Assembly (NCBI GenBank): GCA_937868095.1
Contig: CALMLO010000036.1
Location: 62,001-126,000, forward strand
From: an uncultured Phycisphaerales bacterium
Lineage (GTDB): Bacteria; Planctomycetota; Phycisphaerae; Sedimentisphaerales; Anaerohalosphaeraceae
Direction: 5' to 3'
Length of the DNA stretch: 64,000 nucleotides
Under the pieces are notes generated by a model. It saw nothing but the letters and a program-made list of their open reading frames with translations, was not told where the DNA came from and did no database searches. Below are positions 1 to 64,000 of this stretch, in pieces. How positions within the stretch are numbered: position 1 is the stretch's first letter; the number at the start of each line of letters is the position of its first letter. Both the position numbers and the translations under genes were made by a program.

Positions 1-2
1 CC

Positions 3-2459
3 GGACGAATTGATAATTTTGCGATTGCCGGGGGGCTGATGACCGGAACAGGCCGCTACAATTTTCCCTTTGACGATACGGATGTTTACAAGACCCTCGA
101 AGGGGCCAGTTATACGCTTCAGGTTCAGCCCAATCCGGCGCTGGATGAGTATCTGGATGAACTGATTGTCAAAATTGCGGCGGCTCAGGCGAACAACGGA
201 TTTCTCCCCGGCTATCTTTATACCATCCGCACTAACGGAATCGATATCTGGTGCGGGCCGGCTCCCTGGACGAATCTCCAGTCCAGCCACGAACTCTATA
301 ATGCCGGCCATCTGTTTGAAGCCGCGATGGCACATTATCAGGCAACCGGCAAGACCTCTCTGCTGCAGGTTGCAAAGAATTTTGCAGACTTGCTGGTGGA
401 TACCTTTCATGAGGGGGGCGTTGAAATCCCGCCCGGCCACGAGATTGTCGAGTCTGCTCTGGCACGGCTGTATGAAGTAACGGGTAATCCGAACTACCTT
501 ACCCTGGCCCGCTATTATTTGGACATTCGCGGAACGGTGACGGATGACTACAGCCCGTGGGGACCGTACTATCAGGATCATCTGCCGGTTCTTCAGCAAA
601 CGGAGGCCGTCGGCCATGTAGTGCGGGCGATCTATCTGTACATGGGCATGGCCGATGTGGCCGCCCGAACGGATGATGCGGAGTATCGCCAGGCCTTGAT
701 GGCGGTACTGGACAGCATCTGGCACAGCGTCAATGACACCAAGATGTATATTACCGGCGGATTAGGAGCAATGGCGGGAGGAGAATCTTTCGGCGCCCCT
801 TATGAGCTGCCTCACAACGGCTATTGTGAAACGTGTGCTCAGATTGCCAATGTGATGTGGAATTACCGGATGTTTTTGTATTATCGGGACAGCCGATATA
901 TCGATGCACTGGAACGAACCCTTTACAATGCCCTGCTTAGCGGGGTCTCGCTGCAGGGAAATACATTCTTTTATCCCAATCCGCTGATTTCGACCGGCGG
1001 CTATACGCGAAGCGGCTGGTTTTCCTGCAACTGCTGCATTGGGAATATCGCCCGCACCATTCCTTCCCTGTCGGGCTATGTGTACAGCCGCACCCAGGAT
1101 AAACTTTACATCAATCTGTATGCGGCCGGCACCGCCGAGTTCCCGCTGGCGGATACAGAGGTGGCGGTAACCCAGGCAGGCGGCTATCCGTGGGACGGCA
1201 ATATGACCATCACGGTCAGCCCTGCTCAACCTGCTGAGTTTACCATCTATCTGCGGATTCCCGGCTGGGCGCAGAATCATCCAGTCCCCGGCGACCTTTA
1301 TACCTATGCGGACAGCGGTTTGCCGTCGGTGACACTGGATGTCAATGGAACCATCGTGCCGCTGAATCTTCAAAAAGGGTATGCGGCAATCCGCCGTACG
1401 TGGCAGAGCGGTGATCAAATTCATCTCTCGCTGCCGATGGCAGTTCGGCTGGTGCGTGCACATTCCAATGTAAGTGCCTGCCGAGGTCAGGCCGCTGTGG
1501 AACGCGGGCCGATTGTCTATTGTGCGGAATGGCCCGATTTTGCCGAACAGACGGTCTTTCATCTCTATATTCCGGATTCAGCCGTTTTTGAAAGCGAATA
1601 TCGCGACAATATGCTCGGCGAGCCCGCAATTGTGAACAAAGGGTGCATTATCCGCGGCACGGTGAAGGGCTTGTATGAAGCAGAAGGCGGCGGAATCGAG
1701 GAACGCCAGGAGACTTTTACGGCGATTCCATACTATGCGTGGGCTCATCGCGGAGCCGGCCCTATGACGGTTTGGCTTCCGACCGACCCGAATCTTGCTG
1801 TGCCGGTATCTCTGCCCAGCCCTCCTGAACTGATTGGGTACTGGCGATTGGATGAGACATCGGGAACCGCCGCCGCAGACTCCAGCGGAAAGGGAATGAA
1901 CGGCACGCTGATGAACGGGCTTTCTTTTTCCGCCAACTCCGTCCCCGGCAAGGTCAATACCGCCCTCTCTTTCGACGGGAGAGATGATTATATTGATTTG
2001 CCGGATGGATTTGATGATTTTCGCGGCGGATGCACGATTTCCCTGTGGGTTTATCCGACTGCGGTCAAAAGTTGGGCACGCTTTATCGATTTTGGAAATG
2101 GGGCTGCCTCAGACAATATTTGGTTCGGCCGGCAGGATTCCACTTCGAACCTTGCTTTTGAGTGCTGGTCGGGCTCTTCCGTGAGCGGTCTGGTTGTTGC
2201 AGAAAACGCCATCAGTCTGAACGAGTGGCAGATGTTTACCGTTACGGCGGATTCGTTCGGAAATGTGCGGCTGTTCAAAAACGGCCAACTGATTCAGACG
2301 GGAACCGCCAAACCCTCGAGTATTATTCGGACCTGCAATTATATCGGACGCAGCAACTGGTCCGCCGATGCCTATTATGCCGGTCGTCTGGATGAAATCC
2401 GCATTTACAATTACAATCTCGACGATGCCGCCGTGTCGGCCCTTTATAATGGCATGTAA
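3..2459 (+). CDS. GH127 beta-L-arabinofuranosidase-like hydrolase with C-terminal LamG domain (5' partial)
   Basis: This is the 3' part of a large glycoside hydrolase of family GH127 (formerly DUF1680); the frame is open to the left edge, so the N terminus and any signal peptide lie outside. Numbering from the internal ATG at 39, the catalytic region shows YCETCA around residues 261-266 (Glu264 is the likely acid/base) and CNCC at 330-333, matching the Glu plus Cys cluster that holds zinc and the cysteine nucleophile in GH127 enzymes. From about residue 597 the chain changes to a jelly-roll domain of the laminin-G/concanavalin type (starts IGYWRLDETSG), likely a carbohydrate-binding module. 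Members of the family release beta-L-arabinofuranose from plant glycans; the exact substrate here is not shown. It converges on the gene at 2520. The family call is secure; the substrate is inferred. Confidence 0.88.
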   Translation, partial: GRIDNFAIAGGLMTGTGRYNFPFDDTDVYKTLEGASYTLQVQPNPALDEYLDELIVKIAAAQANNGFLPGYLYTIRTNGIDIWCGPAPWTNLQSSHELYNAGHLFEAAMAHYQATGKTSLLQVAKNFADLLVDTFHEGGVEIPPGHEIVESALARLYEVTGNPNYLTLARYYLDIRGTVTDDYSPWGPYYQDHLPVLQQTEAVGHVVRAIYLYMGMADVAARTDDAEYRQALMAVLDSIWHSVNDTKMYITGGLGAMAGGESFGAPYELPHNGYCETCAQIANVMWNYRMFLYYRDSRYIDALERTLYNALLSGVSLQGNTFFYPNPLISTGGYTRSGWFSCNCCIGNIARTIPSLSGYVYSRTQDKLYINLYAAGTAEFPLADTEVAVTQAGGYPWDGNMTITVSPAQPAEFTIYLRIPGWAQNHPVPGDLYTYADSGLPSVTLDVNGTIVPLNLQKGYAAIRRTWQSGDQIHLSLPMAVRLVRAHSNVSACRGQAAVERGPIVYCAEWPDFAEQTVFHLYIPDSAVFESEYRDNMLGEPAIVNKGCIIRGTVKGLYEAEGGGIEERQETFTAIPYYAWAHRGAGPMTVWLPTDPNLAVPVSLPSPPELIGYWRLDETSGTAAADSSGKGMNGTLMNGLSFSANSVPGKVNTALSFDGRDDYIDLPDGFDDFRGGCTISLWVYPTAVKSWARFIDFGNGAASDNIWFGRQDSTSNLAFECWSGSSVSGLVVAENAISLNEWQMFTVTADSFGNVRLFKNGQLIQTGTAKPSSIIRTCNYIGRSNWSADAYYAGRLDEIRIYNYNLDDAAVSALYNGM

Positions 2460-2519
2460 GGCAGCGTTCGGCTTCGGTCGGGCTTTGGAGACTGCTCGAA
2501 GGAAAGGGGAAACCACCGG

Positions 2520-2897
2520 TTAAATCGGCAGCCAGGGTATGAGTCCCTGGAGATAAAGTTCTGCGGCAAAATAGTTGTAAAAGCCGGCGAACAGATAAAA
2601 GACCGCTGCTGTGGTAAGAATCACCGCCGCCAGTTTGTCCCAGTAAAGAACAACAATCAGCGCCGCCAGCAGTTTATAGGTTGCCGCCAGGATGGGCCCT
2701 GCAACCGGGCCGTAGGCAAACGCCGCCATCCGAACCAGCGGGTGAAATTCCTGCTCCGGCCCGGAAAAAGCCATAAAATGAATGGTGCTGAGCGTATCAA
2801 CAGCTAAGGCCAGCAGAAACAGAATCAGGTATTTCTGGTTGGTGTTCCAGAATTGACACCAGTCATCCCAAACCAATAGTGCACTTTGGTCTCTCAT
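2520..2897 (-). CDS. Small integral membrane protein, unknown function
   Basis: This gene encodes about 125 residues with three or four hydrophobic segments and no catalytic motif I recognise. The pattern of a first helix holding DTLSTIHFM, then a HPLVR loop and a GPVAG helix recalls small planctomycete membrane proteins of the DUF5658 type, but that link is weak. I chose the ATG at 2897 because GAGGG sits seven bases upstream; an ATG at 2918 and a TTG at 2933 are in frame. It lies 86 bp downstream of dinG on the same strand from this start and could be the last gene of that operon. Function unknown. Confidence 0.6.
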   Translation of the reverse strand: MRDQSALLVWDDWCQFWNTNQKYLILFLLALAVDTLSTIHFMAFSGPEQEFHPLVRMAAFAYGPVAGPILAATYKLLAALIVVLYWDKLAAVILTTAAVFYLFAGFYNYFAAELYLQGLIPWLPI

Positions 2898-2983
2898 AAC
2901 GGCCCTCTTTTCTATCATTTTCCTATCGTCCAAAAGAGGGCCTGACTGAACAGCGGAGAGAAAGTTTTTCTGAAAATCCCGCT

Positions 2984-5017
2984 CTATGGTTCAATGATTA
3001 TCGGACATTTTGGGATTGCTTGCAGGAACTGCTTGCCATAAGATTTCTGAAGAATCCGGCTGTCCAGAACGGCGATGATGCCCTGGTCGGTTTTGCGTCG
3101 AATCAGCCGGCCGAACCCTTGTTTGAATTTCAGAATGGCCATCGGCACCTGATATTCATAGAAGGGATTGATTCCCTCCGCCCGCAGCCGTTCGATTCGC
3201 CCCTGAATCAGGGGATGGCTGGGAACGGCAAACGGCAGCCGCACAATAATCACATTGGACAATTTGTCCCCTGGAACATCCACACCCTGCCAGAAACTGT
3301 CCGTGCCGAAGAGAACGCAGCGGGGAAGGGTCTTGAATTGAGCCAGCAGCGCCGCCCGGTCCAATCCTTCCCCCTGAATGAGGGCGGTCATCTTCTGTTC
3401 GGCCAGCCACGGCGCCAGACAGGCCGCCATCTCTTTGAGCATAGCATGGCTGGTAAAGAGCACGAAGGCACGGCCTTGGGATTTGAGAAGATATTTCTGG
3501 ATGGCTTTGGCCGCCTGTTCGCGGAACGCCTGGCTGTTCGGGTCGGGCATGTTGGCTTCCAGATAGAGCCGTACCTGCCGGCTGTAGTCAAAAGGCGAGC
3601 CCAGCTGGAGGGACTGAAAATCGTCCAGTCCGATTCGTCGGGCAAAAAAGGCGAAACCATTTTTACAGGCCGCATCGGTTTGCTCGCCTTCACTGCTCCC
3701 ACCGTCCCCACCATCCTCGCTGTCCTCGCTTCCGCAGCTGAGGGTGGCACTGGTGAACACCACCGAATCGTACGGCTCCAGAAGGCAGGCCCGCACATAA
3801 GGCCCCACATCCAGCGGAGCACTATGCAGCGAAACATTTTTCCGCGGGCCCGATTCCGCCTCGACCCAATAGACAAATCCTTCCTGAGACTGCTGCAGAA
3901 ACAGTTTCAAATCCTGTTCCATTTCCTGGCAGCGATCGATAAGCCGCTGATATTCCATCTGCTCGTCTTCGTTTTCGGTTTCTTTCGCCAAGCGGCTGAG
4001 TTCCAGGCGGAGCTGACGGAGCGGCTCGCTGAGGTTATCGCTTACAAAATCCGGTGAGCATCGGCCGCCTGTTTCCTGGGCTGCATGCTGATACCACGCC
4101 TGCACCTGTGTAAAAAACAGCTCCGCTTCGCGTCGGCAGCGGTTTACCAGCCGTCGGGCCTGCTGATGGGCGGCATCTTTTCCCAGCAGCCCTTTGCGAT
4201 GACGCCGATGGCAGAGGGTATCCAGCAGATGACTGATGACAGAAGGACTCAGTTCAATCCCGAATTGCTCTTCGGCGACGTGCTCCAGATTATGGGCCTC
4301 GTCAAGGATTACAAACCGATACGCCGGCAGAATCCCGCCCGCTCCGCTTTGCTTGAGCACCAAATCGCTGAACAGCAGCGCATGGTTGGCGACGATAATA
4401 TCCGCCGTCTCCAGTTTTCGCCGGGCCCGCCAATAGAAGCATTCCCGAAAAGCCGGACACTTTCGGCCGCGGCAGATGCCGTGTTCGCTCTGGACGGCCT
4501 GCCACAATTGCGGCGAAGGCAGCGTGCCCAAATCGCTCAGGGAGCCGTCTTCGGTGCGGTGTGCCCATTCGAGCAGGGCTCCCAGTTCGGCCCCGCGGTC
4601 TTCAAAAAGATTCTGCTGACGCCGCTGGGCATATCGCAGACGCCGGAGGCAGACATAATGATTGCGTCCTTTGGCCAGACACGCCGTAAACGGCTGCGGA
4701 ACAACCTCCTGAAGAAAGGGAATATCTTTTTCAATCAATTGCTGCTGCAGATGAATGGTATAGGTGCTGATGAGCACACGGCCCTGTTTTCGGACGGCCT
4801 GGTCAATCGCGGCGGCCAGATAGGCAAAACTCTTTCCCACACCCGTGCCCGCCTCCACGGCCAGAACAAACCCCTCCCGCAGGGCCGCGATGACTTTGGC
4901 GGCCATCGCCAGCTGCTGGGGGCGGTATTCATACTCCGGGAAATGGCGGGCGACCCAGCCAGCCGGCCCCAGCAGTTCTTCCGCTTCGATTCCATTCTGC
5001 CGGGCGTAGGAAATCAT
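2984..5017 (-). CDS. dinG: DinG/XPD-family ATP-dependent DNA helicase with Fe-S cluster
   Basis: A superfamily 2 helicase of the DinG/Rad3 type that unwinds DNA 5' to 3' during repair and removes R-loops or structured DNA. The 677-residue chain has Walker A (EAGTGVGKS) at about residues 55-63 and a DEAH box at 239-242. Between them four cysteines at about 123, 182, 187 and 193 have the C-x4-C-x5-C spacing that holds a 4Fe-4S cluster in DinG. The C-terminal half carries the helicase motifs GTDSFWQGVDVPG and QGFGRLIRR. No exonuclease domain is fused at the N terminus. The start is 12 bp downstream of the TPR protein gene, consistent with co-transcription from the ispA-dxs-nadK block. The family call is firm; the biological role is by homology. 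Confidence 0.92.
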   Translation of the reverse strand: MISYARQNGIEAEELLGPAGWVARHFPEYEYRPQQLAMAAKVIAALREGFVLAVEAGTGVGKSFAYLAAAIDQAVRKQGRVLISTYTIHLQQQLIEKDIPFLQEVVPQPFTACLAKGRNHYVCLRRLRYAQRRQQNLFEDRGAELGALLEWAHRTEDGSLSDLGTLPSPQLWQAVQSEHGICRGRKCPAFRECFYWRARRKLETADIIVANHALLFSDLVLKQSGAGGILPAYRFVILDEAHNLEHVAEEQFGIELSPSVISHLLDTLCHRRHRKGLLGKDAAHQQARRLVNRCRREAELFFTQVQAWYQHAAQETGGRCSPDFVSDNLSEPLRQLRLELSRLAKETENEDEQMEYQRLIDRCQEMEQDLKLFLQQSQEGFVYWVEAESGPRKNVSLHSAPLDVGPYVRACLLEPYDSVVFTSATLSCGSEDSEDGGDGGSSEGEQTDAACKNGFAFFARRIGLDDFQSLQLGSPFDYSRQVRLYLEANMPDPNSQAFREQAAKAIQKYLLKSQGRAFVLFTSHAMLKEMAACLAPWLAEQKMTALIQGEGLDRAALLAQFKTLPRCVLFGTDSFWQGVDVPGDKLSNVIIVRLPFAVPSHPLIQGRIERLRAEGINPFYEYQVPMAILKFKQGFGRLIRRKTDQGIIAVLDSRILQKSYGKQFLQAIPKCPIIIEP

Positions 5018-5029
5018 TCTGTCTCCAAC

Positions 5030-6418
5030 TCAGGGGTTCGAAGGTTGGGCAGATGCCGATTGAATCGCATCAAACAACGCTTGAGCTGCTTTGCTGTCGG
5101 GCATCATATCTCGCGCAAGCTCCGCCGAGATGCGGGCGCGCGAGAACTTGCCGTCGTGAAACAGCACATACCCCATCAGCAGTGCCAGTTCCGGCGAGTG
5201 GCTTCGCTGCTGCCAGGTGGACAATTCCGTGAGGCGGTTTTCAAAGGTGTCGCGGCTGTCCAGCAGCGACGCCCAGTCAAATCGGCTCGAGAGCACCTTC
5301 GGCTCCATTTCAAGGGCCTGACTGAGGTAAAAAGCACTGCTCATATATTCGCCGGCAGCAAAGAGGGCATGAGAGCGAGCCAGAATAAGCAGAGGATTGC
5401 GGCGGTCCCATACGCAAGCCAGTTCAAAGGCATCGGCCGCTTTGTAAAATTGCCCGGATTTCAGAAACTGCTCTCCCAGCAGCAGGTACTCGCTGGATTT
5501 GGCCGCGGCAAGATGCTGCAAGTCAGAGTATTCTTTCAGAAGCGCTCGCCCTTGTGCCGGATCAACGAAATCCTCCGGGCGCAGAAGCACTTTGGAACGG
5601 CCCTGCTCCGATGGTTTCTGGGACGGCTTTTCGGCAGCGGCTTGCCCTTCGGCAGTGAGGGGATTGTCTATCTCCGTCTGCTCGATTTCATCCGTCAGCC
5701 CCAATTGCTCGCGAATCTGCTCGTAGATGCTCCGCTGTCGAAACCTGTCTTCTGCATCACGCTTCTGAGCGGTTCTCTGAATCAACGACGGCACAGTCAG
5801 CGGCTCCGGCATCTGTTTCGTCAGGTCTATGCCGGGCGGCAGCGGCTGGAGGGACTCGGTCGGCGTGGTTTTCTTTTCGGAGGCCTTTTGGAGCAGACGC
5901 TGCTCAAGAATTGATTCAAGCGTCTGAGCAGAAGGCGCCAGCGGCCGCTGCTCCGGCGGACGAAGAATCTCGGCAATGTCGAATGATTCCAGCCACTGTT
6001 TGGACGAAGACGGACGCAGCTGGGACGGAAGGGCGGGGGCCCCTAAACCAGAGGTGCCTGTCCGCTGCATGGCGGAGACCGTTCGACGGGGGTCATAGAA
6101 TGCTTCCGGCGGGGCCGAGCGCCGCAGGAAGGAACTGACCGCCCTCGACTGCGGGTCCAGAAGACGCCGGTCAATATAATCAACGGAACTATAGGGGACA
6201 AACCCCCGAAAATGCCGACCGCCGCCGATATTGCCGCTCACCGTCAAGTTGCCTACATACCCGTAAAGATTGGGCTGGCTTGGAATGGCGCTGGTGCGGT
6301 TGGCGCTGGGTACCTGAGTCGGCGAGCCAATCGGCGAACGGGCCCCCGGGGCTTCCATGGCGCCGCCGGAGGCCGCCGCTCCCATCAGAAAGGCGGTAAA
6401 AAGAATGGCTGATTTCAT
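5030..6418 (-). CDS. Secreted protein with TPR-like C-terminal region
   Basis: A 462-residue protein with a short hydrophobic N-terminal signal (MKSAILFTAFLMGAAASGGA), so probably exported. The first 280 residues are low complexity, rich in Pro, Ser, Gln and Arg, with an early stretch ending in a short predicted coiled region. Residues about 300-450 form helical repeats of tetratricopeptide type (for example YLLLGEQFLKSGQFYKAADAF and ALFAAGEYMSSAFYLSQAL), which usually mediate protein contacts. It lies 30 bp downstream of nadK and 12 bp upstream of dinG, within one minus-strand run, but nothing in it points to a shared pathway. No enzymatic motif is visible. The exact role is unknown; it may be a scaffold in the envelope. 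Confidence 0.7.
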   Translation of the reverse strand: MKSAILFTAFLMGAAASGGAMEAPGARSPIGSPTQVPSANRTSAIPSQPNLYGYVGNLTVSGNIGGGRHFRGFVPYSSVDYIDRRLLDPQSRAVSSFLRRSAPPEAFYDPRRTVSAMQRTGTSGLGAPALPSQLRPSSSKQWLESFDIAEILRPPEQRPLAPSAQTLESILEQRLLQKASEKKTTPTESLQPLPPGIDLTKQMPEPLTVPSLIQRTAQKRDAEDRFRQRSIYEQIREQLGLTDEIEQTEIDNPLTAEGQAAAEKPSQKPSEQGRSKVLLRPEDFVDPAQGRALLKEYSDLQHLAAAKSSEYLLLGEQFLKSGQFYKAADAFELACVWDRRNPLLILARSHALFAAGEYMSSAFYLSQALEMEPKVLSSRFDWASLLDSRDTFENRLTELSTWQQRSHSPELALLMGYVLFHDGKFSRARISAELARDMMPDSKAAQALFDAIQSASAQPSNP

Positions 6419-6448
6419 AGCATGTCCTCCCGAATGTATGCTTCGGTT

Positions 6449-7327
6449 TTATCCTTTCGGTTGACTGGAAAGGAAATTCGACAGGTTATAATTCGGTTTG
6501 CCGGCCCAGTGCAGTTTGGAGGCCAGCGTATCCCATTGCGTCCGCAGCGGATTGTTCACTACCAGAAACCTCCCCTCATGTTTCTGCACCTGAATCCGGT
6601 CCTGGAGTTCCAGCCGGCTTTGCACCTGCCCATCCAGCAGCAGGGTCGTCTGCTGATTGACCCGAAGGGGCACAATGTCAATCCGGCGGTCATCCGGGAT
6701 TACAATCGGCCGGAAACTGAGGGAATGAGGACAAATCGGCGTCAGAACAAAGGCTTGCAGATTTGCCGCCAGAATCGGCCCGCCTGCAGAAAGGTTGTAA
6801 GCCGTTGAACCGGTCGGCGTTGAAACAAGAATCCCGTCGCCGATGCAGCCGGCCAGCGGCTGCTCCTCGATTGAAATCCGCAGTTCAATCATGCTGAACG
6901 GCCAGCCGGCCGTAATGACTACATCATTGACGGCCGTCGAAGAAGAGATTTCCTTCTCGCCGCGAAAGAGAGAGCACTGAAGCACAGTGCGCTCTTCAAT
7001 GGCGATTTGTCTACTGACAATCCGGTCAAAAAGAGCAATCAGTTCATCTATGCTGAATTCCGCCAGAAATCCAAGTTTGCCGGCATTGACGCCGATGACG
7101 GGTGTTTTGGTTTGGCACAGCTGGCGGGCGGCGGACAGAATGGTGCCGTCGCCCCCGAATACTACCGCATAATCGGCCTGCCGAAGCACGTCGAGCGGGC
7201 AGGTACTCTCGAAACAGTTGGCCAAAATCCTGGCCCGTCCCTCGGCAAAGTTGAGGAATCGCTCCAGCGCCTCTTTGGCACGGCCCTTTCGGGAGTCCCC
7301 AAAAAGAATCAGAGAAGGGGTTTCCAT
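6449..7327 (-). CDS. nadK: NAD kinase
   Basis: Phosphorylates NAD to NADP in the cytoplasm. The 292-residue protein shows the diagnostic GGDGT motif at about residues 58-62, the NDVVI segment, and the [16 protein letters not shown] motif of the NAD-binding site. I chose the ATG at 7327 ([10 protein letters not shown]), which opens directly with the first beta strand of the fold; upstream in-frame sequence lies inside dxs and does not resemble the family. The start therefore overlaps the dxs end by 19 bp, suggesting translational coupling. NADPH is the reductant for the DXR step of the MEP pathway, so the company of dxs and ispA makes metabolic sense, though that is inference. Confidence 0.93.
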
Positions 7328-9309
7328 ACGTATCCGCTTCCTATGGATTCTTCTTTGCATCGGCCGGATGAGCCGGTTCTGTTCAGTTTTCGCACAGTTT
7401 GGGCGATGGCCTTGGCCGTTACCCCCATCCACTCCATCTGGGTTCGCCGTTTGGCAATGGGGATATAGCGGTCGGGTGCGGCCAGCAGAACGGCCTTTCC
7501 AATAGCCGCCCTCATTTCCTCATGCTGCCGCTTGAGAGCCGTCTGGCAGGCCTCCGCCAGCAGGGCCTCGCCGAACCCGCCGGCACGGCTGTGGTCTTCA
7601 GCCACAATAACCGTTTTGCCCTGTGCGAACAGCTCTACCAGAGCCGGATCAATCGGTTTGGCGAAACGCGCATGGACAATGGAAACTTCAATACCCTCCT
7701 GAGCCAGTTCAGCGGCGGCCTCCAGCGCCTCGCTGGTCAGAACCCCCAAAGAAACGATGACCCACTCCGAGTCGGCCTGTCGAACCGTTATGCTGCGGCC
7801 GGTCTGAAATGGTTCGGAGCCGATTTCAGAAGCAGGGGGGCAGACAGGTACGGTGTCCCGCGGATACCGAATCGCAACGGGCTGCTTCTGCTCCAAAGCA
7901 TACGATAAGGCCCCGCGCATTTCCTTTTCGTTGGCCGGCGATATCAGAATCAGATTCGGCAGCATGCGGAGACAGCCGATATCCCATAAGCCGTGATGAG
8001 TCGGGCCGTCGTCACCGACGACTCCCGCCCGGTCAATGCAGAAAATCACCGGCAGATTCTGCAGCGAGACTTCCTGAAAAATCTGGTCAAAACTTCGCTG
8101 CAGAAAGGTCGAATAAATGCACACGACCGGCCGCAGCCCCTGTTTGGCAAGGCCGGCCGCAATGTCCACCGCCGCACTTTCTGCAATTCCCACATCATAA
8201 TACCGGTCGGGGAAATGCTGGCGAAATTTTGAAAGTCCCGTGCCGTCCGACATTGCGGCCGTAATAGCCGTAATGCAGGGATTGCCCTGGGCGGCTTCGA
8301 GCAGCGCATCGCCGAAGGCATCCGTAAAGGTTCGCCCATGCGGAGAAGAACTCACCGATTCGCCGTTAATCACAAAAGGACCGGTGCTGTGAAACCGGCG
8401 GGGATTTTTATCAGCCGGCGTAAAGCCCTTGCCTTTTCTGGTGAAGACATGAAGAATCGCCGGCCGCTCCAGCCCGGACAGGCCTTTGAACAGCGCAATC
8501 AGCGAGTTCAAATCGTGCCCGTCCACCGGCCCAAAGTAGGGGATATTCAAACTTTCAAAAAGCCGGCTGGGCGTCAGAGCCATTCGGATGGTTTTTTTGA
8601 AGTTTTCAAGGGCCTCTTCCATCGGCTTTCCGATGACCGGCAGATGGTTTAAAATCATACCGGTTGTCTGGCGAATGTCATCGTAGGTATGGCTCAATCG
8701 AACGCGCGACAGGAGTGCCGCCAGCGACCCTTGCGTGGTATCAATTGCCATCGAATTGTCGTTGAGGATAATCAGCAGCTGCCGTTTGACCAGTCCCAGA
8801 TTATTCAGTGCCTCGAACGAAAGGCCGTTGACGATGCTTGCATCGCCGACCACGGCCACAATTTTTTCATCGGTTTGGTTGTGCTGTGCCCCCAGGGCCA
8901 TGCCGATTGCCGTGGCAATAGACGTGCCCGCGTGCCCGACGGAGAAAACGTCCGCCGGACTTTCCTCAGGATTGGGAAAGCCGCTCAAGCCGCCTTCCTG
9001 GCGGAGCTGGTTGAGCCGGTCTTTGCGGCCGGTGAGGATTTTGTGCGTATAGCATTGATGTCCCACATCCCACAGCAGGCGATCTTTGTAAAAGTCAAAT
9101 ACAGAATGCAGGGCGATCGTCAGTTCAACAACACCCAGGTTGCTGGCCAGATGCCCGCCGGTTTGGCTGACTGCGTGGGTAATAAATTCACGGATTTCAC
9201 CGGCCAGCTCCTCCAGCTGAGCGGCTGTCAGATTTCGCAAATCCGACGGATGCGCGATTCGCTCCAGATAATGCCATCTTTGTTTCGGATTAGGTTCGGA
9301 ACAGTTCAT
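7309..9309 (-). CDS. dxs: 1-deoxy-D-xylulose-5-phosphate synthase
   Basis: Catalyses the first step of the MEP isoprenoid pathway: pyruvate plus glyceraldehyde 3-phosphate give DXP, with thiamine diphosphate as cofactor. The 666-residue length is near the family norm of about 620-640. The N-terminal part has the substrate histidine region (GGHLASNLG), the thiamine diphosphate motif starting GDASIVNG and continuing to the LNDNSM segment, then the catalytic glutamate in DVGIAESAA and the transketolase C-terminal domain with [15 protein letters not shown]. The ATG at 9309 is three bases after the ispA stop, and the end overlaps nadK. The last 25 residues have no match to the family core. Confident call. 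Confidence 0.95.
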
Positions 9310-9312
9310 AGT

Positions 9313-10230
9313 TTACCTTTTTCGATTCAGCAGTTCGAAAACAAGCCGGCGGAGAATATCGGCCTCCGGCCCGAAAGAAGACAACTCTTGCAAGGACTTT
9401 TCAGCAATCTGTTCGGCAATCTGACGGGCTTTTTCGATGCCGACCAGGGCCGGATATGTAAGTTTGCCCTGCCGGCTGTCTTTACCGGCCGTCTTGCCCA
9501 GCTGTTCGCTGGTAGCCGAGACATCCAGCAGGTCATCTGCAATCTGAAAGCCCAGCCCGATATCCAGGCCGTATTGACGCAGGGCCGTCCGCTGCGGCTC
9601 GGAAGCACCGCCGGCGATAGCCCCCAACTCGGCGGCGGCGGCAAACATTTGCCCTGTCTTGCACAAATGTATCGATTGCAGCTGACTCATCGTTCCTTCA
9701 GTTCCCTGGCTTTCAAGGTCCTTGATTTGGCCTGCAATCATTCCGGCAGGTCCTGCGGCCTTGGCCAGCACCCGCACCATCTGTACCGCTGTCGGCGGGT
9801 TTTCAATTTCGTCGGCCAGCACTTCAAAAGCCAGCGTCAGCAGTGCATCGCCCGTCAGAATGGCGGTGGCCTCGTCAAACTGCTTATGGCAGCTGGGCCG
9901 ACCGCGTCTGAAATCATCGTCGTCCATCGCCGGCAGGTCATCGTGTATCAGGGAATACGTATGCACCATTTCCACAGCCGCCGCGGCGGTTTGGGCATCC
10001 GCATTCACCCGCCCGCTCACCGTTCGGCAGCACCACTGCACCACAGCCGCCCGAATCCGTTTGCCCGGGCTCAAGGCCGTATAGACCATCGCCTCTTTCA
10101 GTCGGGCAGGGATATCGCTTTGCTGCTCCAGAAGCCGGCGGATTGTCCGGTCGGCCTGACGGGCACATTCGGTCAATTCGGCGGAAAAGTCAATCCCAAC
10201 GATTCTTTTTTCAAGATTTTGAACATCCAT
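9313..10230 (-). CDS. ispA: Polyprenyl (farnesyl/geranylgeranyl) diphosphate synthase
   Basis: A trans-prenyltransferase that condenses isopentenyl diphosphate with allylic diphosphates to make C15-C20 chains for quinones, undecaprenyl or other isoprenoids. The first Asp-rich motif is in LIHDDLPAMDDDDFRRGRP and the second is QIADDLLDV; both bind the Mg-diphosphate. KTAGKDSRQGKLTYP follows, as is typical of IspA-type enzymes. Length is 305 residues from the ATG at 10230; an ATG at 10239 and a TTG at 10260 are also in frame and no strong ribosome site decides. It is first in the ispA-dxs-nadK run, 3 bp before dxs. Product chain length cannot be read safely from the sequence. Confidence 0.92.
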   Translation of the reverse strand: MDVQNLEKRIVGIDFSAELTECARQADRTIRRLLEQQSDIPARLKEAMVYTALSPGKRIRAAVVQWCCRTVSGRVNADAQTAAAAVEMVHTYSLIHDDLPAMDDDDFRRGRPSCHKQFDEATAILTGDALLTLAFEVLADEIENPPTAVQMVRVLAKAAGPAGMIAGQIKDLESQGTEGTMSQLQSIHLCKTGQMFAAAAELGAIAGGASEPQRTALRQYGLDIGLGFQIADDLLDVSATSEQLGKTAGKDSRQGKLTYPALVGIEKARQIAEQIAEKSLQELSSFGPEADILRRLVFELLNRKR

Positions 10231-10326
10231 TATCCGCATCCAAACTGGATTTATCCGCAAAATATATTATTATAACAACTTTCAAAAGAAGTTTGATAGA
10301 AAAAATGAGGACGGCAGAACAGGTTT

Positions 10327-11253
10327 GTGGATACCAAACACCAGAAAATCCTGATTTTGGGAGTAACGGCCTCCGGAAAGGGCGCTTTGGCCTTCGAATT
10401 AGCCCGAATGCTCGGCGGCGAAATTATCAGTGTGGATTCAATGAAAGTCTATCGGCGGATGGATATCGGCACGGCCAAGCCCTCACCCGAAAGGCGAAAA
10501 CAAATACCTTATCATTTGATTGATGTCGTAGAGCCGTCCGAATCATTCAGTGTAGACCAGTTTCTGGATAGGGCACATCAGGCAATAGGGGTCATCACCG
10601 CCGCCGGCAAACCGGTTATCGCGGTTGGCGGCACAGCTATGTACATCAAGGCCTTGCTGTATGGCATTTTTGAAGGCCCGGGCAGCGATGCCGCTCTTCG
10701 CGGCCGGCTCCGGCAGGAAATCGAGCAGAGAGGTCTGGAAGCCCTCTATCAGGAACTGGCAGCCATCGACCCGGCCGCCGCCGGCAGAATCCATTCAAGG
10801 GACCAAAAGCGGATTATTCGGGCGCTGGAAGTGTACCGCCTGACCGGCAAGCCCATCAGTGCCTTTCAGCAGCAGTGGACCCGGCAGGAGCCGTGCGGCT
10901 GGACGGTCATCGGTCTGCGCCGCCCTAAGGAACTTGAAAGCCGCCGCATCAATCAGCGGGTCCGAAAAATGCTCGAAGACGGCTTTCGCGAAGAAGTCCA
11001 CGGCCTTCTGGCTGAACCGCAGCCCCTAAGCCCGCAGGCCCGCTCGGCCATCGGCTATGCAGAAATGATTGACTGCTTCGAAGGCAAACGGACGTGGGAG
11101 CAGACCGTCGAACAAATCAAAATCAACACCCGTCGGCTGGCTAAAGCCCAGCGAACCTGGTTTAAAACCTTCGCAGGAGTACGCTGGATAGAAATCGGCC
11201 CCGACGAAGACCTTCCGCAGGTTCTCGAACGGTGTCTTCATCTGCTGGAATAA
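10327..11253 (+). CDS. miaA: tRNA dimethylallyltransferase
   Basis: Transfers a dimethylallyl group to N6 of adenosine 37 in tRNAs that read UNN codons. The 308-residue protein has the P-loop GVTASGKG near residue 12, the DSMKVYRRMDIGTAKPS motif (usually DSMQVYRG, so Lys replaces Gln here), and the later SAIGYAEM and RRLAKAQRTWF segments of the family. The start is GTG at 10327; no in-frame ATG gives a better N terminus. It is divergent from ispA, 96 bp away, and converges on the Minf_1886 gene with a gap of six bases. Its substrate, dimethylallyl diphosphate, comes from the MEP pathway encoded next door, which is interesting but may be chance. Confidence 0.93.
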   Translation: MDTKHQKILILGVTASGKGALAFELARMLGGEIISVDSMKVYRRMDIGTAKPSPERRKQIPYHLIDVVEPSESFSVDQFLDRAHQAIGVITAAGKPVIAVGGTAMYIKALLYGIFEGPGSDAALRGRLRQEIEQRGLEALYQELAAIDPAAAGRIHSRDQKRIIRALEVYRLTGKPISAFQQQWTRQEPCGWTVIGLRRPKELESRRINQRVRKMLEDGFREEVHGLLAEPQPLSPQARSAIGYAEMIDCFEGKRTWEQTVEQIKINTRRLAKAQRTWFKTFAGVRWIEIGPDEDLPQVLERCLHLLE

Positions 11254-11259
11254 ATCTGC

Positions 11260-11640
11260 TCAGGATTTATCAAACGTGTACTGATCTTCGAAGACAGTTT
11301 TGAAATCGAAAACATTGTTGAAGTCATCAATGCTGTCGCTTTCCTGGCAGGTCATCCAGTCGTGGGCTATCATCAGATAGACAATCTCGCCGAAGTCGCG
11401 GGTGGTATGCACACCCCACTGGTTGAGCACCATCTCGGCCAGCCGTCCCCATCGCTGCCGGGCCAGGTCCGCCAGCCCCCAGGCCAGCTCCTGTCCGGTG
11501 ATATGCCGCGGATGGGCAGGGTCTCCCTCGTCCTTGCGGATTTTATCGATCGTCTCCGCCAGTCCTTCAAAAATAAACTTCACGGCCTTTGGGTCATATC
11601 GGCCGTCTTCACGAGCAATTTCTTCAATTGTTTTTTTCAT
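11260..11640 (-). CDS. Minf_1886 family protein (Verrucomicrobia/Planctomycetes-restricted)
   Basis: A small protein of about 126 residues, of the Minf_1886 family known as restricted to Verrucomicrobia and Planctomycetes. Recognisable features are the opening around YDPKAVKFIFEGL, the central HITGQELAWGLADLA and RWG, and the conserved VLNQWGVHTTRDFGEIVY. There is no signal peptide or membrane segment, so it is probably cytoplasmic, and its function is not known. I chose the ATG at 11640 (MKKTIEEIA). It lies 41 bp downstream of metG on the same strand and may be co-transcribed. It is a useful taxonomic marker for this window. Confidence 0.82.
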   Translation of the reverse strand: MKKTIEEIAREDGRYDPKAVKFIFEGLAETIDKIRKDEGDPAHPRHITGQELAWGLADLARQRWGRLAEMVLNQWGVHTTRDFGEIVYLMIAHDWMTCQESDSIDDFNNVFDFKTVFEDQYTFDKS

Positions 11641-11681
11641 AGAGTTTTGGTTTTCTTTTTTCAAACGCAATCAGCCGGCTG

Positions 11682-13700
11682 TTAGTGTACCCGCTGGCCG
11701 GGTTTGGCGCCGGGGTCCACCGTCAGCAGAAAGACATTTTCTCCTCCGCTGCCGGCTGCACAGACCATTCCTTCTGAAAGGCCGAACTTCATCTTTCGCG
11801 GTTTCAGATTGGCTACACAGACTACCAGACGCCCCACCAAATCTTCCGGCTTATAGGCCTTGGCGATGCCGGCAAAGACATGTTTTTTCAGTGCACCCAA
11901 ATCCAGTTCCAGGGCCAGCAGTTTATCCGCGCCTTCCACCCGTTCCGCCCGGCTGATACGGGCGATGCGCAGGTCAATCCTGGCAAAGTCCTCTATCGTG
12001 CACTCCGGGGCTAAGGGTTCTTCCAGCTGCGGTTCTGCTGGAGCCGCCGCCGGAGCGGCCGGAGCATCCTGCTGTTTGCTTTCTTCAATCATTGCATCTA
12101 CCTTTCCTTTTTCGACACGCTCCGCCAGCCGAATGTACTCGCAAATAGGCCGGTCCTCAAGCGGCTGTTCGGCATCCGCAAAGGTCAGCGGAGGAATATT
12201 CAGAAACGTCTCAATTTTCTCTGCAAAAGCCGGAAGAACGGGCTTCAGGTAAATCGTCAACACCTTGACGGCGTTCAGAGCCGCTGTCAGGTTGGTGCGG
12301 GTGGCTTCCGGCTCCGCCCGCAGCGTAGCCCACGGCTGAGCATCTTCCACAAACCGATTGCACACGTCCGCCAGCGAGGTAACCGTGCGTATCACAGAGG
12401 CATAATTCAGCGATTCATAATCGGCCAGGATGCTCTCCCTGGCGGCAAGCATCTGCTGGAAAAGGGCCTTTCCCTTCTCGTCCAGCCGTCCCAGCCGTCC
12501 GCCCAGTTTTTGGCTGAGCATAGGACCGCAGCGGCTGGCCAGATTGGCCAGTTTGCCGACCAGGTCTGCATTGACGCGATTGATAAAATCTTCCACATTC
12601 AAATCAATATCGCTCACATCGCCGGTCAGTTTCGACGCATAGTAATACCGCAAATACTGCGGGTCCAGATGCTTCAGATAGGTTTCCGCCATAATGAACG
12701 TGCCTTTGCTTTTGCTCATTTTCTGGCCGTTGACCGTCAGAAAGCCGTGCACAAACAGTTTGGTGGGCACCCGCAGGGAGGCGCTCATCAGCAGTGCCGG
12801 CCAGAACAGCGCATGAAAATACATAATATCTTTGCCGATAAAGTGGCAGATTTCGTATTCGCCGCTATTCCAGACCTGTTCAAAATCCAGCCCATGGCGG
12901 TCGCAGTAGTTTTTGCACGAGGCCATATAGCCGATCGGAGCGTCCAGCCACACATAAAAATACTTGTCCTCTTCCCCCGGAATTTTAAAGCCGAAATAAG
13001 GCCCGTCACGGGAAATATCCCAGTCTTTCAGACCCATTGCAAACCACTCATCCAGTTTGTTTCGAACCGACGCCTGAACATAGCCGCTGTCAAACAGTTT
13101 TTTCAAGGGCTCTTCATATCGGCTGAGCCGGAAGAAGTAGTGTACGCTTTCCCGGAATACGGGCGGCTTGCCGCTGATGACGCTGACCGGATTGATTAGT
13201 TCGGTGGTTTGATAATGGGCGCCGCAGACATCACAGGAGTCGCCGTATTGGTCCGGCGCCTTGCATCGCGGACAGGTGCCCTTGATGTACCGATCCGGCA
13301 GCCACATTTTTTCCTGCTCGTCATAGGCCTGCAGAACCGGTCGTTTTACAATCGAGCCGGATTTCACAGCCCCCTGGTAAATCCGCTCGCTGAGCATCCG
13401 GTTTTCTTCTGAGTGGGTGCTGTAATAATTGTCGAAGCGGATTTGGAAACCGGTAAAATCCCGCAGATGTTCTTCGTGAACCCGTGCAATCAACTGTTCG
13501 GGGGTAATGCCTTCGCTGCGTGCCCGAATCATCACAGGCGTGCCGTGCGTATCATCGGCACAAAAATAATAACATTCATTTCCGCACGCTTTTTGGAACC
13601 GCACCCAAATGTCGGTCTGAATGTATTCAACCAAATGGCCGATATGAATCGGGCCGTTGGCATACGGCAGGGCAGAAGTTACAATCAGTTTTCGCGTCAT
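11682..13700 (-). CDS. metG: Methionine--tRNA ligase
   Basis: Charges initiator and elongator tRNA-Met with methionine. The 672-residue protein is full length: the HIGH-type signature [12 protein letters not shown] lies near the N terminus, a zinc knuckle with [18 protein letters not shown] at about 143-160, the KMSKSKGTF loop near 330, the anticodon-binding helical domain, and a C-terminal EMAP/Trbp111-type tRNA-binding OB fold from about 565 ([12 protein letters not shown] to the end). An Ala/Pro linker separates the last two. The start overlaps the stop of the ricT-like gene by four bases (ATGA), a sign of coupled translation. Confidence 0.96.
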
Positions 13701-15034
13701 AGGGTCTGGCTCCCGTTTGCTGGATTTGTCGGCGGTGTCGAATGATCCCGGCCGTCGCCCGGAAGATTCCGAAAAGACCGGTTTTTACGGCGGCGGTGAT
13801 TTTTCCTTCGTTTTTTTCGGGAATTGTCTCCTGCTTGCCCCGTTTGATTGTTCGATTGAGCCGTCCCGTTCTGATTCTCCTGATTTTCGCCGTTGTCCGG
13901 TGTATCGGGGCCGTTCGACTCTTCGGGTTCGCTATTCTGATTGTCAAACTCTGTCTCGTCCAGATTGTCGATGATTTCTTCAATTTCTTCTGCGACGGCC
14001 TCGGCTACCGCTTCCGGAATAGCAGAACCGCTCTTCTCGGACGGTTCGGCTTCTCCTTCGAGAATGACCGTTTCTTCCTGCTCCGGCACGGGAGCGGGTT
14101 CTCCGACCTGGGCCAGTTTTGTTTGCCCCTGCCGGCTTTCAACAATCTGGATTTCTTCCAATGGCCAGGCCTGCTTTTCGCCGTTGTCAGTCTGGATGAC
14201 AACCAATTGGGTGAGCAGCTGCAAATCAACAACCTTGCCAACTCCCTGGGGTGTCTTGACAAGAGTATTCCGCGGCGGAAGGTTATTTTTTAATTCCCGA
14301 TAGGTATAGTCTTCATAGCGGAGGCAACATTTCAGCCGACCGCAATGACCGCTGATTTTGGAAGGGTCAAGGGTGGCTTTCTGGAGTTTGGCCATCCGCA
14401 TATTCACCGGGTCAAGAATCTTCAGAAACCGCTTGCAGCAGCATTCAAGCCCGCAACTTTCGTAGTCGCTGATCAGCCGGGCTTCATCGCGGGAACCAAT
14501 CTGGCGCAATTCAATCCGTGTTTGATATTCGCGAGCCAGTTTTTTGACCAGTTCGCGAAAATCGACCCGTCCCTCACTGGTAAAATAGAAAACAATCCGC
14601 TCCCCGCCGAACAAATGCTCCGCCTCGATAATTTTCATATTCAGGCCGAGTTCGTCGGCAAAACGCTGGCAGCATTTGGCCTCTTCCTCCGCGGAAGCTT
14701 CCAGATGTTCCTGTTCGCGGATATCTTCATGCGTGGCAAACCGCACAAACCGCCCGCTGGTCGTAATGGAAATATCCTTGTTTCCTTGTGTGTAATAGGC
14801 CTCTACCTGCTCCGGCGTGAATCGGTAATTTCCCCCCCGATAGTGATAGGGCCCCACCAGCTGGCCCAGTTCCAATCCCCGGTCCGTTTTTATGATAACA
14901 TAACTCTTGTTCTTGGGAATCTGGGCTTCATTATGCTCAAACCACCCCAGAATACCCATTTTCCCATATCGAACAAGCATCAATTTGCTGGTATGTTTTT
15001 GCGCTTTTGACTTTGCGCTTTCGTCCTGTATCAT
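13697..15034 (-). CDS. ricT: PSP1-domain protein, RicT/YaaT-like
   Basis: A PSP1-domain protein related to Bacillus RicT (YaaT), part of the Fe-S Y-complex that affects RNA processing and development there. The conserved cysteine-rich segments are [11 protein letters not shown] and [15 protein letters not shown] in the centre of the protein, the probable cluster ligands. The N-terminal half carries the PSP1 fold; a KOW-like stretch follows ([16 protein letters not shown]). From about residue 320 the tail is acidic and Asn/Glu-rich, ending in a basic patch, which is longer than in Bacillus. The ATG at 15034 is chosen for its GGAG site. Its place between holB and metG mirrors the tmk-holB-ricT order of Firmicutes. 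What it does in this lineage is not known. Confidence 0.85.
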
Positions 15035-15071
15035 GAAAAGACATACTCCAAAGGGGCCTTTTTCGTTCGCC

Positions 15072-16214
15072 TTATTCGTCCGGCCTATCAAACAGCATAT
15101 CAGAAAACGCCAGATTTAACAAGAGCCGCTCAAAAATCAGTTTTTCGTTCACACTTGCGTCCACCCACCGCAGCAGTTTCTGGGCAGCCAGCCCCTTCTC
15201 GGCGGCGGCATCGGGCGTAAGGGTTTTGCTCATTTTTCGAACAATATCCCCTTGTTCCGAATAAACAAGACTGGATTTGTCTGCATAATCCGCCTTCATC
15301 ACATCGGTCAACAGCAGAAGCACCATCCGCAGCAATCCCTTTTGGGCGATTCGGAGCAGGTCTTTGCTGCTGACAGCCGGGTTTTGACGAACCCAGGTCT
15401 CTCCAATCGTTTTAGCGGACTGAATCATCCAGCCGGCGGTTTCAATCACATCCGCCGGTTCCAGTTCGCTGATGCGCCGGGCCAGTTCCTTTTTGATTTC
15501 GTAAGCATCCAGAGGTTTTTTGTCTTCTTTGAGTTGGACCCAGCGAAGGGCCTCGCCCAGGCGCCCCTCGCTGAACCGTGCCCAAAAAAGGGCTTCGGCC
15601 GGCTCTATCTTTTTTTGCTGAAGCTGCTGGATGATGCAGGACTCGCTGACAGGGCCGAACGGAAGGATTCGGCAGCGGGATTTCGTCGTGGGCAGCATCT
15701 CCTCCAGCCGGCTGCACAAAAGAATAATCACACAATAATCAGGCGGCTCTTCAAGAATTTTCAGCATGGCATTCTGGCTGGAAACATTGACCTTTTCCGC
15801 CTCGTCAATTACAAAAATCGTATAAGGGCCTTCCACCGGCTTTCGGGCCGCCCGCTCCAGAAAAAATTCACGGATGACATCCACCGGCATCTCCACAGGC
15901 GGTGTTTTGTCTTTGCCTTCTTCCGTATATTGCCGCAGTTCTTTATAAATGAAAACAAAGTCCGGATGGCTGCCGGCGTCAAAGCGGATACAGGAATCAC
16001 ACTGCCCGCAGCTGTCAAACCGTGGGCTGGGCTTATCGGAAATTCTCACGGGCTGCCGGCACAGGAGCAGACGGGCAAACGCCGTCGCCGTCGTCCGCTT
16101 GCCTACCCCGTCAGGCCCTGCAAACAGATAGGCATGCGGAATCCGTTTCTCGGCAAAGGCCTGCTGGAGGGCTGTTACGGCCTTATCCTGGCTGTGAATC
16201 ATTCGCATCTGCAT
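15072..16214 (-). CDS. holB: DNA polymerase III delta' subunit
   Basis: A clamp-loader subunit of the replicative polymerase. The 380-residue protein has Walker A-like GPDGVGKRT at about 33-41, a four-cysteine zinc module around CGQCDSC, the Walker B-like IFVIDEAEKV, and the sensor-1 SRC motif in TTKSRCRILPF. The C-terminal collar domain is weakly conserved, as is usual. Three starts are possible (16214, 16208 and 16202); I prefer 16214 because GGAA sits eight bases upstream. It overlaps tmk by 32 bp. The P-loop has Lys-Arg-Thr, so some nucleotide binding is possible, unlike in E. coli delta'. Confidence 0.88.
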   Translation of the reverse strand: MQMRMIHSQDKAVTALQQAFAEKRIPHAYLFAGPDGVGKRTTATAFARLLLCRQPVRISDKPSPRFDSCGQCDSCIRFDAGSHPDFVFIYKELRQYTEEGKDKTPPVEMPVDVIREFFLERAARKPVEGPYTIFVIDEAEKVNVSSQNAMLKILEEPPDYCVIILLCSRLEEMLPTTKSRCRILPFGPVSESCIIQQLQQKKIEPAEALFWARFSEGRLGEALRWVQLKEDKKPLDAYEIKKELARRISELEPADVIETAGWMIQSAKTIGETWVRQNPAVSSKDLLRIAQKGLLRMVLLLLTDVMKADYADKSSLVYSEQGDIVRKMSKTLTPDAAAEKGLAAQKLLRWVDASVNEKLIFERLLLNLAFSDMLFDRPDE

Positions 16215-16878
16215 CAAACCACTTCCGCTCTTCCAAAAGGGCTGTAATACGCTGATGGACCTGTTCAGCAGAAAGTCCCGCTGTCTCCAGCACAACCACA
16301 GGCGCCGGATAATAATCCGGCAAAGCCAAAAAGCCGTTTCGCACCTTTTGGTGATATTCGAGCGTTCTCGAATCGAAACGGTCGGCCATTGCATCCGAAG
16401 CAAGAAAAGAAATCTGATTTTTTCGCCGGCCGATGCGCTGCTGTCCTTCTTCGACGGGCAAATCCAGAATAATCGTCAAGTCCGGCCAGGTTTTACCGAT
16501 GGCATAGCGGGCCAGCGAGAGGATTTTCTTCGGCGGATAGCCGCCGGCTCCCTGGTAGGCACAGCTCGAGGAGACAAACCGGTCGCACAGAACGATTTTG
16601 CCCTCCTCCAGCGCCGGACGAATCACCTCGACTGCCAGCTGCGCACGGGAAGCCATAAACAGCATCAGTTCTGTCCGCACATCCATTTTGCCTTTGGCGT
16701 CGTATTTGAGCAGCCGGCGGATTTGCTCGCCGATTTCCGTGCCGCCCGGGTCGCGGGTTTCCACAGTTGAAAATCCCCGGTTCTCAAAGACGTTTTGCAG
16801 CAGATGAATCTGGGTCGTTTTGCCGCACCCGTCGGTGCCGTCCAATACAAGAAATCGTCCTTTGACTCGGCGGCTCAT
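16183..16878 (-). CDS. tmk: Thymidylate kinase
   Basis: Phosphorylates dTMP to dTDP for DNA synthesis. The 231-residue protein has the P-loop DGTDGCGKTT at about 13-22, the TRDPGGTEIGEQIR segment, the DRFVSSSCAYQGAG motif that binds dTMP, and DLPVEEGQQRIGRR with the lid region after it. The ATG at 16878 overlaps the stop of the upstream membrane-protein gene by four bases (ATGA), and its end overlaps holB, so the block dnaE - membrane protein - tmk - holB - ricT - metG is tightly packed. Length and motifs are normal for the family. Confidence 0.95.
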   Translation of the reverse strand: MSRRVKGRFLVLDGTDGCGKTTQIHLLQNVFENRGFSTVETRDPGGTEIGEQIRRLLKYDAKGKMDVRTELMLFMASRAQLAVEVIRPALEEGKIVLCDRFVSSSCAYQGAGGYPPKKILSLARYAIGKTWPDLTIILDLPVEEGQQRIGRRKNQISFLASDAMADRFDSRTLEYHQKVRNGFLALPDYYPAPVVVLETAGLSAEQVHQRITALLEERKWFDADANDSQPG

Positions 16879-17639
16879 GGCATCTCCTCAGGCGGCTGTT
16901 CGACATATTGTCCCAACTCATGGATGCACGTCACAAAACACACAAGCAGAACGCCTCCGCCTGCTGTGGTCAAAAGACCCGTCCGCACCCACCCGTACGG
17001 CTTGGGAAAGGGGATTTTGTACAGGATAATCAGCAGGATGATCATCATCGCCAGCCCCGTCCAAAGAACCTTCATCACCGGTTTGACGGCCGTCAGCGGA
17101 ATCTGGCGAATAGCAGCCAGCGCTTGCAGAAGGGGAGGGTTTTGAAGAATAACCAGTGTCGGCAGCAGCAGAAACGGCTTAATCAAAATCGCCAGACCAA
17201 TCAGCTGCGACAGGCGCAGCAGCCATTCCGGCGTTGCCGCTGTGGACATCTTGCCCTTCAGCAGCAGATGAAGAATCGTCATCACCAGCAGGGACAGAAA
17301 AGTCCAGGCCAGTTCAAACATAAGATAGGGCACAAACAGTTTCCAGAAAAGCATCCTGCCGAGCGCAAGCAGTTCAAACGGATGACGGCCGACCAGCGGC
17401 TCATGAACAATGGAGCGAAGAAAGCCGACAAACAGCATCCCCACCAGAATAATCATTATCATCAGCCCTACCCCCAGCAGAAAACCCGCCCACATCGGCA
17501 TCTGGGCCAGCAGTCCCTGAGGGGAAGCGGACTCCTGAGTCATCTTGGCCGTCAGAAAGGACAGCCCGCCGAAAAGACCGATGAGCATAATCACTTCGGC
17601 CCGGCGGCCCAGCAGGATTTCTTTCACTTGTTGAGGCAT
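16875..17639 (-). CDS. Polytopic membrane protein, unknown function
   Basis: A 254-residue protein with about six hydrophobic helices (near residues 15-30, 50-75, 95-125, 140-165, 190-215 and 220-240) and no signal peptide or recognisable catalytic residues. The arrangement is reminiscent of Yip1-type membrane proteins but I cannot name a family. It lies between dnaE and tmk on the same strand and is coupled to tmk by an ATGA overlap. The link to replication is purely positional. Function unknown. Confidence 0.65.
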   Translation of the reverse strand: MPQQVKEILLGRRAEVIMLIGLFGGLSFLTAKMTQESASPQGLLAQMPMWAGFLLGVGLMIMIILVGMLFVGFLRSIVHEPLVGRHPFELLALGRMLFWKLFVPYLMFELAWTFLSLLVMTILHLLLKGKMSTAATPEWLLRLSQLIGLAILIKPFLLLPTLVILQNPPLLQALAAIRQIPLTAVKPVMKVLWTGLAMMIILLIILYKIPFPKPYGWVRTGLLTTAGGGVLLVCFVTCIHELGQYVEQPPEEMP

Positions 17640-17723
17640 TCCGTTTCAAACCGCTTCGTTTATTGATTCTTTTCAGGTTATCATTCCGCAGCGGCTTATT
17701 ATAAAAAGGAATGCCGCGTATGC

Positions 17724-17763
17724 TACAAAAAAAGAAGGATAGACACGCCGGCCCTTTGGCCGG
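17724..17763 (-). terminator. Possible intrinsic terminator downstream of dnaE
   Basis: On the minus strand, just after the dnaE stop, a GC-rich hairpin CCGGCC-AAAG-GGCCGG (17748-17763) is followed about 14 bases later by a run of seven T. The gap between stem and T run is longer than ideal, so termination may be partial; it would separate dnaE from the membrane protein-tmk run. Confidence 0.45.
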
Positions 17764-17768
17764 GCGGA

Positions 17769-20700
17769 TTAGGCGGTAAAGTGAACTTTGCCTCGTCCGA
17801 GCACGGCTTCCAGTTTCCGGTGCGATTCGAGGTCCGCCCGGATGGACAGACTCGGGTCCACCTTCGCGGTAATCCGAAACCGTTTCGGCGTATAGATGGT
17901 CAGTTCGATGGGGCTTTTGCCGCGATAATGCTGGCAGATTTGACGCACTTTTTCGAGCAGGGGTTTGTCAACGCTTTGCGCATCCACCTCCAGCCGAACC
18001 TTTGCACTGAATCTCCGCCCGGCTTCTTCAAGGTCAATCAGTTCATCGCAGCGAAGGTTGGGCACCTCCCGCTGAGTCTGGGCGGTTCCTTTCACAAAGA
18101 CAATTCGGTCGGTCTGCAGCAGGGCGCCGGCCTTTTCCAGAGTCCGCGGGAACAGCACCACCTCGCATTTGCCCTGGAGGTCTTCCAGTTCTGCCACGGC
18201 CATTTTTGCGCCGGCGTTTTTCCCATTTTTGGTGACCGTGTAGCGAATTTTGGTAATCATTCCGCCGATGATGACCTCCTGCTCCTGGCGAAGCTGACGC
18301 AGTTTGCCGGTGTTGGATGTGGAGTACAGTTCAATAATCTGTGCATGCTTGCTGAGCGGATTGCTCGTTACGTAAAAGCCGAGGACTTCCTTCTCGTAAG
18401 CCAGCATCTGCTGTTCAGACCAGGCCGGCACATCCGGCAGCACCATCGATTCCGGTTTTGCTTCGGCTGTTTCCAGCGGGCCGTTTAAAAAGAAGTTCAT
18501 CTGTCCTTTCTGCAGGTCGGCCTGAAAGGCCGAGCCGCACTGCATTGCCTTTTCGAGCGCGGCCGCCATTTGAGCGCGGCTGCCGCCCAGCGAGTCGAAC
18601 GCACCCGCCTTAATCAGGGCCTCTAAAACCTGTTTATTGACTGTGTGCAAATCCACTGTTTCGCAAAAATGAAACAGACTGCGAAACCGTCCGACCCGCT
18701 CCCGTGTGGAAATAATCTGTTCGACGGCCTTGGCACCGACTCCCTTGACGGCCGCCAGACCGAACCGAATCACACCTGTGGTTTTTTTCGGCCCCGGCTG
18801 CTGGTCGTAAACCACCGTAAAATCCACAAAACTGTCGTTAATATCGGGCGGCAGCACGTTGATGCCCATCTCCCGGCACTCGCCGATATACTCGACAACC
18901 TTATCCGTATTGCCCATTTCGTAGGTGAGCAGGGCCGCCATAAATTCAACCGGATAATAGGTCTTCAGCCACGCCGTCTGATAGGCCACAAAGGAATAAC
19001 GGGTGGCGTGGCTCTTGTTGAAGCCGTAGTCGGCAAAACGCCGGATGAGGTCAAAGATTTCTTCCGCCTGCTTCGGCTGAAGCCCTTTGCGGATGCAGCC
19101 CTCCAGAAAACGTTTTTGTTCCGACTGGATGACCTCTTCTTTCTTTTTGCTGATGGCCTTGATCAGCGTGTAGGCCTGCCGCAGCGGAATATCGCCAAGC
19201 TGATTGCAGATGCGCATCACCTGTTCCTGATACACAATGATGCCGAAGGTCTCCGCGAGAATTTCCTCCAGAATCGGATGCGGCAGCGACCAGGACGCCC
19301 CATGTTTGCGCTCAATGTACTCCGGTATCAGGGTCAGCGGGCCCGGACGGTAAAGGGCATTGGCGGCAATCAGGTCTTCGAGGCGGTCGGGCCGAAGTTT
19401 GCGCAGCATATCCTGCATCCCGCTCGATTCAAACTGGAAAACCCCTTTGGTTTTGCCTGCACTGAAAATGTCCCGATACACCCGCTGGTCGGTAATATCA
19501 ATGGATTCGATGTCTATCGTTTCCCCGTGAATTTCTTTGACCAAATCCACTGTTCGCTGAATGATGCTGAGGGTTTTCAGCCCCAGAAAGTCCATCTTCA
19601 TCAAACCGGCCTTCTCGACAAAAGGCCCTTCAAACTGCGTAATCAAATCCTCTGAACCGGCCTGTTTGTAAAGGGGCAGATAGTGAGTCAGCGGTTCATC
19701 GGCGATGACAACCCCGCAGGCGTGGACCGACGCATGCCGGGTCAGCCCTTCCAGTCTTCGACCGATGTTAATTACCTGACGGGTCTTTTCATCGTTATCA
19801 TAGGCCTTCTTCAGGTCCGGCTCGGCCTCCAGGGCCTTATCCAGCGTCATTTTCAATTCGGCAGGCACCAGTTTGGCCAGCCGGTCCGCCTCCGCCAACG
19901 GCACATCCAGCACCCGGCAGACGTCCCGAATCACCGCACGGGCTTTCATCGTTCCAAACGTGATGATTTGGGCGATATGACCATACTTTTGGCGAACGTA
20001 TTCAAGAATCTTCTCCCGGCCGTCCTGGCAGATATCAATATCAATATCCGGCATTTCATTGCGCTCCGGATCCATAAAGCGCTCAAACAGTAGGTCATAC
20101 CGCAGGGGGTCAATATTGCAAATCCCCAGGCAATAGCCCACTACAGTGCCCACCGCACTGCCGCGGGCGCCGACCGGAATCCGCTGCTGTCTGGCGTAGT
20201 TGCAGAAATCCCATACAATCAGAAAATAACTGGCAAACCCCTTGCTTTTGATGACTTCCAGTTCCCTGCTGATGCGCTCCTGAATCTCCGGCGTGATGGT
20301 TCCATAGCGTTTTTGTGCTCCCTCCAGCACCAATTCTGTGAGCATCTGTTCGGCTGTTTTCCCCGCAGGTGCCTGATAGCGGGGGGCATGGCGTGTTTTC
20401 AAATCCAGTTCCACCTCGCATCGGCGGGCGATGGACAGCGTATTGTCGCAGGCCTCCGGAAAAGCGGCAAATAAACTTCTCATTTCGGCCGGACTTTTCA
20501 GATAGACATCCGGCGGATACTCCATCTTGTCCACATCGGTAATTTTTTTGCCGGTATTGATGCAGCACAGAACGGTATGGGCCTCAAAATCGTCGGCATT
20601 CAGAAAATGCACATCGTTGGTGGCCACCAGTCCAATCCCCATCTCTTTCGCCATCTCCGCCAAAGCGGGCAGCAGATGAGGGTGTTCATCGTTGACGTGC

Positions 20701-21242
20701 TGCTGGATTTCGATGAAAAAATGCTCCAGGCCGAAGATTTTCAGGTATTCTTCAGCAGCCCGGCGGGCGGCCTGCACATCCCCGCGGACAAGGGCGGAGG
20801 GGATTTCTCCGGCAATGCACGCGCTGGTGCAAATCAACCCCTTGCTGAACTCGGCCAGCACTTCCTTGTCAATGCGCGGGCGATAATAAAAACCCTCCGT
20901 ATAGCCGATGCTGCTCAGTTGGATAAGGTTCTGATACCCTGTCAGGTTCTCGGCCAGCAGGATCAGATGGTACGCATTGTCCTTGACCCCGCCTCCTTTT
21001 TGTCGCTCAAATCGGGAGCCGGGGGCGATATAGGCCTCCATACCAAGAATAGGATTGATGCCGGCCGCTCGTGCCTGAATATAGAAATCAAGAACGCCGA
21101 AAAGGTTTCCATGGTCTGTAATGGCGACAGAATCCATCCCCAATTCTCGGCATCGCTCAATAAGCCGCTCCACAGAAATTGCTCCATCGAGCAGCGAGTA
21201 TTGTGTATGTAAGTGAAGGTGAACAAAAGCGTTATCATCCAT
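17769..21242 (-). CDS. dnaE: DNA polymerase III alpha subunit
   Basis: The replicative C-family DNA polymerase. The 1157-residue protein is full length for a DnaE1. It opens with a PHP domain (FVHLHLHTQYSLLDG and ITDHGNLFG), has the catalytic aspartates in PDIDIDICQDGR at about residue 400, the finger-domain YRPGPLTLIPEYI and FNKSHATRYSFVAYQTAW motifs, a helix-hairpin-helix region (GLAAVKGVGAKAVE), and a C-terminal OB fold from about 985. The ATG at 21242 begins directly with the PHP strand. A sigma70-like promoter lies 40-70 bp upstream. It is the first gene of the minus-strand replication block. Confidence 0.97.
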   Translation of the reverse strand: MDDNAFVHLHLHTQYSLLDGAISVERLIERCRELGMDSVAITDHGNLFGVLDFYIQARAAGINPILGMEAYIAPGSRFERQKGGGVKDNAYHLILLAENLTGYQNLIQLSSIGYTEGFYYRPRIDKEVLAEFSKGLICTSACIAGEIPSALVRGDVQAARRAAEEYLKIFGLEHFFIEIQQHVNDEHPHLLPALAEMAKEMGIGLVATNDVHFLNADDFEAHTVLCCINTGKKITDVDKMEYPPDVYLKSPAEMRSLFAAFPEACDNTLSIARRCEVELDLKTRHAPRYQAPAGKTAEQMLTELVLEGAQKRYGTITPEIQERISRELEVIKSKGFASYFLIVWDFCNYARQQRIPVGARGSAVGTVVGYCLGICNIDPLRYDLLFERFMDPERNEMPDIDIDICQDGREKILEYVRQKYGHIAQIITFGTMKARAVIRDVCRVLDVPLAEADRLAKLVPAELKMTLDKALEAEPDLKKAYDNDEKTRQVINIGRRLEGLTRHASVHACGVVIADEPLTHYLPLYKQAGSEDLITQFEGPFVEKAGLMKMDFLGLKTLSIIQRTVDLVKEIHGETIDIESIDITDQRVYRDIFSAGKTKGVFQFESSGMQDMLRKLRPDRLEDLIAANALYRPGPLTLIPEYIERKHGASWSLPHPILEEILAETFGIIVYQEQVMRICNQLGDIPLRQAYTLIKAISKKKEEVIQSEQKRFLEGCIRKGLQPKQAEEIFDLIRRFADYGFNKSHATRYSFVAYQTAWLKTYYPVEFMAALLTYEMGNTDKVVEYIGECREMGINVLPPDINDSFVDFTVVYDQQPGPKKTTGVIRFGLAAVKGVGAKAVEQIISTRERVGRFRSLFHFCETVDLHTVNKQVLEALIKAGAFDSLGGSRAQMAAALEKAMQCGSAFQADLQKGQMNFFLNGPLETAEAKPESMVLPDVPAWSEQQMLAYEKEVLGFYVTSNPLSKHAQIIELYSTSNTGKLRQLRQEQEVIIGGMITKIRYTVTKNGKNAGAKMAVAELEDLQGKCEVVLFPRTLEKAGALLQTDRIVFVKGTAQTQREVPNLRCDELIDLEEAGRRFSAKVRLEVDAQSVDKPLLEKVRQICQHYRGKSPIELTIYTPKRFRITAKVDPSLSIRADLESHRKLEAVLGRGKVHFTA

Positions 21243-21284
21243 GGCTTTTCAGCACTCCATCTCTTGGGATTTTAGGAAAACCTT

Positions 21285-21313
21285 ATCATAAGGGCTTTCC
21301 GGTTTCTGTTCAA
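21285..21313 (-). promoter_or_regulatory. Probable sigma70-type promoter of dnaE
   Basis: On the minus strand TTGAAC (21308-21313) and TATGAT (21285-21290) are separated by 17 bp, about 43 bp upstream of the dnaE ATG. The -10 box matches the consensus in five of six positions and the -35 box in four. Confidence 0.5.
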
Positions 21314-21859
21314 CAGGTTTGTTCAGGAAAAGGCCGCCGGGCAAAGGAAGGGGGCTCTATGGGAATATGGGTGGTTTTGACGAAGGCCAATCGGTGTATT
21401 TACTGATAATAAATTGAAATTTTTAGAAGATGAATACATAAGTTGTTTGATTGCCGTATCCTATGAAAATTTAAAAAAATGAAAAAAAGTTGCATGAAAC
21501 GGCCTTTCTCGGTATATTTCCGTATAATCTGATGAACTGATAAATGTTTTCTCCCCTCCAAAGGAAGAGACCCTTCGGTAAAATCAATTTTTCCAAACGG
21601 GTCTTTTCCTCTTTTAAAATACCCTATTGACAATTCAAGGCAGGCAATGTCTTTATCTTGACAGATATGCTTTTGGCTATCGAATTTTCGGCCTGTTTTC
21701 CGTTGCCGTAAATATTTGCTTCTGTAATTTTGCTAAAAACTTTTCCCTTGACAACCGAAGCGGATTCCGTTTCGATTGCGCGCACAGGCAGCGGTTTTGC
21801 CCCTCCTTTGGAGCATAACCCTACCCACAATGAGGCAAATACTTGGACGGAGCAGATGG
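21314..21859. other. Divergent intergenic region between dnaE and the sugar transporter
   Basis: About 545 bp with no gene I can support. It is AT-rich compared with its flanks. It holds a long imperfect hairpin (21563-21609) and three TTGACA hexamers on the plus strand at 21627, 21658 and 21748, any of which could be a -35 box for the downstream sugar cluster, though none has a strong -10 partner. The last is at the best distance from the transporter start. Open frames here lack ribosome sites and family resemblance. Confidence 0.5.
21563..21609. terminator. Long hairpin, terminator-like
   Basis: GGAAGAGACCC (21563-21573) pairs with GGGTCTTTTCC (21599-21609): eleven pairs with one G-T wobble around a 25-base loop. 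The plus strand continues TCTTTT, so it resembles an intrinsic terminator or a leader-RNA structure, but no gene reads into it from the left on the plus strand. Confidence 0.4.
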
Positions 21860-23242
21860 ATGGAACAGTCCGACGGTAAACTGACCCTCGCTGAAAAAAT
21901 CGGTTATTCCTGTGGTGATTTTGCCTCCGTCTTATTCTGGCAAACCATTTCCCTGCACTTGATTTTCTTTTATACGGATGTGTTCGGCATTGGAGCCGCT
22001 GCCGCCGGCATAATGATTTCCCTCTCGCGCGTGTGGGACAGCATCAATGACCCCCTCATGGGTCTCCTTGCCGACCGCACCCGCACCCGCTGGGGCAAGT
22101 TTCGGCCCTATCTGTTATGGATGGCGATTCCTCTGGCCGCCGCCGCCGTATTGACCTTTTCGACACCTCCGTTGTCTCCTGGCGGCAAACTGATTTATGC
22201 CTTCATTACCTTCAATTTATTTATGATGCTTTATACGGCTATTAACATTCCCTATTCGGCCATGCTCGGCGTGCTCACGCCCGATCCCGCCGAGCGGACG
22301 GTTTTGTCTTCTTTTAAGTTTTTCGGGGCCTACATCGGCGGGCTGGCGGTCTCCGCCGGTCTTCTTCCCCTTGTCAAATGGGTCGGCGGCTCCGGAACCT
22401 CACCGTTCGGCTGGACGGCGGCAATGGCTGTCTTTGGGGCTGCCGCGGTAGTGCTGTTCTTCATCACCTTTCTGTCCACAAAGGAGCGGGTCCAGCCCTC
22501 CGTTTCCCAGCAGACGACCGTTTGGCGCGACATCGCCGACTTGCTGACCAATGTCCCCTGGCTTCTTCTGGTTTTTTCCACATTCGCCATGCTTTTATGG
22601 GTTTCGCTGCGGCTGGGCGTTATCAATTATTATTTCAAATATTACATTGCCCCCGGCCAATATGAAAAATGGGTATCGGTTTTCAATACAGCCGGCATGC
22701 TTGCCAGTCTGGCCGGTGTGGCGGCGGTCGGCTGGATAGCCCGCCGGATTGGCAAGAAAAAGGCCTTTCTCTTGCTGTTTACGGCAGCCAACCTCCTGAC
22801 ATTCTCGTTTCTTTTCTATACGCCCAATCATCTTTTTCTGATTATGGCTGCCCAGGTGGTCGGCTCATTTGCCGGCGGGCCGCTGACCCCCCTGATTTGG
22901 GCAATGTATGCCGATGCCGCCGACTATTCGGAATGGAAAAACCACCGCCGGGCTACGGGGCTGGTGTTTTCCGCTTCCACCATGGCGCAGAAATTCGCCT
23001 GGGCGGCCGGCGCCCTCTTTACCGGCTGGCTGCTGCACTGGTTCGGTTATCAGCCGGATGTCGAACAGCCCCAGCGGGTGATTCTTGGTTTTCGTCTGCT
23101 GATGAGTGCAATCCCTGCTTTGGCAGGGCTGATTTCTATTTTGATTATGGCTTTTTATAATCTGGATGAGGAAAAAATGAAGCAAATCGGCTGTGCGCTC
23201 GAGGAACGCAGGGCGGCCGAAGCGCTCCTTTCTTCGGTTTGA
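21860..23242 (+). CDS. GPH-family (MelB-like) sugar:cation symporter
   Basis: A 460-residue transporter of the glycoside-pentoside-hexuronide group within the MFS. It begins KLTLAEKIGYSCGDFAS, typical of the family, has the cation-site motif VWDSINDPLMG near residue 55 followed by DRTRTRWGKFRPY, and about twelve membrane helices. I chose the ATG at 21860, seven bases after GGAG, rather than the ATG at 21830 or the TTG further upstream. It is followed by GH130 and GH94 genes, so its substrate is probably a beta-linked di- or oligosaccharide taken up intact, with the two phosphorylases acting in the cytoplasm. Substrate identity is inference. Confidence 0.9.
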   Translation: MEQSDGKLTLAEKIGYSCGDFASVLFWQTISLHLIFFYTDVFGIGAAAAGIMISLSRVWDSINDPLMGLLADRTRTRWGKFRPYLLWMAIPLAAAAVLTFSTPPLSPGGKLIYAFITFNLFMMLYTAINIPYSAMLGVLTPDPAERTVLSSFKFFGAYIGGLAVSAGLLPLVKWVGGSGTSPFGWTAAMAVFGAAAVVLFFITFLSTKERVQPSVSQQTTVWRDIADLLTNVPWLLLVFSTFAMLLWVSLRLGVINYYFKYYIAPGQYEKWVSVFNTAGMLASLAGVAAVGWIARRIGKKKAFLLLFTAANLLTFSFLFYTPNHLFLIMAAQVVGSFAGGPLTPLIWAMYADAADYSEWKNHRRATGLVFSASTMAQKFAWAAGALFTGWLLHWFGYQPDVEQPQRVILGFRLLMSAIPALAGLISILIMAFYNLDEEKMKQIGCALEERRAAEALLSSV

Positions 23243-23296
23243 AACTTCAACGTGGCTGAACTGACGCTCTTCAGTGGTGGAAAGGACCGGACTTCT

Positions 23297-24289
23297 ATGA
23301 AAAAAACAATCATTGGACCTGCTTTGCCGAATATTCCCTGGCAGGAAAAGCCGAAAGGGTGCCTCGATGTCGTCTGGCGTTATAGCGGCAATCCGATTCT
23401 CGATTGGAATCCAATCCCTCGTGCCGCAAGGATTTTCAACAGTGCGGTAGTGCCTTACCAGGGAGGATTTGCCGGCGTTTTCCGCGGCGATCAGCGGAAC
23501 GGCCGGGCAAACCTCTTTTTCGGGAGAAGTCCCGACGGCATTCACTGGACCATCGGCCCCGACCCGATTGAATGGGTGGATGAACAGGGAAAGCCAAACT
23601 CCATCAGTTTCGGCTACGACCCGCGGCTTGTGCAGATTGAAGACGTCTTTTATATCGTCTGGTGCGATGATATGCACGGCCCGTCCATCGGTCTGGGACG
23701 GACAAAAGATTTTCAAACTTTTATCCGCATGCCCAATCCCCTCATGCCGTTTAACCGAAACGGCGTTCTGTTTCCCCGCAAAATCAACGGCAAGTATTGG
23801 CTCCTGAGCCGTCCGAGCGACAGGGGCCACACCCCCTTCGGCGATATTTATCTCAGCCAAAGCCCCGATTTGATTCACTGGGGCTGCCATCGCTGGCTGA
23901 TGGGAGCCGGCGGAAAGGGCTGGTGGCAGGGGACTAAAATCGGGGCGGGCCCCGTCCCCATAGAGACCGCCGCCGGCTGGCTGCTGTTCTATCACGGCGT
24001 ATCCAATACCTGCAGCGGCTTTGTTTACAGTTTCGGCGCCGCCATTCTGGACCGGCAGGACCCGGGCAAGGTCCTCTACCGAACGGCTGATTATCTGCTC
24101 GCGCCGGAAAAACCCTATGAAACAGTCGGCTTTGTTCCCAATGTCGTTTTTCCCTGTGCCAACCTTTTTGATGCGGACACCGGACGAATCGCCATCTATT
24201 ACGGCGCCGCCGATACATGCACAGCGATTGCCTTTGCGCAGGTCGATGAATTGCTGGACTATATCATGAACAATTCCGAAGTCTTTTGA
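23297..24289 (+). CDS. GH130 family beta-mannoside phosphorylase or hydrolase
   Basis: A five-bladed beta-propeller enzyme of family GH130, members of which phosphorolyse beta-mannosides such as mannosyl-glucose, manno-oligosaccharides or mannosyl-GlcNAc. Visible motifs are YSGNPIL, IFNSAVVPYQGGFAGVFRGD with the likely catalytic aspartate, FGRSPDGIHW, GYDPRLVQIEDVFYIVW, and LLFYHGV with the later APEKPYE and FPCANL. Length 330 residues fits. There is no signal peptide, so it acts inside the cell. The start ATG at 23297 has AAAGGA upstream. It lies 54 bp after the transporter. Phosphorylase activity is favoured by the GH94 neighbour, but a mannosidase of the same family cannot be excluded. Confidence 0.87.
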   Translation: MKKTIIGPALPNIPWQEKPKGCLDVVWRYSGNPILDWNPIPRAARIFNSAVVPYQGGFAGVFRGDQRNGRANLFFGRSPDGIHWTIGPDPIEWVDEQGKPNSISFGYDPRLVQIEDVFYIVWCDDMHGPSIGLGRTKDFQTFIRMPNPLMPFNRNGVLFPRKINGKYWLLSRPSDRGHTPFGDIYLSQSPDLIHWGCHRWLMGAGGKGWWQGTKIGAGPVPIETAAGWLLFYHGVSNTCSGFVYSFGAAILDRQDPGKVLYRTADYLLAPEKPYETVGFVPNVVFPCANLFDADTGRIAIYYGAADTCTAIAFAQVDELLDYIMNNSEVF

Positions 24290-24460
24290 GGGGTGTTTCG
24301 AATCGCAATCCCTTCAAAAAGAGGGGGGCGGATATGGAGTTGTTTTCTGAATGCCGACAGGGCAGAGACCGCATTTCGGCCCTGACTCAAAACGGCTGCG
24401 GCTTTGGGACGGCTGCTGGTATCCGCCGCCGAATGGTTTCACACTGTTGGAAGGAACCCG

Positions 24461-26854
24461 ATGCAGTACGGTTATTTTGATGATGAAAACAAAGAGTATG
24501 TAATCACGCGGCCCGACACCCCGCGCTCCTGGAGCAATTATCTGGGCTCGACCGAATACGGCGCCATCATCACCAACAATGCCGGCGGCTACAGTTTCGT
24601 TCACTCCGCCGCCCAGGGGCGATTTTTGCGGCTCCGCTTTAATTCCATCCCTATGGATCAGCCCGGCCGCTATATTTATCTTTTCGACCGCGACAGCAGC
24701 GATTTCTGGTCTGCCTCCTGGCAGCCGGTCGGCAAGCCGCTTGACCGGTACAAGTCCATCTGCCGTCACGGCACGGCCTATACCGTCATCGAATCAGAAT
24801 ACAGCGGCATCCAGACCCAAACAACCTATTTTGTCCCCCTCGGTCAACATCTCGAATGCTGGCTGCTGAAACTGACCAACCGGGACAGCAGGCAGCGCCG
24901 CCTCCGCCTGTTTACATTTGTGGAATACGCCAACAACTGGCATATCTGGCAGGATTTGGTTAATTTGCAGTACACCCAGTTCATTGTGCGGATGCAGGTA
25001 ATCGACCATATCATCGATCACGGCATCAATGTCCTGCTGCCGGACAGTTCCGCCGATTTCCAGCATCACGACGGCAACCGCCATACTTTTCTGGCGGCGG
25101 TGGGGGCCGACATTACCGGTTTTGATACCGATCGCGAGGTGTTTCTGGGTCCCTATCACTCCTTTCACAATCCCCTGACCGTCCAACGCGGCCAATGCAG
25201 CAATTCGCTGGCCTGCGGCGACAACGCCTGCGGTGTCCTCCAGATGGATGCAGTGCTGGAACCGGGCTGCTCGAAAGAATTGGCTGTCTTTGTCGGCATC
25301 GGCAAGGCCGCCGTCGAAGGCCGCCAAACCGTCCGGCAATACGGCAGTCTGCAAACGATTCATCAGGCCTTTGCCGAACTCAAACAATACTGGCACAGCC
25401 GGCTGGAGGCGATGAGCGTTTGGACCGAGGACGCCGAGTTTACCAGCATGATGAACATGTGGAGTCCCTTCAACTGCCTGATTACCTATGCCTGGTCGCG
25501 GGCGGCCAGTTTGGTCTATAGCGGCGAACGGGACGGCCTGGGCTACCGCGATACCGTCCAGGATTTGCTGGGCGTAATGCATCTGATTCCGGAAGAAGCC
25601 CGCCGCCGTCTGGAACTGATGATTACCGGCCAGGTCGCCGTCGGCGGGGCGATGCCCGTGGTCAAGCCCTTTGCCCATAACCCCGGCAAAGAAACACCCC
25701 CCAGCGAAGAAGAGTTCCGCTCCGATGATTACCTTTGGCTCTTCTGTACCGTTCCGGCCTATGTCAAAGAAACCGGCGATGAGGCCTTTTATGACAAAGT
25801 GCTGCCCTATGCCGACCGCGGCGAAGATACGGTGCTCGGCCATCTGAAGCGTGCGATAGAGTTTACCCTTCAACGGCGCGGCTCTCACGGCCTGCCGTGC
25901 GGTCTTGCCGCCGACTGGAATGATTGCCTCCAACTCGGCGGCGACGGCGAAACGGTCTTTGTCGCCTTTCAACTTCGATATGCACTGAAGACCTACGCCG
26001 AAATCTGCCGGCGCCTTCAACGCCCTCACGAAGCCGCCTGGGCCCAGGACCATTTGCAGCAGCTGGATGAAAATATCGAACGGTTCGCCTGGGATGGCCG
26101 ATGGTTTCTGCGGGCCTATCGTTCCGATGGAATGAAATTCGGCTCCCATGAAAATGAGGAAGGCAGCATCTGGCTCAACCCTCAGACCTGGTCTGTGTTA
26201 AGCGGATTTGCCCAGGGCCGCCGTGCCCGCCAGGTGATGGATGAAGTCCACCAGCGTCTGGCGACGGAATACGGCCTGATGATTTGCGACCCTCCCTATC
26301 AGAAAACCGACTATCACATCGTCAAGGCCTCTCTTTTCAATCCGGGAATGAAGGAAAACGCCTCCATTTTTTCGCATACCCAGGGCTGGGCGGTGATAGC
26401 GGAAGCAATGCTGGGACGCGGCGACAGGGCCTATCAGTATTTTCGGGCTTATCTGCCGGCTGCTTACAACACGCGCGCTTCGCTCCGCCAGATTGAACCC
26501 TATGTTTACTGCCAGTTCACCCACAGCAAGTACAGCCCGCGGGCCGGCTCTTCCCGTCTGCCATGGCTGACCGGTGCGGCCGCCTGGTCCTATTATGCCG
26601 CCGCTCAGGCCATCTTCGGTATCCAGCCCGATTATGACGGACTTCGCATCGACCCATGTCTTCCCTCCGCGTGGCAGCAGGTAAAACTGCGAAGGCGTTT
26701 CCGAAACAAATGGCTGAATATCGAAATCCGCAAGGACAAAGGGGTCCAGAAGGGAGTGCGGGAAGTGCTCGTCAACGGCCGTCCCCTCGACGGCAATCTG
26801 ATCGGCCTCGACCGGCTCAAGGACAGAAATGACGTGCTGGTTGTGATGGGCTGA
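24461..26854 (+). CDS. GH94 disaccharide phosphorylase (cellobiose/chitobiose phosphorylase-like)
   Basis: Inverting phosphorolysis of a beta-glycosidic disaccharide to a sugar 1-phosphate and a free sugar. The 797-residue chain starts MQYGYFDDENKEYVITRPD, the classic GH94 opening, and has AGGYSF, DRDSSDFWSASWQPVGKP, GLGYRDTVQD and the catalytic DWNDCL with Asp485 as general acid, equivalent to Asp490 of Cellvibrio cellobiose phosphorylase. The C-terminal sandwich ends with VLVVMG. AAGGAA precedes the ATG. No signal peptide. The sequence mixes features of cellobiose and N,N'-diacetylchitobiose phosphorylases, so the donor is not settled; together with GH130 and the transporter, glucomannan or cellulose breakdown is plausible. 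Confidence 0.9.
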   Translation: MQYGYFDDENKEYVITRPDTPRSWSNYLGSTEYGAIITNNAGGYSFVHSAAQGRFLRLRFNSIPMDQPGRYIYLFDRDSSDFWSASWQPVGKPLDRYKSICRHGTAYTVIESEYSGIQTQTTYFVPLGQHLECWLLKLTNRDSRQRRLRLFTFVEYANNWHIWQDLVNLQYTQFIVRMQVIDHIIDHGINVLLPDSSADFQHHDGNRHTFLAAVGADITGFDTDREVFLGPYHSFHNPLTVQRGQCSNSLACGDNACGVLQMDAVLEPGCSKELAVFVGIGKAAVEGRQTVRQYGSLQTIHQAFAELKQYWHSRLEAMSVWTEDAEFTSMMNMWSPFNCLITYAWSRAASLVYSGERDGLGYRDTVQDLLGVMHLIPEEARRRLELMITGQVAVGGAMPVVKPFAHNPGKETPPSEEEFRSDDYLWLFCTVPAYVKETGDEAFYDKVLPYADRGEDTVLGHLKRAIEFTLQRRGSHGLPCGLAADWNDCLQLGGDGETVFVAFQLRYALKTYAEICRRLQRPHEAAWAQDHLQQLDENIERFAWDGRWFLRAYRSDGMKFGSHENEEGSIWLNPQTWSVLSGFAQGRRARQVMDEVHQRLATEYGLMICDPPYQKTDYHIVKASLFNPGMKENASIFSHTQGWAVIAEAMLGRGDRAYQYFRAYLPAAYNTRASLRQIEPYVYCQFTHSKYSPRAGSSRLPWLTGAAAWSYYAAAQAIFGIQPDYDGLRIDPCLPSAWQQVKLRRRFRNKWLNIEIRKDKGVQKGVREVLVNGRPLDGNLIGLDRLKDRNDVLVVMG

Positions 26855-26893
26855 CGGCTCTGACGGCAGCCCCTTTTAATTCTTTCAAAATCT

Positions 26894-27772
26894 TTACTCC
26901 GGCCAGATGCCGCGAAAGACTTCCACTGCCGGCCCGGTCATATAGACGCAGTTGTCTGTTTCGCACCAGTTAATATCCAAGGCTCCCCCCGGCAGGTGAG
27001 CCCGTACTATCCGCTGGCACCGTCCCGTCAGAACCCCCGCCACCGCACAGGCACACGCCCCTGTTCCGCAGGCCAGCGTTATCCCGCTGCCCCGCTCCCA
27101 CGTTCGCATGGTAAATTCCGTCGGATTCTCGCTTTTGACAAAATGCACATTCACCCGCTGCGGAAACAACTCGTGATGTTCAATCAAAGGCCCGAGCACC
27201 GGCAGGTCAATCGCATCCAAATCCTCGCAGAAAAAGACCGCATGCGGATTGCCCATCGACACACACGTCATCGACCATTCCTGCCCGCAGACCCGCAGAG
27301 GCAGACCGACCACTTCTTCGGCATCGATGGCCGCCGGAATTTCAGACGCCTTCAGAATGGGCTGGCCCATATTGACGCAGACTCGGCTGACGTTGTCTTC
27401 CTCGTCCAGTTCCAGACCCACCGTCAAAATACCCCGTCCGGTTTCCACGTGAAGCATTGCCGGAAACGTTTGTTGCCCGGGTACCGAAAATTCATGGTCA
27501 GCGGTATGCGGCCGATATGTTTCATAAAAATATTTGGCCAGGCAGCGGATGCCGTTGCCGCACATCTGGGCCTCGGAGCCGTCGGCGTTGAACATCCGCA
27601 TTTTTACATCCGCCGTCTCAGACGGGCAAACCAGAATCAGACCGTCCGAGCCGACCCCGAAATGGCGATCGCTCATCCGCACCGCCAGCCGGCTGGGGTC
27701 TTCAACAGTCTGCTGGAAGCAATCGATATAAACATAATCATTGCCCAGCCCCTGCATTTTAACAAATTCCAT
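26894..27772 (-). CDS. dapF: Diaminopimelate epimerase
   Basis: Interconverts LL- and meso-diaminopimelate for lysine and peptidoglycan synthesis. The 292-residue protein has the two active-site cysteines in MCGNGIRCL and LACGTGACA, an opening MEFVKMQGLGNDYVYID, and MGNPHAVFF. The ATG at 27772 follows GGAGAAAGGG and begins at the first family strand; upstream in-frame sequence is not conserved. It converges on the GH94 gene with a 39-bp gap and has no operon partner here. Presence of dapF agrees with a peptidoglycan-containing planctomycete. Confidence 0.94.
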   Translation of the reverse strand: MEFVKMQGLGNDYVYIDCFQQTVEDPSRLAVRMSDRHFGVGSDGLILVCPSETADVKMRMFNADGSEAQMCGNGIRCLAKYFYETYRPHTADHEFSVPGQQTFPAMLHVETGRGILTVGLELDEEDNVSRVCVNMGQPILKASEIPAAIDAEEVVGLPLRVCGQEWSMTCVSMGNPHAVFFCEDLDAIDLPVLGPLIEHHELFPQRVNVHFVKSENPTEFTMRTWERGSGITLACGTGACACAVAGVLTGRCQRIVRAHLPGGALDINWCETDNCVYMTGPAVEVFRGIWPE

Positions 27773-27973
27773 AATCCCTTTCTCCGTTTCAGAAACTGCA
27801 CAGTATAAAAGCAGCAGGCGGCCCAGGCAACCGCAGAGTTTTTTTCGTTGAACTTGCATTGGCTTGGTAAAAAAGCGAACACAGCATCCTTGCCGCAAGA
27901 CCTGCGGCAAAAACGGCTTGCTGGAAGGGCAGGACGGCTCTTTTTCTGCGAGGGCTTGGTTGAATCCTCTCCC

Positions 27974-28537
27974 CTAAAATGTTTTGCTCACACCGAATGT
28001 CAGTCCGTCGAAGCCGGCGTTGTCTTCATCAAGCCCTGCATTGGACAAATGGAATATCTTCAGCGTTACCGCCCAACTGTTGCCGAAATCGTATCCGATG
28101 CCCGCGTCCGACAGGAAATTCACCTTTGAGCCATTCCCCGGCATATAGTCATCGTGCCATAGCACAGCCGAACCGATTTCCCCGTAAAAACCTTTGCTTT
28201 TTATCTCCTGCGCATAAAAACGCAGTGCCGCCCCCACTCCCACCCCGAAAATATCATCCTTCCTGTCTTTTACACTGCCGCGTAAATTGTAGAAAAAAAG
28301 CGGATACCCTCGGGCCGCCAGCGTTATCCGCTCTTGAACCGGCCACTCATACTCCGCCGCCGCCAGAAGAAAGTAATCCTCCTCACGCTCAGGCCACTGC
28401 TCGCCCACGGTGCCGGTGCTGCTCATAAATTCACCCCGCCACCAGCCCTGATCGAATTTGTTTGTGAGCACATGATCACCTCCGCATCCCCCGCACATAA
28501 CCACGCCCAGCAAAACCGCGCATGCAAACCGATTCAT
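27974..28537 (-). CDS. PagL-like lipid A 3-O-deacylase / acyloxyacyl hydrolase family protein
   Basis: A 187-residue exported protein with an N-terminal signal, possibly a lipoprotein (cysteines at 15 and 18, without a classic lipobox). The rest forms amphipathic strands that fit an eight-stranded outer-membrane barrel, ending in Phe as such barrels do. FHLSNAGLDEDNAGFDG near the end matches the PagL active-site block: His163 and Ser165 fit the catalytic His and Ser, while the position of the catalytic Glu is Asp177. Such enzymes trim an acyl chain from lipid A. The gene has GGAGG before its ATG and its own promoter. Activity is uncertain because of the substituted residue. Confidence 0.7.
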   Translation of the reverse strand: MNRFACAVLLGVVMCGGCGGDHVLTNKFDQGWWRGEFMSSTGTVGEQWPEREEDYFLLAAAEYEWPVQERITLAARGYPLFFYNLRGSVKDRKDDIFGVGVGAALRFYAQEIKSKGFYGEIGSAVLWHDDYMPGNGSKVNFLSDAGIGYDFGNSWAVTLKIFHLSNAGLDEDNAGFDGLTFGVSKTF

Positions 28538-28576
28538 TGTTGACCTCCATGGAAACAGGGTTATCTGTTTTTCAGA

Positions 28577-28606
28577 ATTTTACAGGTCTGTTTTTCTGTT
28601 TTTCAA
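28577..28606 (-). promoter_or_regulatory. Probable promoter of the PagL-like gene
   Basis: On the minus strand TTGAAA (28601-28606) and TAAAAT (28577-28582) are separated by 18 bp, about 40 bp upstream of the ATG. Each box has five of six consensus bases. Confidence 0.55.
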
Positions 28607-28770
28607 CAAAAAAAACGCCGGTTTGGCTTGAAAAAAGCAAGGATTCTTTACATCTTGTCTCCTGAATTTGCAATTGCCCTTTTGGTTTTCGTTTACTGCC
28701 TTCTCCATCTCAGAGCAGGAAATCCGGCCACAAAATTCTTACTTTTTGCACAAGGTTTATCGGGAAAATC

Positions 28771-29637
28771 CTATTGAATAATCCGCAGACCCTTTTGTCG
28801 GGCGTAATCCAAAGCAGCCCTAAACTCCTCCTCTGTCGGTCGGCGGTTCAGCGGCGGATACTGGCTTGCGTGAAAACACGGTCGATACTGGTCCATCACA
28901 TTGACGGCTGTATGCGGCGAGATTTGCTCCGCCAGAAAGTCAAAGGTTTGTTCGCTGCCGGCCAGCCCGCCCGGCAGTACCAGATGACGCACCAGCAGCC
29001 CTCGAACGGCAATGCCGTTTTCAAGCACCAAGTCCCCAACCTGCCGGTGCATTTCTTTCACCGCCGCCCGATTCACTTGCGGATAATCCGGCGCATCCGA
29101 ATATCGGCCGGCGGCCTCCGAATCCGCATACTTCATATCGGGCATGTAGATATCAATCATCCCTTCCAGCAAGGCAAGCGTTTCCGGCAGGTCATATCCG
29201 CCGCTGTTGTAAACAATCGGACGGCGCAGCCCGTTTGCCTTCGCTCTCTCCAGTGCCTCGACGATTGCGGCAATCTGGTGGGTCGGCGTAACCAGGTTGA
29301 TGTTGATGCACCCGCCCGCCTGAAGCCGAAGAAAAATCTCGGCCAGTTTCTCCACGGAAATCGTCTGTCCATTCCGCAGCTGGCTGATGTCATAGTTCTG
29401 GCAATAAACACACCGCAGATTGCACCCGGTAAAGAAGACCGCACCGGAACCGCCGCGGCCCACCAGCACGCTTTCTTCCCCGAAGTGCGGCCCGAAACTG
29501 CTGATGACCGGCTCGGCCCCAATGCCGCAATAGCCCGCCTCTCCGCCCAGCCGATGAACCCCGCACCGCCGCGGACACAGATTGCACCTGCTCATCTGTT
29601 CTTTCAGTGCTCGGATTGTCGCTCGCAGTCGGCTCAT
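28771..29637 (-). CDS. Radical SAM protein, PflX-like
   Basis: A 288-residue radical S-adenosylmethionine protein of the pyruvate-formate-lyase-activating-enzyme-like group (COG1313, PflX). Cysteines 72, 76 and 79 form the C-x3-C-x2-C cluster motif in GCNLRCVYC. A separate N-terminal cysteine set, CNLCPRRCG and a later CG at 37-38, may hold another cluster or zinc. The ATG at 29637 gives MSRLRATIRAL. No pyruvate formate-lyase gene or other obvious target lies nearby, so the substrate is unknown. It stands alone on the minus strand with a gap of 233 bp to the PagL-like gene downstream. Confidence 0.85.
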   Translation of the reverse strand: MSRLRATIRALKEQMSRCNLCPRRCGVHRLGGEAGYCGIGAEPVISSFGPHFGEESVLVGRGGSGAVFFTGCNLRCVYCQNYDISQLRNGQTISVEKLAEIFLRLQAGGCININLVTPTHQIAAIVEALERAKANGLRRPIVYNSGGYDLPETLALLEGMIDIYMPDMKYADSEAAGRYSDAPDYPQVNRAAVKEMHRQVGDLVLENGIAVRGLLVRHLVLPGGLAGSEQTFDFLAEQISPHTAVNVMDQYRPCFHASQYPPLNRRPTEEEFRAALDYARQKGLRIIQ

Positions 29638-29720
29638 TTTTTCGGGTTTTGGTTTCCTATTTTGCCCTTTTAGGCGTATTTTGATAACAAAGTAGGGCGG
29701 CCTCTGAAAGGTCCTCAGCC

Positions 29721-30239
29721 ATGGTGATGTATGTATATCTGATAACGCTGCTTTTGGTCAATTCCTTCTGGCTGGTATTGGTTTTTTTCTATCTGCCCGG
29801 CAATTGGCTGATGGTCCTCACGACAGCCCTGTTTGACTGGTGGCAGCGGGAAAAGGCCTTGTTTTCGCCGTGGACACTGGCCGCTGCCGCCGTGTTGGCC
29901 CTCGTAGGGGAAATAGCAGAGTTCCTGGCCGGCTTCGCCGGAGCCAGAAAAGCCGGTGCCGGCTGGAAGGCCTCCTTGGCCGCTCTCCTCGGAGCGATGG
30001 GAGGGGCCTTGGCCGGTACGCTCCTGATTCCAGTTCCCTTCGCAGGCACGCTCCTGGGCGGCTGCATCGGCGCTGCTCTGGCGGCCGGGGCGGTAGAACA
30101 CTTTTCCGGCAGAGAGCCGAAACAATCGCTGCAATCCGGCATCGGTGCCGGACTGGGCACAGCGGCAGGTACTCTTTGGAAACTGATCATGGGCTTGGTG
30201 ATTTGGTTTGTGATTGCTGCCGCCGCCTTTTGGCCTTAA
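29721..30239 (+). CDS. DUF456 family membrane protein
   Basis: A 172-residue membrane protein with an N-terminal helix pair (LPGNWLMVL motif), a middle Gly/Ala-rich segment (GAMGGALAGTLLIPVPFAGTLLGGCIGA) and a final helix, the pattern of the DUF456 family. The glycine-rich repeats resemble glycine-zipper helices. Function is unknown for the family. It is divergent from the PflX-like gene and converges on the ETF:quinone oxidoreductase gene with an 18-bp gap. The ATG at 29721 could also be replaced by the next Met two codons on. Confidence 0.72.
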   Translation: MVMYVYLITLLLVNSFWLVLVFFYLPGNWLMVLTTALFDWWQREKALFSPWTLAAAAVLALVGEIAEFLAGFAGARKAGAGWKASLAALLGAMGGALAGTLLIPVPFAGTLLGGCIGAALAAGAVEHFSGREPKQSLQSGIGAGLGTAAGTLWKLIMGLVIWFVIAAAAFWP

Positions 30240-30257
30240 CGTGTCGGCATCGCCCGC

Positions 30258-31928
30258 TTACATTGTTTTATACTTCGGCCCGCCGCCCGGCTCCGGACAT
30301 CGCCAGCGGATATTGTCGAAAGGGCACTTCCGCTGGCAGGTTTTGCAGTGCAGGCAATTGGATGGATTGGCCGGCTTGACAACCCCCTGAACGGATTCAT
30401 AAACGCCCGCCGGACAAAAAGTGATGCACGGTGCACCAAAAACCGGCATGCACTTCTCCTGACAGACCTGCGGCTCACGAATCGTCAAATGACAGGGCTG
30501 CTCTTCCCGATGGGAAGTCCCGGCCACAGCTGTAAAGGTGTCCTTGTCGAACCGCACGGCCGGCTTGAGCCGGTAGCGCTGGCGGCGCATCGCACGATAA
30601 TCCGGCTCAACCGCAAAAGCAGGCAGCCAATCCCCCAAAACCGACAGCGGAAACCCCTGCAGCGGCCCGAATTTAGCCACCGTCTGGCGAAAGTTCTTGG
30701 CAGACTCCATTTCCTTGAAAACGCCGTGTTCTTCCAGCAGGCGGGTATAACTGCAAGCAGTTCCGGCCGGCGTGTCCAGATTCTCAGCGGCGGCTTCTGC
30801 GGCAGCCAGACCCGAATAAATGGCATTGTGAATCCCTTTAATCTTGAGCATATTCACGAAGCCGGCGCTGTCCCCCAGCAGACATACATTGCTGCGGCCT
30901 ACCGCCCCTGTCTGCGGGCAGCGCGGCAGGGCATAAAGGCCGCCTTCCGGAATCATTTTGGCTCCGCCTTCAACCACCTTGCCGCCCTCAATGAATCGCC
31001 GCACCCACCGATGCTGCTTAAAAAGCGTCAGCGCATCCTGCGGATTAAAATCAAAATAGGGATAATCCAGCCCGACAATCATCCCCACGGCAATCTGCTC
31101 AGAACCCATCGGATACATAATCCCGCCGCCGAACATTCCCGGCCCGAGCAGCGGCGTCCAAAGGGGATAGCCCATTGCGTGCACAACCCGCCCGCTTCCG
31201 AATGCTTCATATTGCTGCGGCGAAACCTTAATCAGTTCCTTCACCCCCAGCGAGAACAGCTGCGGACTTCGTCGCCTCAGACCGGCCTTTTGAACCAATT
31301 GTTCAGCCAGCTGCCCGTCGCATCCTTCCGCAATCAGCAAAACACGAGCCGGCACAATTTCCCCCGGCAGAAAGTTCGGCTGCGGATGCCCTTCCTTATC
31401 CAGTCCCTGGTCTGTCAGCCGCACGCCTTCGGCCAGCTGTGTTTCAGGATTCCAGAGGATTTCGCCGGCTGCAAAACCGTGCATTACCTCTACCCCCATC
31501 GTTCGGGCTGCCTCGCACAGCCGCGCCGTCAGCCGGCTCAGCGAGCAAATCCAGTCGCCCCGATGCCCCATTTGACCGAAGGCCAGACCCATCTTTTCAG
31601 CCGCAAGCACCGCCGGCAGGATTTTAACAGCCCCATACTTTCCCGCCAGAAAGAGCAAATCATCCCGCTGAACCTGCCCGATCAGAATCTTTTTGGCTTG
31701 TTCGCTTTCTTTCCAGTTCGGCTCGATGGGGTTCAGCAGATCTTCGAGGGCTTCCGGCTCGATGACTGCACCGGATAGATTATGCTGTCCGCCGCCGGCG
31801 GCCTTGTCGATGACAACCACATCCAGTTCCGGCCGTTTCTGTTTGAGCCGGATAGCCGCCGACAAGCCCGCCGGCCCGGCCCCGACAATCAGAACAGAAA
31901 CAGGATTTGCCCGCGGAATTGTGCTCAT
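30258..31928 (-). CDS. Electron-transfer flavoprotein:quinone oxidoreductase (FixC-like, with fused ferredoxin tail)
   Basis: Passes electrons from reduced ETF to the quinone pool at the membrane. The 556-residue protein opens with an FAD-binding Rossmann motif VLIVGAGPAGLSAA and a GGGQHNLSGAVIEP segment, and ends with a ferredoxin-like region: cysteines in CMPVFGAPC, ITFCPAG, and NCLHCKTCQRKCPFDNI, sufficient for a 4Fe-4S cluster, followed by WRCPEPGGGP. The ATG at 31928 overlaps the stop of the fused ETF gene by four bases. It corresponds to FixC and FixX joined in one chain. Whether the pair runs beta-oxidation-type transfer or bifurcation is not readable here. Confidence 0.9.
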   Translation of the reverse strand: MSTIPRANPVSVLIVGAGPAGLSAAIRLKQKRPELDVVVIDKAAGGGQHNLSGAVIEPEALEDLLNPIEPNWKESEQAKKILIGQVQRDDLLFLAGKYGAVKILPAVLAAEKMGLAFGQMGHRGDWICSLSRLTARLCEAARTMGVEVMHGFAAGEILWNPETQLAEGVRLTDQGLDKEGHPQPNFLPGEIVPARVLLIAEGCDGQLAEQLVQKAGLRRRSPQLFSLGVKELIKVSPQQYEAFGSGRVVHAMGYPLWTPLLGPGMFGGGIMYPMGSEQIAVGMIVGLDYPYFDFNPQDALTLFKQHRWVRRFIEGGKVVEGGAKMIPEGGLYALPRCPQTGAVGRSNVCLLGDSAGFVNMLKIKGIHNAIYSGLAAAEAAAENLDTPAGTACSYTRLLEEHGVFKEMESAKNFRQTVAKFGPLQGFPLSVLGDWLPAFAVEPDYRAMRRQRYRLKPAVRFDKDTFTAVAGTSHREEQPCHLTIREPQVCQEKCMPVFGAPCITFCPAGVYESVQGVVKPANPSNCLHCKTCQRKCPFDNIRWRCPEPGGGPKYKTM

Positions 31929-34021
31929 TCCATCGCCCTCAGTTCTTCGGCCAGTTGAGGAATAACATCTTCGGCACTGCCGATAAGATAGTAATCGCAC
32001 TGTTTGAAAATCGGCGCATGGGGGTCGGTATTGATGGCGATAATCGTTTCCGTGTTGGCGATGCCTATCATGTGCTGAATCGCCCCGGAGATGCCCACGG
32101 CAATATACAGTTTCGGCCCGACGGCCGTGCCGGTCTGGCCGACCTGATAAATGCGCTCCGCAAACCCCTGCTCCACCGCCGTGCGGGAGGCGCCCTTTTC
32201 AACCGTAATGGAAAACCGTTCTCTCAGCGCACTGCACAGCATAGTCAGCAGCCGGTCATAATTATCCCGATTCTGCATCCCCTTGCCGCCGCTGACGATG
32301 CACTCGCTGTCAAACCGAACCTGTCCGGTTCCTTTTTCCGTGCGGAGAATTTCCAGCGACAGATCTTTTTCGCTGAGGGATACCGCATGCGGTACAATAG
32401 TCCCCCGACGCAGCGGGTCTTCCGCCAGCCGCTTCATTACCCCGGGACGAGCCGTGGCCATCTGGCAGGGGGAGTCCTTGGTACAGATGGTAGCCATCAC
32501 GTTGCCCCCCAGCGCCGGACGGGTCTGGAAAAGAATGCCAATCTGCTTGCGGCGGCTGCTGTCGCGGATGTCCAGCCCTGTACAGTCCGCTGTCAGCCCG
32601 CAGCCCGTTCGATAAGAAACCATCGGCGCCAAAACCCGCCCCTGCGGCGTAGCGGCAAACAGCACAATCTGCGGACGATACTTTTCAAACACATCTGCAA
32701 TAACCTTTCGCCACGGAAACGGCTCAAACGGCTCCAGCAGCGGATGTTCAATCAGATAAACCTTATCCGCGCCCCCGGCAATCAGCGGCGGCGCCATCGA
32801 GCGGACATTCTTGCCTGCCAGCACGGCCCCGCACTCCACCTCCAGCGAATCCGCCAGTTGACGTGCCTTGCCCAGCAGTTCAAAAACCGCCGGATGAATC
32901 CCCTTTTCATCATGCTCGGCGACCACCCAGACCTCGCCGCTGTAGCTCGGCTGTGTCTGGCGATACCCTTCGAGCATATCCTCGAGCGCCTTCTTGTGAA
33001 AATCCACGCGAGGGTCGGCAAGGATTTTTTCGCAAACCTCCTCCGTGATTTCATCCGGCGAGGAAATATGCAGTTCCTCAAGAATCTGTCGAAGTATCTG
33101 AAAATCAGCGATTTCCTTCTCCGTCCCCTCGAAAGACCGGTCAAAAGGACTCTCCCGCCTTGCCGGCAGCACATAGGCCGGTTTCTTCTCGGTCTTCTGC
33201 TCCTCAGCGGAAGACGTTTGGGAAAGGGCCTGACGAATCACCGCCGCCAGCTCCTTTACCGAAGAAACCGCCCGGCATTTCCGGCTGGTTTTCCCCGGCG
33301 GAAAAACCCGAATCACGCGGGTCTTCGACCCTTCCACCCCTACGGCTTTCGCCTGGATGGTTCGAGCGTCCCATTGAATCAGCGGTATTCGGGATGCTTG
33401 CCGGCTTCTTTCAAAAGAGGCAAACAGCGGATATTCATACTTGGCCGTAGTCAAAACCGCCGGCTTCTGACGCAAACGCACCATCTGGCTGCCGCCGGAA
33501 ATAATCCGCGTAAAAACAAACCGCCCATCCTCATATTCGGCGTCGGTAATATAGGATACACACGGAATCCCCAGTTCTTCGGCAATCTGAGGCGGAACCT
33601 GCGCCGTATCCCCATCCACGGACTGCATCCCCGCCACAATATAGTAATCTTTGGAATGCTTCAGCAGGTCGGATTCAATTTTGCGAATGGCATAGGCCAG
33701 CGGATTGGCGGTAGCCGGCGTATCCGCCCCCCCAAGCGCCCTGTCCGTAAGCAGAATTGCCGTATCGGCACAACGGGCCAGACAATACCGCAGCACCTCC
33801 GCCGCCATAGGCGGCCCCATCGTCAGGGCAATAATGCGCGCCGCTGTATCGCCCGACAGAACCGCCATCCGGCGGGCAAAAGCAAGGGCCTGGGCATCCA
33901 GTTCATTGATAACACTCGGCAGGCGGGTGCGGATCAGGTTGCCTGTATTCGGATCAAACGCATTGTCCGTAATTTGAGAAACATCAGGCACTTGTTTGAC
34001 TAATACGATATAATCGCTCAT
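31925..34021 (-). CDS. Fused electron-transfer flavoprotein, beta and alpha subunits in one chain
   Basis: One 698-residue polypeptide carries both ETF subunits. Residues 1-265 are the beta subunit (SDYIVLVKQVPDVSQI, SVDGDTAQVPPQIAEELGIP at 134-153). Residues about 266-360 form a linker with charged and helical segments. Residues 362-698 are the alpha subunit, with FQTRPALGGN (498-507), SGGKGMQNRDNY, RIYQVGQTGTAVGP, AVGISGAIQH and NTDPHAPIF of the FAD site. I chose the ATG at 34021 (MSDYIVLV); a non-ATG start at 34048 is in frame. It is translationally coupled to the downstream ETF:quinone oxidoreductase. Separate subunits are the rule, so the fusion is notable. Confidence 0.9.
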   Translation of the reverse strand: MSDYIVLVKQVPDVSQITDNAFDPNTGNLIRTRLPSVINELDAQALAFARRMAVLSGDTAARIIALTMGPPMAAEVLRYCLARCADTAILLTDRALGGADTPATANPLAYAIRKIESDLLKHSKDYYIVAGMQSVDGDTAQVPPQIAEELGIPCVSYITDAEYEDGRFVFTRIISGGSQMVRLRQKPAVLTTAKYEYPLFASFERSRQASRIPLIQWDARTIQAKAVGVEGSKTRVIRVFPPGKTSRKCRAVSSVKELAAVIRQALSQTSSAEEQKTEKKPAYVLPARRESPFDRSFEGTEKEIADFQILRQILEELHISSPDEITEEVCEKILADPRVDFHKKALEDMLEGYRQTQPSYSGEVWVVAEHDEKGIHPAVFELLGKARQLADSLEVECGAVLAGKNVRSMAPPLIAGGADKVYLIEHPLLEPFEPFPWRKVIADVFEKYRPQIVLFAATPQGRVLAPMVSYRTGCGLTADCTGLDIRDSSRRKQIGILFQTRPALGGNVMATICTKDSPCQMATARPGVMKRLAEDPLRRGTIVPHAVSLSEKDLSLEILRTEKGTGQVRFDSECIVSGGKGMQNRDNYDRLLTMLCSALRERFSITVEKGASRTAVEQGFAERIYQVGQTGTAVGPKLYIAVGISGAIQHMIGIANTETIIAINTDPHAPIFKQCDYYLIGSAEDVIPQLAEELRAME

Positions 34022-34320
34022 GAATCCCCTGAATCGCCTGGTTCGCAAATTTTTTAAAAAATCCCGCTTATCTTATCAACTTCATCAGACCGGTCAACCA
34101 ATAACAAACCTTTTCGGAGAAATTTTAGATGATAAGGGCATTTTTCAGCAAAAAGCCGCCCGTTGAAAGAGTTTTGGAAAGCCGAGGGTTGAAAGCGGTT
34201 TCGGTTGTGGAAGAATACGGAATACCCATGATTAGGACTATCCTGTTTTTCAACCTTCTATAAGGAAACTTCTTGCTTTTTGGGGAGAAGGAAGGGTGTT
34301 TTTCGGCACTATAATCGAAT

Positions 34321-34340
34321 TGTGGAAAACCTGTGAACAA
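34321..34340 (-). promoter_or_regulatory. Two adjacent near-consensus DnaA boxes
   Basis: TGTGGAAAA (34321-34329) and TGTGAACAA (34332-34340) are on the plus strand; read on the minus strand they are TTTTCCACA and TTGTTCACA, each one base from TTATNCACA. They are two bases apart and share orientation. Confidence 0.4.
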
Positions 34341-34589
34341 ATTGGCCGTGTTTTCGTGTTATCTGGATATATTGGGTTCGGTAATGTGGTTTTTCGTTTT
34401 TACCAAACAGCAAGTGGAAGACAATCCTTGTCGTCTTTTTGGGATATATTTCTTAACTTACTCAATTTTAAGAAGTTATGTTTTGTAATGGATGCAGGGG
34501 GCTTTTTGTACCGACTGGTCTGTATGTATTTGGGTTTTTTTCTGTTTTATATTAAAAACCGAGTTTGCGTTCTAATTTTGTGAATGGAT

Positions 34590-34598
34590 TGTGGATAA
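34590..34598 (-). promoter_or_regulatory. Perfect DnaA box
   Basis: TGTGGATAA on the plus strand is the exact complement of the TTATCCACA consensus. It lies in the same orientation as the pair at 34321-34340, and next to a related TTGTGAATGGA. Confidence 0.5.
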
Positions 34599-34770
34599 CT
34601 TGGTTTCTCTGCGTGTGAGGGGTTCTGTTTTGCTTTGATCTTTCTAACTGTTTCTGTTTTCAAGAGATGGGTGAAAAACAGTCGGAGGAACCTTTCTTGA
34701 CAAGACAAGTTGAGTTTAGTAGAAAGAAACAGAAAATGATACCTCATATTTTTGGATAGGAGATTGTGTT

Positions 34771-35151
34771 ATGGACGAGCAGGGCACAGAAAACCAACAT
34801 CAAACCTTTGCTGAAGGGGGAAGCCCCGTGCTGTCGAAGGATTCGCTGAATCTGGCGATTTTATGTCATCTCCTTGGGATGTTTACGAGTTTTCTTGGAC
34901 CGCTGATTTTGTGGCTGGTCAAAAAAGATGAAGATGAGTACGTGGAGCACCACAGCCGGGAGGCACTGAACTTCCAGATTACGCTACTGCTGGGTTATTA
35001 TGCCGGATGCCTTCTGAGTTTTGTCTGCATTGGGGTTCTTGTCATTCTGGCGGTTTTAGCAATGAATTTTATCTTTTGTCTGACAGCCGCCGTGGCGGCC
35101 TCTAAAGGGCAGCGGTACCAGTACCCATTCTGTCTGCGTCTGGTCAAGTAG
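34771..35151 (+). CDS. DUF4870 domain membrane protein
   Basis: A 126-residue protein with about 35 polar residues followed by three helices. The features LNLAILCHLLGMF, LILWLVKKDEDEYVEHHSREALNFQITL and the closing AAVAASKGQRYQYPFCLRL are those of the DUF4870 (Tic20-like) family, small membrane proteins of unknown role. It is the first plus-strand gene to the right of the candidate origin, with AGGAG before its ATG. The smpB gene follows 110 bp later. Confidence 0.85.
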   Translation: MDEQGTENQHQTFAEGGSPVLSKDSLNLAILCHLLGMFTSFLGPLILWLVKKDEDEYVEHHSREALNFQITLLLGYYAGCLLSFVCIGVLVILAVLAMNFIFCLTAAVAASKGQRYQYPFCLRLVK

Positions 35152-35261
35152 GGCAATTGAGGAGACAACAGGTCGGCTTGTTTCTTTTCGGAGGCAAGAG
35201 GAGGGACGTATTGCTGCGCTGAGAGGACTGAAGACTCTTTGAAAAATCCGCAAGGGCTGGT

Positions 35262-35759
35262 ATGATGGGGTCGATGACAAAAGACAAAGGAAAAGAAACT
35301 CATTTGGGCAGCGGGCCTGCTGCGCAGAACAAAAAGGCCTGGCATGAGTATGAAGTGGTTGAGACGCTGGAGGCGGGCATTTCCCTTTTGGGAACAGAAG
35401 TAAAGAGTTTGCGGTGCAAACAGTGTGATCTGGAGGGGGCTTATGCTCGAATTCAGGATGGAGAGTGCTGGCTGATTGGTTGTAAAATTGCTCCTTACTT
35501 GCAAGCGGGGAGGAGCAATCATGAGCCGGAGCGGAAGCGAAAACTTCTGCTGCATCGGGCCCAGATACGAAAACTTCGCAGCAAGCTGGAACAGCGGGGC
35601 TTTACGCTGGTTCCTTTGCGTGTTTATTTTAATGAGCGGGGGATTGCCAAGGTGCAGCTGGGGCTTGCGCAGGGCAAACGAAAGTATGATAAACGGCAGA
35701 AAATCCAGGAGCGGGAACAAAAGCGGGATATGGAACGAAGCCGCAAGAAATTCCGGTAA
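35262..35759 (+). CDS. smpB: SsrA-binding protein
   Basis: Binds tmRNA and delivers it to stalled ribosomes for trans-translation. The protein of about 165 residues has the family core: KKAWHEYEVVETLEAGI, LLGTEVKSLR, NHEPERKRKLLLHRAQI and the C-terminal basic GLAQGKRKYDKRQ tail that enters the mRNA channel. The ATG at 35262 adds a short N-terminal extension; an ATG at 35274 is an alternative. No ssrA gene is seen in the window. It precedes the DUF1844 gene by 35 bp. Confidence 0.95.
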   Translation: MMGSMTKDKGKETHLGSGPAAQNKKAWHEYEVVETLEAGISLLGTEVKSLRCKQCDLEGAYARIQDGECWLIGCKIAPYLQAGRSNHEPERKRKLLLHRAQIRKLRSKLEQRGFTLVPLRVYFNERGIAKVQLGLAQGKRKYDKRQKIQEREQKRDMERSRKKFR

Positions 35760-35794
35760 TTGTCCAGGCAGGGGAACATTTGCGGGAGAAAGAA

Positions 35795-36178
35795 ATGGCA
35801 GAAGAAAAAAAAGAGGAAAAAAAGATAATTGTGGATGAGGACTGGAAAACTCAGGCCCAGCGAGAAAAAGAGAAACTGAAGAATCAGGAATCCGCCTCGA
35901 AGGAACCGGAAAAAGAGCCGATGCAATTGCCGCCGGCGGATTTTCTGGGTTTGGTGAGCATTCTTGCTTCGCAGGCGTTTTATTCGCTGGGGGTGATTCG
36001 CAGTGCGGCCGAGCAAGATAAGGAGATTGAGCCGGATTTGCCGATGGCTCGCTACCATATTGATTTGCTGTCGATTCTTGAGGAAAAATGCAAGGGGAAT
36101 CTGACGGCACAGGAACAAGCGGTTCTTAGCGAAACGCTGGCTCAGCTGCGGATGGTGTTTGTGAAATTGTCTTCCTAA
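35795..36178 (+). CDS. DUF1844 domain protein
   Basis: A 127-residue soluble protein. The first 45 residues are highly charged (Lys/Glu-rich). The rest has the DUF1844 pattern: PPADFLGLVSILASQAFYSLG, ARYHIDLLSILEEKCKGNLT and a final helix ALAQLRMVFVKL-like segment. Function unknown. The ATG at 35795 follows GGGAGAAAG and starts MAEEKKEEK. It lies between smpB and trpC on the same strand. Confidence 0.83.
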   Translation: MAEEKKEEKKIIVDEDWKTQAQREKEKLKNQESASKEPEKEPMQLPPADFLGLVSILASQAFYSLGVIRSAAEQDKEIEPDLPMARYHIDLLSILEEKCKGNLTAQEQAVLSETLAQLRMVFVKLSS

Positions 36179-36233
36179 CTATGTTTTTCTGACTATGTTG
36201 GCTGTTTTTTGAGTGAAAGAAGTTTAAGCGACA

Positions 36234-37046
36234 GTGGATACGATATTCGAGCAGATATTGGCTCATAAACGGTCGGAGGTGGCCCGTCGGAAGGAGCAGG
36301 TTGGACTTGAGCCGCTGCAGGAGAAATGCAGTTCGATGCCGAAGTGCCGGAATTTTTATCAGGCGGTGACGAAAAGGAATCCTCGCGGGCTGAATGTGAT
36401 TGCGGAAGTGAAGAAGGCCTCTCCCTCGGCTGGGGTGATTCGGGAGGATTTTGACCCTGTGGCGATTGCCGGCATTTATGAACGGTGCGGCGCGGATGCT
36501 ATCAGTGTTCTGACGGATGAGCGTTTTTTCGGGGGAAAACTGGAGTATCTGACGGCGGTTAAGGAATCGGTGGGGCTTCCGGTGCTGCGGAAGGATTTTA
36601 TTGTGGATGCCTACCAGGTGTATGAGGCCAAGGCGGCGGGAGCGGATGCGATTTTGCTGATTGCCGAAGCCCTGCGGCATGGGGAACTTATGGATTTGCT
36701 GATTCTGGCCAGCCAGCTGACGCTGACAGTGCTGCTGGAGGTGCATGATGCGGATTCGCTGCTGCAGGTACGCAGTCTGATCGGCTTTCCGCAGCAGCAT
36801 TACAGTGTACTGGGCATCAACAACCGCAATCTTCGAACGATGGAGGTGGACTTGAACCATACGCTGCGGCTGGCGGAGCTGATAGACAACCGCCGGGAGG
36901 TGATTGCCGAAAGCGGCATTCAGACGCGTGAGGATGTGAGAAAACTAAAGCGGCTGGGCATCGGGGGGGTACTGATTGGTCAGGCGCTTTGCGGCAGCCA
37001 GTCGATTGAGACCAAGTTTGAAGAATTGTTCGGAAGGAGCGGCTAA
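36234..37046 (+). CDS. trpC: Indole-3-glycerol-phosphate synthase
   Basis: Ring closure of CdRP to indole-3-glycerol phosphate in tryptophan biosynthesis. The 270-residue TIM barrel shows VIAEVKKASPSAGVI with the catalytic Lys, SVLTDERFFGG, PVLRKDFIVDAYQV, DAILLIAEAL, LLEVHD, GINNRNLRTMEVD, and VIAESGIQTREDV. The start is GTG at 36234 with only a weak ribosome site. No other trp gene is nearby. It is followed after a single base by the TauE/SafE gene, so the two are probably co-transcribed, although no functional link is apparent. Confidence 0.95.
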   Translation: MDTIFEQILAHKRSEVARRKEQVGLEPLQEKCSSMPKCRNFYQAVTKRNPRGLNVIAEVKKASPSAGVIREDFDPVAIAGIYERCGADAISVLTDERFFGGKLEYLTAVKESVGLPVLRKDFIVDAYQVYEAKAAGADAILLIAEALRHGELMDLLILASQLTLTVLLEVHDADSLLQVRSLIGFPQQHYSVLGINNRNLRTMEVDLNHTLRLAELIDNRREVIAESGIQTREDVRKLKRLGIGGVLIGQALCGSQSIETKFEELFGRSG

Positions 37047-37047
37047 A

Positions 37048-37848
37048 GTGGAAGGGGTTGTTCTGCTGGGTATTGGGCTTTTGATGGGGCTGTTTGGGGG
37101 GCTGTTGGGGATCGGCGGTTCGGTGATTATGATTCCTGCTTTGACGCTGGTGTATGGGGAGAATCAGCATTTGTATCAGGCATCGGCGATGATTTGCAAT
37201 TTTTTCGTGGCGGCTTCATCGCTGGCGGCTCATTGGCGTGCGGAGGCGTTTGTGGGTTCGGTTCTGAAGCGGCTGATTCCTGGGGCTGTGGCGGGGGTTG
37301 TGCTGGGGGCGGCGCTGAGCAATTGCCGGTGGTTCGAGGGAGGCAACAGTTTTCGGCTTGCCCGGCTGTTTGGGGGTTTTTTGGTGTATGTGGCGGCGTA
37401 CAATCTCTGGAAGTTTCGTCCGAAACCTGCGGAGCGGAGCGGACAGCCGGCGGGTTCTGAATTTATTCGCGGGCTGCTTGCGGGAGGGATTGGTCTGCTG
37501 ACGGGTATCGGGGCTGGGCTGCTGGGGATTGGTGCGGGGACGGTTTCAACGCCGCTTCAGCAGATTTGTCTGAAAATGCCGCTTCGGAATGCGATGAGCA
37601 ATTCGGCGGCGGCGATTGTGTCAATGGCGTGGCTTGGGGCGATTTATAAGAATGCGACGCTGGCTGAGCATGGGATTGCGTGGGTTGAATCGATTCGCAT
37701 TGCTTTGTGGGTTCTGCCGGCGGGAATGGTCGGCGGGTATCTGGGGGGCATTTTGATGCATACGCTGCCGAAAAATCTGGTGCGGGGGATTTTTGCGGTT
37801 GTCTGCCTGATTGCCGCCTGGCGGCTGCTGACGGTTCAGGCGGGCTGA
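37048..37848 (+). CDS. TauE/SafE family membrane permease
   Basis: A 266-residue membrane protein with about eight helices and two repeats typical of the sulfite exporter TauE/SafE family: LMGLFGGLLGIGGSVIMIPAL in the first half and TGIGAGLLGIGAGTVSTPLQ in the second. Such proteins move sulfite, sulfoacetate or other small anions. The start is GTG at 37048 with AGGAG nine bases upstream, one base past the trpC stop. It converges on the topoisomerase gene with a 78-bp gap. Substrate unknown. Confidence 0.88.
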   Translation: MEGVVLLGIGLLMGLFGGLLGIGGSVIMIPALTLVYGENQHLYQASAMICNFFVAASSLAAHWRAEAFVGSVLKRLIPGAVAGVVLGAALSNCRWFEGGNSFRLARLFGGFLVYVAAYNLWKFRPKPAERSGQPAGSEFIRGLLAGGIGLLTGIGAGLLGIGAGTVSTPLQQICLKMPLRNAMSNSAAAIVSMAWLGAIYKNATLAEHGIAWVESIRIALWVLPAGMVGGYLGGILMHTLPKNLVRGIFAVVCLIAAWRLLTVQAG

Positions 37849-37926
37849 GCCGTCAGTGCCGAAAGAAGAAGGGATTGGAGGAGAGGGCGGCGTTTTCGAT
37901 TTTTGGACAGGGCGGGCGCGGGGTTC

Positions 37927-39666
37927 TCAGACGGTTCGGGTTTTTTCGAGGATAACTTTGAGTTTGTCTTCGACGGAGTGGACCTGATTTTCCTTCAGAT
38001 TGAGGATGTCGCGGAGGGCCTCGCCAATGTAAGGCAGGTAGGTTTCGATGTAGCCGCGTTTGATCATTTCGGCGCGGATTCGTTTCTGTCTTCGGACGTG
38101 CATGCCCAGTTTTCGTCCGCATTCCTGGACGGCCAGTTTGATTTCTTTGATGATTTCCGGGTAGTGGGCAACGGCTTCTTTACTTTCTGAGGTAAAGGGT
38201 ACCCAAACGGATGCGATATGGACCATCAGCAAAATGGGACCTGTGGGCATGGCCCCTCGGCTTTGGCTGATGCCGTAATTTCGCCAGTTGGTTTCAAGAA
38301 CCGCTTTGTACACGGCACAGGCGGACTGCTGGTAGAGGAGGGGGACGCGGTTGGCAAACCGCACCAGGCGGAGCATCGGTTCTTTGTCTTTGTCGTCCTG
38401 CTCGGCGTCGGTATTCTGCTCCTGGAATCCGTAGGCCAAAGCGGCTTCGACGAGAAAAGGATTGCCGCGATAGACAGCGGGCTTGCGTGTGCAACTGGTG
38501 TAAAACTCTGCTGTGACGACTCGTTTGAGTCCTTCGATGAGGGCGTCCTCTCCAATGGGGCCGATGCAGTCGGTGGGAGGGGCCATGATTTTGGTGTCTT
38601 GAATTGCGTTGTGAAGGATTTCGGCATCCTGGAGAGTGAGTTTGTCCGGTTTCATTCTGGAGGAGAGTTTGGCCTTTTTGAGGATTTCTCCAGCGAGCCG
38701 TTCGCTGATGCGGGAAAACTCTGTGTGCAGAAACTCTGCGAGTGTTTTGGCTCTGGTTTCGCGGGCCATTTTGTAAAAGACACCTAATTCGACGCCGTAG
38801 GGGTGGGGCTTGACTTCGATGGGGATAAAGGGAAGTTCGGAGCTTCGGCGGTGGTATTCGGTAACTTGCCCATCGGGGGTGCGATAGACGATTCGGGCGT
38901 GGGGGTTTGCCATGGCGGTTTGGGCGAGATACTCATCTACGCTTTGCCGGCCTTTTTGGTAGCGGCCTTCGAGCGTTATGGCTACGCGGGTTCCGGTGGG
39001 CAGTTCAAAATCGCACTCTTCGTCGAGGATAATTTCGGGCTTGTTTCGGGCGGTATCGATCTGGACGTGATAGTGATGGGCTTTCTTTTTGGGGCTGGTG
39101 CGAGTGATAATCTGGACGGGCTGGCCGGTGGTCAGGAGGCCGTACATTCCGGCTGCACTGATGCCGATTCCCTGCTGGCCGCGGCTCATTTTGAGGGTGT
39201 GAAACTTGCTGCCGTATAGGAGGCGGGCAAAGATGTTGGGTACCTGTGCACCGAGGATGCCGGGTCCGTTGTCCTGAACCGCCACCACAAATTTATTGTC
39301 GGAACTGTTGAACGGCTGAATAGAGATCTCCAAATCCGGGAGAATCTGGGCTTCTTCACAGGCATCGAGGGAGTTATCGACAGCTTCTTTGACAGCGGTT
39401 AAAAGGGCCTTACGGGAGTTGTCGAAGCCGAGCAAATGGCGGTTTTTGGCGAAAAATTCGCTGACACTGATGTCTCGCTGCCTGGCGGCCATGGATTCGG
39501 CTGTTGCCGCTGCTGTTTTTCGTTTGCGTCGGGCTGGGGCGGCCGGCTTGGGAGAAACTTCGGCTTCGGGCGTCGGTGCGGGTGCCGGTGTAGATGGACT
39601 GTCGCTGTCGGTTTGGGTGAAGGCCAGATTCAGTTGTTTTGTCTGGGTGAACTTTCGGGCTGTCAT
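37927..39666 (-). CDS. top6B: DNA topoisomerase VI subunit B
   Basis: ATPase subunit of a type IIB topoisomerase, common in archaea and plants and patchy in bacteria. The 579-residue protein has a Pro/Ala/Lys-rich N-terminal tail of about 65 residues, then the GHKL fold: KEAVDNSLDA with Glu94 and Asn98, DNGPGI at 132-137, GQQGIGISAAGMYG at 163-176, and TGTRVAI. The H2TH and transducer domains follow, with the conserved TSESKEAVA-containing segment and the final helical region. No gene for the DNA-cleaving A subunit is visible in the 64 kb. The ATG at 39666 is chosen; a non-ATG start lies at 39711. It is 84 bp downstream of serA. Confidence 0.93.
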   Translation of the reverse strand: MTARKFTQTKQLNLAFTQTDSDSPSTPAPAPTPEAEVSPKPAAPARRKRKTAAATAESMAARQRDISVSEFFAKNRHLLGFDNSRKALLTAVKEAVDNSLDACEEAQILPDLEISIQPFNSSDNKFVVAVQDNGPGILGAQVPNIFARLLYGSKFHTLKMSRGQQGIGISAAGMYGLLTTGQPVQIITRTSPKKKAHHYHVQIDTARNKPEIILDEECDFELPTGTRVAITLEGRYQKGRQSVDEYLAQTAMANPHARIVYRTPDGQVTEYHRRSSELPFIPIEVKPHPYGVELGVFYKMARETRAKTLAEFLHTEFSRISERLAGEILKKAKLSSRMKPDKLTLQDAEILHNAIQDTKIMAPPTDCIGPIGEDALIEGLKRVVTAEFYTSCTRKPAVYRGNPFLVEAALAYGFQEQNTDAEQDDKDKEPMLRLVRFANRVPLLYQQSACAVYKAVLETNWRNYGISQSRGAMPTGPILLMVHIASVWVPFTSESKEAVAHYPEIIKEIKLAVQECGRKLGMHVRRQKRIRAEMIKRGYIETYLPYIGEALRDILNLKENQVHSVEDKLKVILEKTRTV

Positions 39667-39750
39667 GAAGAACTCCGTATAGGAATAAACGGTCTGCCCC
39701 GCGGGATTCAAAGCGGGGCAGGACCGGGAAAAGCCGCAATCTTTGGGGGC

Positions 39751-41337
39751 TTACTGAAGTTTGCAGATATACAATTCGTCAACAAAATCGAGTTTTTTAA
39801 GGTCTTCGGCTGCTTTTTCATCGGGCAGTTTGTCCAGACTGAAGGCGAGAATGGCTTTGCCTTCGGAACGTTTGTGGCCGACGCCCATCGTATTGATGTT
39901 GATGCCGTAGCTGCCGAGAATTGTGCCGACGGCTCCGATGACGCCCGGTTTGTCTTTGTTGAAGATAATCAGCATGGCTTCTTCGGGTGTTACTTCGATG
40001 GGGAAGCCGTCAATTTCGATAATGCGGGGGAGATTTCCGCCGAAGACGGTTCCGACGATGGTGCGTTTGCCCTGATCCGTTTCTACGGTTGCTGAAAAGG
40101 TGGATTCGAAGTTTTTGATTTCCGGGTTTTTCGTCTGGTCGATGCTGATTCCGCGTTCTTTGGCCAAAACATTTACGTTGACCATGTTGACGACGGTGTC
40201 GAAGTGCGGTTGAAGCAGGCCGATAGCAAAGGAGGTGGCGATGGGGTCTACATTCTTTTCAGCGATGCTTCCGCGGAACTCAATATGGACATTCTTCAAC
40301 GGTCCGTGAACCATGGAACTCATTAGTGAGCCGATTCGCTGGGCGAGTGCGGCATACTGGCTGATGAGAAGAGGCAGTCCGGCCATGGTTGGTGCGTTGA
40401 CGGCGTTTCGGATAATGCCCCCTCTGATGGCATCCATCAAAATCTGGGCGGCTTCGACCGCTACTTCAATCTGGGCTTCTTCGGTGCTGGCTCCGAGATG
40501 GGGGGTTACCAGACAATTGTCCAGGTCTTTGAAACGTGTGTTTTCGGGCGGTTCCTTTGAGAAGACGTCGAGGGCTGCACCGGCGATGGTTTTGGCAGCC
40601 AGGGCATTGAAGAGGTCTTCCTCGTTGATGATTCCGCCGCGTGCGCAGTTGATAAGCCGGCAGGTCGGCTTCATGATCTTCATTTCTTTGGCGGTGATCA
40701 TATTGAGGGTTTTCTCGTTTTTGGGAACGTGAACAGTGATGTAATCGGATTCTTTATAGATTCGTTCGAGAGAATCGGTCAGGACAATGCCGAGCTGTTC
40801 GGCGTCTTTGGGAGCGGCAAAGGGGTCGTAGCCGAGAATCTTCATGTTGAAGCCGAGGGCCATTTTCGCCACGGCCATGCCGATTCGTCCTAATCCGATG
40901 ATGCCGAGCGTTTTGTTGTTCAGCTGGTTTCCGGTGTATCGTTTTCGGTCCCATTCGCCTCGCTTGAGACTATTGCAGGCGGGCACGATATTGCGGCTGA
41001 GGGCCAGCATCAAGGCCATGGTGTGTTCGGCGGCGCTGAGCGTATTGCCGCCGGGGGTATTCATCACTAAAATACCTTTGCGGGTGGCGGTGGGGACATC
41101 GACATTGTCGATTCCTACGCCGGCACGGGCGATACCTTTGAGTTTTCCCGGGCGTTCGAGCACTTTGGCGGTTACTTTTGTGTCGCTTCGGATGATCAGG
41201 CCGTCATAGTCTCCGATGATGGAGGCCAGTTCATCTTCTTTGATGCCGGTGCGTACAACGGCCTCAAAGTCTTCTGCGGAGTTAATCAGATCGATTCCTT
41301 CCTGCGCTAGTTTATCCGTAATCAAAATTCGGTACAT
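39751..41337 (-). CDS. serA: D-3-phosphoglycerate dehydrogenase
   Basis: First step of serine biosynthesis: NAD-dependent oxidation of 3-phosphoglycerate. The 528-residue length is that of the long form with intervening ASB and C-terminal ACT domains. Residues show GLGRIGMAVAKMALGF (NAD site), NCARGGIINEEDL with the catalytic Arg, TPHLGASTEEAQ with the catalytic His, and PGVIGAVGTILGSYGININ in the ACT domain, which binds serine for feedback control in related enzymes. It lies 18 bp downstream of the lipoprotein gene, suggesting co-transcription. Confidence 0.95.
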   Translation of the reverse strand: MYRILITDKLAQEGIDLINSAEDFEAVVRTGIKEDELASIIGDYDGLIIRSDTKVTAKVLERPGKLKGIARAGVGIDNVDVPTATRKGILVMNTPGGNTLSAAEHTMALMLALSRNIVPACNSLKRGEWDRKRYTGNQLNNKTLGIIGLGRIGMAVAKMALGFNMKILGYDPFAAPKDAEQLGIVLTDSLERIYKESDYITVHVPKNEKTLNMITAKEMKIMKPTCRLINCARGGIINEEDLFNALAAKTIAGAALDVFSKEPPENTRFKDLDNCLVTPHLGASTEEAQIEVAVEAAQILMDAIRGGIIRNAVNAPTMAGLPLLISQYAALAQRIGSLMSSMVHGPLKNVHIEFRGSIAEKNVDPIATSFAIGLLQPHFDTVVNMVNVNVLAKERGISIDQTKNPEIKNFESTFSATVETDQGKRTIVGTVFGGNLPRIIEIDGFPIEVTPEEAMLIIFNKDKPGVIGAVGTILGSYGININTMGVGHKRSEGKAILAFSLDKLPDEKAAEDLKKLDFVDELYICKLQ

Positions 41338-41355
41338 AGTGTGTTTTTCTCCTTT

Positions 41356-42039
41356 TTATTGTGCTTGATTGAAAAAGGCGTCCAAGGTTTCCATTTCTTC
41401 ACTGATACGAAAATCTGTTTGGGGGCAAGGATAGAGATTGCGGACAATGCAATGAGAGACGGCTGTAAGGAGTCGTTGGAGGACAGCAGAGCGGCCGCGG
41501 GATTCAAAGTCCACGGAGGTTCGAATCAAACGAGGGGTCTTTTCGGGCGGCCAGACCACCTCGGCGGTGTCCGTTTTCAGCAAAATGGTGCGAACCGCGA
41601 GGTTGCCCATGTAATAATCCTGTTCGGTCAGACGGATGAGTTCGCAGTCGGTGATTTCTACATAAAGAAGGAAGGCCGCCCCTTTCCGGCGTGCATCTTC
41701 CTCGAGCTGTGTCCATGAAAAGGAGGCGGAGGGGTTGGCGGAGGCCGGCGGCATCAGGAAGATGGCTTCCGTGGGGATTTTGACTTTTCTGTGCAAATCG
41801 GCAGCCAGTATCTTCTGAAGAAGATCGGGGATGTCAGCATCGGTGCGGCTGCCCGCGGTGGGGCGAACCGCCAGATAGATGGACCTGTCCTTTTGATTAT
41901 ATAAGGGGAACTGAGGGGAGACTTTCTGTTCCGAAGAAGTAGGGCTTACAAGAAATCCGAGCATGGTACAGCCGCTTACCAAGGAAAGCAGTCCTGTGCT
42001 CAGAAGCCATCGATAAACCTTTTGTTTTCCAATTTTCAT
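41356..42039 (-). CDS. Predicted lipoprotein, unknown function
   Basis: A 227-residue protein with a lipoprotein signal: a basic start, a hydrophobic stretch, and the lipobox LVSGC near residue 23. The body contains AVRPTAGSRTDADIPDLL and a LLYVEITDCELIR strand, followed by VRTILLKTDTAEVVWPP, resembling outer-membrane-associated lipoproteins that act in envelope assembly, but I cannot name a family. ATG at 42039 is chosen since it gives a proper signal. It starts 8 bp after the DUF2752 gene ends and precedes serA. Confidence 0.7.
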   Translation of the reverse strand: MKIGKQKVYRWLLSTGLLSLVSGCTMLGFLVSPTSSEQKVSPQFPLYNQKDRSIYLAVRPTAGSRTDADIPDLLQKILAADLHRKVKIPTEAIFLMPPASANPSASFSWTQLEEDARRKGAAFLLYVEITDCELIRLTEQDYYMGNLAVRTILLKTDTAEVVWPPEKTPRLIRTSVDFESRGRSAVLQRLLTAVSHCIVRNLYPCPQTDFRISEEMETLDAFFNQAQ

Positions 42040-42047
42040 CGTTTTGT

Positions 42048-42518
42048 TCAGGATTGACTTTGCCCGGCATAAATCAGCAGTGCCGCCACCCAGCCGACCA
42101 GGATTATTGCGACGGCTGCAAAAATCAGTACTTTGATTCCTCCGGGCGAGCGCACCCACCTCAAAAAAGCAAAATCTACTCCAAAGATTGCGATATGTAA
42201 AGCAAAAAAAAGGACAGCGATTGCGGCCAGACAAAAGGCGGCGGCGGCTGGTTGAAGACAAAATGACTCTTTAATTCTTCCTGCGGCAAAGGCCTGGATG
42301 GAATGGGTCCATCCGCAGCCGGGGCAGGGCAGACCAAATCGTTGTTTGAAACCGCAGATTCCCAGCGTTGGGGTAAGGTCAAACCATCCGTGATCGCAGG
42401 CCCAAAAGAAAAAAAAGCCGCCGGCAATCAGCAGGGCAATGCCTCCGGCAGTGATTCGCCCGCCCAGAGAGATGCGATTTTGGGATTTTCCGGCGCTTAA
42501 AGATTGGCCTTTGCTCAT
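42048..42518 (-). CDS. DUF2752 domain membrane protein
   Basis: A 156-residue protein with three to four helices and the DUF2752 signature CPGCGWTHSIQAF in the loop after the first helix, next to GICGFKQRFGLP. Members are found widely in Bacteroidetes, planctomycetes and actinobacteria; the function is not known. The ATG at 42518 opens MSKGQSLSAG. It is the first gene of a probable run with the lipoprotein, serA and topoisomerase VI B genes, and it is divergent from the inositol-monophosphatase gene 49 bp away. Confidence 0.8.
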   Translation of the reverse strand: MSKGQSLSAGKSQNRISLGGRITAGGIALLIAGGFFFFWACDHGWFDLTPTLGICGFKQRFGLPCPGCGWTHSIQAFAAGRIKESFCLQPAAAAFCLAAIAVLFFALHIAIFGVDFAFLRWVRSPGGIKVLIFAAVAIILVGWVAALLIYAGQSQS

Positions 42519-42567
42519 TTGTCCTGATACAATAGAGCGCTGAACATCGAAAGTCAAGGTGAAAGGA

Positions 42568-43392
42568 ATGGGTATGGGCCTGAGTTCGACGGAAATCAGC
42601 TATTTGCTTGAGACGGCGGTTGTGGCGGCTCGTCTGGCAGGCCAGCGGGCGATGGAGGAGATTCGTTTTATCCATGCTGTCCAGAAAGATGCTGATGAAC
42701 TGGTGACAGAGGCAGATCCGATTTGCCAGAAAATCATTATTGATCATATTAAGGAGAATTATCCCGATCATGGTTTTCTGGCTGAAGAAAATGCCGGAGA
42801 AAAGATGCTGAAACTGGCCCCTCGGGGAGAGCCGTCCATTTGGTGGATTATTGACCCGATTGACGGTACGAACAATTTTGCCAATGGTTTGCTGTGTTTT
42901 TCTGTGAGCATTGCGGTGATGGAAGCGGGCAAACCCATCGTTGGGGTGGTTTTTGAACCGGCGACGGATTCTATGTTTACGGCGGCTGTGGGAATGGAGA
43001 GCCAGATGAACGGTTCGCGGATTCAAGTCAATCGTCAGGAACTGAATCGTTTTGCGTGTTTCGGGATTGACAGCCATCTGGAGCCGGCGTATGCCCAGGC
43101 CTATCAGGAAGTTATGCTTAAGACCCGATTTCGGTGTCTTGGTTCGACGGCTCTGCATTTGGCGTATGTGGCGAAGGGTTCGCTGATAGGTTCTGCGGTG
43201 CTGCGTTCTCGTCTTTGGGATATTGCGGCGGGCGTTTTGCTGGTTGAGCGTGCGGGCGGATTTGTCTCTTCTCTGGAGAGAGAGTCTCTTTTTCCGGTGG
43301 ATGTAGGGGCTTATCAAGGGCAGTTTATTCCTCTTCTGGCAGGGAATGACTATAAAAAAGGAGAGATTAAGAAAATCTTTTCAAGGAGATGA
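42568..43392 (+). CDS. Inositol monophosphatase family protein
   Basis: A Mg-dependent phosphatase of the inositol monophosphatase/CysQ/FBPase superfamily. The 274-residue protein has the metal site motifs LAEENAGE, DPIDGTNNFANGL with the key aspartates, and the second LWDIAAGVLLVERAGG motif. Substrate may be inositol phosphate, PAP or another sugar phosphate; it cannot be decided. The start is uncertain among ATGs at 42568 and 42574 and a GTG at 42559; GAAAGGA lies between them. It is divergent from the DUF2752 gene. Confidence 0.88.
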   Translation: MGMGLSSTEISYLLETAVVAARLAGQRAMEEIRFIHAVQKDADELVTEADPICQKIIIDHIKENYPDHGFLAEENAGEKMLKLAPRGEPSIWWIIDPIDGTNNFANGLLCFSVSIAVMEAGKPIVGVVFEPATDSMFTAAVGMESQMNGSRIQVNRQELNRFACFGIDSHLEPAYAQAYQEVMLKTRFRCLGSTALHLAYVAKGSLIGSAVLRSRLWDIAAGVLLVERAGGFVSSLERESLFPVDVGAYQGQFIPLLAGNDYKKGEIKKIFSRR

Positions 43393-43474
43393 AAAAAGGT
43401 TTTTTTGTAACAAAATTCTGTTAAACTCCGTCTAATTTCCTATAGCATCTAACGGCACGTACTAAAAGGAGGGG

Positions 43475-43494
43475 ATACCCGCGTGTGCGGGTAT
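43475..43494 (+). promoter_or_regulatory. Perfect hairpin in the leader of the polyQ-tail secreted protein
   Basis: ATACCCGC (43475-43482) - GTGT - GCGGGTAT (43487-43494) is a perfect 8-bp stem with a four-base loop. It directly follows AAAAGGAGGGG, a strong Shine-Dalgarno-like run, and its 3' arm contains an ATG (43493) that opens a 10-codon frame. The inner sequence CCCGCGTGTGCGGG resembles the core of type I-E CRISPR repeats, but only one copy exists. Confidence 0.5.
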
Positions 43495-43578
43495 GAGAGC
43501 GGGTTTTGTTAGAAACTTTTACTGATGGGCATGAACAAGAAAGGTTCAATTTTGACGGCGAAAGGAGAGATGGTATGA
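43493..43578 (+). other. Two overlapping mini-ORFs leading into the secreted protein gene
   Basis: ATG at 43493 gives MRAGFVRNFY and stops at 43525. Its TGA overlaps the ATG at 43525 (TGATG), which gives a 17-residue frame that stops at 43578, whose TGA overlaps the ATG at 43575 of the main gene. The chain, with the upstream AGGAGG and the hairpin, looks like a coupled leader; it may also be chance. Confidence 0.3.
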
Positions 43579-45467
43579 AGGCAAGAATGTCATTTCTGTT
43601 TGCGGGGCTTTTGGCGGCGGTTTTTTTGATGGTTTTTGCGGGGGCGGGCTATTCGGCTCAGAGCCAGGATGCCTTGCTGGATTTGCTGCCGGCGGATACG
43701 CTGATATGTTTTCGGATTAATAATTTTAGCGGTACCTTTGAACAGTTGGACCAATATTTGGCCGGCGTATCCCCCATGCCTGTTTCGATGCTGCTTACGA
43801 CGCAGTTGGGAAGTGCGATTGGGGATCCGCTGCTGAATGGAATGAATAAAGCCGGTACCCTTGCTGCTGTGCTCCTGCCGGGAGCGGATGAAGAGGAACC
43901 GATGGGGGCGGTACTTCTGCCGGTTGCAGATGTTCAGCTGTTTTTGTCGAGCCCGTATGGTAAAGTTGATGAAAAGGGTCTTTATACGCTTACGCCGCCT
44001 GGTTCTTCGGTCGGCCCGGTTTCTTTTGTTCCACTAAAAGGTTCTTCCTATCTTTTGATGGCTCCGGAAAGCCAAAAAGAGACGCTGGTGTCTATTCAGG
44101 CGTGTTTGAAGGATAAAAAGCAGTCGTTGTCGCAGCGGCTTAAGGCGGAGGATGCTCAACGTTCCGCTTCGGCACCGTTCTGGCTTTGGCTGAATGTGGA
44201 AAAGGGATATGATATGGTTGCTCCCGAGCTGAGAGAGTCGATTGAAAGTGGGGTTGAGGAATCTTTCCAGCATGGCCCTATGGCGATGGAACCGAATGCT
44301 GTAACGGCGCTGCTGGATGGGATGGATTCCTGGATGCGGCAGGTGGACTCCTTTACTGTGGCTTTAACGCCTCAGGCGGAGCAACTTACGGCTGAAATGA
44401 TTTTTGCGGCCAAGACGGATTCGGAACTAGCTGGTCTGCTTGTTCGCGAGCCGGGGATGAAGAGTGGTTTTGCGATGGGAGGGTATCTGGACCCGCAAGC
44501 CCCTCTCAACTGTCTTATGCGGACCAATACGCTGCTGATGATGAAAGCCAATAAAGTGGGCATGGAACTTTGGACTGCTGTTCTCACCAAAGGCCAGCCA
44601 GATGCCGCTCTCACTGCTCAGATAAATGAGCTGATTGAAAAAAGCATGCGGGCGGTGGGAACGGAAATGGCTTTTTCCTTCGGCTATCAGGCAGGTATGC
44701 CGCCTTTTTCTATGCGGGAAGTTGTCGAAGTGAAGGATGCGGCGGCGTTCAGAGAAGTCATCCGCTCCAGTGTCGATTTGGTTAATGTGCTCTACAGCAA
44801 AATGACTTTTCCTGCCGTGTTTCGTCTTCAAGAAAAGGTTAGTGAATATAAAGGCATTCCTATTGATCAGGCCGTTATCCAATTTACGCCGACGGATTCT
44901 TTTCCAGCGGAGGAGAAGGCGGTGCTGGATGCTTTGTACGGCCAAGAGGGGTTGAAGTATCCGTTTGCAATTACCGAGAAGGCCGTATTTGTGACGATGG
45001 GGCCCCAGGCCGAGGCGGAATTAAAGAAACTGCTTGATTTGAAGGACAATCTGCCGCCGACTCCGATGGAAATGCAGATTGCGATGAAGCTGATTCCTCA
45101 GTCTCAATCGGCGGATACGATAGCGTCTCTCAATGTACTGCGTCTGGTCAAGGGATTTGGGGGAATGATGGCGACTATGCAGAAGGGAATAGACCCCGAT
45201 TCGCCTGTTCCGCCTTTTGCTTCTATCGCTGAACAGATTCCTGCTGCCAGCCAAAGCGCCCTGGCGATTGGAATGCATATAGATGGCGGATGTGTGCAAT
45301 CTCATGTGGTTTTGCCTAAGCAGCATTTGATGGAAATTATGTCGTGGTTCATGCAGATTCAGCAGAAGATGATGATGGAGCAGTTTCAGCAGCAGCAGCA
45401 GCAACAGCAACAACAGCAGCAGCAACAGCAGCAGCCCGAGTCCGGGGAGGGGGAAGGGGCTTTATAA
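43575..45467 (+). CDS. Large secreted protein with C-terminal polyglutamine tract, unknown function
   Basis: A 630-residue protein with a typical signal peptide (basic start, hydrophobic core to about residue 24, then AGYSAQS). The body has repeated Leu-Pro-rich beta segments such as LLPADTLICFRINNF, an organisation like the DUF3352-type proteins of planctomycetes, without visible catalytic residues. It ends with 16 consecutive Gln (CAG/CAA codons) followed by PESGEGEGAL. AAAGGAG precedes the ATG at 43575, and an overlapping mini-ORF and hairpin lie upstream. A terminator follows at 45473. The family assignment is tentative. Confidence 0.75.
   Translation: MKARMSFLFAGLLAAVFLMVFAGAGYSAQSQDALLDLLPADTLICFRINNFSGTFEQLDQYLAGVSPMPVSMLLTTQLGSAIGDPLLNGMNKAGTLAAVLLPGADEEEPMGAVLLPVADVQLFLSSPYGKVDEKGLYTLTPPGSSVGPVSFVPLKGSSYLLMAPESQKETLVSIQACLKDKKQSLSQRLKAEDAQRSASAPFWLWLNVEKGYDMVAPELRESIESGVEESFQHGPMAMEPNAVTALLDGMDSWMRQVDSFTVALTPQAEQLTAEMIFAAKTDSELAGLLVREPGMKSGFAMGGYLDPQAPLNCLMRTNTLLMMKANKVGMELWTAVLTKGQPDAALTAQINELIEKSMRAVGTEMAFSFGYQAGMPPFSMREVVEVKDAAAFREVIRSSVDLVNVLYSKMTFPAVFRLQEKVSEYKGIPIDQAVIQFTPTDSFPAEEKAVLDALYGQEGLKYPFAITEKAVFVTMGPQAEAELKKLLDLKDNLPPTPMEMQIAMKLIPQSQSADTIASLNVLRLVKGFGGMMATMQKGIDPDSPVPPFASIAEQIPAASQSALAIGMHIDGGCVQSHVVLPKQHLMEIMSWFMQIQQKMMMEQFQQQQQQQQQQQQQQQQPESGEGEGAL
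45387..45434 (+). repeat. CAG/CAA microsatellite encoding polyglutamine
   Basis: Sixteen glutamine codons, mixed CAG and CAA, close to the 3' end of the secreted-protein gene. In frame, so length change would add or remove Gln without breaking the frame. Confidence 0.95.
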
Positions 45468-45472
45468 ACTGA

Positions 45473-45495
45473 CTGCCTGGACGGCAGATGTTTTT
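45473..45495 (+). terminator. Intrinsic terminator after the polyQ-tail protein gene
   Basis: CTGCC-TGGAC-GGCAG (45473-45487) followed by ATG and five T on the plus strand. It lies five bases after the stop codon and between two convergent genes. Confidence 0.65.
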
Positions 45496-45504
45496 CGACG
45501 GTCT

Positions 45505-46074
45505 TCAGGCAAAGATGAGCTGGAAGGCGGTTTCGAGGATTGGCGTAGTTTGCAGCTCTTGCAGATTGGAACGGCTTAGCAGGATGGTTCCGGCTAAGAC
45601 GGCGATGAGAAGTTTGGCGGCTTGCTGAGTGCTCGGAAGCCGCAGATCGGAAGCAGGAAAAGAGGAAAGGAGTCTTTCGAGGAAAGAAAGGTGGTCGAGC
45701 CAATAGCGATGGATTTTGTCCTGTATCTGCCCGGAAAAGAAGGTTATTTCGTCTGTGAGCCGAAGAACAATCTGGAAACTGCTGCCTAAGTCGGAATTTG
45801 GGTCTAAAATCTGGTTTGCCCAGGTTTTGAGGGATTCATAAGGATTTGTCGAGGGGGGCTGCTGAGAAATCTCGGCGAGATGGGCGAGCGCTTCGTCGAG
45901 AAGAGCAGAGGTGATTTCTTCCTTGCTTTTGAAGTGATGGTAAAAAGCCCCTTTGGTAATGGCGGCGGCGGTGAGGATGTCTTCGAGCGATGTTCCGCAG
46001 TAGCCGTGTCTGCTGAAAAAGTTGCCCGCAGCAGTCAGGATACGCAAGCGGGTTTGAGCAGCATTTCTTGCCAT
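45505..46074 (-). CDS. TetR family transcriptional regulator
   Basis: A 189-residue repressor-type regulator. The N-terminal helix-turn-helix has RILTAAGNFFSRHGYCGTSLEDIL and KGAFYHHFKSKEEI, the TetR signature; the rest is the ligand-binding dimer domain. The ATG at 46074 lies inside the 3' end of the kinase gene, overlapping by 40 bp, so the two are likely co-transcribed and coupled. No efflux or enzyme gene sits beside it to suggest a ligand. Confidence 0.9.
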   Translation of the reverse strand: MARNAAQTRLRILTAAGNFFSRHGYCGTSLEDILTAAAITKGAFYHHFKSKEEITSALLDEALAHLAEISQQPPSTNPYESLKTWANQILDPNSDLGSSFQIVLRLTDEITFFSGQIQDKIHRYWLDHLSFLERLLSSFPASDLRLPSTQQAAKLLIAVLAGTILLSRSNLQELQTTPILETAFQLIFA

Positions 46075-47372
46075 GAAGAAAGATGAGAGAGATTCATTAC
46101 CATGGAATCGTAAGAGGCGTTTTGATTTTTCAGCTGAAAGGCCAGGAAAAGGACAATCAGGAAAAGAACGGCACTGAGTGCAATTAATGCTACGACGGCC
46201 GCCCTGTATTTGGAGAGGATTTCATCGGTATAAATCTTTTTGGCTTCGGGCTCGGTTTCGACTTCCGCTCCTTCTTCGAGTTCTCCCAATGCTTCGAGGT
46301 TGAATTTTTGGCGGGCGATGACAGGGGGATTGCCCTCTCGGACGGCTTGAAGGTCAATCAGCAACTCCTCTACATTCTTATATCGATCTTCTTTGTTTTT
46401 GGCCATCATGACTTCGATGACTTCGGAGATTCCGGCAGAGAGGGATGTATTGATATGGTCGGGAGGAATTAACGGCTCCTTGAGATGTTTGCGCATCACT
46501 TCGGCAGGTGTGGAGCCGTCAAAAGGCACCCGTCCAGTCACCATGTGATAGAGGGTTGCGCCGAGAGCATAGATGTCGGCTCGGCCGTCGATGTCCATCT
46601 CGCCGCGAATCTGCTCGGGAGCGATATAGTAGGGGGTGCCGAATGCCTTGCCTTGCTCGTGTTTGGCGGCTTTGATATCGGATGTTTCCCTAGCCAGCCC
46701 CATATCGGCGAGTTTGACGATGCCCTCTTTGTTGATCATAATGTTCTTGGGCTTTACATCGCGGTGGATAAGCCCCTGGGAATGGGCGTGGGCCAAGGCG
46801 TTGGCTACCTGAATAATAATATCGAGGGCTTCCTTTTCGCTGAAAATCTTGCCTTTGGCGAGGTCGTCATATAGGGTTTTGCCTTCGACATATTCCATTA
46901 CGAAGTAGTAGAGTCCGCCGACTTCACCGACGTCGATGGCTTGGACAATATTGTTGTGGTTGAGTTTGGCGGCGATTCGTCCTTCTTTGTAGAAGCGTTC
47001 GACATAGTCGGATTTCTGGACAAATTTTTTCGGCAATACTTTGATGGCCACGGTTCGGTCTAAGGAAATTTGCTTGGCTTTATAGACGACGGCCATCGCG
47101 CCTGAGCCGAGTTTTCCGAGGATTCGGTAGCCCGGGATTTGCGTGGATACATCCCGGCTTTCGCGAATGGAGCCCTTCAGCCGAGCGGCCTGGGAGGGGG
47201 TTAGGACTTGTTTTTCGACCATCAGTCTCTCCAGTGTAGTGGGATTGCTGGCTGCCGCACGGTTTTTTAACTCTTTTTTGCACTCTTTGAGTTCTTCTTC
47301 GGTGCAGAGTTTCTGCTCGACGGCCATTCGTCCGAAAAGCGTATCAAAATTAGTTATTTCGCTGTCGGCCAC
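46035..47372 (-). CDS. Membrane-anchored Ser/Thr protein kinase
   Basis: A Hanks-type eukaryotic-like protein kinase of 445 residues. An N-terminal region of about 80 residues (resembling a small helical module that recurs in planctomycete kinases, with LMVEKQVLTPSQAARL) precedes the kinase domain: LGSGAMAVVYKAK, catalytic Lys111, HRDVKPKN with Asp205, DMG in place of DFG at 223-225, APEQIRGEM, DIYALGATLYHM. A single membrane helix lies at about 393-415, with a short outer tail. It overlaps the downstream TetR gene by 40 bp. The substrate is unknown. It lies 43 bp downstream of a radical SAM gene. Confidence 0.92.
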   Translation of the reverse strand: MADSEITNFDTLFGRMAVEQKLCTEEELKECKKELKNRAAASNPTTLERLMVEKQVLTPSQAARLKGSIRESRDVSTQIPGYRILGKLGSGAMAVVYKAKQISLDRTVAIKVLPKKFVQKSDYVERFYKEGRIAAKLNHNNIVQAIDVGEVGGLYYFVMEYVEGKTLYDDLAKGKIFSEKEALDIIIQVANALAHAHSQGLIHRDVKPKNIMINKEGIVKLADMGLARETSDIKAAKHEQGKAFGTPYYIAPEQIRGEMDIDGRADIYALGATLYHMVTGRVPFDGSTPAEVMRKHLKEPLIPPDHINTSLSAGISEVIEVMMAKNKEDRYKNVEELLIDLQAVREGNPPVIARQKFNLEALGELEEGAEVETEPEAKKIYTDEILSKYRAAVVALIALSAVLFLIVLFLAFQLKNQNASYDSMVMNLSHLSSWQEMLLKPACVS

Positions 47373-47415
47373 TCAGGATCTCTCTGAAACGGCTTGCAGT
47401 TTCTTCCTTCGTTTT

Positions 47416-48435
47416 TTACGAACCATAACATCCTTTGGGTGCAATTATCGAGGAAAATTTTCCGTTGTCAAAAAAAAACCTTCGAATATCCGTACACAAA
47501 TGGCATTTTGAGGCATAAAGAGGGGCTGGCTGAAAGCCGGACATGGCGGCCTGGGGCAAAAGACCGGCCGGGCCATTGTGGAACAGATTCTGCCAGAAAG
47601 GAAGATTGGGCGGGTCAAAGCCCTCCCAGAGTTGTTCGAGAGAATTTTGATAAATATTGCCGAGAATTATTCCGCTGCATTGACCGCAGAAAACATTTCC
47701 GAAGGGGTCGATGTGGACGCCGCGTGCATTCAGAAAGATGTTTTTACAGGATTGCTGTTGGATTTGCGGAATGGTTTTGTCGGCTGCGAGAGGTGCGATT
47801 GTTTGAGCGGCTCTTCCGGTAAGGCGGCAGCGGTCTTCCTGAAGCATTTTTTGGAGGAGGGGTTTGTTGTTGGGGTCTAAAAAAGCCGCCGCCGGCGGAC
47901 AGTTGTCTAAATACTTCTCCCAGCGGATTTTGACCCGCTGGGGGCCGAGGATTTCGGCGGCGAGGGTTCGAAGGGTGCGGACAAGTTCGGCAGGGACAAA
48001 CTCGGCATGGAAAGGGTCAAAACTAATAGCGAGTTCCTGGAGGCCGATTTTTTTGAGAAAAAGGAGTTTTTCGCGGATGTCTGTGTCGTTCTGTGCCCAG
48101 AAAGCGTTGGTTTCGAGGGAGTTGAGAGGGGGCAGGTTTTTGGCGGCGGCGTCTTCGAGCAAGGCGGCCAGATGGTCAAAATAAAGAAATGGTTCGCCGC
48201 CGGTGATATGGATATGGGCAGCGGGACCAGTCAGGTTGAGCAGGGAGGTCCAGGCCTGAAGGGCTGTTTGGCGGGGCATCAACCCTTCAGAGTGAGGGCT
48301 GCAATTGTACGAGCAAAAGCGGCAAGCCGCTGAACAGCGATAGGTGAGCAGAAGGCCGGCATATCGCCAAAGTTTCAGTTTTGGGCTGGTGCGGTCTTGA
48401 CGTCGATTGTAAACATTCCGAGCCAGTTCCATCAC
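47416..48435 (-). CDS. Radical SAM protein, SPASM-like C terminus
   Basis: A 339-residue radical SAM protein. The C-x3-C-x2-C motif is at 34, 38 and 41 (RCSAACRFC), and HITGGEPFLYF follows as the GGE-type strand. The C-terminal half has further cysteines in FGNVFCGQCSG and KCHLC, as in SPASM-type auxiliary cluster domains that modify peptides. There is no peptide-precursor gene I can identify beside it, though a 49-residue protein gene begins about 320 bp away on the other strand. The start is GTG at 48435 (AGGAG nine bases upstream) or the following ATG. Confidence 0.82.
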   Translation of the reverse strand: MMELARNVYNRRQDRTSPKLKLWRYAGLLLTYRCSAACRFCSYNCSPHSEGLMPRQTALQAWTSLLNLTGPAAHIHITGGEPFLYFDHLAALLEDAAAKNLPPLNSLETNAFWAQNDTDIREKLLFLKKIGLQELAISFDPFHAEFVPAELVRTLRTLAAEILGPQRVKIRWEKYLDNCPPAAAFLDPNNKPLLQKMLQEDRCRLTGRAAQTIAPLAADKTIPQIQQQSCKNIFLNARGVHIDPFGNVFCGQCSGIILGNIYQNSLEQLWEGFDPPNLPFWQNLFHNGPAGLLPQAAMSGFQPAPLYASKCHLCTDIRRFFFDNGKFSSIIAPKGCYGS

Positions 48436-48752
48436 GGTCAGCCGCTCCTTTTTGGGGTGGGTAAAGCAAGCAGGATCAGAAAAAAGTTCAAAAAAATTTT
48501 TTTTATTTTCATCGCTTCTTTTTCACCAATGCTTTCGATTTTATTGGACGTTATAAGCGGGCTGGACAGGAGATTGTCCGATGAGTCCCATATTCTGCGG
48601 ATTTCCGCTGTTGCCGTACAGATATTGTATCTGCCTTGTGCTGGGTGTGCAATGCCGCGACGCTGGAGACAATTCAAGAAAAAATGCATGTTTAACCGAT
48701 AACGATTTTTGTACATGGAAGTCAAAGGAAATGATGAAGGGAGAGTTTTGGT
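48436..48752. other. Divergent intergenic region with A/T tracts
   Basis: About 317 bp between the radical SAM gene (minus) and the small protein gene (plus). It contains A7T8 near 48495 and a weak hairpin GGACA-GGAGAT-TGTCC around 48563-48580. No promoter stands out and I see no RNA gene. Confidence 0.4.
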
Positions 48753-48902
48753 ATGAGTAAGCGAGAAATCATCGATTACATTCTTGAAATCAACAAGTCT
48801 GCCAAGCCCGAGTTTCTGGCCCAGTTTTCTAAGGAAGATTTGGATCTCTATCTGGAGCATCTGATGGAGATTGATCTGGAGGAAGTTGCCCTCTGCGCCT
48901 AA
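48753..48902 (+). CDS. Small 49-residue acidic protein, unknown function
   Basis: A complete short frame: ATG at 48753, preceded by AAGGGAGAG eight bases upstream, ending with TAA at 48902. The product begins MSKREIIDYILEINKSA and ends in a run of acidic residues and LCA; two amphipathic helices are likely (IIDYILEIN and EDLDLYLEHLMEID). Composition is well balanced for a real protein and the ribosome site is good. It lies between the radical SAM gene and a convergent CvpA-like gene. I believe similar small proteins occur in planctomycetes but cannot confirm that from sequence alone. Confidence 0.68.
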   Translation: MSKREIIDYILEINKSAKPEFLAQFSKEDLDLYLEHLMEIDLEEVALCA

Positions 48903-48981
48903 GCGGGCGGCGTTGGGGTTATTTGCTGCTGAGTTCTTTGGGAGGGTGATGGAGAACCATCCATTTCCCTCCTGTTCTTTT

Positions 48982-50043
48982 TTAAAGAGGGCCGAGTGCC
49001 TTTTCCACTTCATCACTGCCGAGGACCGGTTTCGGCAGTCCTATAATTGCATTTTGTTTGAAAGCAAGGAGGACGGGCTGCTTTTCCGCGTGGGGGGAAA
49101 AGACCAAATCCAGCCATAGGGTTCGGTCTGTTCCGAGACTTGAAGCATCTGCGACAATTGGTTCGTGGAGATTGATCGTTTTGAGTTCATTATTCTGAAG
49201 GATGCCGAGGGGAAAGACGACGCTGGCCGAGCCGCGCAGGTTGGCGGCATGTTCGGCTTCCTTCATGATGAGGGCAACCTGTGCGGGGATGAAGGAGATT
49301 TTATTCTCGTGTTCAGCACCGCCCTTGGCGATTGGATTTCCGGAGATGCCGATGCGGATAACAACCAATTTGGGCTGATCGGAGAAGTCTCTGAGCCGTA
49401 CGGGCTGGACATTGCCCATGGGCAGTTTGACTGCTTTGGGAGAACAAACGGCTGGTATCCCCTGTCCTAAGGCATATCGGTTCAGGTGCAGCCGTGTGAG
49501 GTAGTCTGCGTGGAGGACTGCAAAACTCTTGGTGGAACTTAACGAGCCGCGGCTGACCCAGGAATAAAAGGAGACGGTAAAACCATCTGCATTGATAATG
49601 GGGGGATAGGTGATTCCTAAATGAAGGGGCTGGGAAAGGGGGAAGCGGCAGTAAAAGAGTTTCGGAGGGATAGGAGAAAGGGCGGCAGCAATCAGGAGAG
49701 CGCCGGAAACGAACAGGCCGGTAAGGATTCCGATAGGGATAGTGATCATGAGTTTGGCTGGACGGCCGACGTCGAAGTCGCTTTTGGCCAGGAAGCCCGA
49801 GAGTACGCGAATAAAGAGGAAGCCGAAGAAGAAAATCAAGAGAAAAGCGACACTTTGAATCCAGGTGACAGCCCATTTTTCTGAGGCCAGCAGACCTGCC
49901 AGCTGCTCATAGTAGGAAAAGGCGAGGATGCAGCCCATCACTGCGGCCAGCAGATTGGTCATGGCGGTCATGATATTGCATTTCAGATAGAAGTAAAGCG
50001 CCCCTGCGGCTATGATAATCAGAACCAAGATTGTTACAGTCAT
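48982..50043 (-). CDS. CvpA-like membrane protein
   Basis: A 353-residue protein with four helices in the first 125 residues (ILVLIIIAAGALYFYLK, LLAAVMGCILAFSYY, SVAFLLIFFFGFLFIRVL, LMITIPIGILTGLFVSGALLI), the layout of the CvpA family, followed by a long polar domain of about 220 residues rich in beta strands that other CvpA proteins lack. The function is unknown; CvpA proteins affect envelope stability. It is the last gene of the pilT - PilB/GspE-like - CvpA run, 18 bp after the preceding gene. Confidence 0.75.
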   Translation of the reverse strand: MTVTILVLIIIAAGALYFYLKCNIMTAMTNLLAAVMGCILAFSYYEQLAGLLASEKWAVTWIQSVAFLLIFFFGFLFIRVLSGFLAKSDFDVGRPAKLMITIPIGILTGLFVSGALLIAAALSPIPPKLFYCRFPLSQPLHLGITYPPIINADGFTVSFYSWVSRGSLSSTKSFAVLHADYLTRLHLNRYALGQGIPAVCSPKAVKLPMGNVQPVRLRDFSDQPKLVVIRIGISGNPIAKGGAEHENKISFIPAQVALIMKEAEHAANLRGSASVVFPLGILQNNELKTINLHEPIVADASSLGTDRTLWLDLVFSPHAEKQPVLLAFKQNAIIGLPKPVLGSDEVEKALGPL

Positions 50044-50061
50044 ATCGTTTGTTCCCGTCGA

Positions 50062-51708
50062 TTAGGAATTTTTTGTACTGAAATTGCGGATTACTTCGTT
50101 GATCGATGTAATTCCGAGGGAGACTTTTTTAATGGACTGCTCCTGCATATAGAGCATACCGGCCTTTCGGAGGGCGGCGATCATCTCCTGGGTGGTATTG
50201 GCCTGTTTGAGTGCCTGAGCCAGTTCCGGTGTGAATCGAATGGTCTCAAAAAGACCGGTTCGGCCGTAGTACCCGGTTCCCTGACATTTTTCACAAATGA
50301 TAGGCCTGCCCCGTTTGTCATATTCAATCTCGCCCGGGCGATAGAACATATCTACATCGTTGGCGGGGATGTTGAATTTTTTAAACAGAGCGGGATTGGG
50401 TTTGTAGGCAACCCGACACTGATCACAAAGAACACGAACAAGCCGCTGATTGATGATGGCTGTCAGGCAGTCAATTGCCTTTTCCTTATCTCCGACCAGT
50501 TTTATCCATTTTTCGAGGGTCTGGCTGACACTGGCGGCCTCCATAGTGGCATAAACCATTCGGCTGTCTTTGACGGCGGCACAAATCAGCTGAGCACATT
50601 GCGGATCTTCGCAGTCTTCAACGCCGATAATATCCGGCCCCCGCCGGAGAATGGTTTGGAGCCGGCGGGAATAGCTGGTTGTTCCGGTATCAGTGAGGGT
50701 AAATATGTTCTGTGTGATGTTGGGAAGTTCGGTGAGCGGTTTTTTTTCGAGTGTGTTGATGTTGTACAAGAAAGGATCATGGTTGCGCAGGAGGGCGTAC
50801 ATCGTGGTGGTTCGGCCGCTCTGGGCGGGGCCGGAAATGAGGACAAGCCCTTTGGTTTCATTGCGGAGGGATTCGATAGATTCGAGCTGGTTGTCGTTGA
50901 ATCCCAAATCGGCGATTTTTTTGACGGTTTTGTCATCTGCACGGGTGAGTTTGACCTGTTCGCCTGCTGTTGAGCCGGCTGTGTTTACTTCCCACGTGAT
51001 GGGGTGGAGCTGATCTCCCTTGACGACGACTTTGAATTTTCCCTGCTGTGGTTTTCTCTTTTCCTCCACCTCGAGTGCGGCTAAGTGTTTAATATAATAG
51101 ATGAAATAGTCCATTTCCTCGCGTGTTCGCGGGGGCTGCGGGTTGGGAACTCCGTCAATAATGTAGATGACTTCGTAGTTTTCTTTCTGGGGATTGAACA
51201 AGACCTGGCTGGCGCGTCGCCAAATGGCATCATCCAGAATTTCACAGGTTTTAACAAAACCATTGGCCTCGGTTGACTTCGGCTGGGGCAGGGGGACCTC
51301 ATTGCCGTGGGCGGTAATAAAGGCCAGGCCTCGGGATGCCTTTTGAAGTTTTTTTTGGGGGTCGACAAAGAAATTTCGGAGGTGGTCGGCCGTGAGGACT
51401 TTTTCGAAGTCTGCCACAAGAGCGTTTCGGTGAATCACATAGGCGATCGCCTCCCCTCCGATGGCGATCAGGAAAATCAGCAATCCGATAATATAAATAG
51501 GAATCAGCAGCCAAAGGAGAAGTCCGAATGCTCCGACAAGGACGATAGTCACCGTCCAGAGATTTTTGTTTGTTCCGACGGCCTGAGAATCTTCGTAAAT
51601 CCAGTTTGCCAGCGGAAGCCAACCGAAAAATGCGGCCAGCACGAGCAGGAATTTGAAGAGGTTGATATATCCTCCGTAGCTTACGGCTGCTCCAAGCACA
51701 TCTGCCAT
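50062..51708 (-). CDS. Degenerate PilB/GspE-like ATPase homologue with N-terminal membrane helices
   Basis: A 548-residue protein. Two or three membrane helices (about 15-35, 52-70, 72-90) precede a region with the GspE/PilB fold. The P-loop reads GPAQSGRTT (293-301) with Arg299 where Lys is catalytic; the Walker B region is GPDIIGVEDCEDPQ (358-370) instead of DPDIIMVGEIRD-type, and the His box TMEAAS replaces TLHTN. The zinc module is retained (CDQC and CEKCQGTG). It is thus probably unable to hydrolyse ATP. It sits 29 bp after pilT and may regulate or anchor it. Confidence 0.85.
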   Translation of the reverse strand: MADVLGAAVSYGGYINLFKFLLVLAAFFGWLPLANWIYEDSQAVGTNKNLWTVTIVLVGAFGLLLWLLIPIYIIGLLIFLIAIGGEAIAYVIHRNALVADFEKVLTADHLRNFFVDPQKKLQKASRGLAFITAHGNEVPLPQPKSTEANGFVKTCEILDDAIWRRASQVLFNPQKENYEVIYIIDGVPNPQPPRTREEMDYFIYYIKHLAALEVEEKRKPQQGKFKVVVKGDQLHPITWEVNTAGSTAGEQVKLTRADDKTVKKIADLGFNDNQLESIESLRNETKGLVLISGPAQSGRTTTMYALLRNHDPFLYNINTLEKKPLTELPNITQNIFTLTDTGTTSYSRRLQTILRRGPDIIGVEDCEDPQCAQLICAAVKDSRMVYATMEAASVSQTLEKWIKLVGDKEKAIDCLTAIINQRLVRVLCDQCRVAYKPNPALFKKFNIPANDVDMFYRPGEIEYDKRGRPIICEKCQGTGYYGRTGLFETIRFTPELAQALKQANTTQEMIAALRKAGMLYMQEQSIKKVSLGITSINEVIRNFSTKNS

Positions 51709-51737
51709 GAATAATCCTCTCTGTTTTCCGAAGTTTC

Positions 51738-52874
51738 TTACAAGATTCCGCTGGTTGAGGAGCGAATTCCTTTGAGGGCCATTTTGAGTTCTTCGACGTT
51801 GGGAGCGTACTGCTCGGCTACCCTCAGTTCGATGTATTCTTCTTCGATTAATCTTCGCAGACTTTCCGTAAAGTCCTGCATTCCTTCACCGCTGGAGGCG
51901 CGAATTACGCTGGGAAGGTCGTTTTCCCTCGATTCACTGATAAGTTTTCGGACGACGGGCGTATTAATCAGGATTTCGACAGCTGGGATACGAGGTACGT
52001 CCGGTCGAATGCCGGGGAGGAGCTGCTGGCTGATAATGGCCCGCATGGTGAGGGCGAAGGTCTGGCGGACCAAATCCCGCTCTTCCTGGGGAAACATATC
52101 CAAAAGGCGCTGGATCGTCTGTGAGGCATTGTTTGCGTGCAAGGTTCCAAAAACAAGGTGTCCGGTCTCGGCTGCCCGCATGGCGGCTGTGACAGTCTGC
52201 TGGTCTCGCATTTCTCCAATGAGCACCACATCGGGGTCCTGCCGCATCAGGGAGCGGAGGGCGTCATTCCAGTTGATCACGTCAATCCCGATTTCTCGTT
52301 GGGAGACGATGGATTTTTTATCGATGTGGAGGTATTCGATAGGGTCTTCAATGGTAACAATATGCTCTGCGCGTGTGCGGTTAATATGGTCGATCATGGA
52401 GGCGATGGTAGATGTTTTGCCGCAGCCGGTTGGGCCGGTAACGAGAACCAAGCCGTCGGGATTGTCAGCAATTGTTTCTACAACCGGCGGCAGGTGAAGG
52501 GATTCAAAAGGGGGAATCTTTCCGCTGATGCGTCGCGCTACCATGCTGATATAACCCCGCTGACGGAAGGTGTTGATACGGAAGCGGTCCATCTCTCCCA
52601 CCTGGTAGGCAAAATCGAGGGCGCCGTGTTTCAAGAAATAATCCTTCTGCTCGTCGCTCATAATCTCGAAGACAAGTTCCTCGATTTCCTCTTCCGTCAT
52701 GGGCTGGCCGGTGGTGTTTTTCAGCTTGCTGTGGATGCGCAATTTGGGGGGGGCGCCGACTTTTAAATGAAGGTCGCTGGCGTCGGCTTTAATGGCTGCT
52801 TTGAAGAGTTTTTCAATTTGAGGAGGATTTTTCAGTTTAACAATATGTGTATCTATTGGCTGACCTTCAGGCAT
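51738..52874 (-). CDS. pilT: PilT-type twitching/retraction ATPase
   Basis: Hexameric motor ATPase that retracts type IV pili. The 378-residue protein has the normal motifs: GPTGCGKTS at 147-155, the Asp box TIEDPIEYLH at 174-183, Walker B DPDVVLIGEMRD at 213-224, and the His box GTLHANNASQT at 243-253. The AIRNLIRE region is LISESRENDLPSVI here. A good sigma70-like promoter lies upstream. It is the first gene of the pilT - PilB/GspE-like - CvpA run; pilin genes are not in the window. Confidence 0.95.
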   Translation of the reverse strand: MPEGQPIDTHIVKLKNPPQIEKLFKAAIKADASDLHLKVGAPPKLRIHSKLKNTTGQPMTEEEIEELVFEIMSDEQKDYFLKHGALDFAYQVGEMDRFRINTFRQRGYISMVARRISGKIPPFESLHLPPVVETIADNPDGLVLVTGPTGCGKTSTIASMIDHINRTRAEHIVTIEDPIEYLHIDKKSIVSQREIGIDVINWNDALRSLMRQDPDVVLIGEMRDQQTVTAAMRAAETGHLVFGTLHANNASQTIQRLLDMFPQEERDLVRQTFALTMRAIISQQLLPGIRPDVPRIPAVEILINTPVVRKLISESRENDLPSVIRASSGEGMQDFTESLRRLIEEEYIELRVAEQYAPNVEELKMALKGIRSSTSGIL

Positions 52875-52969
52875 TGGACTGCTCCGGCAGATACCAAATT
52901 TTCTTGTTTTCCAATCGCTAAATTGGAGCCGTTTTCCACGAATTGGGCGGCAATTTCCTAAAAAGTGTT

Positions 52970-52999
52970 ATTATAAATCTATTTTTAAGCCCCTGTCAA
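52970..52999 (-). promoter_or_regulatory. Strong sigma70-type promoter of the pilT run
   Basis: On the minus strand TTGACA (52994-52999) and TATAAT (52970-52975) with 18 bp between; both boxes are perfect. The ATG of pilT lies about 95 bp downstream. Confidence 0.7.
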
Positions 53000-53111
53000 C
53001 AGACAAGAAGGGACAGGATTGAAAATAATGAAAACAGAGGCCGGCTGATTGAAGCCCCGTCTTGTCCTGAATATTTCTTTGAAAAAGGGGATAGGAATGT
53101 GCCGTTTTTTC

Positions 53112-53140
53112 TTTACAGCGATGGGGAAATCCTTTATAGA
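53112..53140 (+). promoter_or_regulatory. Promoter of the secreted protein gene
   Basis: TTTACA (53112-53117), 17 bp, TATAGA (53135-53140). The ATG is at 53174, so the leader would be about 27 bases. Confidence 0.6.
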
Positions 53141-53173
53141 TAAAAGGGAGAGCAAAGAATAGGGGAAGTGTTT

Positions 53174-53815
53174 ATGGGCAAATGGTCAAGGGTTTGTTTA
53201 ATTGCGTGGATAGGATGTCTTGCTGGGTTTGCGGCGGGGTGGCCTCGGCCGTCGGCTCTGCCTGAAAAGGGGTGCTGGACCTTGGATGTAACGTATGGGC
53301 ACCCTGTTCTTGTCACAGTTCCGCAAGAGGGTTCGGCGGAGCCGAAGCGTTTTTGGTATATGATTATTTCCGTGGTTAATCTTTCTTCGGAAGAAGAAGT
53401 GCCGTTTTATCCGAAATTTGAACTTCTGACGGATACCTTTCAGGTGCTGCCGGCAGGACAGGGCGAAATGAAGGGGCTTTTTGAGCGGGTTAAGGCGATG
53501 CATCGGGGTCAGTATCCGTTTCTGGAGTCTCTCGATTTTACGGATAACCGCATTCGGAGGGGCAAGGATAATCAGCGTGATTTTGTCATCTTCTGGCCGG
53601 ATTTTGACTGTCGAGCCAAGGAGGTTCGGTTTTATCTGGCGGGTCTGAGTAATGAAACAATTGCGGTGGAGCATCCGACTCTGAAGGAGGATGGACGTCC
53701 TATGCAGGTTTATCTGCAGAAAACGCTCGAGCTGACTTATTCGATAGGGGCGGATCCTCATCTTCGGGCACAGGCGACGCTGCGTTTTGAAGGGCAGGAT
53801 TGGGTGATGCGCTGA
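53174..53815 (+). CDS. Secreted protein, unknown function
   Basis: A 213-residue protein with a hydrophobic signal (MGKWSRVCLIAWIGCLAGFA), followed by a beta-rich domain with segments WTLDVTYGHPVLV, KRFWYMIISVVNLSSEEEVPF, FPGL-lacking strands and a final QATLRFEGQDWVMR. It resembles an immunoglobulin-like or jelly-roll secreted protein, but I do not recognise a family. ATG at 53174 is preceded by GGGGAAG. It ends 28 bp before the methyltransferase gene. Confidence 0.7.
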   Translation: MGKWSRVCLIAWIGCLAGFAAGWPRPSALPEKGCWTLDVTYGHPVLVTVPQEGSAEPKRFWYMIISVVNLSSEEEVPFYPKFELLTDTFQVLPAGQGEMKGLFERVKAMHRGQYPFLESLDFTDNRIRRGKDNQRDFVIFWPDFDCRAKEVRFYLAGLSNETIAVEHPTLKEDGRPMQVYLQKTLELTYSIGADPHLRAQATLRFEGQDWVMR

Positions 53816-53843
53816 GCGGAAGATTTCAGCGGATTGGCTTGCG

Positions 53844-54854
53844 ATGGCAGGAGCGGACACCACCAACCACCGATGCGGCTATTGCGGGCAGGAGAATAGT
53901 TGGTTTTGTTATTCTGTTCGAAGTGTCTACGGGGAGGTTTTCTCGATTCGCCGGTGCCTGGGATGCGGGGCCTTTTTTCTAACGCCGCGTCCATCTGCTG
54001 AGCAGTTAGGACGGTATTATGAGCAGGAATATTATGGAACGGGGTCGGGCAAATTTTCTCCTGCGGTGGAGAAGGTTCTTGATTTTTTCCGTCGGCGTCG
54101 GACTTGTCTGGTGGAGCGGTTTGTCAGATCGCCCGGCCGGATTCTTGATGTGGGCTGCGGAAACGGGCGTTTTTTGGGGTATCTGATTGAGAAGGGGTGG
54201 GAAGGGTACGGAGTGGAACTGGCGGGCAAGGCCGCCGAGCGAGCCGCCTCCATAGCCGGAATCCGATTCAAAATCGGGACTCTTGAGGATGGAGATTTTC
54301 CGGAGGGGTATTTTGATGCCGTTTCGCTCTGGCATGTTTTTGAGCATCTTCCGGCACCGCGGGAAACCCTTCGAATCATTCATTCCATTCTCAAACCCGG
54401 CGGGTTTCTTTTTGTTTCGATGCCGAATATCCGCAGCTGGCAGGGGCGGCTTTTTAAGGGGAACTGGCTTCATCTGGACCCGCCGCGTCATCTTGTTTTC
54501 TTTTCGCCGGAAGACCTGAGGAAGAATCTGGCCCAAGCGGGCTTCCGGCTGTGCCGAAAGACGACGTTTTCGCTGGAACAGAATGTTTTCGGCATTCAGC
54601 AAAGTTTGCTGAATTGTTTGTGCCGGCGGCGGGAGTTTCTCTTTGAGTTTTTGAAGGGGAATCGTTCCTATACGGCGGATTATCCGGTTCTGCTTTTGCG
54701 GCTTCAGCAGATTTTTGCTGTGGTGAGTGCTCCTTTTTTTGCGGTGCTTGCTGGAGTGGAGTCTCTTTTTGGGGCTGGGGGGACGATGGAGATGGTTTTT
54801 GTGCGGCAGGAAAAAGAACAAGGTGCGGATGAGGGAGGGAAGCAGCTATGCTGA
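53844..54854 (+). CDS. Class I SAM-dependent methyltransferase with N-terminal zinc ribbon
   Basis: A 336-residue protein. The first 45 residues hold two CxxC pairs (RCGYCGQ and RCLGCGAFF), a zinc ribbon. The methyltransferase domain follows with motif I ILDVGCGNGRFL and a later WHVFEHLPAPRETL, typical of the family that methylates sugars or lipid-linked intermediates. The ATG at 53844 is used. It overlaps the glycosyltransferase by seven bases, so both are probably part of one glycan pathway. Substrate unknown. Confidence 0.88.
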   Translation: MAGADTTNHRCGYCGQENSWFCYSVRSVYGEVFSIRRCLGCGAFFLTPRPSAEQLGRYYEQEYYGTGSGKFSPAVEKVLDFFRRRRTCLVERFVRSPGRILDVGCGNGRFLGYLIEKGWEGYGVELAGKAAERAASIAGIRFKIGTLEDGDFPEGYFDAVSLWHVFEHLPAPRETLRIIHSILKPGGFLFVSMPNIRSWQGRLFKGNWLHLDPPRHLVFFSPEDLRKNLAQAGFRLCRKTTFSLEQNVFGIQQSLLNCLCRRREFLFEFLKGNRSYTADYPVLLLRLQQIFAVVSAPFFAVLAGVESLFGAGGTMEMVFVRQEKEQGADEGGKQLC

Positions 54855-55600
54855 AGGGGCAAAAAGTGGTTGTGGTCATGCCGGCTTACAATGCCGAATC
54901 TACTCTTCGCCGAACACATCAGGAAGTGCTTGAAGAGGGTATTGTGGACCTTGTTATCGTGGTGGATGATGCCAGTTCAGACCAGACGGCCAGACTGGCC
55001 GGCGAGCTGCCTTGTACGCTGGTTCATGTCCATCTCCGCAATCAGGGTTATGGTGCCAATCAGAAGACCTGCTACCGGCTGGCGATTGAGCAGGGAGCGG
55101 ATATTGTGATTATGGTGCATCCGGATTATCAGTACACGCCGAAACTGATTCCGGCGATGGCGTCGCTGGTTGCCAGCGGGCTTTATCCGTGTGTGCTCGG
55201 GTCGCGGATTCTGGGTGGGTATGCTCTGAAGGGGGGGATGCCGCTTTGGCGGTATATTGCCAACCGGGCGCTTACGTTTGTTGAGAATTTGCTGATGGGG
55301 GCCAAACTGTCTGAGTACCATACCGGCTATCGGGCTTTTTCGAAAGCGCTGCTGGAGCAGCTGCCGCTGGAGGCCAACTCGGATGATTTTGTGTTTGATA
55401 ATCAGATGCTGGCGCAGATTCTGTGGCTTGGGTATCCGATTGGCGAGGTATCCTGCCCGACGAAGTATTTTACAGATGCGTCGTCCATCAATTTCCGCCG
55501 AAGCTGTGTTTATGGTTTGGGCTGTCTGAAGACGGCTTTGCTGTATCGTTTGTCGCGATGGGGTCTTTGCCGGACGGCTCTTTTTTCGCGAAAGAAATAA
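54848..55600 (+). CDS. Glycosyltransferase family 2
   Basis: A 250-residue glycosyltransferase of the dolichyl-phosphate-mannose-synthase type. The N-terminal GT-A motif is VVVVMPAYNAESTLRR, then VDLVIVVDDASSDQT; the metal-binding region is MVHPDYQYTPKLIP, where the usual DAD is replaced by HPD. It has no membrane helix at its end. It overlaps the methyltransferase gene by seven bases. The pair likely modifies a lipid-linked or surface sugar; a PMT-type transferase gene converges on it with a five-base gap. Confidence 0.88.
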   Translation: MLKGQKVVVVMPAYNAESTLRRTHQEVLEEGIVDLVIVVDDASSDQTARLAGELPCTLVHVHLRNQGYGANQKTCYRLAIEQGADIVIMVHPDYQYTPKLIPAMASLVASGLYPCVLGSRILGGYALKGGMPLWRYIANRALTFVENLLMGAKLSEYHTGYRAFSKALLEQLPLEANSDDFVFDNQMLAQILWLGYPIGEVSCPTKYFTDASSINFRRSCVYGLGCLKTALLYRLSRWGLCRTALFSRKK

Positions 55601-55605
55601 GCGAT

Positions 55606-57168
55606 TTATGTCGGCCCGCAGCGGGTGAGCAGGAGAAGCAAATCTTCCGTGGGCCCCTGGCGGCAGGAAATGATTTGGCAGGCGGAGAAGCCCGCCTGCT
55701 CGGCCTGGCGTTTCAGGTGGTCGGCCTGGTCCTGGGGTGTTTCGAAAAGAATAACGGCCAGCATGGTTGAATCTTGCAGGGAAGGATCTTTCAGGAAATT
55801 TTCTTGAAGGTGGATATTTTCGACGGCCATTATCTCACAGTCCAAGCGGAGGGCATGGGCAACTGAAAGGACAAAACGGCCGTTTTCCTTGTTGAGAATG
55901 AGCCGCAGGGGCTGGCGGGCGTCTGCAAACCGACGGATTTGCTGAGGAAACGTGTTCAGAGAGGCGGGGCCGTCCACTGTCTGCGGCATTCGAAAAGCGG
56001 CTAATGTGTTCAGGCATACCATCGCCGCAGCCAATACGGCCGGCAGTTTGCCGCTGAATCCTTTTGTCCAGCAGACGGCCAGACCTTCAGCAAGAAATAT
56101 CAGCGACATCGGCATCACAAAAAACAGAAATTTGGCTGTCGCAAGGGTGTGTGAATTCATCTTCCAGTCTGTCAGCAGCTGAAACAGAATGCAGACAGCC
56201 AGGGCGGCCAGAACCCTTCGCAGGCGGCGGGAGCGGACGGCTTTGAGGAGTCCCAGCAATGCGATAGGGGCTGCCAGAAAGAAAAAGAGAACCCATAATG
56301 AGTTGTATCTGTCAAACAAACGGCCGGCAAAAAGTTCATCATAAAGAATCGCCAGAAATTTCAGCGGATGGCTGGTGGTATGAAAATAATAGGTTCCTGA
56401 ACGGACAATATGAAGCTGCTTTTGAAACGAAGGGAGCCATGGCAGATAGAGAGCGGCTGTCAAGACATAGGACAGGATAAGGCAGGCCAGCCGACGAATA
56501 TGGCGTCGATAGAGCAGAAGACAGTAAAAGAACTGGAAGCAGATGACAAAGACAAAGTGGTACAATGTATAGAGTCCGATGACAATAACGGCTGTGTACA
56601 ACGCCAGCCGCATCAGAAACCGGCGGGAACTGGATGCAGTTTCCATCTGAAGAACCAGCCAGGTGGACAGCAGCGAAAGGAACATCAGCAGCGGGTAGGG
56701 ACGCACCATTCCACTGTGATGAATGCCGTAGGCGCTGACTGCTAACAAGGCGGCTGCTGCCCAAGCGAGTTTTTCGTTCTGAAGAGCTTTGGCGATGCGG
56801 TACAAAAGATAGACGGAGGCACACGAGAAAAGGATGGAAAAGAACCGGAAGAAAAGGGGATTGTCTATGCCGGTGCGCAGAAGCAGATGGAGAAAAAGAT
56901 AATAGAAAGGAGGATGCATTCCTTCTTTTACCATTGACTCGAGCACTTTGCTGATTCCATATCCGGGCGTGTACTCCATGAGGGAGCGGATTTGGCGGAT
57001 AGGTGTGGGCAGATGCGGGATATGCCGGGGATATTCGGCGGCCTTGCCGGCGGCCTGAAGCAAACTGACACTTTCATCGCCGCTGAGCGGCAGATTCCAG
57101 CAGTAAACTATCTGCAGGATAAAAGTAAAAAAGAGAATTGCCGTCAAAATCCAGGCGGTTTTTGACAT
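55606..57168 (-). CDS. PMT_2/ArnT-like membrane glycosyltransferase
   Basis: A 520-residue membrane protein of the GT39/GT83 clan, which transfers sugars from lipid carriers in the periplasm. The N-terminal loop has the catalytic SGDES motif (Asp31, Glu32) after the first helix, and HPPFYYLFLHLLLR follows. About eleven helices and a C-terminal periplasmic domain of 130 residues are visible. It starts right after the stop of the M48 protease gene (57169), so the two are co-transcribed. The acceptor is unknown. Confidence 0.85.
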   Translation of the reverse strand: MSKTAWILTAILFFTFILQIVYCWNLPLSGDESVSLLQAAGKAAEYPRHIPHLPTPIRQIRSLMEYTPGYGISKVLESMVKEGMHPPFYYLFLHLLLRTGIDNPLFFRFFSILFSCASVYLLYRIAKALQNEKLAWAAAALLAVSAYGIHHSGMVRPYPLLMFLSLLSTWLVLQMETASSSRRFLMRLALYTAVIVIGLYTLYHFVFVICFQFFYCLLLYRRHIRRLACLILSYVLTAALYLPWLPSFQKQLHIVRSGTYYFHTTSHPLKFLAILYDELFAGRLFDRYNSLWVLFFFLAAPIALLGLLKAVRSRRLRRVLAALAVCILFQLLTDWKMNSHTLATAKFLFFVMPMSLIFLAEGLAVCWTKGFSGKLPAVLAAAMVCLNTLAAFRMPQTVDGPASLNTFPQQIRRFADARQPLRLILNKENGRFVLSVAHALRLDCEIMAVENIHLQENFLKDPSLQDSTMLAVILFETPQDQADHLKRQAEQAGFSACQIISCRQGPTEDLLLLLTRCGPT

Positions 57169-58380
57169 TTACTGACTCCGAAGCGTATGAATTTGTCCGC
57201 AGCGGGGGCATTGGGCTTTGGGGGCCGGAAAATTCGGCGGGATTTTCATTGTGATTCCGCAAGAGCATGGCAGAAAGGTAAAACCGTTGACTTTCCGCAT
57301 TAAATCGCCGATTTGACGGTTTACCTGGAACGGATTTGGGGGAGGGGCAGGCGGAACGGAAGGGGTTCGCGGGGCGGCCGGTTCGTCCTTTAGGGCGGAG
57401 GGGGGAATGATGCCCGAACGGTTTGTGACTTGTCTGTAGGATTCCTCGTAATCTCGATAGGAAATCCCCTGGCTCATCCGGCGGAGGATGCGGATGCGTT
57501 CTTCGACCGGTGGATGAGTGCTCAAAAGGCGGGCGGCGTTTTTCCCGCGAAAGGGATTGACAATATACATTGGTGCTGTAACGGCGTTGGCGGATTCCAT
57601 GGAAATACCTGTGCTGGAGATTTTTTCGAGTGCGGAAGCCAGCCCTTCCGGATAGCGGGTTAAGCGAACGGCTCCGGCATCGGCAAGATATTCCCGCCTT
57701 CTTGATAAGGCAAAATAGAACAGTTGAGCGAACAAAGGAGCCAAAATAGATAGAACGACGGCTAAAACGAAAAAGAGTGCTTGCCCTCCGCTGCTCTGGC
57801 GTCCGCCGGAGGAATACCGTCGATTGCTGAGCGAAGAATAGTAAGCCCCCCTTAGAAATGTCTGGCTGAGCAGAACGATGCTGCCCAGCATGACGCCGGC
57901 GAGGGTAACATAGAGGATATCGCGATGAACAATGTGGGAAATTTCGTGGGCCATTACTCCTTGCAGTTCATCGCGGTTCAGCCGGGCGAGCAAGCCCGCT
58001 GTGGCGGCGACGGAGGCGGTTTGGGGGCTGCGTCCTGTGGCAAAGGCATTGGGGGCCTGGTCGTTGATGATGTAAATCTTCGGGATTTTCGGCAGGCCGG
58101 CAGCAATGGACATCTCCTCGACGACATTAAAGAGCTGGGGATGGACGTTTGCATCTACCGGTACGGCCCGGCTGGAGGCCAGAAGAATCTGGTCTCCGCT
58201 TGTGAAACTGATGATGGTTAGAATGAACCAAACGGCGGTTGCTATTATGATGCCGAGCCAGCCGGCTTTCGGCCCGCCAATGGCTGAACCCAGGACGTAT
58301 CCCAGCGCCATCAGAAACAGGGCCATGCCCGTCAGAAGCAGGATGGAATTTCTTTTGTTGATTTGAATTTGTTCCCACAT
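57169..58380 (-). CDS. M48 family metalloprotease, HtpX-like, with C-terminal zinc ribbon
   Basis: A 403-residue membrane zinc protease. Two helices near 12-57 precede the catalytic HEISH motif at 145-149; SRRREYLADAGA carries the third ligand Glu. Another helix pair lies between (residues about 160-175 and 210-235). A proline-rich linker after 330 leads to a C-terminal zinc ribbon CSCG and CPRCGQIH, which is not usual in HtpX. The ATG at 58380 opens MWEQIQINKR. HtpX-like enzymes act in membrane protein quality control. The gene is 235 bp after lemA and next to the PMT-like gene. Confidence 0.9.
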   Translation of the reverse strand: MWEQIQINKRNSILLLTGMALFLMALGYVLGSAIGGPKAGWLGIIIATAVWFILTIISFTSGDQILLASSRAVPVDANVHPQLFNVVEEMSIAAGLPKIPKIYIINDQAPNAFATGRSPQTASVAATAGLLARLNRDELQGVMAHEISHIVHRDILYVTLAGVMLGSIVLLSQTFLRGAYYSSLSNRRYSSGGRQSSGGQALFFVLAVVLSILAPLFAQLFYFALSRRREYLADAGAVRLTRYPEGLASALEKISSTGISMESANAVTAPMYIVNPFRGKNAARLLSTHPPVEERIRILRRMSQGISYRDYEESYRQVTNRSGIIPPSALKDEPAAPRTPSVPPAPPPNPFQVNRQIGDLMRKVNGFTFLPCSCGITMKIPPNFPAPKAQCPRCGQIHTLRSQ

Positions 58381-58615
58381 GGTGTTTCCGTACCTTTTCA
58401 GAATCAGCGGTATTTGTTGGGGGAAGGTTGGGGGCACTCTTGCGGCCGGCCGCTTACGCGAACAGGCGGGGGGAGGGGATTTGCGGCGGATAAAGCGGTC
58501 AAGGCGGCGGTAACGATGGAGCGAACTATTTTCTTTCTGAATAGGGGCTGCGCCCTGCTTGTATCCATCTTTTTCTATGCCTCTCTTCGGCGGTTGGCTG
58601 ACTGAGTTTTTTATG

Positions 58616-59179
58616 TCAGAAACTTACTTTCGGGGCTTCCCGCTGGGCGGGCTGCTCAATTTCAAAGAAGTCGCGTTTGGTGAAGCCGAACATTCCCGCA
58701 ATAAGATTGGACGGGAACATCTGAATTTTGTTGTTGTAGAAGAGGACCTGGTCGTTATAGGCCTGTCGGGCATAGGCGATTTTGTTCTCGGTGCTGGTGA
58801 GTGTTTCCTGAAGGGCCAGGAAATTCTGGTTGGCTTTCAGTTCGGGATAGTTTTCCACCACAAGCAGGAACTGGCTTAAGGCACCGGTGAGGGCATTTTC
58901 GGCTTTGGCTGCTTCGGCGACGGTTTTGGCTCCCATGGCCCGGCTTCGGGCCTCTGTAATTTTTTCGAACGTTTCGCGTTCGTGTTTCATGTAGCCCTTG
59001 GCCGTTTCGACGAGATTGGGAATCAGGTCGTGGCGGCGTTTCAACTGCACATCGATCTGGGACCAGGCATTATCCACCTGATTTCGCAGCCGCACCAGCG
59101 AGTTATAAATGCTGATGACGATGACAATCAAAAAAACCAGGATCGCCAGCAGCACCCACATCCACATTGTTCCTGTCAT
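58616..59179 (-). CDS. lemA: LemA family protein
   Basis: A 187-residue membrane-anchored protein. A single N-terminal helix (residues about 6-27) is followed by the LemA helical bundle: [32 protein letters not shown], the [18 protein letters not shown] motif, and [20 protein letters not shown]. LemA and HtpX-like M48 genes are often neighbours, as here. Function is not firmly known. ATG at 59179. Confidence 0.93.
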
Positions 59180-59220
59180 GTTGAATCTCCTTTTCTGAAA
59201 GGTTTTGCTTTTTTATCCGG

Positions 59221-59637
59221 CTAAGGGTTGTCGGAATTGTCTTTTGTTTGCGGGCTTGTGAACATTTTCCCTAAAAAAGCAGGAATTTTTTCTTCCGGGT
59301 CAAAACGGCCAAGCTGGAGAACGATTTCCAGTTCTCCCCGATCGAACCAAAGTCCGTGTCCTTTGGGGCAGCGATCCAGCGTGACGAGGCAGGATTGCGG
59401 ACCAACAGACACCTTTTCCATCTTTTTGCGGCAAATTGGACAAGGTCTGGGTTCTTCCTGGAGTCCCTGGGCGGGCTGGAACGACTCGAGCAGGCGGCGG
59501 GCCCGCTCGGTATCCTGAAGCAACTGTTCGAGTTCGCCGCTATCCAGCCAGATGCCTCGGCAGGCCAGGCAATAATCTGCTTCGACACCGTCCATCTCGA
59601 GGGTAATCATTGGATTTTGGCAAACGGCGCAATCCAC
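59221..59637 (-). CDS. Double zinc-ribbon (zf-TFIIB type) protein
   Basis: A protein of about 138 residues made of two similar zinc ribbons: CAVCQNP with YCLACRGIWLDSGELEQLL, then CPICRKK with RCPKGHGLWFDRGELEIVL. The zf-TFIIB family is small and its role unclear. I chose the GTG at 59637 because an upstream TTG at 59694 belongs to a likely -35 box. It precedes lemA by 41 bp, and it may be the first gene of the zinc ribbon - lemA - M48 - PMT run. Confidence 0.8.
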   Translation of the reverse strand: MDCAVCQNPMITLEMDGVEADYCLACRGIWLDSGELEQLLQDTERARRLLESFQPAQGLQEEPRPCPICRKKMEKVSVGPQSCLVTLDRCPKGHGLWFDRGELEIVLQLGRFDPEEKIPAFLGKMFTSPQTKDNSDNP

Positions 59638-59665
59638 CTTTTTTCGCTTTCTGAAGTTTGAGGAT

Positions 59666-59694
59666 ATGGTAGCCGCGGCGGGGGCGGCTGTCAA
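59666..59694 (-). promoter_or_regulatory. Promoter of the zinc-ribbon/lemA run
   Basis: Minus strand TTGACA (59689-59694), 17 bp, TACCAT (59666-59671). The GTG at 59637 is about 29 bases downstream of the -10 box. Confidence 0.45.
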
Positions 59695-59734
59695 GCGAAA
59701 GATTCAAAAGCCGACAAAATCCCGCCGTTTCTTC

Positions 59735-59764
59735 TTGACAGATGGGTTGGCCAGGCGCTAAGAT
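59735..59764 (+). promoter_or_regulatory. Promoter of the amidohydrolase-like gene
   Basis: TTGACA (59735-59740), 18 bp, TAAGAT (59759-59764). It faces away from the promoter at 59666-59694, giving back-to-back promoters 40 bp apart. Confidence 0.5.
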
Positions 59765-59825
59765 ACGAACTCCAAAAAATATAACGCCGGATTGGGGTTT
59801 CGGCTTCTGAAAATGAGGCGCTGGG

Positions 59826-60602
59826 ATGATTATTGACTGTCATACTCATATTAGCTGTCCTGAACAGGAAGTAGATGTCGAGGTTCATCGGGCTGCTTGC
59901 CAGGCGGTTGACGGGTGTTTTGTTCTGGCCGGCTGCGATTTGGAAGCCCAAGAGGCCAATCAGCGGCTTTCGGAGTATATTGAAGGTAATTCGAAAGCCG
60001 TCGGTTTTGCTGTTGTCAATCCGCTGGAAGCGGAGATTTCCCGCAAAACCGTCAAAGGACTTCTGGAAGGTTCGAGATTTCGGGGGGTTGTACTCTATTG
60101 TGCTGAGGACCAATTCCATCCAGCTCATAGCCAGGCGATGGGTCTGTATGAAGTATGTGAGGAGATGGGGGTACCGGTGTTTTTTCACAACTGTCCGCCG
60201 TATTCACCGTCAGCAGTTTTGGATTATGCCCGCCCCTGGCTGCTTGATGAAGTGGCTCGCACCTTTCCTGGTTTGAAGATAATTGTGGGCCGAATGGGGC
60301 TTCCGTTTTTGGAGCAGACTCTTTGTCTGCTGTCAAAACACGAACATCTTTATGCAGATTTGACCATTCATCCGGTGAAGGTTTGGCAGGTCTATAACAC
60401 GGTTCTTTCGGCTTATGAAGCCGGTGTGATGGATAAATTGCTCTTTGGAAGCGGTTTTCCGTATGCCACAGCCGAGGCGTGTATTGAGACACTGCTCGGT
60501 TTTAATAAGCTCTTCTCGGATGTGCATTTGCCTCAGGTTCCGCGGGAAAAGCTTCGGAGCATTGTGGAGCGTGACAGTTTGAGTCTGCTGGGCCTGGCGT
60601 AG
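59826..60602 (+). CDS. Amidohydrolase-like protein with altered metal site
   Basis: A 258-residue TIM-barrel protein of the amidohydrolase_2 (ACMSD-like) type. It begins MIIDCHTHIS with His6 and His8 as metal ligands, and has VFFHNCPP with His121. The later GHMG-type position is GRMGLPFLEQ (Arg156), and the conserved Asp of LFGSDFP is Gly210 in LFGSGFPY. Two of the usual active-site residues thus differ, so hydrolysis may be lost or altered. It has its own promoter and is followed by an NSS transporter gene on the same strand. Confidence 0.8.
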   Translation: MIIDCHTHISCPEQEVDVEVHRAACQAVDGCFVLAGCDLEAQEANQRLSEYIEGNSKAVGFAVVNPLEAEISRKTVKGLLEGSRFRGVVLYCAEDQFHPAHSQAMGLYEVCEEMGVPVFFHNCPPYSPSAVLDYARPWLLDEVARTFPGLKIIVGRMGLPFLEQTLCLLSKHEHLYADLTIHPVKVWQVYNTVLSAYEAGVMDKLLFGSGFPYATAEACIETLLGFNKLFSDVHLPQVPREKLRSIVERDSLSLLGLA

Positions 60603-60693
60603 CAGGGCTATCTGTGGGTTGGTTTTGCGGACATGAGGGCCGGTTTTTAAGCACAGAGGGTGTGGGGAGCCGATTTTCAGGGAGTCTGTCTTG

Positions 60694-62244
60694 ATGCGTG
60701 AGCATTGGACCAGCAAGTGGGGGGTGATTTTGGCGGTGGCCGGCAGCGCTATCGGTCTGGGCAATTTTCTTCGTTTTCCCGGGGTGGCTGCCAGCAACGG
60801 GGGCGGCGCTTTTATGATTCCCTATTTTGTTTCTTTTCTGCTGCTGGGTCTTCCTTTAATGTGGATTGAGTGGACCATCGGCCGTTTCGGCGGGGGGTTT
60901 GAACGGAGCACGGCGCCCGGCATTTTCCAGACCATGTGGCAGAAGAACCGGTTTATCAAATATTTTGGGGTTATCGGGATTTTCGGGCCGGCCGTAATTT
61001 TTACCTATTATACGTATATTGAGTCGTGGCTGCTCGGCTACAGTTTTTTTGCCTTAAGCGGGCGTTATGCAGAGTGCACCACGCTGCAAAGCATGCAGGA
61101 GTTTTTACGGGGCTATCAGGGGGTCGGGGGGCCGGACAATCCCTATTTCAGCGGTGTGGGGACAGCGTATCTGTTTTTTCTGCTGGCCTTCGGAATGAAT
61201 CTGCTGATTGTGAGTTTCGGCATCAGTCGGGGGATTGAACGGTTTTGCAAGTGGGCGCTGCCACTTTTGTTTCTGATTGCAATTGTACTGGTTGTGCGTG
61301 TTCTGCTGCTGGGGACGCCGGATCCGGCCTATCCGGAACGTTCGATTTATAACGGGTTTGGATTTCTGTGGAATCCGGATTGGTCGGCCCTGCTGAAGGG
61401 AAAGGTGTGGCTGGCGGCTGCGGGGCAAATCTTTTTTACTCTCAGCTGCGGCTTTGGTGTCATCCTTACCTATGCGAGTTATCTTCGCAGGAAGGATGAT
61501 GTGGTTCTGTCGGGTCTTTCTGCGGCGGCGGCCAATGAGTTTGCAGAAGTGATTCTGGGGGGCAGTCTGGTGATTCCGGCGGCGTATGCTTTTTTAGGTC
61601 CGGAGGGTCTTCAGGAAGTCGCCCAGAAAGTATTCGATCTTGGTTTTGTCACGATGCCGCTGATTTTGCAGAAGATGATGTTCGGCGAGGTGTTCGGCTT
61701 TCTGTGGTTTCTTCTTCTTTTTGTTGCGGGGGTGACCAGTTCGATTTCGCTGGCGATACCTGCTTTGGCCTTTATGCAGGACGAGTTTCATTTAACCCGG
61801 CAGGAGGCGTGTTTGTTTTTTGGTGTTGCCACATTTGTTTTCTGTCAGCCGATTATTTTCTTTTACGGGCATGGGGTGCTGGATGAAATTGATTTTTGGG
61901 GAGTTTCGGTAGGGCTGGTCGTTTTTGCTACGGTTGAGGCGATTCTGTTTGGGTGGGTTTTCGGAATGGAGAGGGCGTGGACGGAGATGCATACCGGCTC
62001 GGATATCCGGATCCCAGGTGTGTACCGGTTTATCATAAAGTATGTGACGCCGCTGTTTTTGACAGCCATTCTGGTTGTTTGGCTTATGCAGGACTGGACG
62101 GATGTGATTCTGATGAAAAATGTTCGCGGCGATGATCGCCCCTTTCTGATTGTTACCCGTCTGAACCTGCTGGGGCTGTTTGTGTTTTTGTGCATGCTTG
62201 TGTGGGTTGTTTGGCGCCGACGGCGTCTGCATGGGGAACAGTAG
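60694..62244 (+). CDS. Sodium:neurotransmitter symporter family transporter
   Basis: A 516-residue transporter of the NSS/SNF family, with the LeuT fold. The N terminus has WTSKWGVILAVAGSAIGLGN, then FPGVAASNGGGAFMIPYF of the sodium and substrate sites, and about eleven to twelve helices. Substrates of the family are amino acids; the specific one is unknown. The ATG at 60694 has GGGAG nine bases upstream. It is followed immediately by a MetS-like small gene, so it may work as a two-part system like MetPS. Confidence 0.93.
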   Translation: MREHWTSKWGVILAVAGSAIGLGNFLRFPGVAASNGGGAFMIPYFVSFLLLGLPLMWIEWTIGRFGGGFERSTAPGIFQTMWQKNRFIKYFGVIGIFGPAVIFTYYTYIESWLLGYSFFALSGRYAECTTLQSMQEFLRGYQGVGGPDNPYFSGVGTAYLFFLLAFGMNLLIVSFGISRGIERFCKWALPLLFLIAIVLVVRVLLLGTPDPAYPERSIYNGFGFLWNPDWSALLKGKVWLAAAGQIFFTLSCGFGVILTYASYLRRKDDVVLSGLSAAAANEFAEVILGGSLVIPAAYAFLGPEGLQEVAQKVFDLGFVTMPLILQKMMFGEVFGFLWFLLLFVAGVTSSISLAIPALAFMQDEFHLTRQEACLFFGVATFVFCQPIIFFYGHGVLDEIDFWGVSVGLVVFATVEAILFGWVFGMERAWTEMHTGSDIRIPGVYRFIIKYVTPLFLTAILVVWLMQDWTDVILMKNVRGDDRPFLIVTRLNLLGLFVFLCMLVWVVWRRRRLHGEQ

Positions 62245-62245
62245 A

Positions 62246-62386
62246 ATGAATGTGTACGGCTGGATTTTTATGCTGGGCAGTTTCGGAATTATCACCGGCT
62301 TATGTGTGTTTTGTTTTTACCGGACTTTGACAAGCAACAGAAAAGGCAGAGAAAACTCGGCTTTCTCCGATTTTTCCGAAAAATAA
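62246..62386 (+). CDS. MetS-like small subunit of the NSS transporter
   Basis: A 46-residue protein with a single helix (WIFMLGSFGIITGLCVFCFY) followed by a polar tail ending FSDFSEK. It begins one base after the transporter stop, within GTAGAATGA. In Corynebacterium MetP needs a similar small partner, MetS; the layout here fits that family of small subunits. A bidirectional terminator follows directly. Confidence 0.7.
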   Translation: MNVYGWIFMLGSFGIITGLCVFCFYRTLTSNRKGRENSAFSDFSEK

Positions 62387-62387
62387 A

Positions 62388-62420
62388 AACCCCTGAGTCT
62401 GTTTGAGGCAGGGGCTTTTC
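62388..62420 (+). terminator. Bidirectional intrinsic terminator
   Basis: CCCCTG (62390-62395) and CAGGGG (62409-62414) form the stem; the plus strand continues CTTTTCTTG and the minus strand continues GTTTTTATTTTTC. It separates the NSS transporter from the convergent MazG gene. Confidence 0.7.
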
Positions 62421-62455
62421 TTGTTCAAGCCAGCATTTTCTGCTTTCCAAGAAGT

Positions 62456-62719
62456 TTACTTAAATCCCTGTATGCTGCCGCGGGTGTATTTCTCGATGGC
62501 TTTCTCGAGGTCCACCTCATTGATGTTGGCCAAGGTGCACAGCCAGGCGAAGACGTCGGCAAACTCTTCGGATTTGTTTTGGGGGTCATTGCCTGCCAGT
62601 GCGGTAGCCAGTTCGCCGACTTCTTCAATGAACCACAAAAAGGTTTCGGGTGTTCCCCGCTGGCGATCCCGCTTTTCATATCGGTCGCGAATCCACTGCT
62701 GAAACTGTCGAATTTCCAT
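62456..62719 (-). CDS. MazG-like nucleotide pyrophosphohydrolase
   Basis: An 87-residue protein of the all-alpha NTP pyrophosphohydrolase superfamily. The metal site is EEVGE (Glu32, Glu33, Glu36) plus EEFADVFAW (Glu52, Asp55), the ExxE and ExxD motifs of the MazG family. Such small enzymes remove non-canonical nucleoside triphosphates. It lies 21 bp downstream of the Rrf2 regulator on the same strand. Confidence 0.87.
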   Translation of the reverse strand: MEIRQFQQWIRDRYEKRDRQRGTPETFLWFIEEVGELATALAGNDPQNKSEEFADVFAWLCTLANINEVDLEKAIEKYTRGSIQGFK

Positions 62720-62740
62720 AGGAAGTTTGCGGTCTTGCTC

Positions 62741-63136
62741 CTATTCGAGCACACAGGAAAGTTTGGCCTTGTCATAGATGGCCCGGACTTCTTCGGTTGC
62801 TTTGCGGCAAAGTTCTTCCATTTTTACGCTGAATGGAGCATTGTTTGTCTGTTCGGCCAGATGGAGATGGGTGAGCATAGGCCCATCGACCGCCTCGATG
62901 ATTTCGAGCAACGAGATATTCTCAGCCGGTCGAGCCAGGAAGAAACCGCCGCGAGGGCCGCGTTTGCTTCGGAGGACATTGGCTCGAACGAGCTGCTGAA
63001 GAATTTTCAGCAGGTATTCCAGAGGGATATTGTATTCTTTTGAAATTCGGGCTGCCAGTACGGCGCCGTCTTTACAATTCTGGGCAATGTAGCCGACCGC
63101 AATAAGAGCGTACCCTGTTGATCTGCTGATTTTCAT
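62741..63136 (-). CDS. Rrf2 family transcriptional regulator
   Basis: A 131-residue regulator with the winged helix of the Rrf2 family: MKISRSTGYALIAVGYIAQ, IPLEYLLKILQQLVRANVLRS and KRGPRGGFFLAR. The three clustered cysteines that hold the Fe-S cluster in IscR are absent; only scattered ones remain (for example near 22 and 128). It has AGGAGG before its ATG. It precedes the MazG-like gene and is divergent from the STAS gene. The signal it senses is unknown. Confidence 0.9.
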   Translation of the reverse strand: MKISRSTGYALIAVGYIAQNCKDGAVLAARISKEYNIPLEYLLKILQQLVRANVLRSKRGPRGGFFLARPAENISLLEIIEAVDGPMLTHLHLAEQTNNAPFSVKMEELCRKATEEVRAIYDKAKLSCVLE

Positions 63137-63240
63137 AACGAAACCTCCTGTTAAAAATGGTTCATAATTGCTTTTTTTTTTACACACTCGAGCTGTTTTC
63201 TATTTTTACCTGAAACTGTATAATCTCACAAAACTATAGG

Positions 63241-63255
63241 TTTATTATCAATAAA
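63241..63255. promoter_or_regulatory. Palindrome upstream of the Rrf2 gene
   Basis: TTTATT-ATC-AATAAA is a perfect inverted repeat of 6 bp arms. It overlaps a TTGATA (minus strand) that could be a -35 box. It may be an operator for Rrf2 itself. Confidence 0.35.
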
Positions 63256-63420
63256 TGTTCAGGACTTGCAAGAGTAAAATTGTCGGTAAACAAAAAAGAA
63301 GTTTTTTAGGGGCGAGAAATGGGGTTTTTGAGATTGAGAACAAAAAGATATGGGTCTTGAATGTCCTGTTTAGTTCGCTGCCTTTTTAGACAGGTTTAGG
63401 CTTCTTTTTTGGGTCCGGTC

Positions 63421-63449
63421 TTGACAGAGGTGGGGGGATGGCATAGGAT
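63421..63449 (+). promoter_or_regulatory. Promoter of the STAS gene
   Basis: TTGACA (63421-63426), 17 bp, TAGGAT (63444-63449), with the ATG of the STAS gene about 33 bp further on. Confidence 0.6.
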
Positions 63450-63482
63450 TCCGACAAAACAAAACTGGATATGGGAGGTTTT

Positions 63483-63845
63483 ATGGACCAAAAAAGTCCT
63501 AATATGACGGTAGAATATGTGGGCGAAGATGTTATTGTGGCTACTCTTGTAGATGAAAAGATTCTGGAGGAGTCTCAAATCCAAGCCCTGGAAAGTTCGT
63601 TTCTGCCGCTGATTGAAGAAAATAATCCTGCAAAACTTGTGGTGGATTTTTCGAATGTTCGTTTTTTGACCAGTTCCGTGCTGGGGCTTCTGATACGGCT
63701 TAGCAAGAAGATTTATGAAGCGGGGGGTATATTGCGTCTTTGCGGGATACAGCCGAAGATTTATGAAATCTTCAAGATTACCCGGCTGGACAAGGTATTT
63801 GACATTTATCCTACCCGTGAAGAAGCCCTCGAAGGATTGGTTTGA
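63483..63845 (+). CDS. STAS-domain anti-sigma factor antagonist
   Basis: A 120-residue single STAS domain of the SpoIIAA/RsbV type. The strand-helix motif KLVVDFSNVRFLTSS carries the likely phosphorylated Ser at 64 or 65 in FLTSSVLGLL; RLCGIQPKIYEIFKITRLD follows. The ATG at 63483 has GGGAGG upstream. The next gene looks like an RsbW-type kinase, so the two form a partner-switching module: the kinase phosphorylates the antagonist and binds a sigma factor. No sigma factor gene is seen in the window. Confidence 0.88.
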   Translation: MDQKSPNMTVEYVGEDVIVATLVDEKILEESQIQALESSFLPLIEENNPAKLVVDFSNVRFLTSSVLGLLIRLSKKIYEAGGILRLCGIQPKIYEIFKITRLDKVFDIYPTREEALEGLV

Positions 63846-63908
63846 AAGGTCCTTCGGGAGTTTCCCTGCCGACGTCAGGGAGGGGTGGTTCTTAATTAAG
63901 GAAAGGGT

Positions 63909-64000
63909 ATGGCGAAAAATCTGAGAAGTTCGCGCAGGAAGCTGGAGTTGACCAGTACGATGGAAGCGGCTGAGCGACTGTGCAGCGAACTTCTCGAGGA
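63909..64000 (+). CDS. Probable RsbW-type anti-sigma kinase (3' partial)
   Basis: A frame opening at ATG 63909 after AAGGAAAGGG and running to the window edge: MAKNLRSSRRKLELTSTMEA, then ERLCSELLE. The part LTSTMEAAERLCSELLEE resembles the start of RsbW/SpoIIAB-type serine kinases. The catalytic N and G boxes lie beyond the edge. The assignment rests mostly on the STAS neighbour. Confidence 0.55.
   Translation, partial: MAKNLRSSRRKLELTSTMEAAERLCSELLE

Follow-up and report, generated by a model that had tools for sequence, protein, structure and literature searches.

An ordered array of DnaA-box pairs conserved in an order of Planctomycetota: a candidate DnaA control locus

Introduction

The E. 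coli loci datA and DARS combine DnaA boxes with sites for other proteins, at conserved spacing and with spacers that are free to change (PMC4585315). datA, DARS1 and DARS2 are non-coding, single-copy loci that lie outside the origin and carry several boxes each; the boxes and their spacing are conserved, and the spacers vary (PMC4585315). In Bacillus subtilis and Streptomyces coelicolor, clusters of DnaA boxes apart from oriC are cited in the same paper as holding back untimely initiation. As regards the Phycisphaerae, no description of oriC or of DnaA control loci was found in the open literature, searched by titles and abstracts (most subscription journals lie outside this scope).

Here we describe an element from a window of 64,000 nucleotides of the genome of an uncultured Phycisphaerales bacterium. 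Like datA, DARS1 and DARS2, it is a non-coding, single-copy locus with several boxes at conserved spacing; that it also lies outside oriC is argued from GC skew. Its box arrangement and its flanking genes are different from those of the E. coli loci and, unlike them, it is conserved in an order of Planctomycetota. The likeness is one of logic: no sequence homology is claimed, and IHF and Fis sites are not part of the comparison. A second-protein site may have its counterpart in a conserved inverted repeat between the boxes, whose binder is putative. With the B. subtilis and S. coelicolor clusters, as they are cited, the element shares its groups of DnaA boxes; those clusters lie close to oriC, whereas the place of the element is set only relative to dnaA.

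The remaining term of comparison is a dnaA-linked oriC, for which the same genome offers a candidate (contig C66, 59.2-59.5 kb). The two have in common tandem or opposed boxes, an 11-bp pitch and an AT-rich intergenic setting. The classical type adjoins dnaA, here with a T-rich run beside the pair, whereas the element has neither dnaA nor dnaN next to it, and its two pairs are separated by an inverted repeat.

Results

The gap that holds the element is the longest intergenic gap of the window, and extends from the start codon of a fused electron transfer flavoprotein (ETF) gene (34021, minus strand) to a DUF4870 gene (34771, plus strand; Table 1). The closest ETF proteins among named records are from uncultured Planctomycetota and Phycisphaerae. 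The genome amounts to 3.04 Mb in 69 contigs, 1.69 Mb (56%) of which were read.

An earlier note had proposed the gap as a chromosomal replication origin, citing DnaA boxes at 34590 and 34321-34340, all in one orientation, and divergent flanking genes; with no dnaA or dnaN adjoining, it would be an origin at a non-classical place. The boxes are present exactly there: the core box TGTGGATAA is a perfect match, and TGTGGAAAA and TGTGAACAA of pair 1 have one mismatch each. In addition, the gap contains a fourth, weaker box, TGTGAATGG, absent from the note, which stands 11 bp before the perfect one, so that there are two tandem pairs of equal pitch. The dnaA homologues are indeed elsewhere, on contigs C66 and C32, and dnaN is on C33. 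Divergence holds for the immediate neighbours, but gene direction beyond them is mixed within a few kb on both sides.

Table 1. Features of the gap and its surroundings (positions in the window).
Feature	Positions	Strand	Remarks
Fused ETF gene	31925..34021	-	Pfam PF01012 twice and PF00766
Gene-free gap	34022..34770	.	749 bp, 62% AT
Interval with genome-specific rearrangement junction	34106..34319	.	Between the end of homology with ETF loci and the first box; skew minimum at 34115
Box pair 1	34321..34340	-	TGTGGAAAA (34321-34329) and TGTGAACAA (34332-34340), 11-bp pitch
Inverted repeat	34454..34480	.	27 bp, TAACTT...AAGTTATG, half-site spacing 19
Imperfect palindrome	34508..34525	.	GTACCGACTGGTCTGTAT; 188-192 bp after pair 1 in most own-family loci
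Box pair 2	34579..34598	-	TGTGAATGG (34579-34587) and core box TGTGGATAA (34590-34598), 11-bp pitch
TTGACA hexamer	34697..34702	+	Within conserved TTCTTGACA; possible -35 box of a DUF4870-smpB transcript
DUF4870 gene	34771..35151	+	PF09685; also right neighbour in G001-G005
smpB	35262..35759	+	PF01668

Chance was estimated from dinucleotide shuffles of the gap itself. At least one perfect box arises in these with P=0.025, and three or more perfect or single-mismatch boxes sharing a strand with P=0.015; two pairs of 11-bp pitch are rarer still (P=0.0015). Over the whole window, boxes with one mismatch number 39 against 28.6 expected, and because this excess is only slight, the boxes alone are weak evidence. 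What makes them convincing as candidate DnaA boxes is their conservation in relatives.

The gap harbours a genuine, ordered element of roughly 290 bp, in which the two tandem pairs flank an inverted repeat placed about midway. The layout of a pair followed by a core box has 29 sites, spread over 28 of the 396 genomes of the class (none of 396 with the reversed control), a count that is a lower bound since the strict pattern misses members. All but one of these sites fall in the own order, in two of its families, and the element occurs about once per genome; in the present genome, the strict tandem pattern has a single match, which is pair 1. In nearly all of the 53 loci collected, the core box lies 248-274 bp after pair 1; the main distances (248, 259-264 and 267-274) are only suggestive of strict helical phasing. 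By an unrestricted search of the interval between pair and core, the inverted repeat was found in register, as regards both its spacing and its distance to the core box, at 35 of the 53 loci and in 24 genera, compared with a mean of 0.5 in shuffles. Because the 53 loci count some sites twice, once for each of two patterns, and include close species of one genus, the 24 genera are the safer figure.

Comparison with close relatives, which the earlier note had suggested, recovered the boxes in the same ordered layout. Pair 1 is kept in all six members of the genus, and in the genus alignment conserved islands stand out from diverged DNA at pair 1, a palindrome-like TACCGACCGGT..GTAT motif, pair 2 and TTGACA. 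This hexamer is present in the own genome and in the relatives G001, G002, G003 and G004; the copy at 34697 was not among the results of a full consensus scan. The imperfect palindrome, which we take to resemble operators of TetR-type regulators, turned up only in the own family. The sister family f7 has the same layout: besides pair 1 there is TAACTT...AAGTTA, again with its half-sites spaced by 19, and a GTGGATAA core stands about 270 bp away from pair 1. When 15 elements were aligned, invariant columns were confined to pair 1, the inverted repeat and the core box. A structured RNA or riboswitch was ruled out, as the gap matched no Rfam family and the element showed 0 covarying pairs.

The genes around the element are less constant. 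To its left, many loci have metF or another gene related to folate, reading away from pair 1; elsewhere this place is taken by DUF4870, and in the present genome by ETF. On the right, there is either thiE, reading towards the element (many genera), or DUF4870-smpB, reading away. The spacing is thus nearly fixed though the flanking genes differ, which argues that the element is not just a neighbour's promoter. ETF adjoins it in the present genome only, and was therefore ruled out as conserved context.

A further feature of the gap, absent from the earlier note, is a switch in GC skew from about -0.11 to +0.22. This jump of +0.33 is the largest in the 1.69 Mb read, the next being +0.22. At four-fold-degenerate sites, the genes of the two strands give -0.27 and -0.23 over the 20 kb to the left, and +0.56 and +0.56 to the right. 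Since the flip is seen on genes of both strands, it points to a replication-linked asymmetry, and a transcription effect was ruled out. A second ground for this is that genes are more numerous on the G-rich strand (489 vs 258), which also has 21 of the 27 tRNAs. Within the window, cumulative skew is lowest at 34115, inside the gap, where the earlier note had proposed looking for the minimum of the complete genome, but this point sits on a rearrangement junction.

This junction emerged from the five genus relatives (G001-G005), in all of which the element lies between metF and DUF4870-smpB. In the present genome, metF is on another contig (C32:134932-137382), and the ETF block occupies its former place; all modules of the element persist despite the separation. 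Homology with the ETF loci of the relatives ends at 34105 and the first box begins at 34321, so that the junction must lie between these positions, where the skew minimum also falls. The metF neighbourhood is ancestral for the element. The product encoded at C32:134932-137382 is a protein of 816 aa, a methylenetetrahydrofolate reductase fused with a pterin-binding domain.

No skew switch at the element was found in G002, G003, G004 and G005, the four relatives with usable flanks, in which metF is in place or close by: in each of them, four-fold-site skew does not change sign across the element on either gene strand (in G003, for example, +0.51/+0.34 on the left and +0.42/+0.30 on the right). 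The metF gene of G002-G004 is itself strongly plus. Among the 14 loci with both sides measurable, a minus-then-plus skew was seen in two, and there was no consistent pattern; at several of the 14, both flanking genes are on one strand, a confounding factor of which the genus comparison is free. One of the two is G001, where the signal is weak and comes from a short contig with a left flank of 2.3 kb. On the coding strand of ETF, the skew is +0.29 in the present genome vs -0.17 to -0.30 in four relatives, as if the gene were now replicated in the opposite direction. Skew is scrambled along the complete genome G010, and rearrangements thus seem common in the clade. GT-rich 13-mers, used as a proxy for skew, were uninformative in G073 and, among the matches listed, scrambled in G010.

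The earlier note had regarded a better box cluster next to dnaA as speaking against an origin in the gap, and a conserved cluster with an AT-rich run does lie directly upstream of dnaA. In the present genome it is the C66 candidate mentioned above, with the order TTNTCCACA; TGTGGATAA and, 11 bp on, NGTNNATAA; a run of T; and TGTGGAAAA. It is found in all six members of the genus. Tandem pairs stand directly upstream of dnaA in 16 of the genomes listed (positions compared by eye), including G010, where the pair is about 0.3 kb before the gene. Skew at this cluster goes from plus to minus in both the present genome and G010, which is the wrong way for an origin, so that the dnaA-upstream cluster is not marked as an origin by skew either. 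The element is far from dnaA, 1.75 Mb in G010 and about 1.2 Mb in G073.

The present genome encodes two DnaA homologues (C66:59470-60927 and C32:130299-131615), both with the ATPase and DNA-binding domains, and at least two matches to the DnaA C-terminal domain occur in most of 107 genomes of the order. A link between the element and the second paralogue was ruled out: two DnaA genes are present order-wide, also in families in which the layout scan found no element, and they do not explain its distribution.

Discussion

The explanation we consider best, and to which we give about an even chance, is that the gap holds a DnaA-bound control element of about 290 bp, present in a single chromosomal copy, and not a replication origin. 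An ordered array that is independent of gene context, with a putative second-protein site and nearly fixed spacing, looks like a DnaA control locus. DnaA, as one or both paralogues, would occupy the pairs as neighbours on the same helical face, and a second protein would bind the inverted repeat and bring the two DnaA groups together; the resulting complex may titrate DnaA or change its nucleotide state, and would thereby adjust initiation at an origin that lies elsewhere, in the manner of E. coli datA and DARS. The marked switch in skew would have arisen from the rearrangement by which the ETF block replaced metF at the left edge of the element. It should be noted that DnaA binding is predicted here from motif likeness only, and that conservation at the level of an order and AT-richness are equally to be expected of an origin.

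A fairly unlikely alternative is that the motifs are DnaA-box-like but bind another protein, with a role in nucleoid structure, partition or looping, and that the element is a chromosome-organizing site. A match to TTATNCACA is lacking in many pairs, whose second nonamers include TGTTGATAA and CGTAGAAAA, and the rigid, nearly symmetric layout with its central inverted repeat suggests a looping complex. However, the core boxes are mostly GTGGATAA, and the similar tandem pairs upstream of dnaA, a region expected to hold DnaA sites, point to DnaA as the binder.

That the element is the chromosomal origin, with DnaA assembling on the pairs and opening the AT-rich DNA between or beside them, seems to us unlikely. 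The observations in its favour are a conserved, ordered cluster of boxes in an AT-rich intergenic region, as is typical of a bacterial oriC, with about one per genome; the largest skew jump of the part read, which lies at the element, goes from minus to plus and involves both gene strands; a skew of ETF that is leading-strand-like here and lagging-like in four relatives; and the weak minus/plus signal of G001. Nevertheless, the jump coincides with a lineage-specific junction, the minus stretch to its left is only about 31 kb long, after which the contig is plus again, and a conserved cluster lies upstream of dnaA. Against it, too, is the same-sign skew of G002-G005, found in the ancestral neighbourhood of the element, where metF is strongly plus (G002-G004). 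The boxes of the earlier note thus stand as real, conserved and ordered, and skew does switch at the gap, whereas the origin role is made less likely by the skew of the relatives and by the junction.

It is very doubtful that the element is the transcription control region of a neighbour (metF or folate genes on the left, DUF4870-smpB on the right), a role that would suit the orientation of the left gene and the TTGACA conserved before DUF4870 in the genus, but not the persistence of all modules after the loss of metF from this place, nor the many genera in which thiE reads towards the element.

A DnaA control locus of this kind, order-wide, precisely bounded and made of defined modules, would lend itself to assays of DnaA binding and to deletion. 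The present case also illustrates that a sharp GC-skew minimum together with DnaA boxes can stem from a rearrangement junction in a scrambled genome; such junctions are a trap for skew-based origin calling. We regard it as most improbable that, in the present species, the rearranged element is an active origin with diverging forks, the left block having already adapted to leftward replication. If it were true that it fires here and that the relatives initiate elsewhere, this would represent a shift of origin, or else a bacterial chromosome with two origins. A third-moment test of sawtooth skew for several origins per chromosome gave P=0.02-0.18 depending on window size, and was weaker without contig C36.

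Some minor observations may be added. Other minus-to-plus jumps, of +0.18 to +0.22, are present at C14:60.8 kb, C14:32.1 kb and C33:21.0 kb. A sharp plus-to-minus jump at C42:10.2 kb marks the end of the block that follows smpB in G002-G004, and is apparently another rearrangement junction. Two copies of the layout were found in genome G412 (contigs C9 and C65), and the one match outside the order is at G156:C59:29677-29955.
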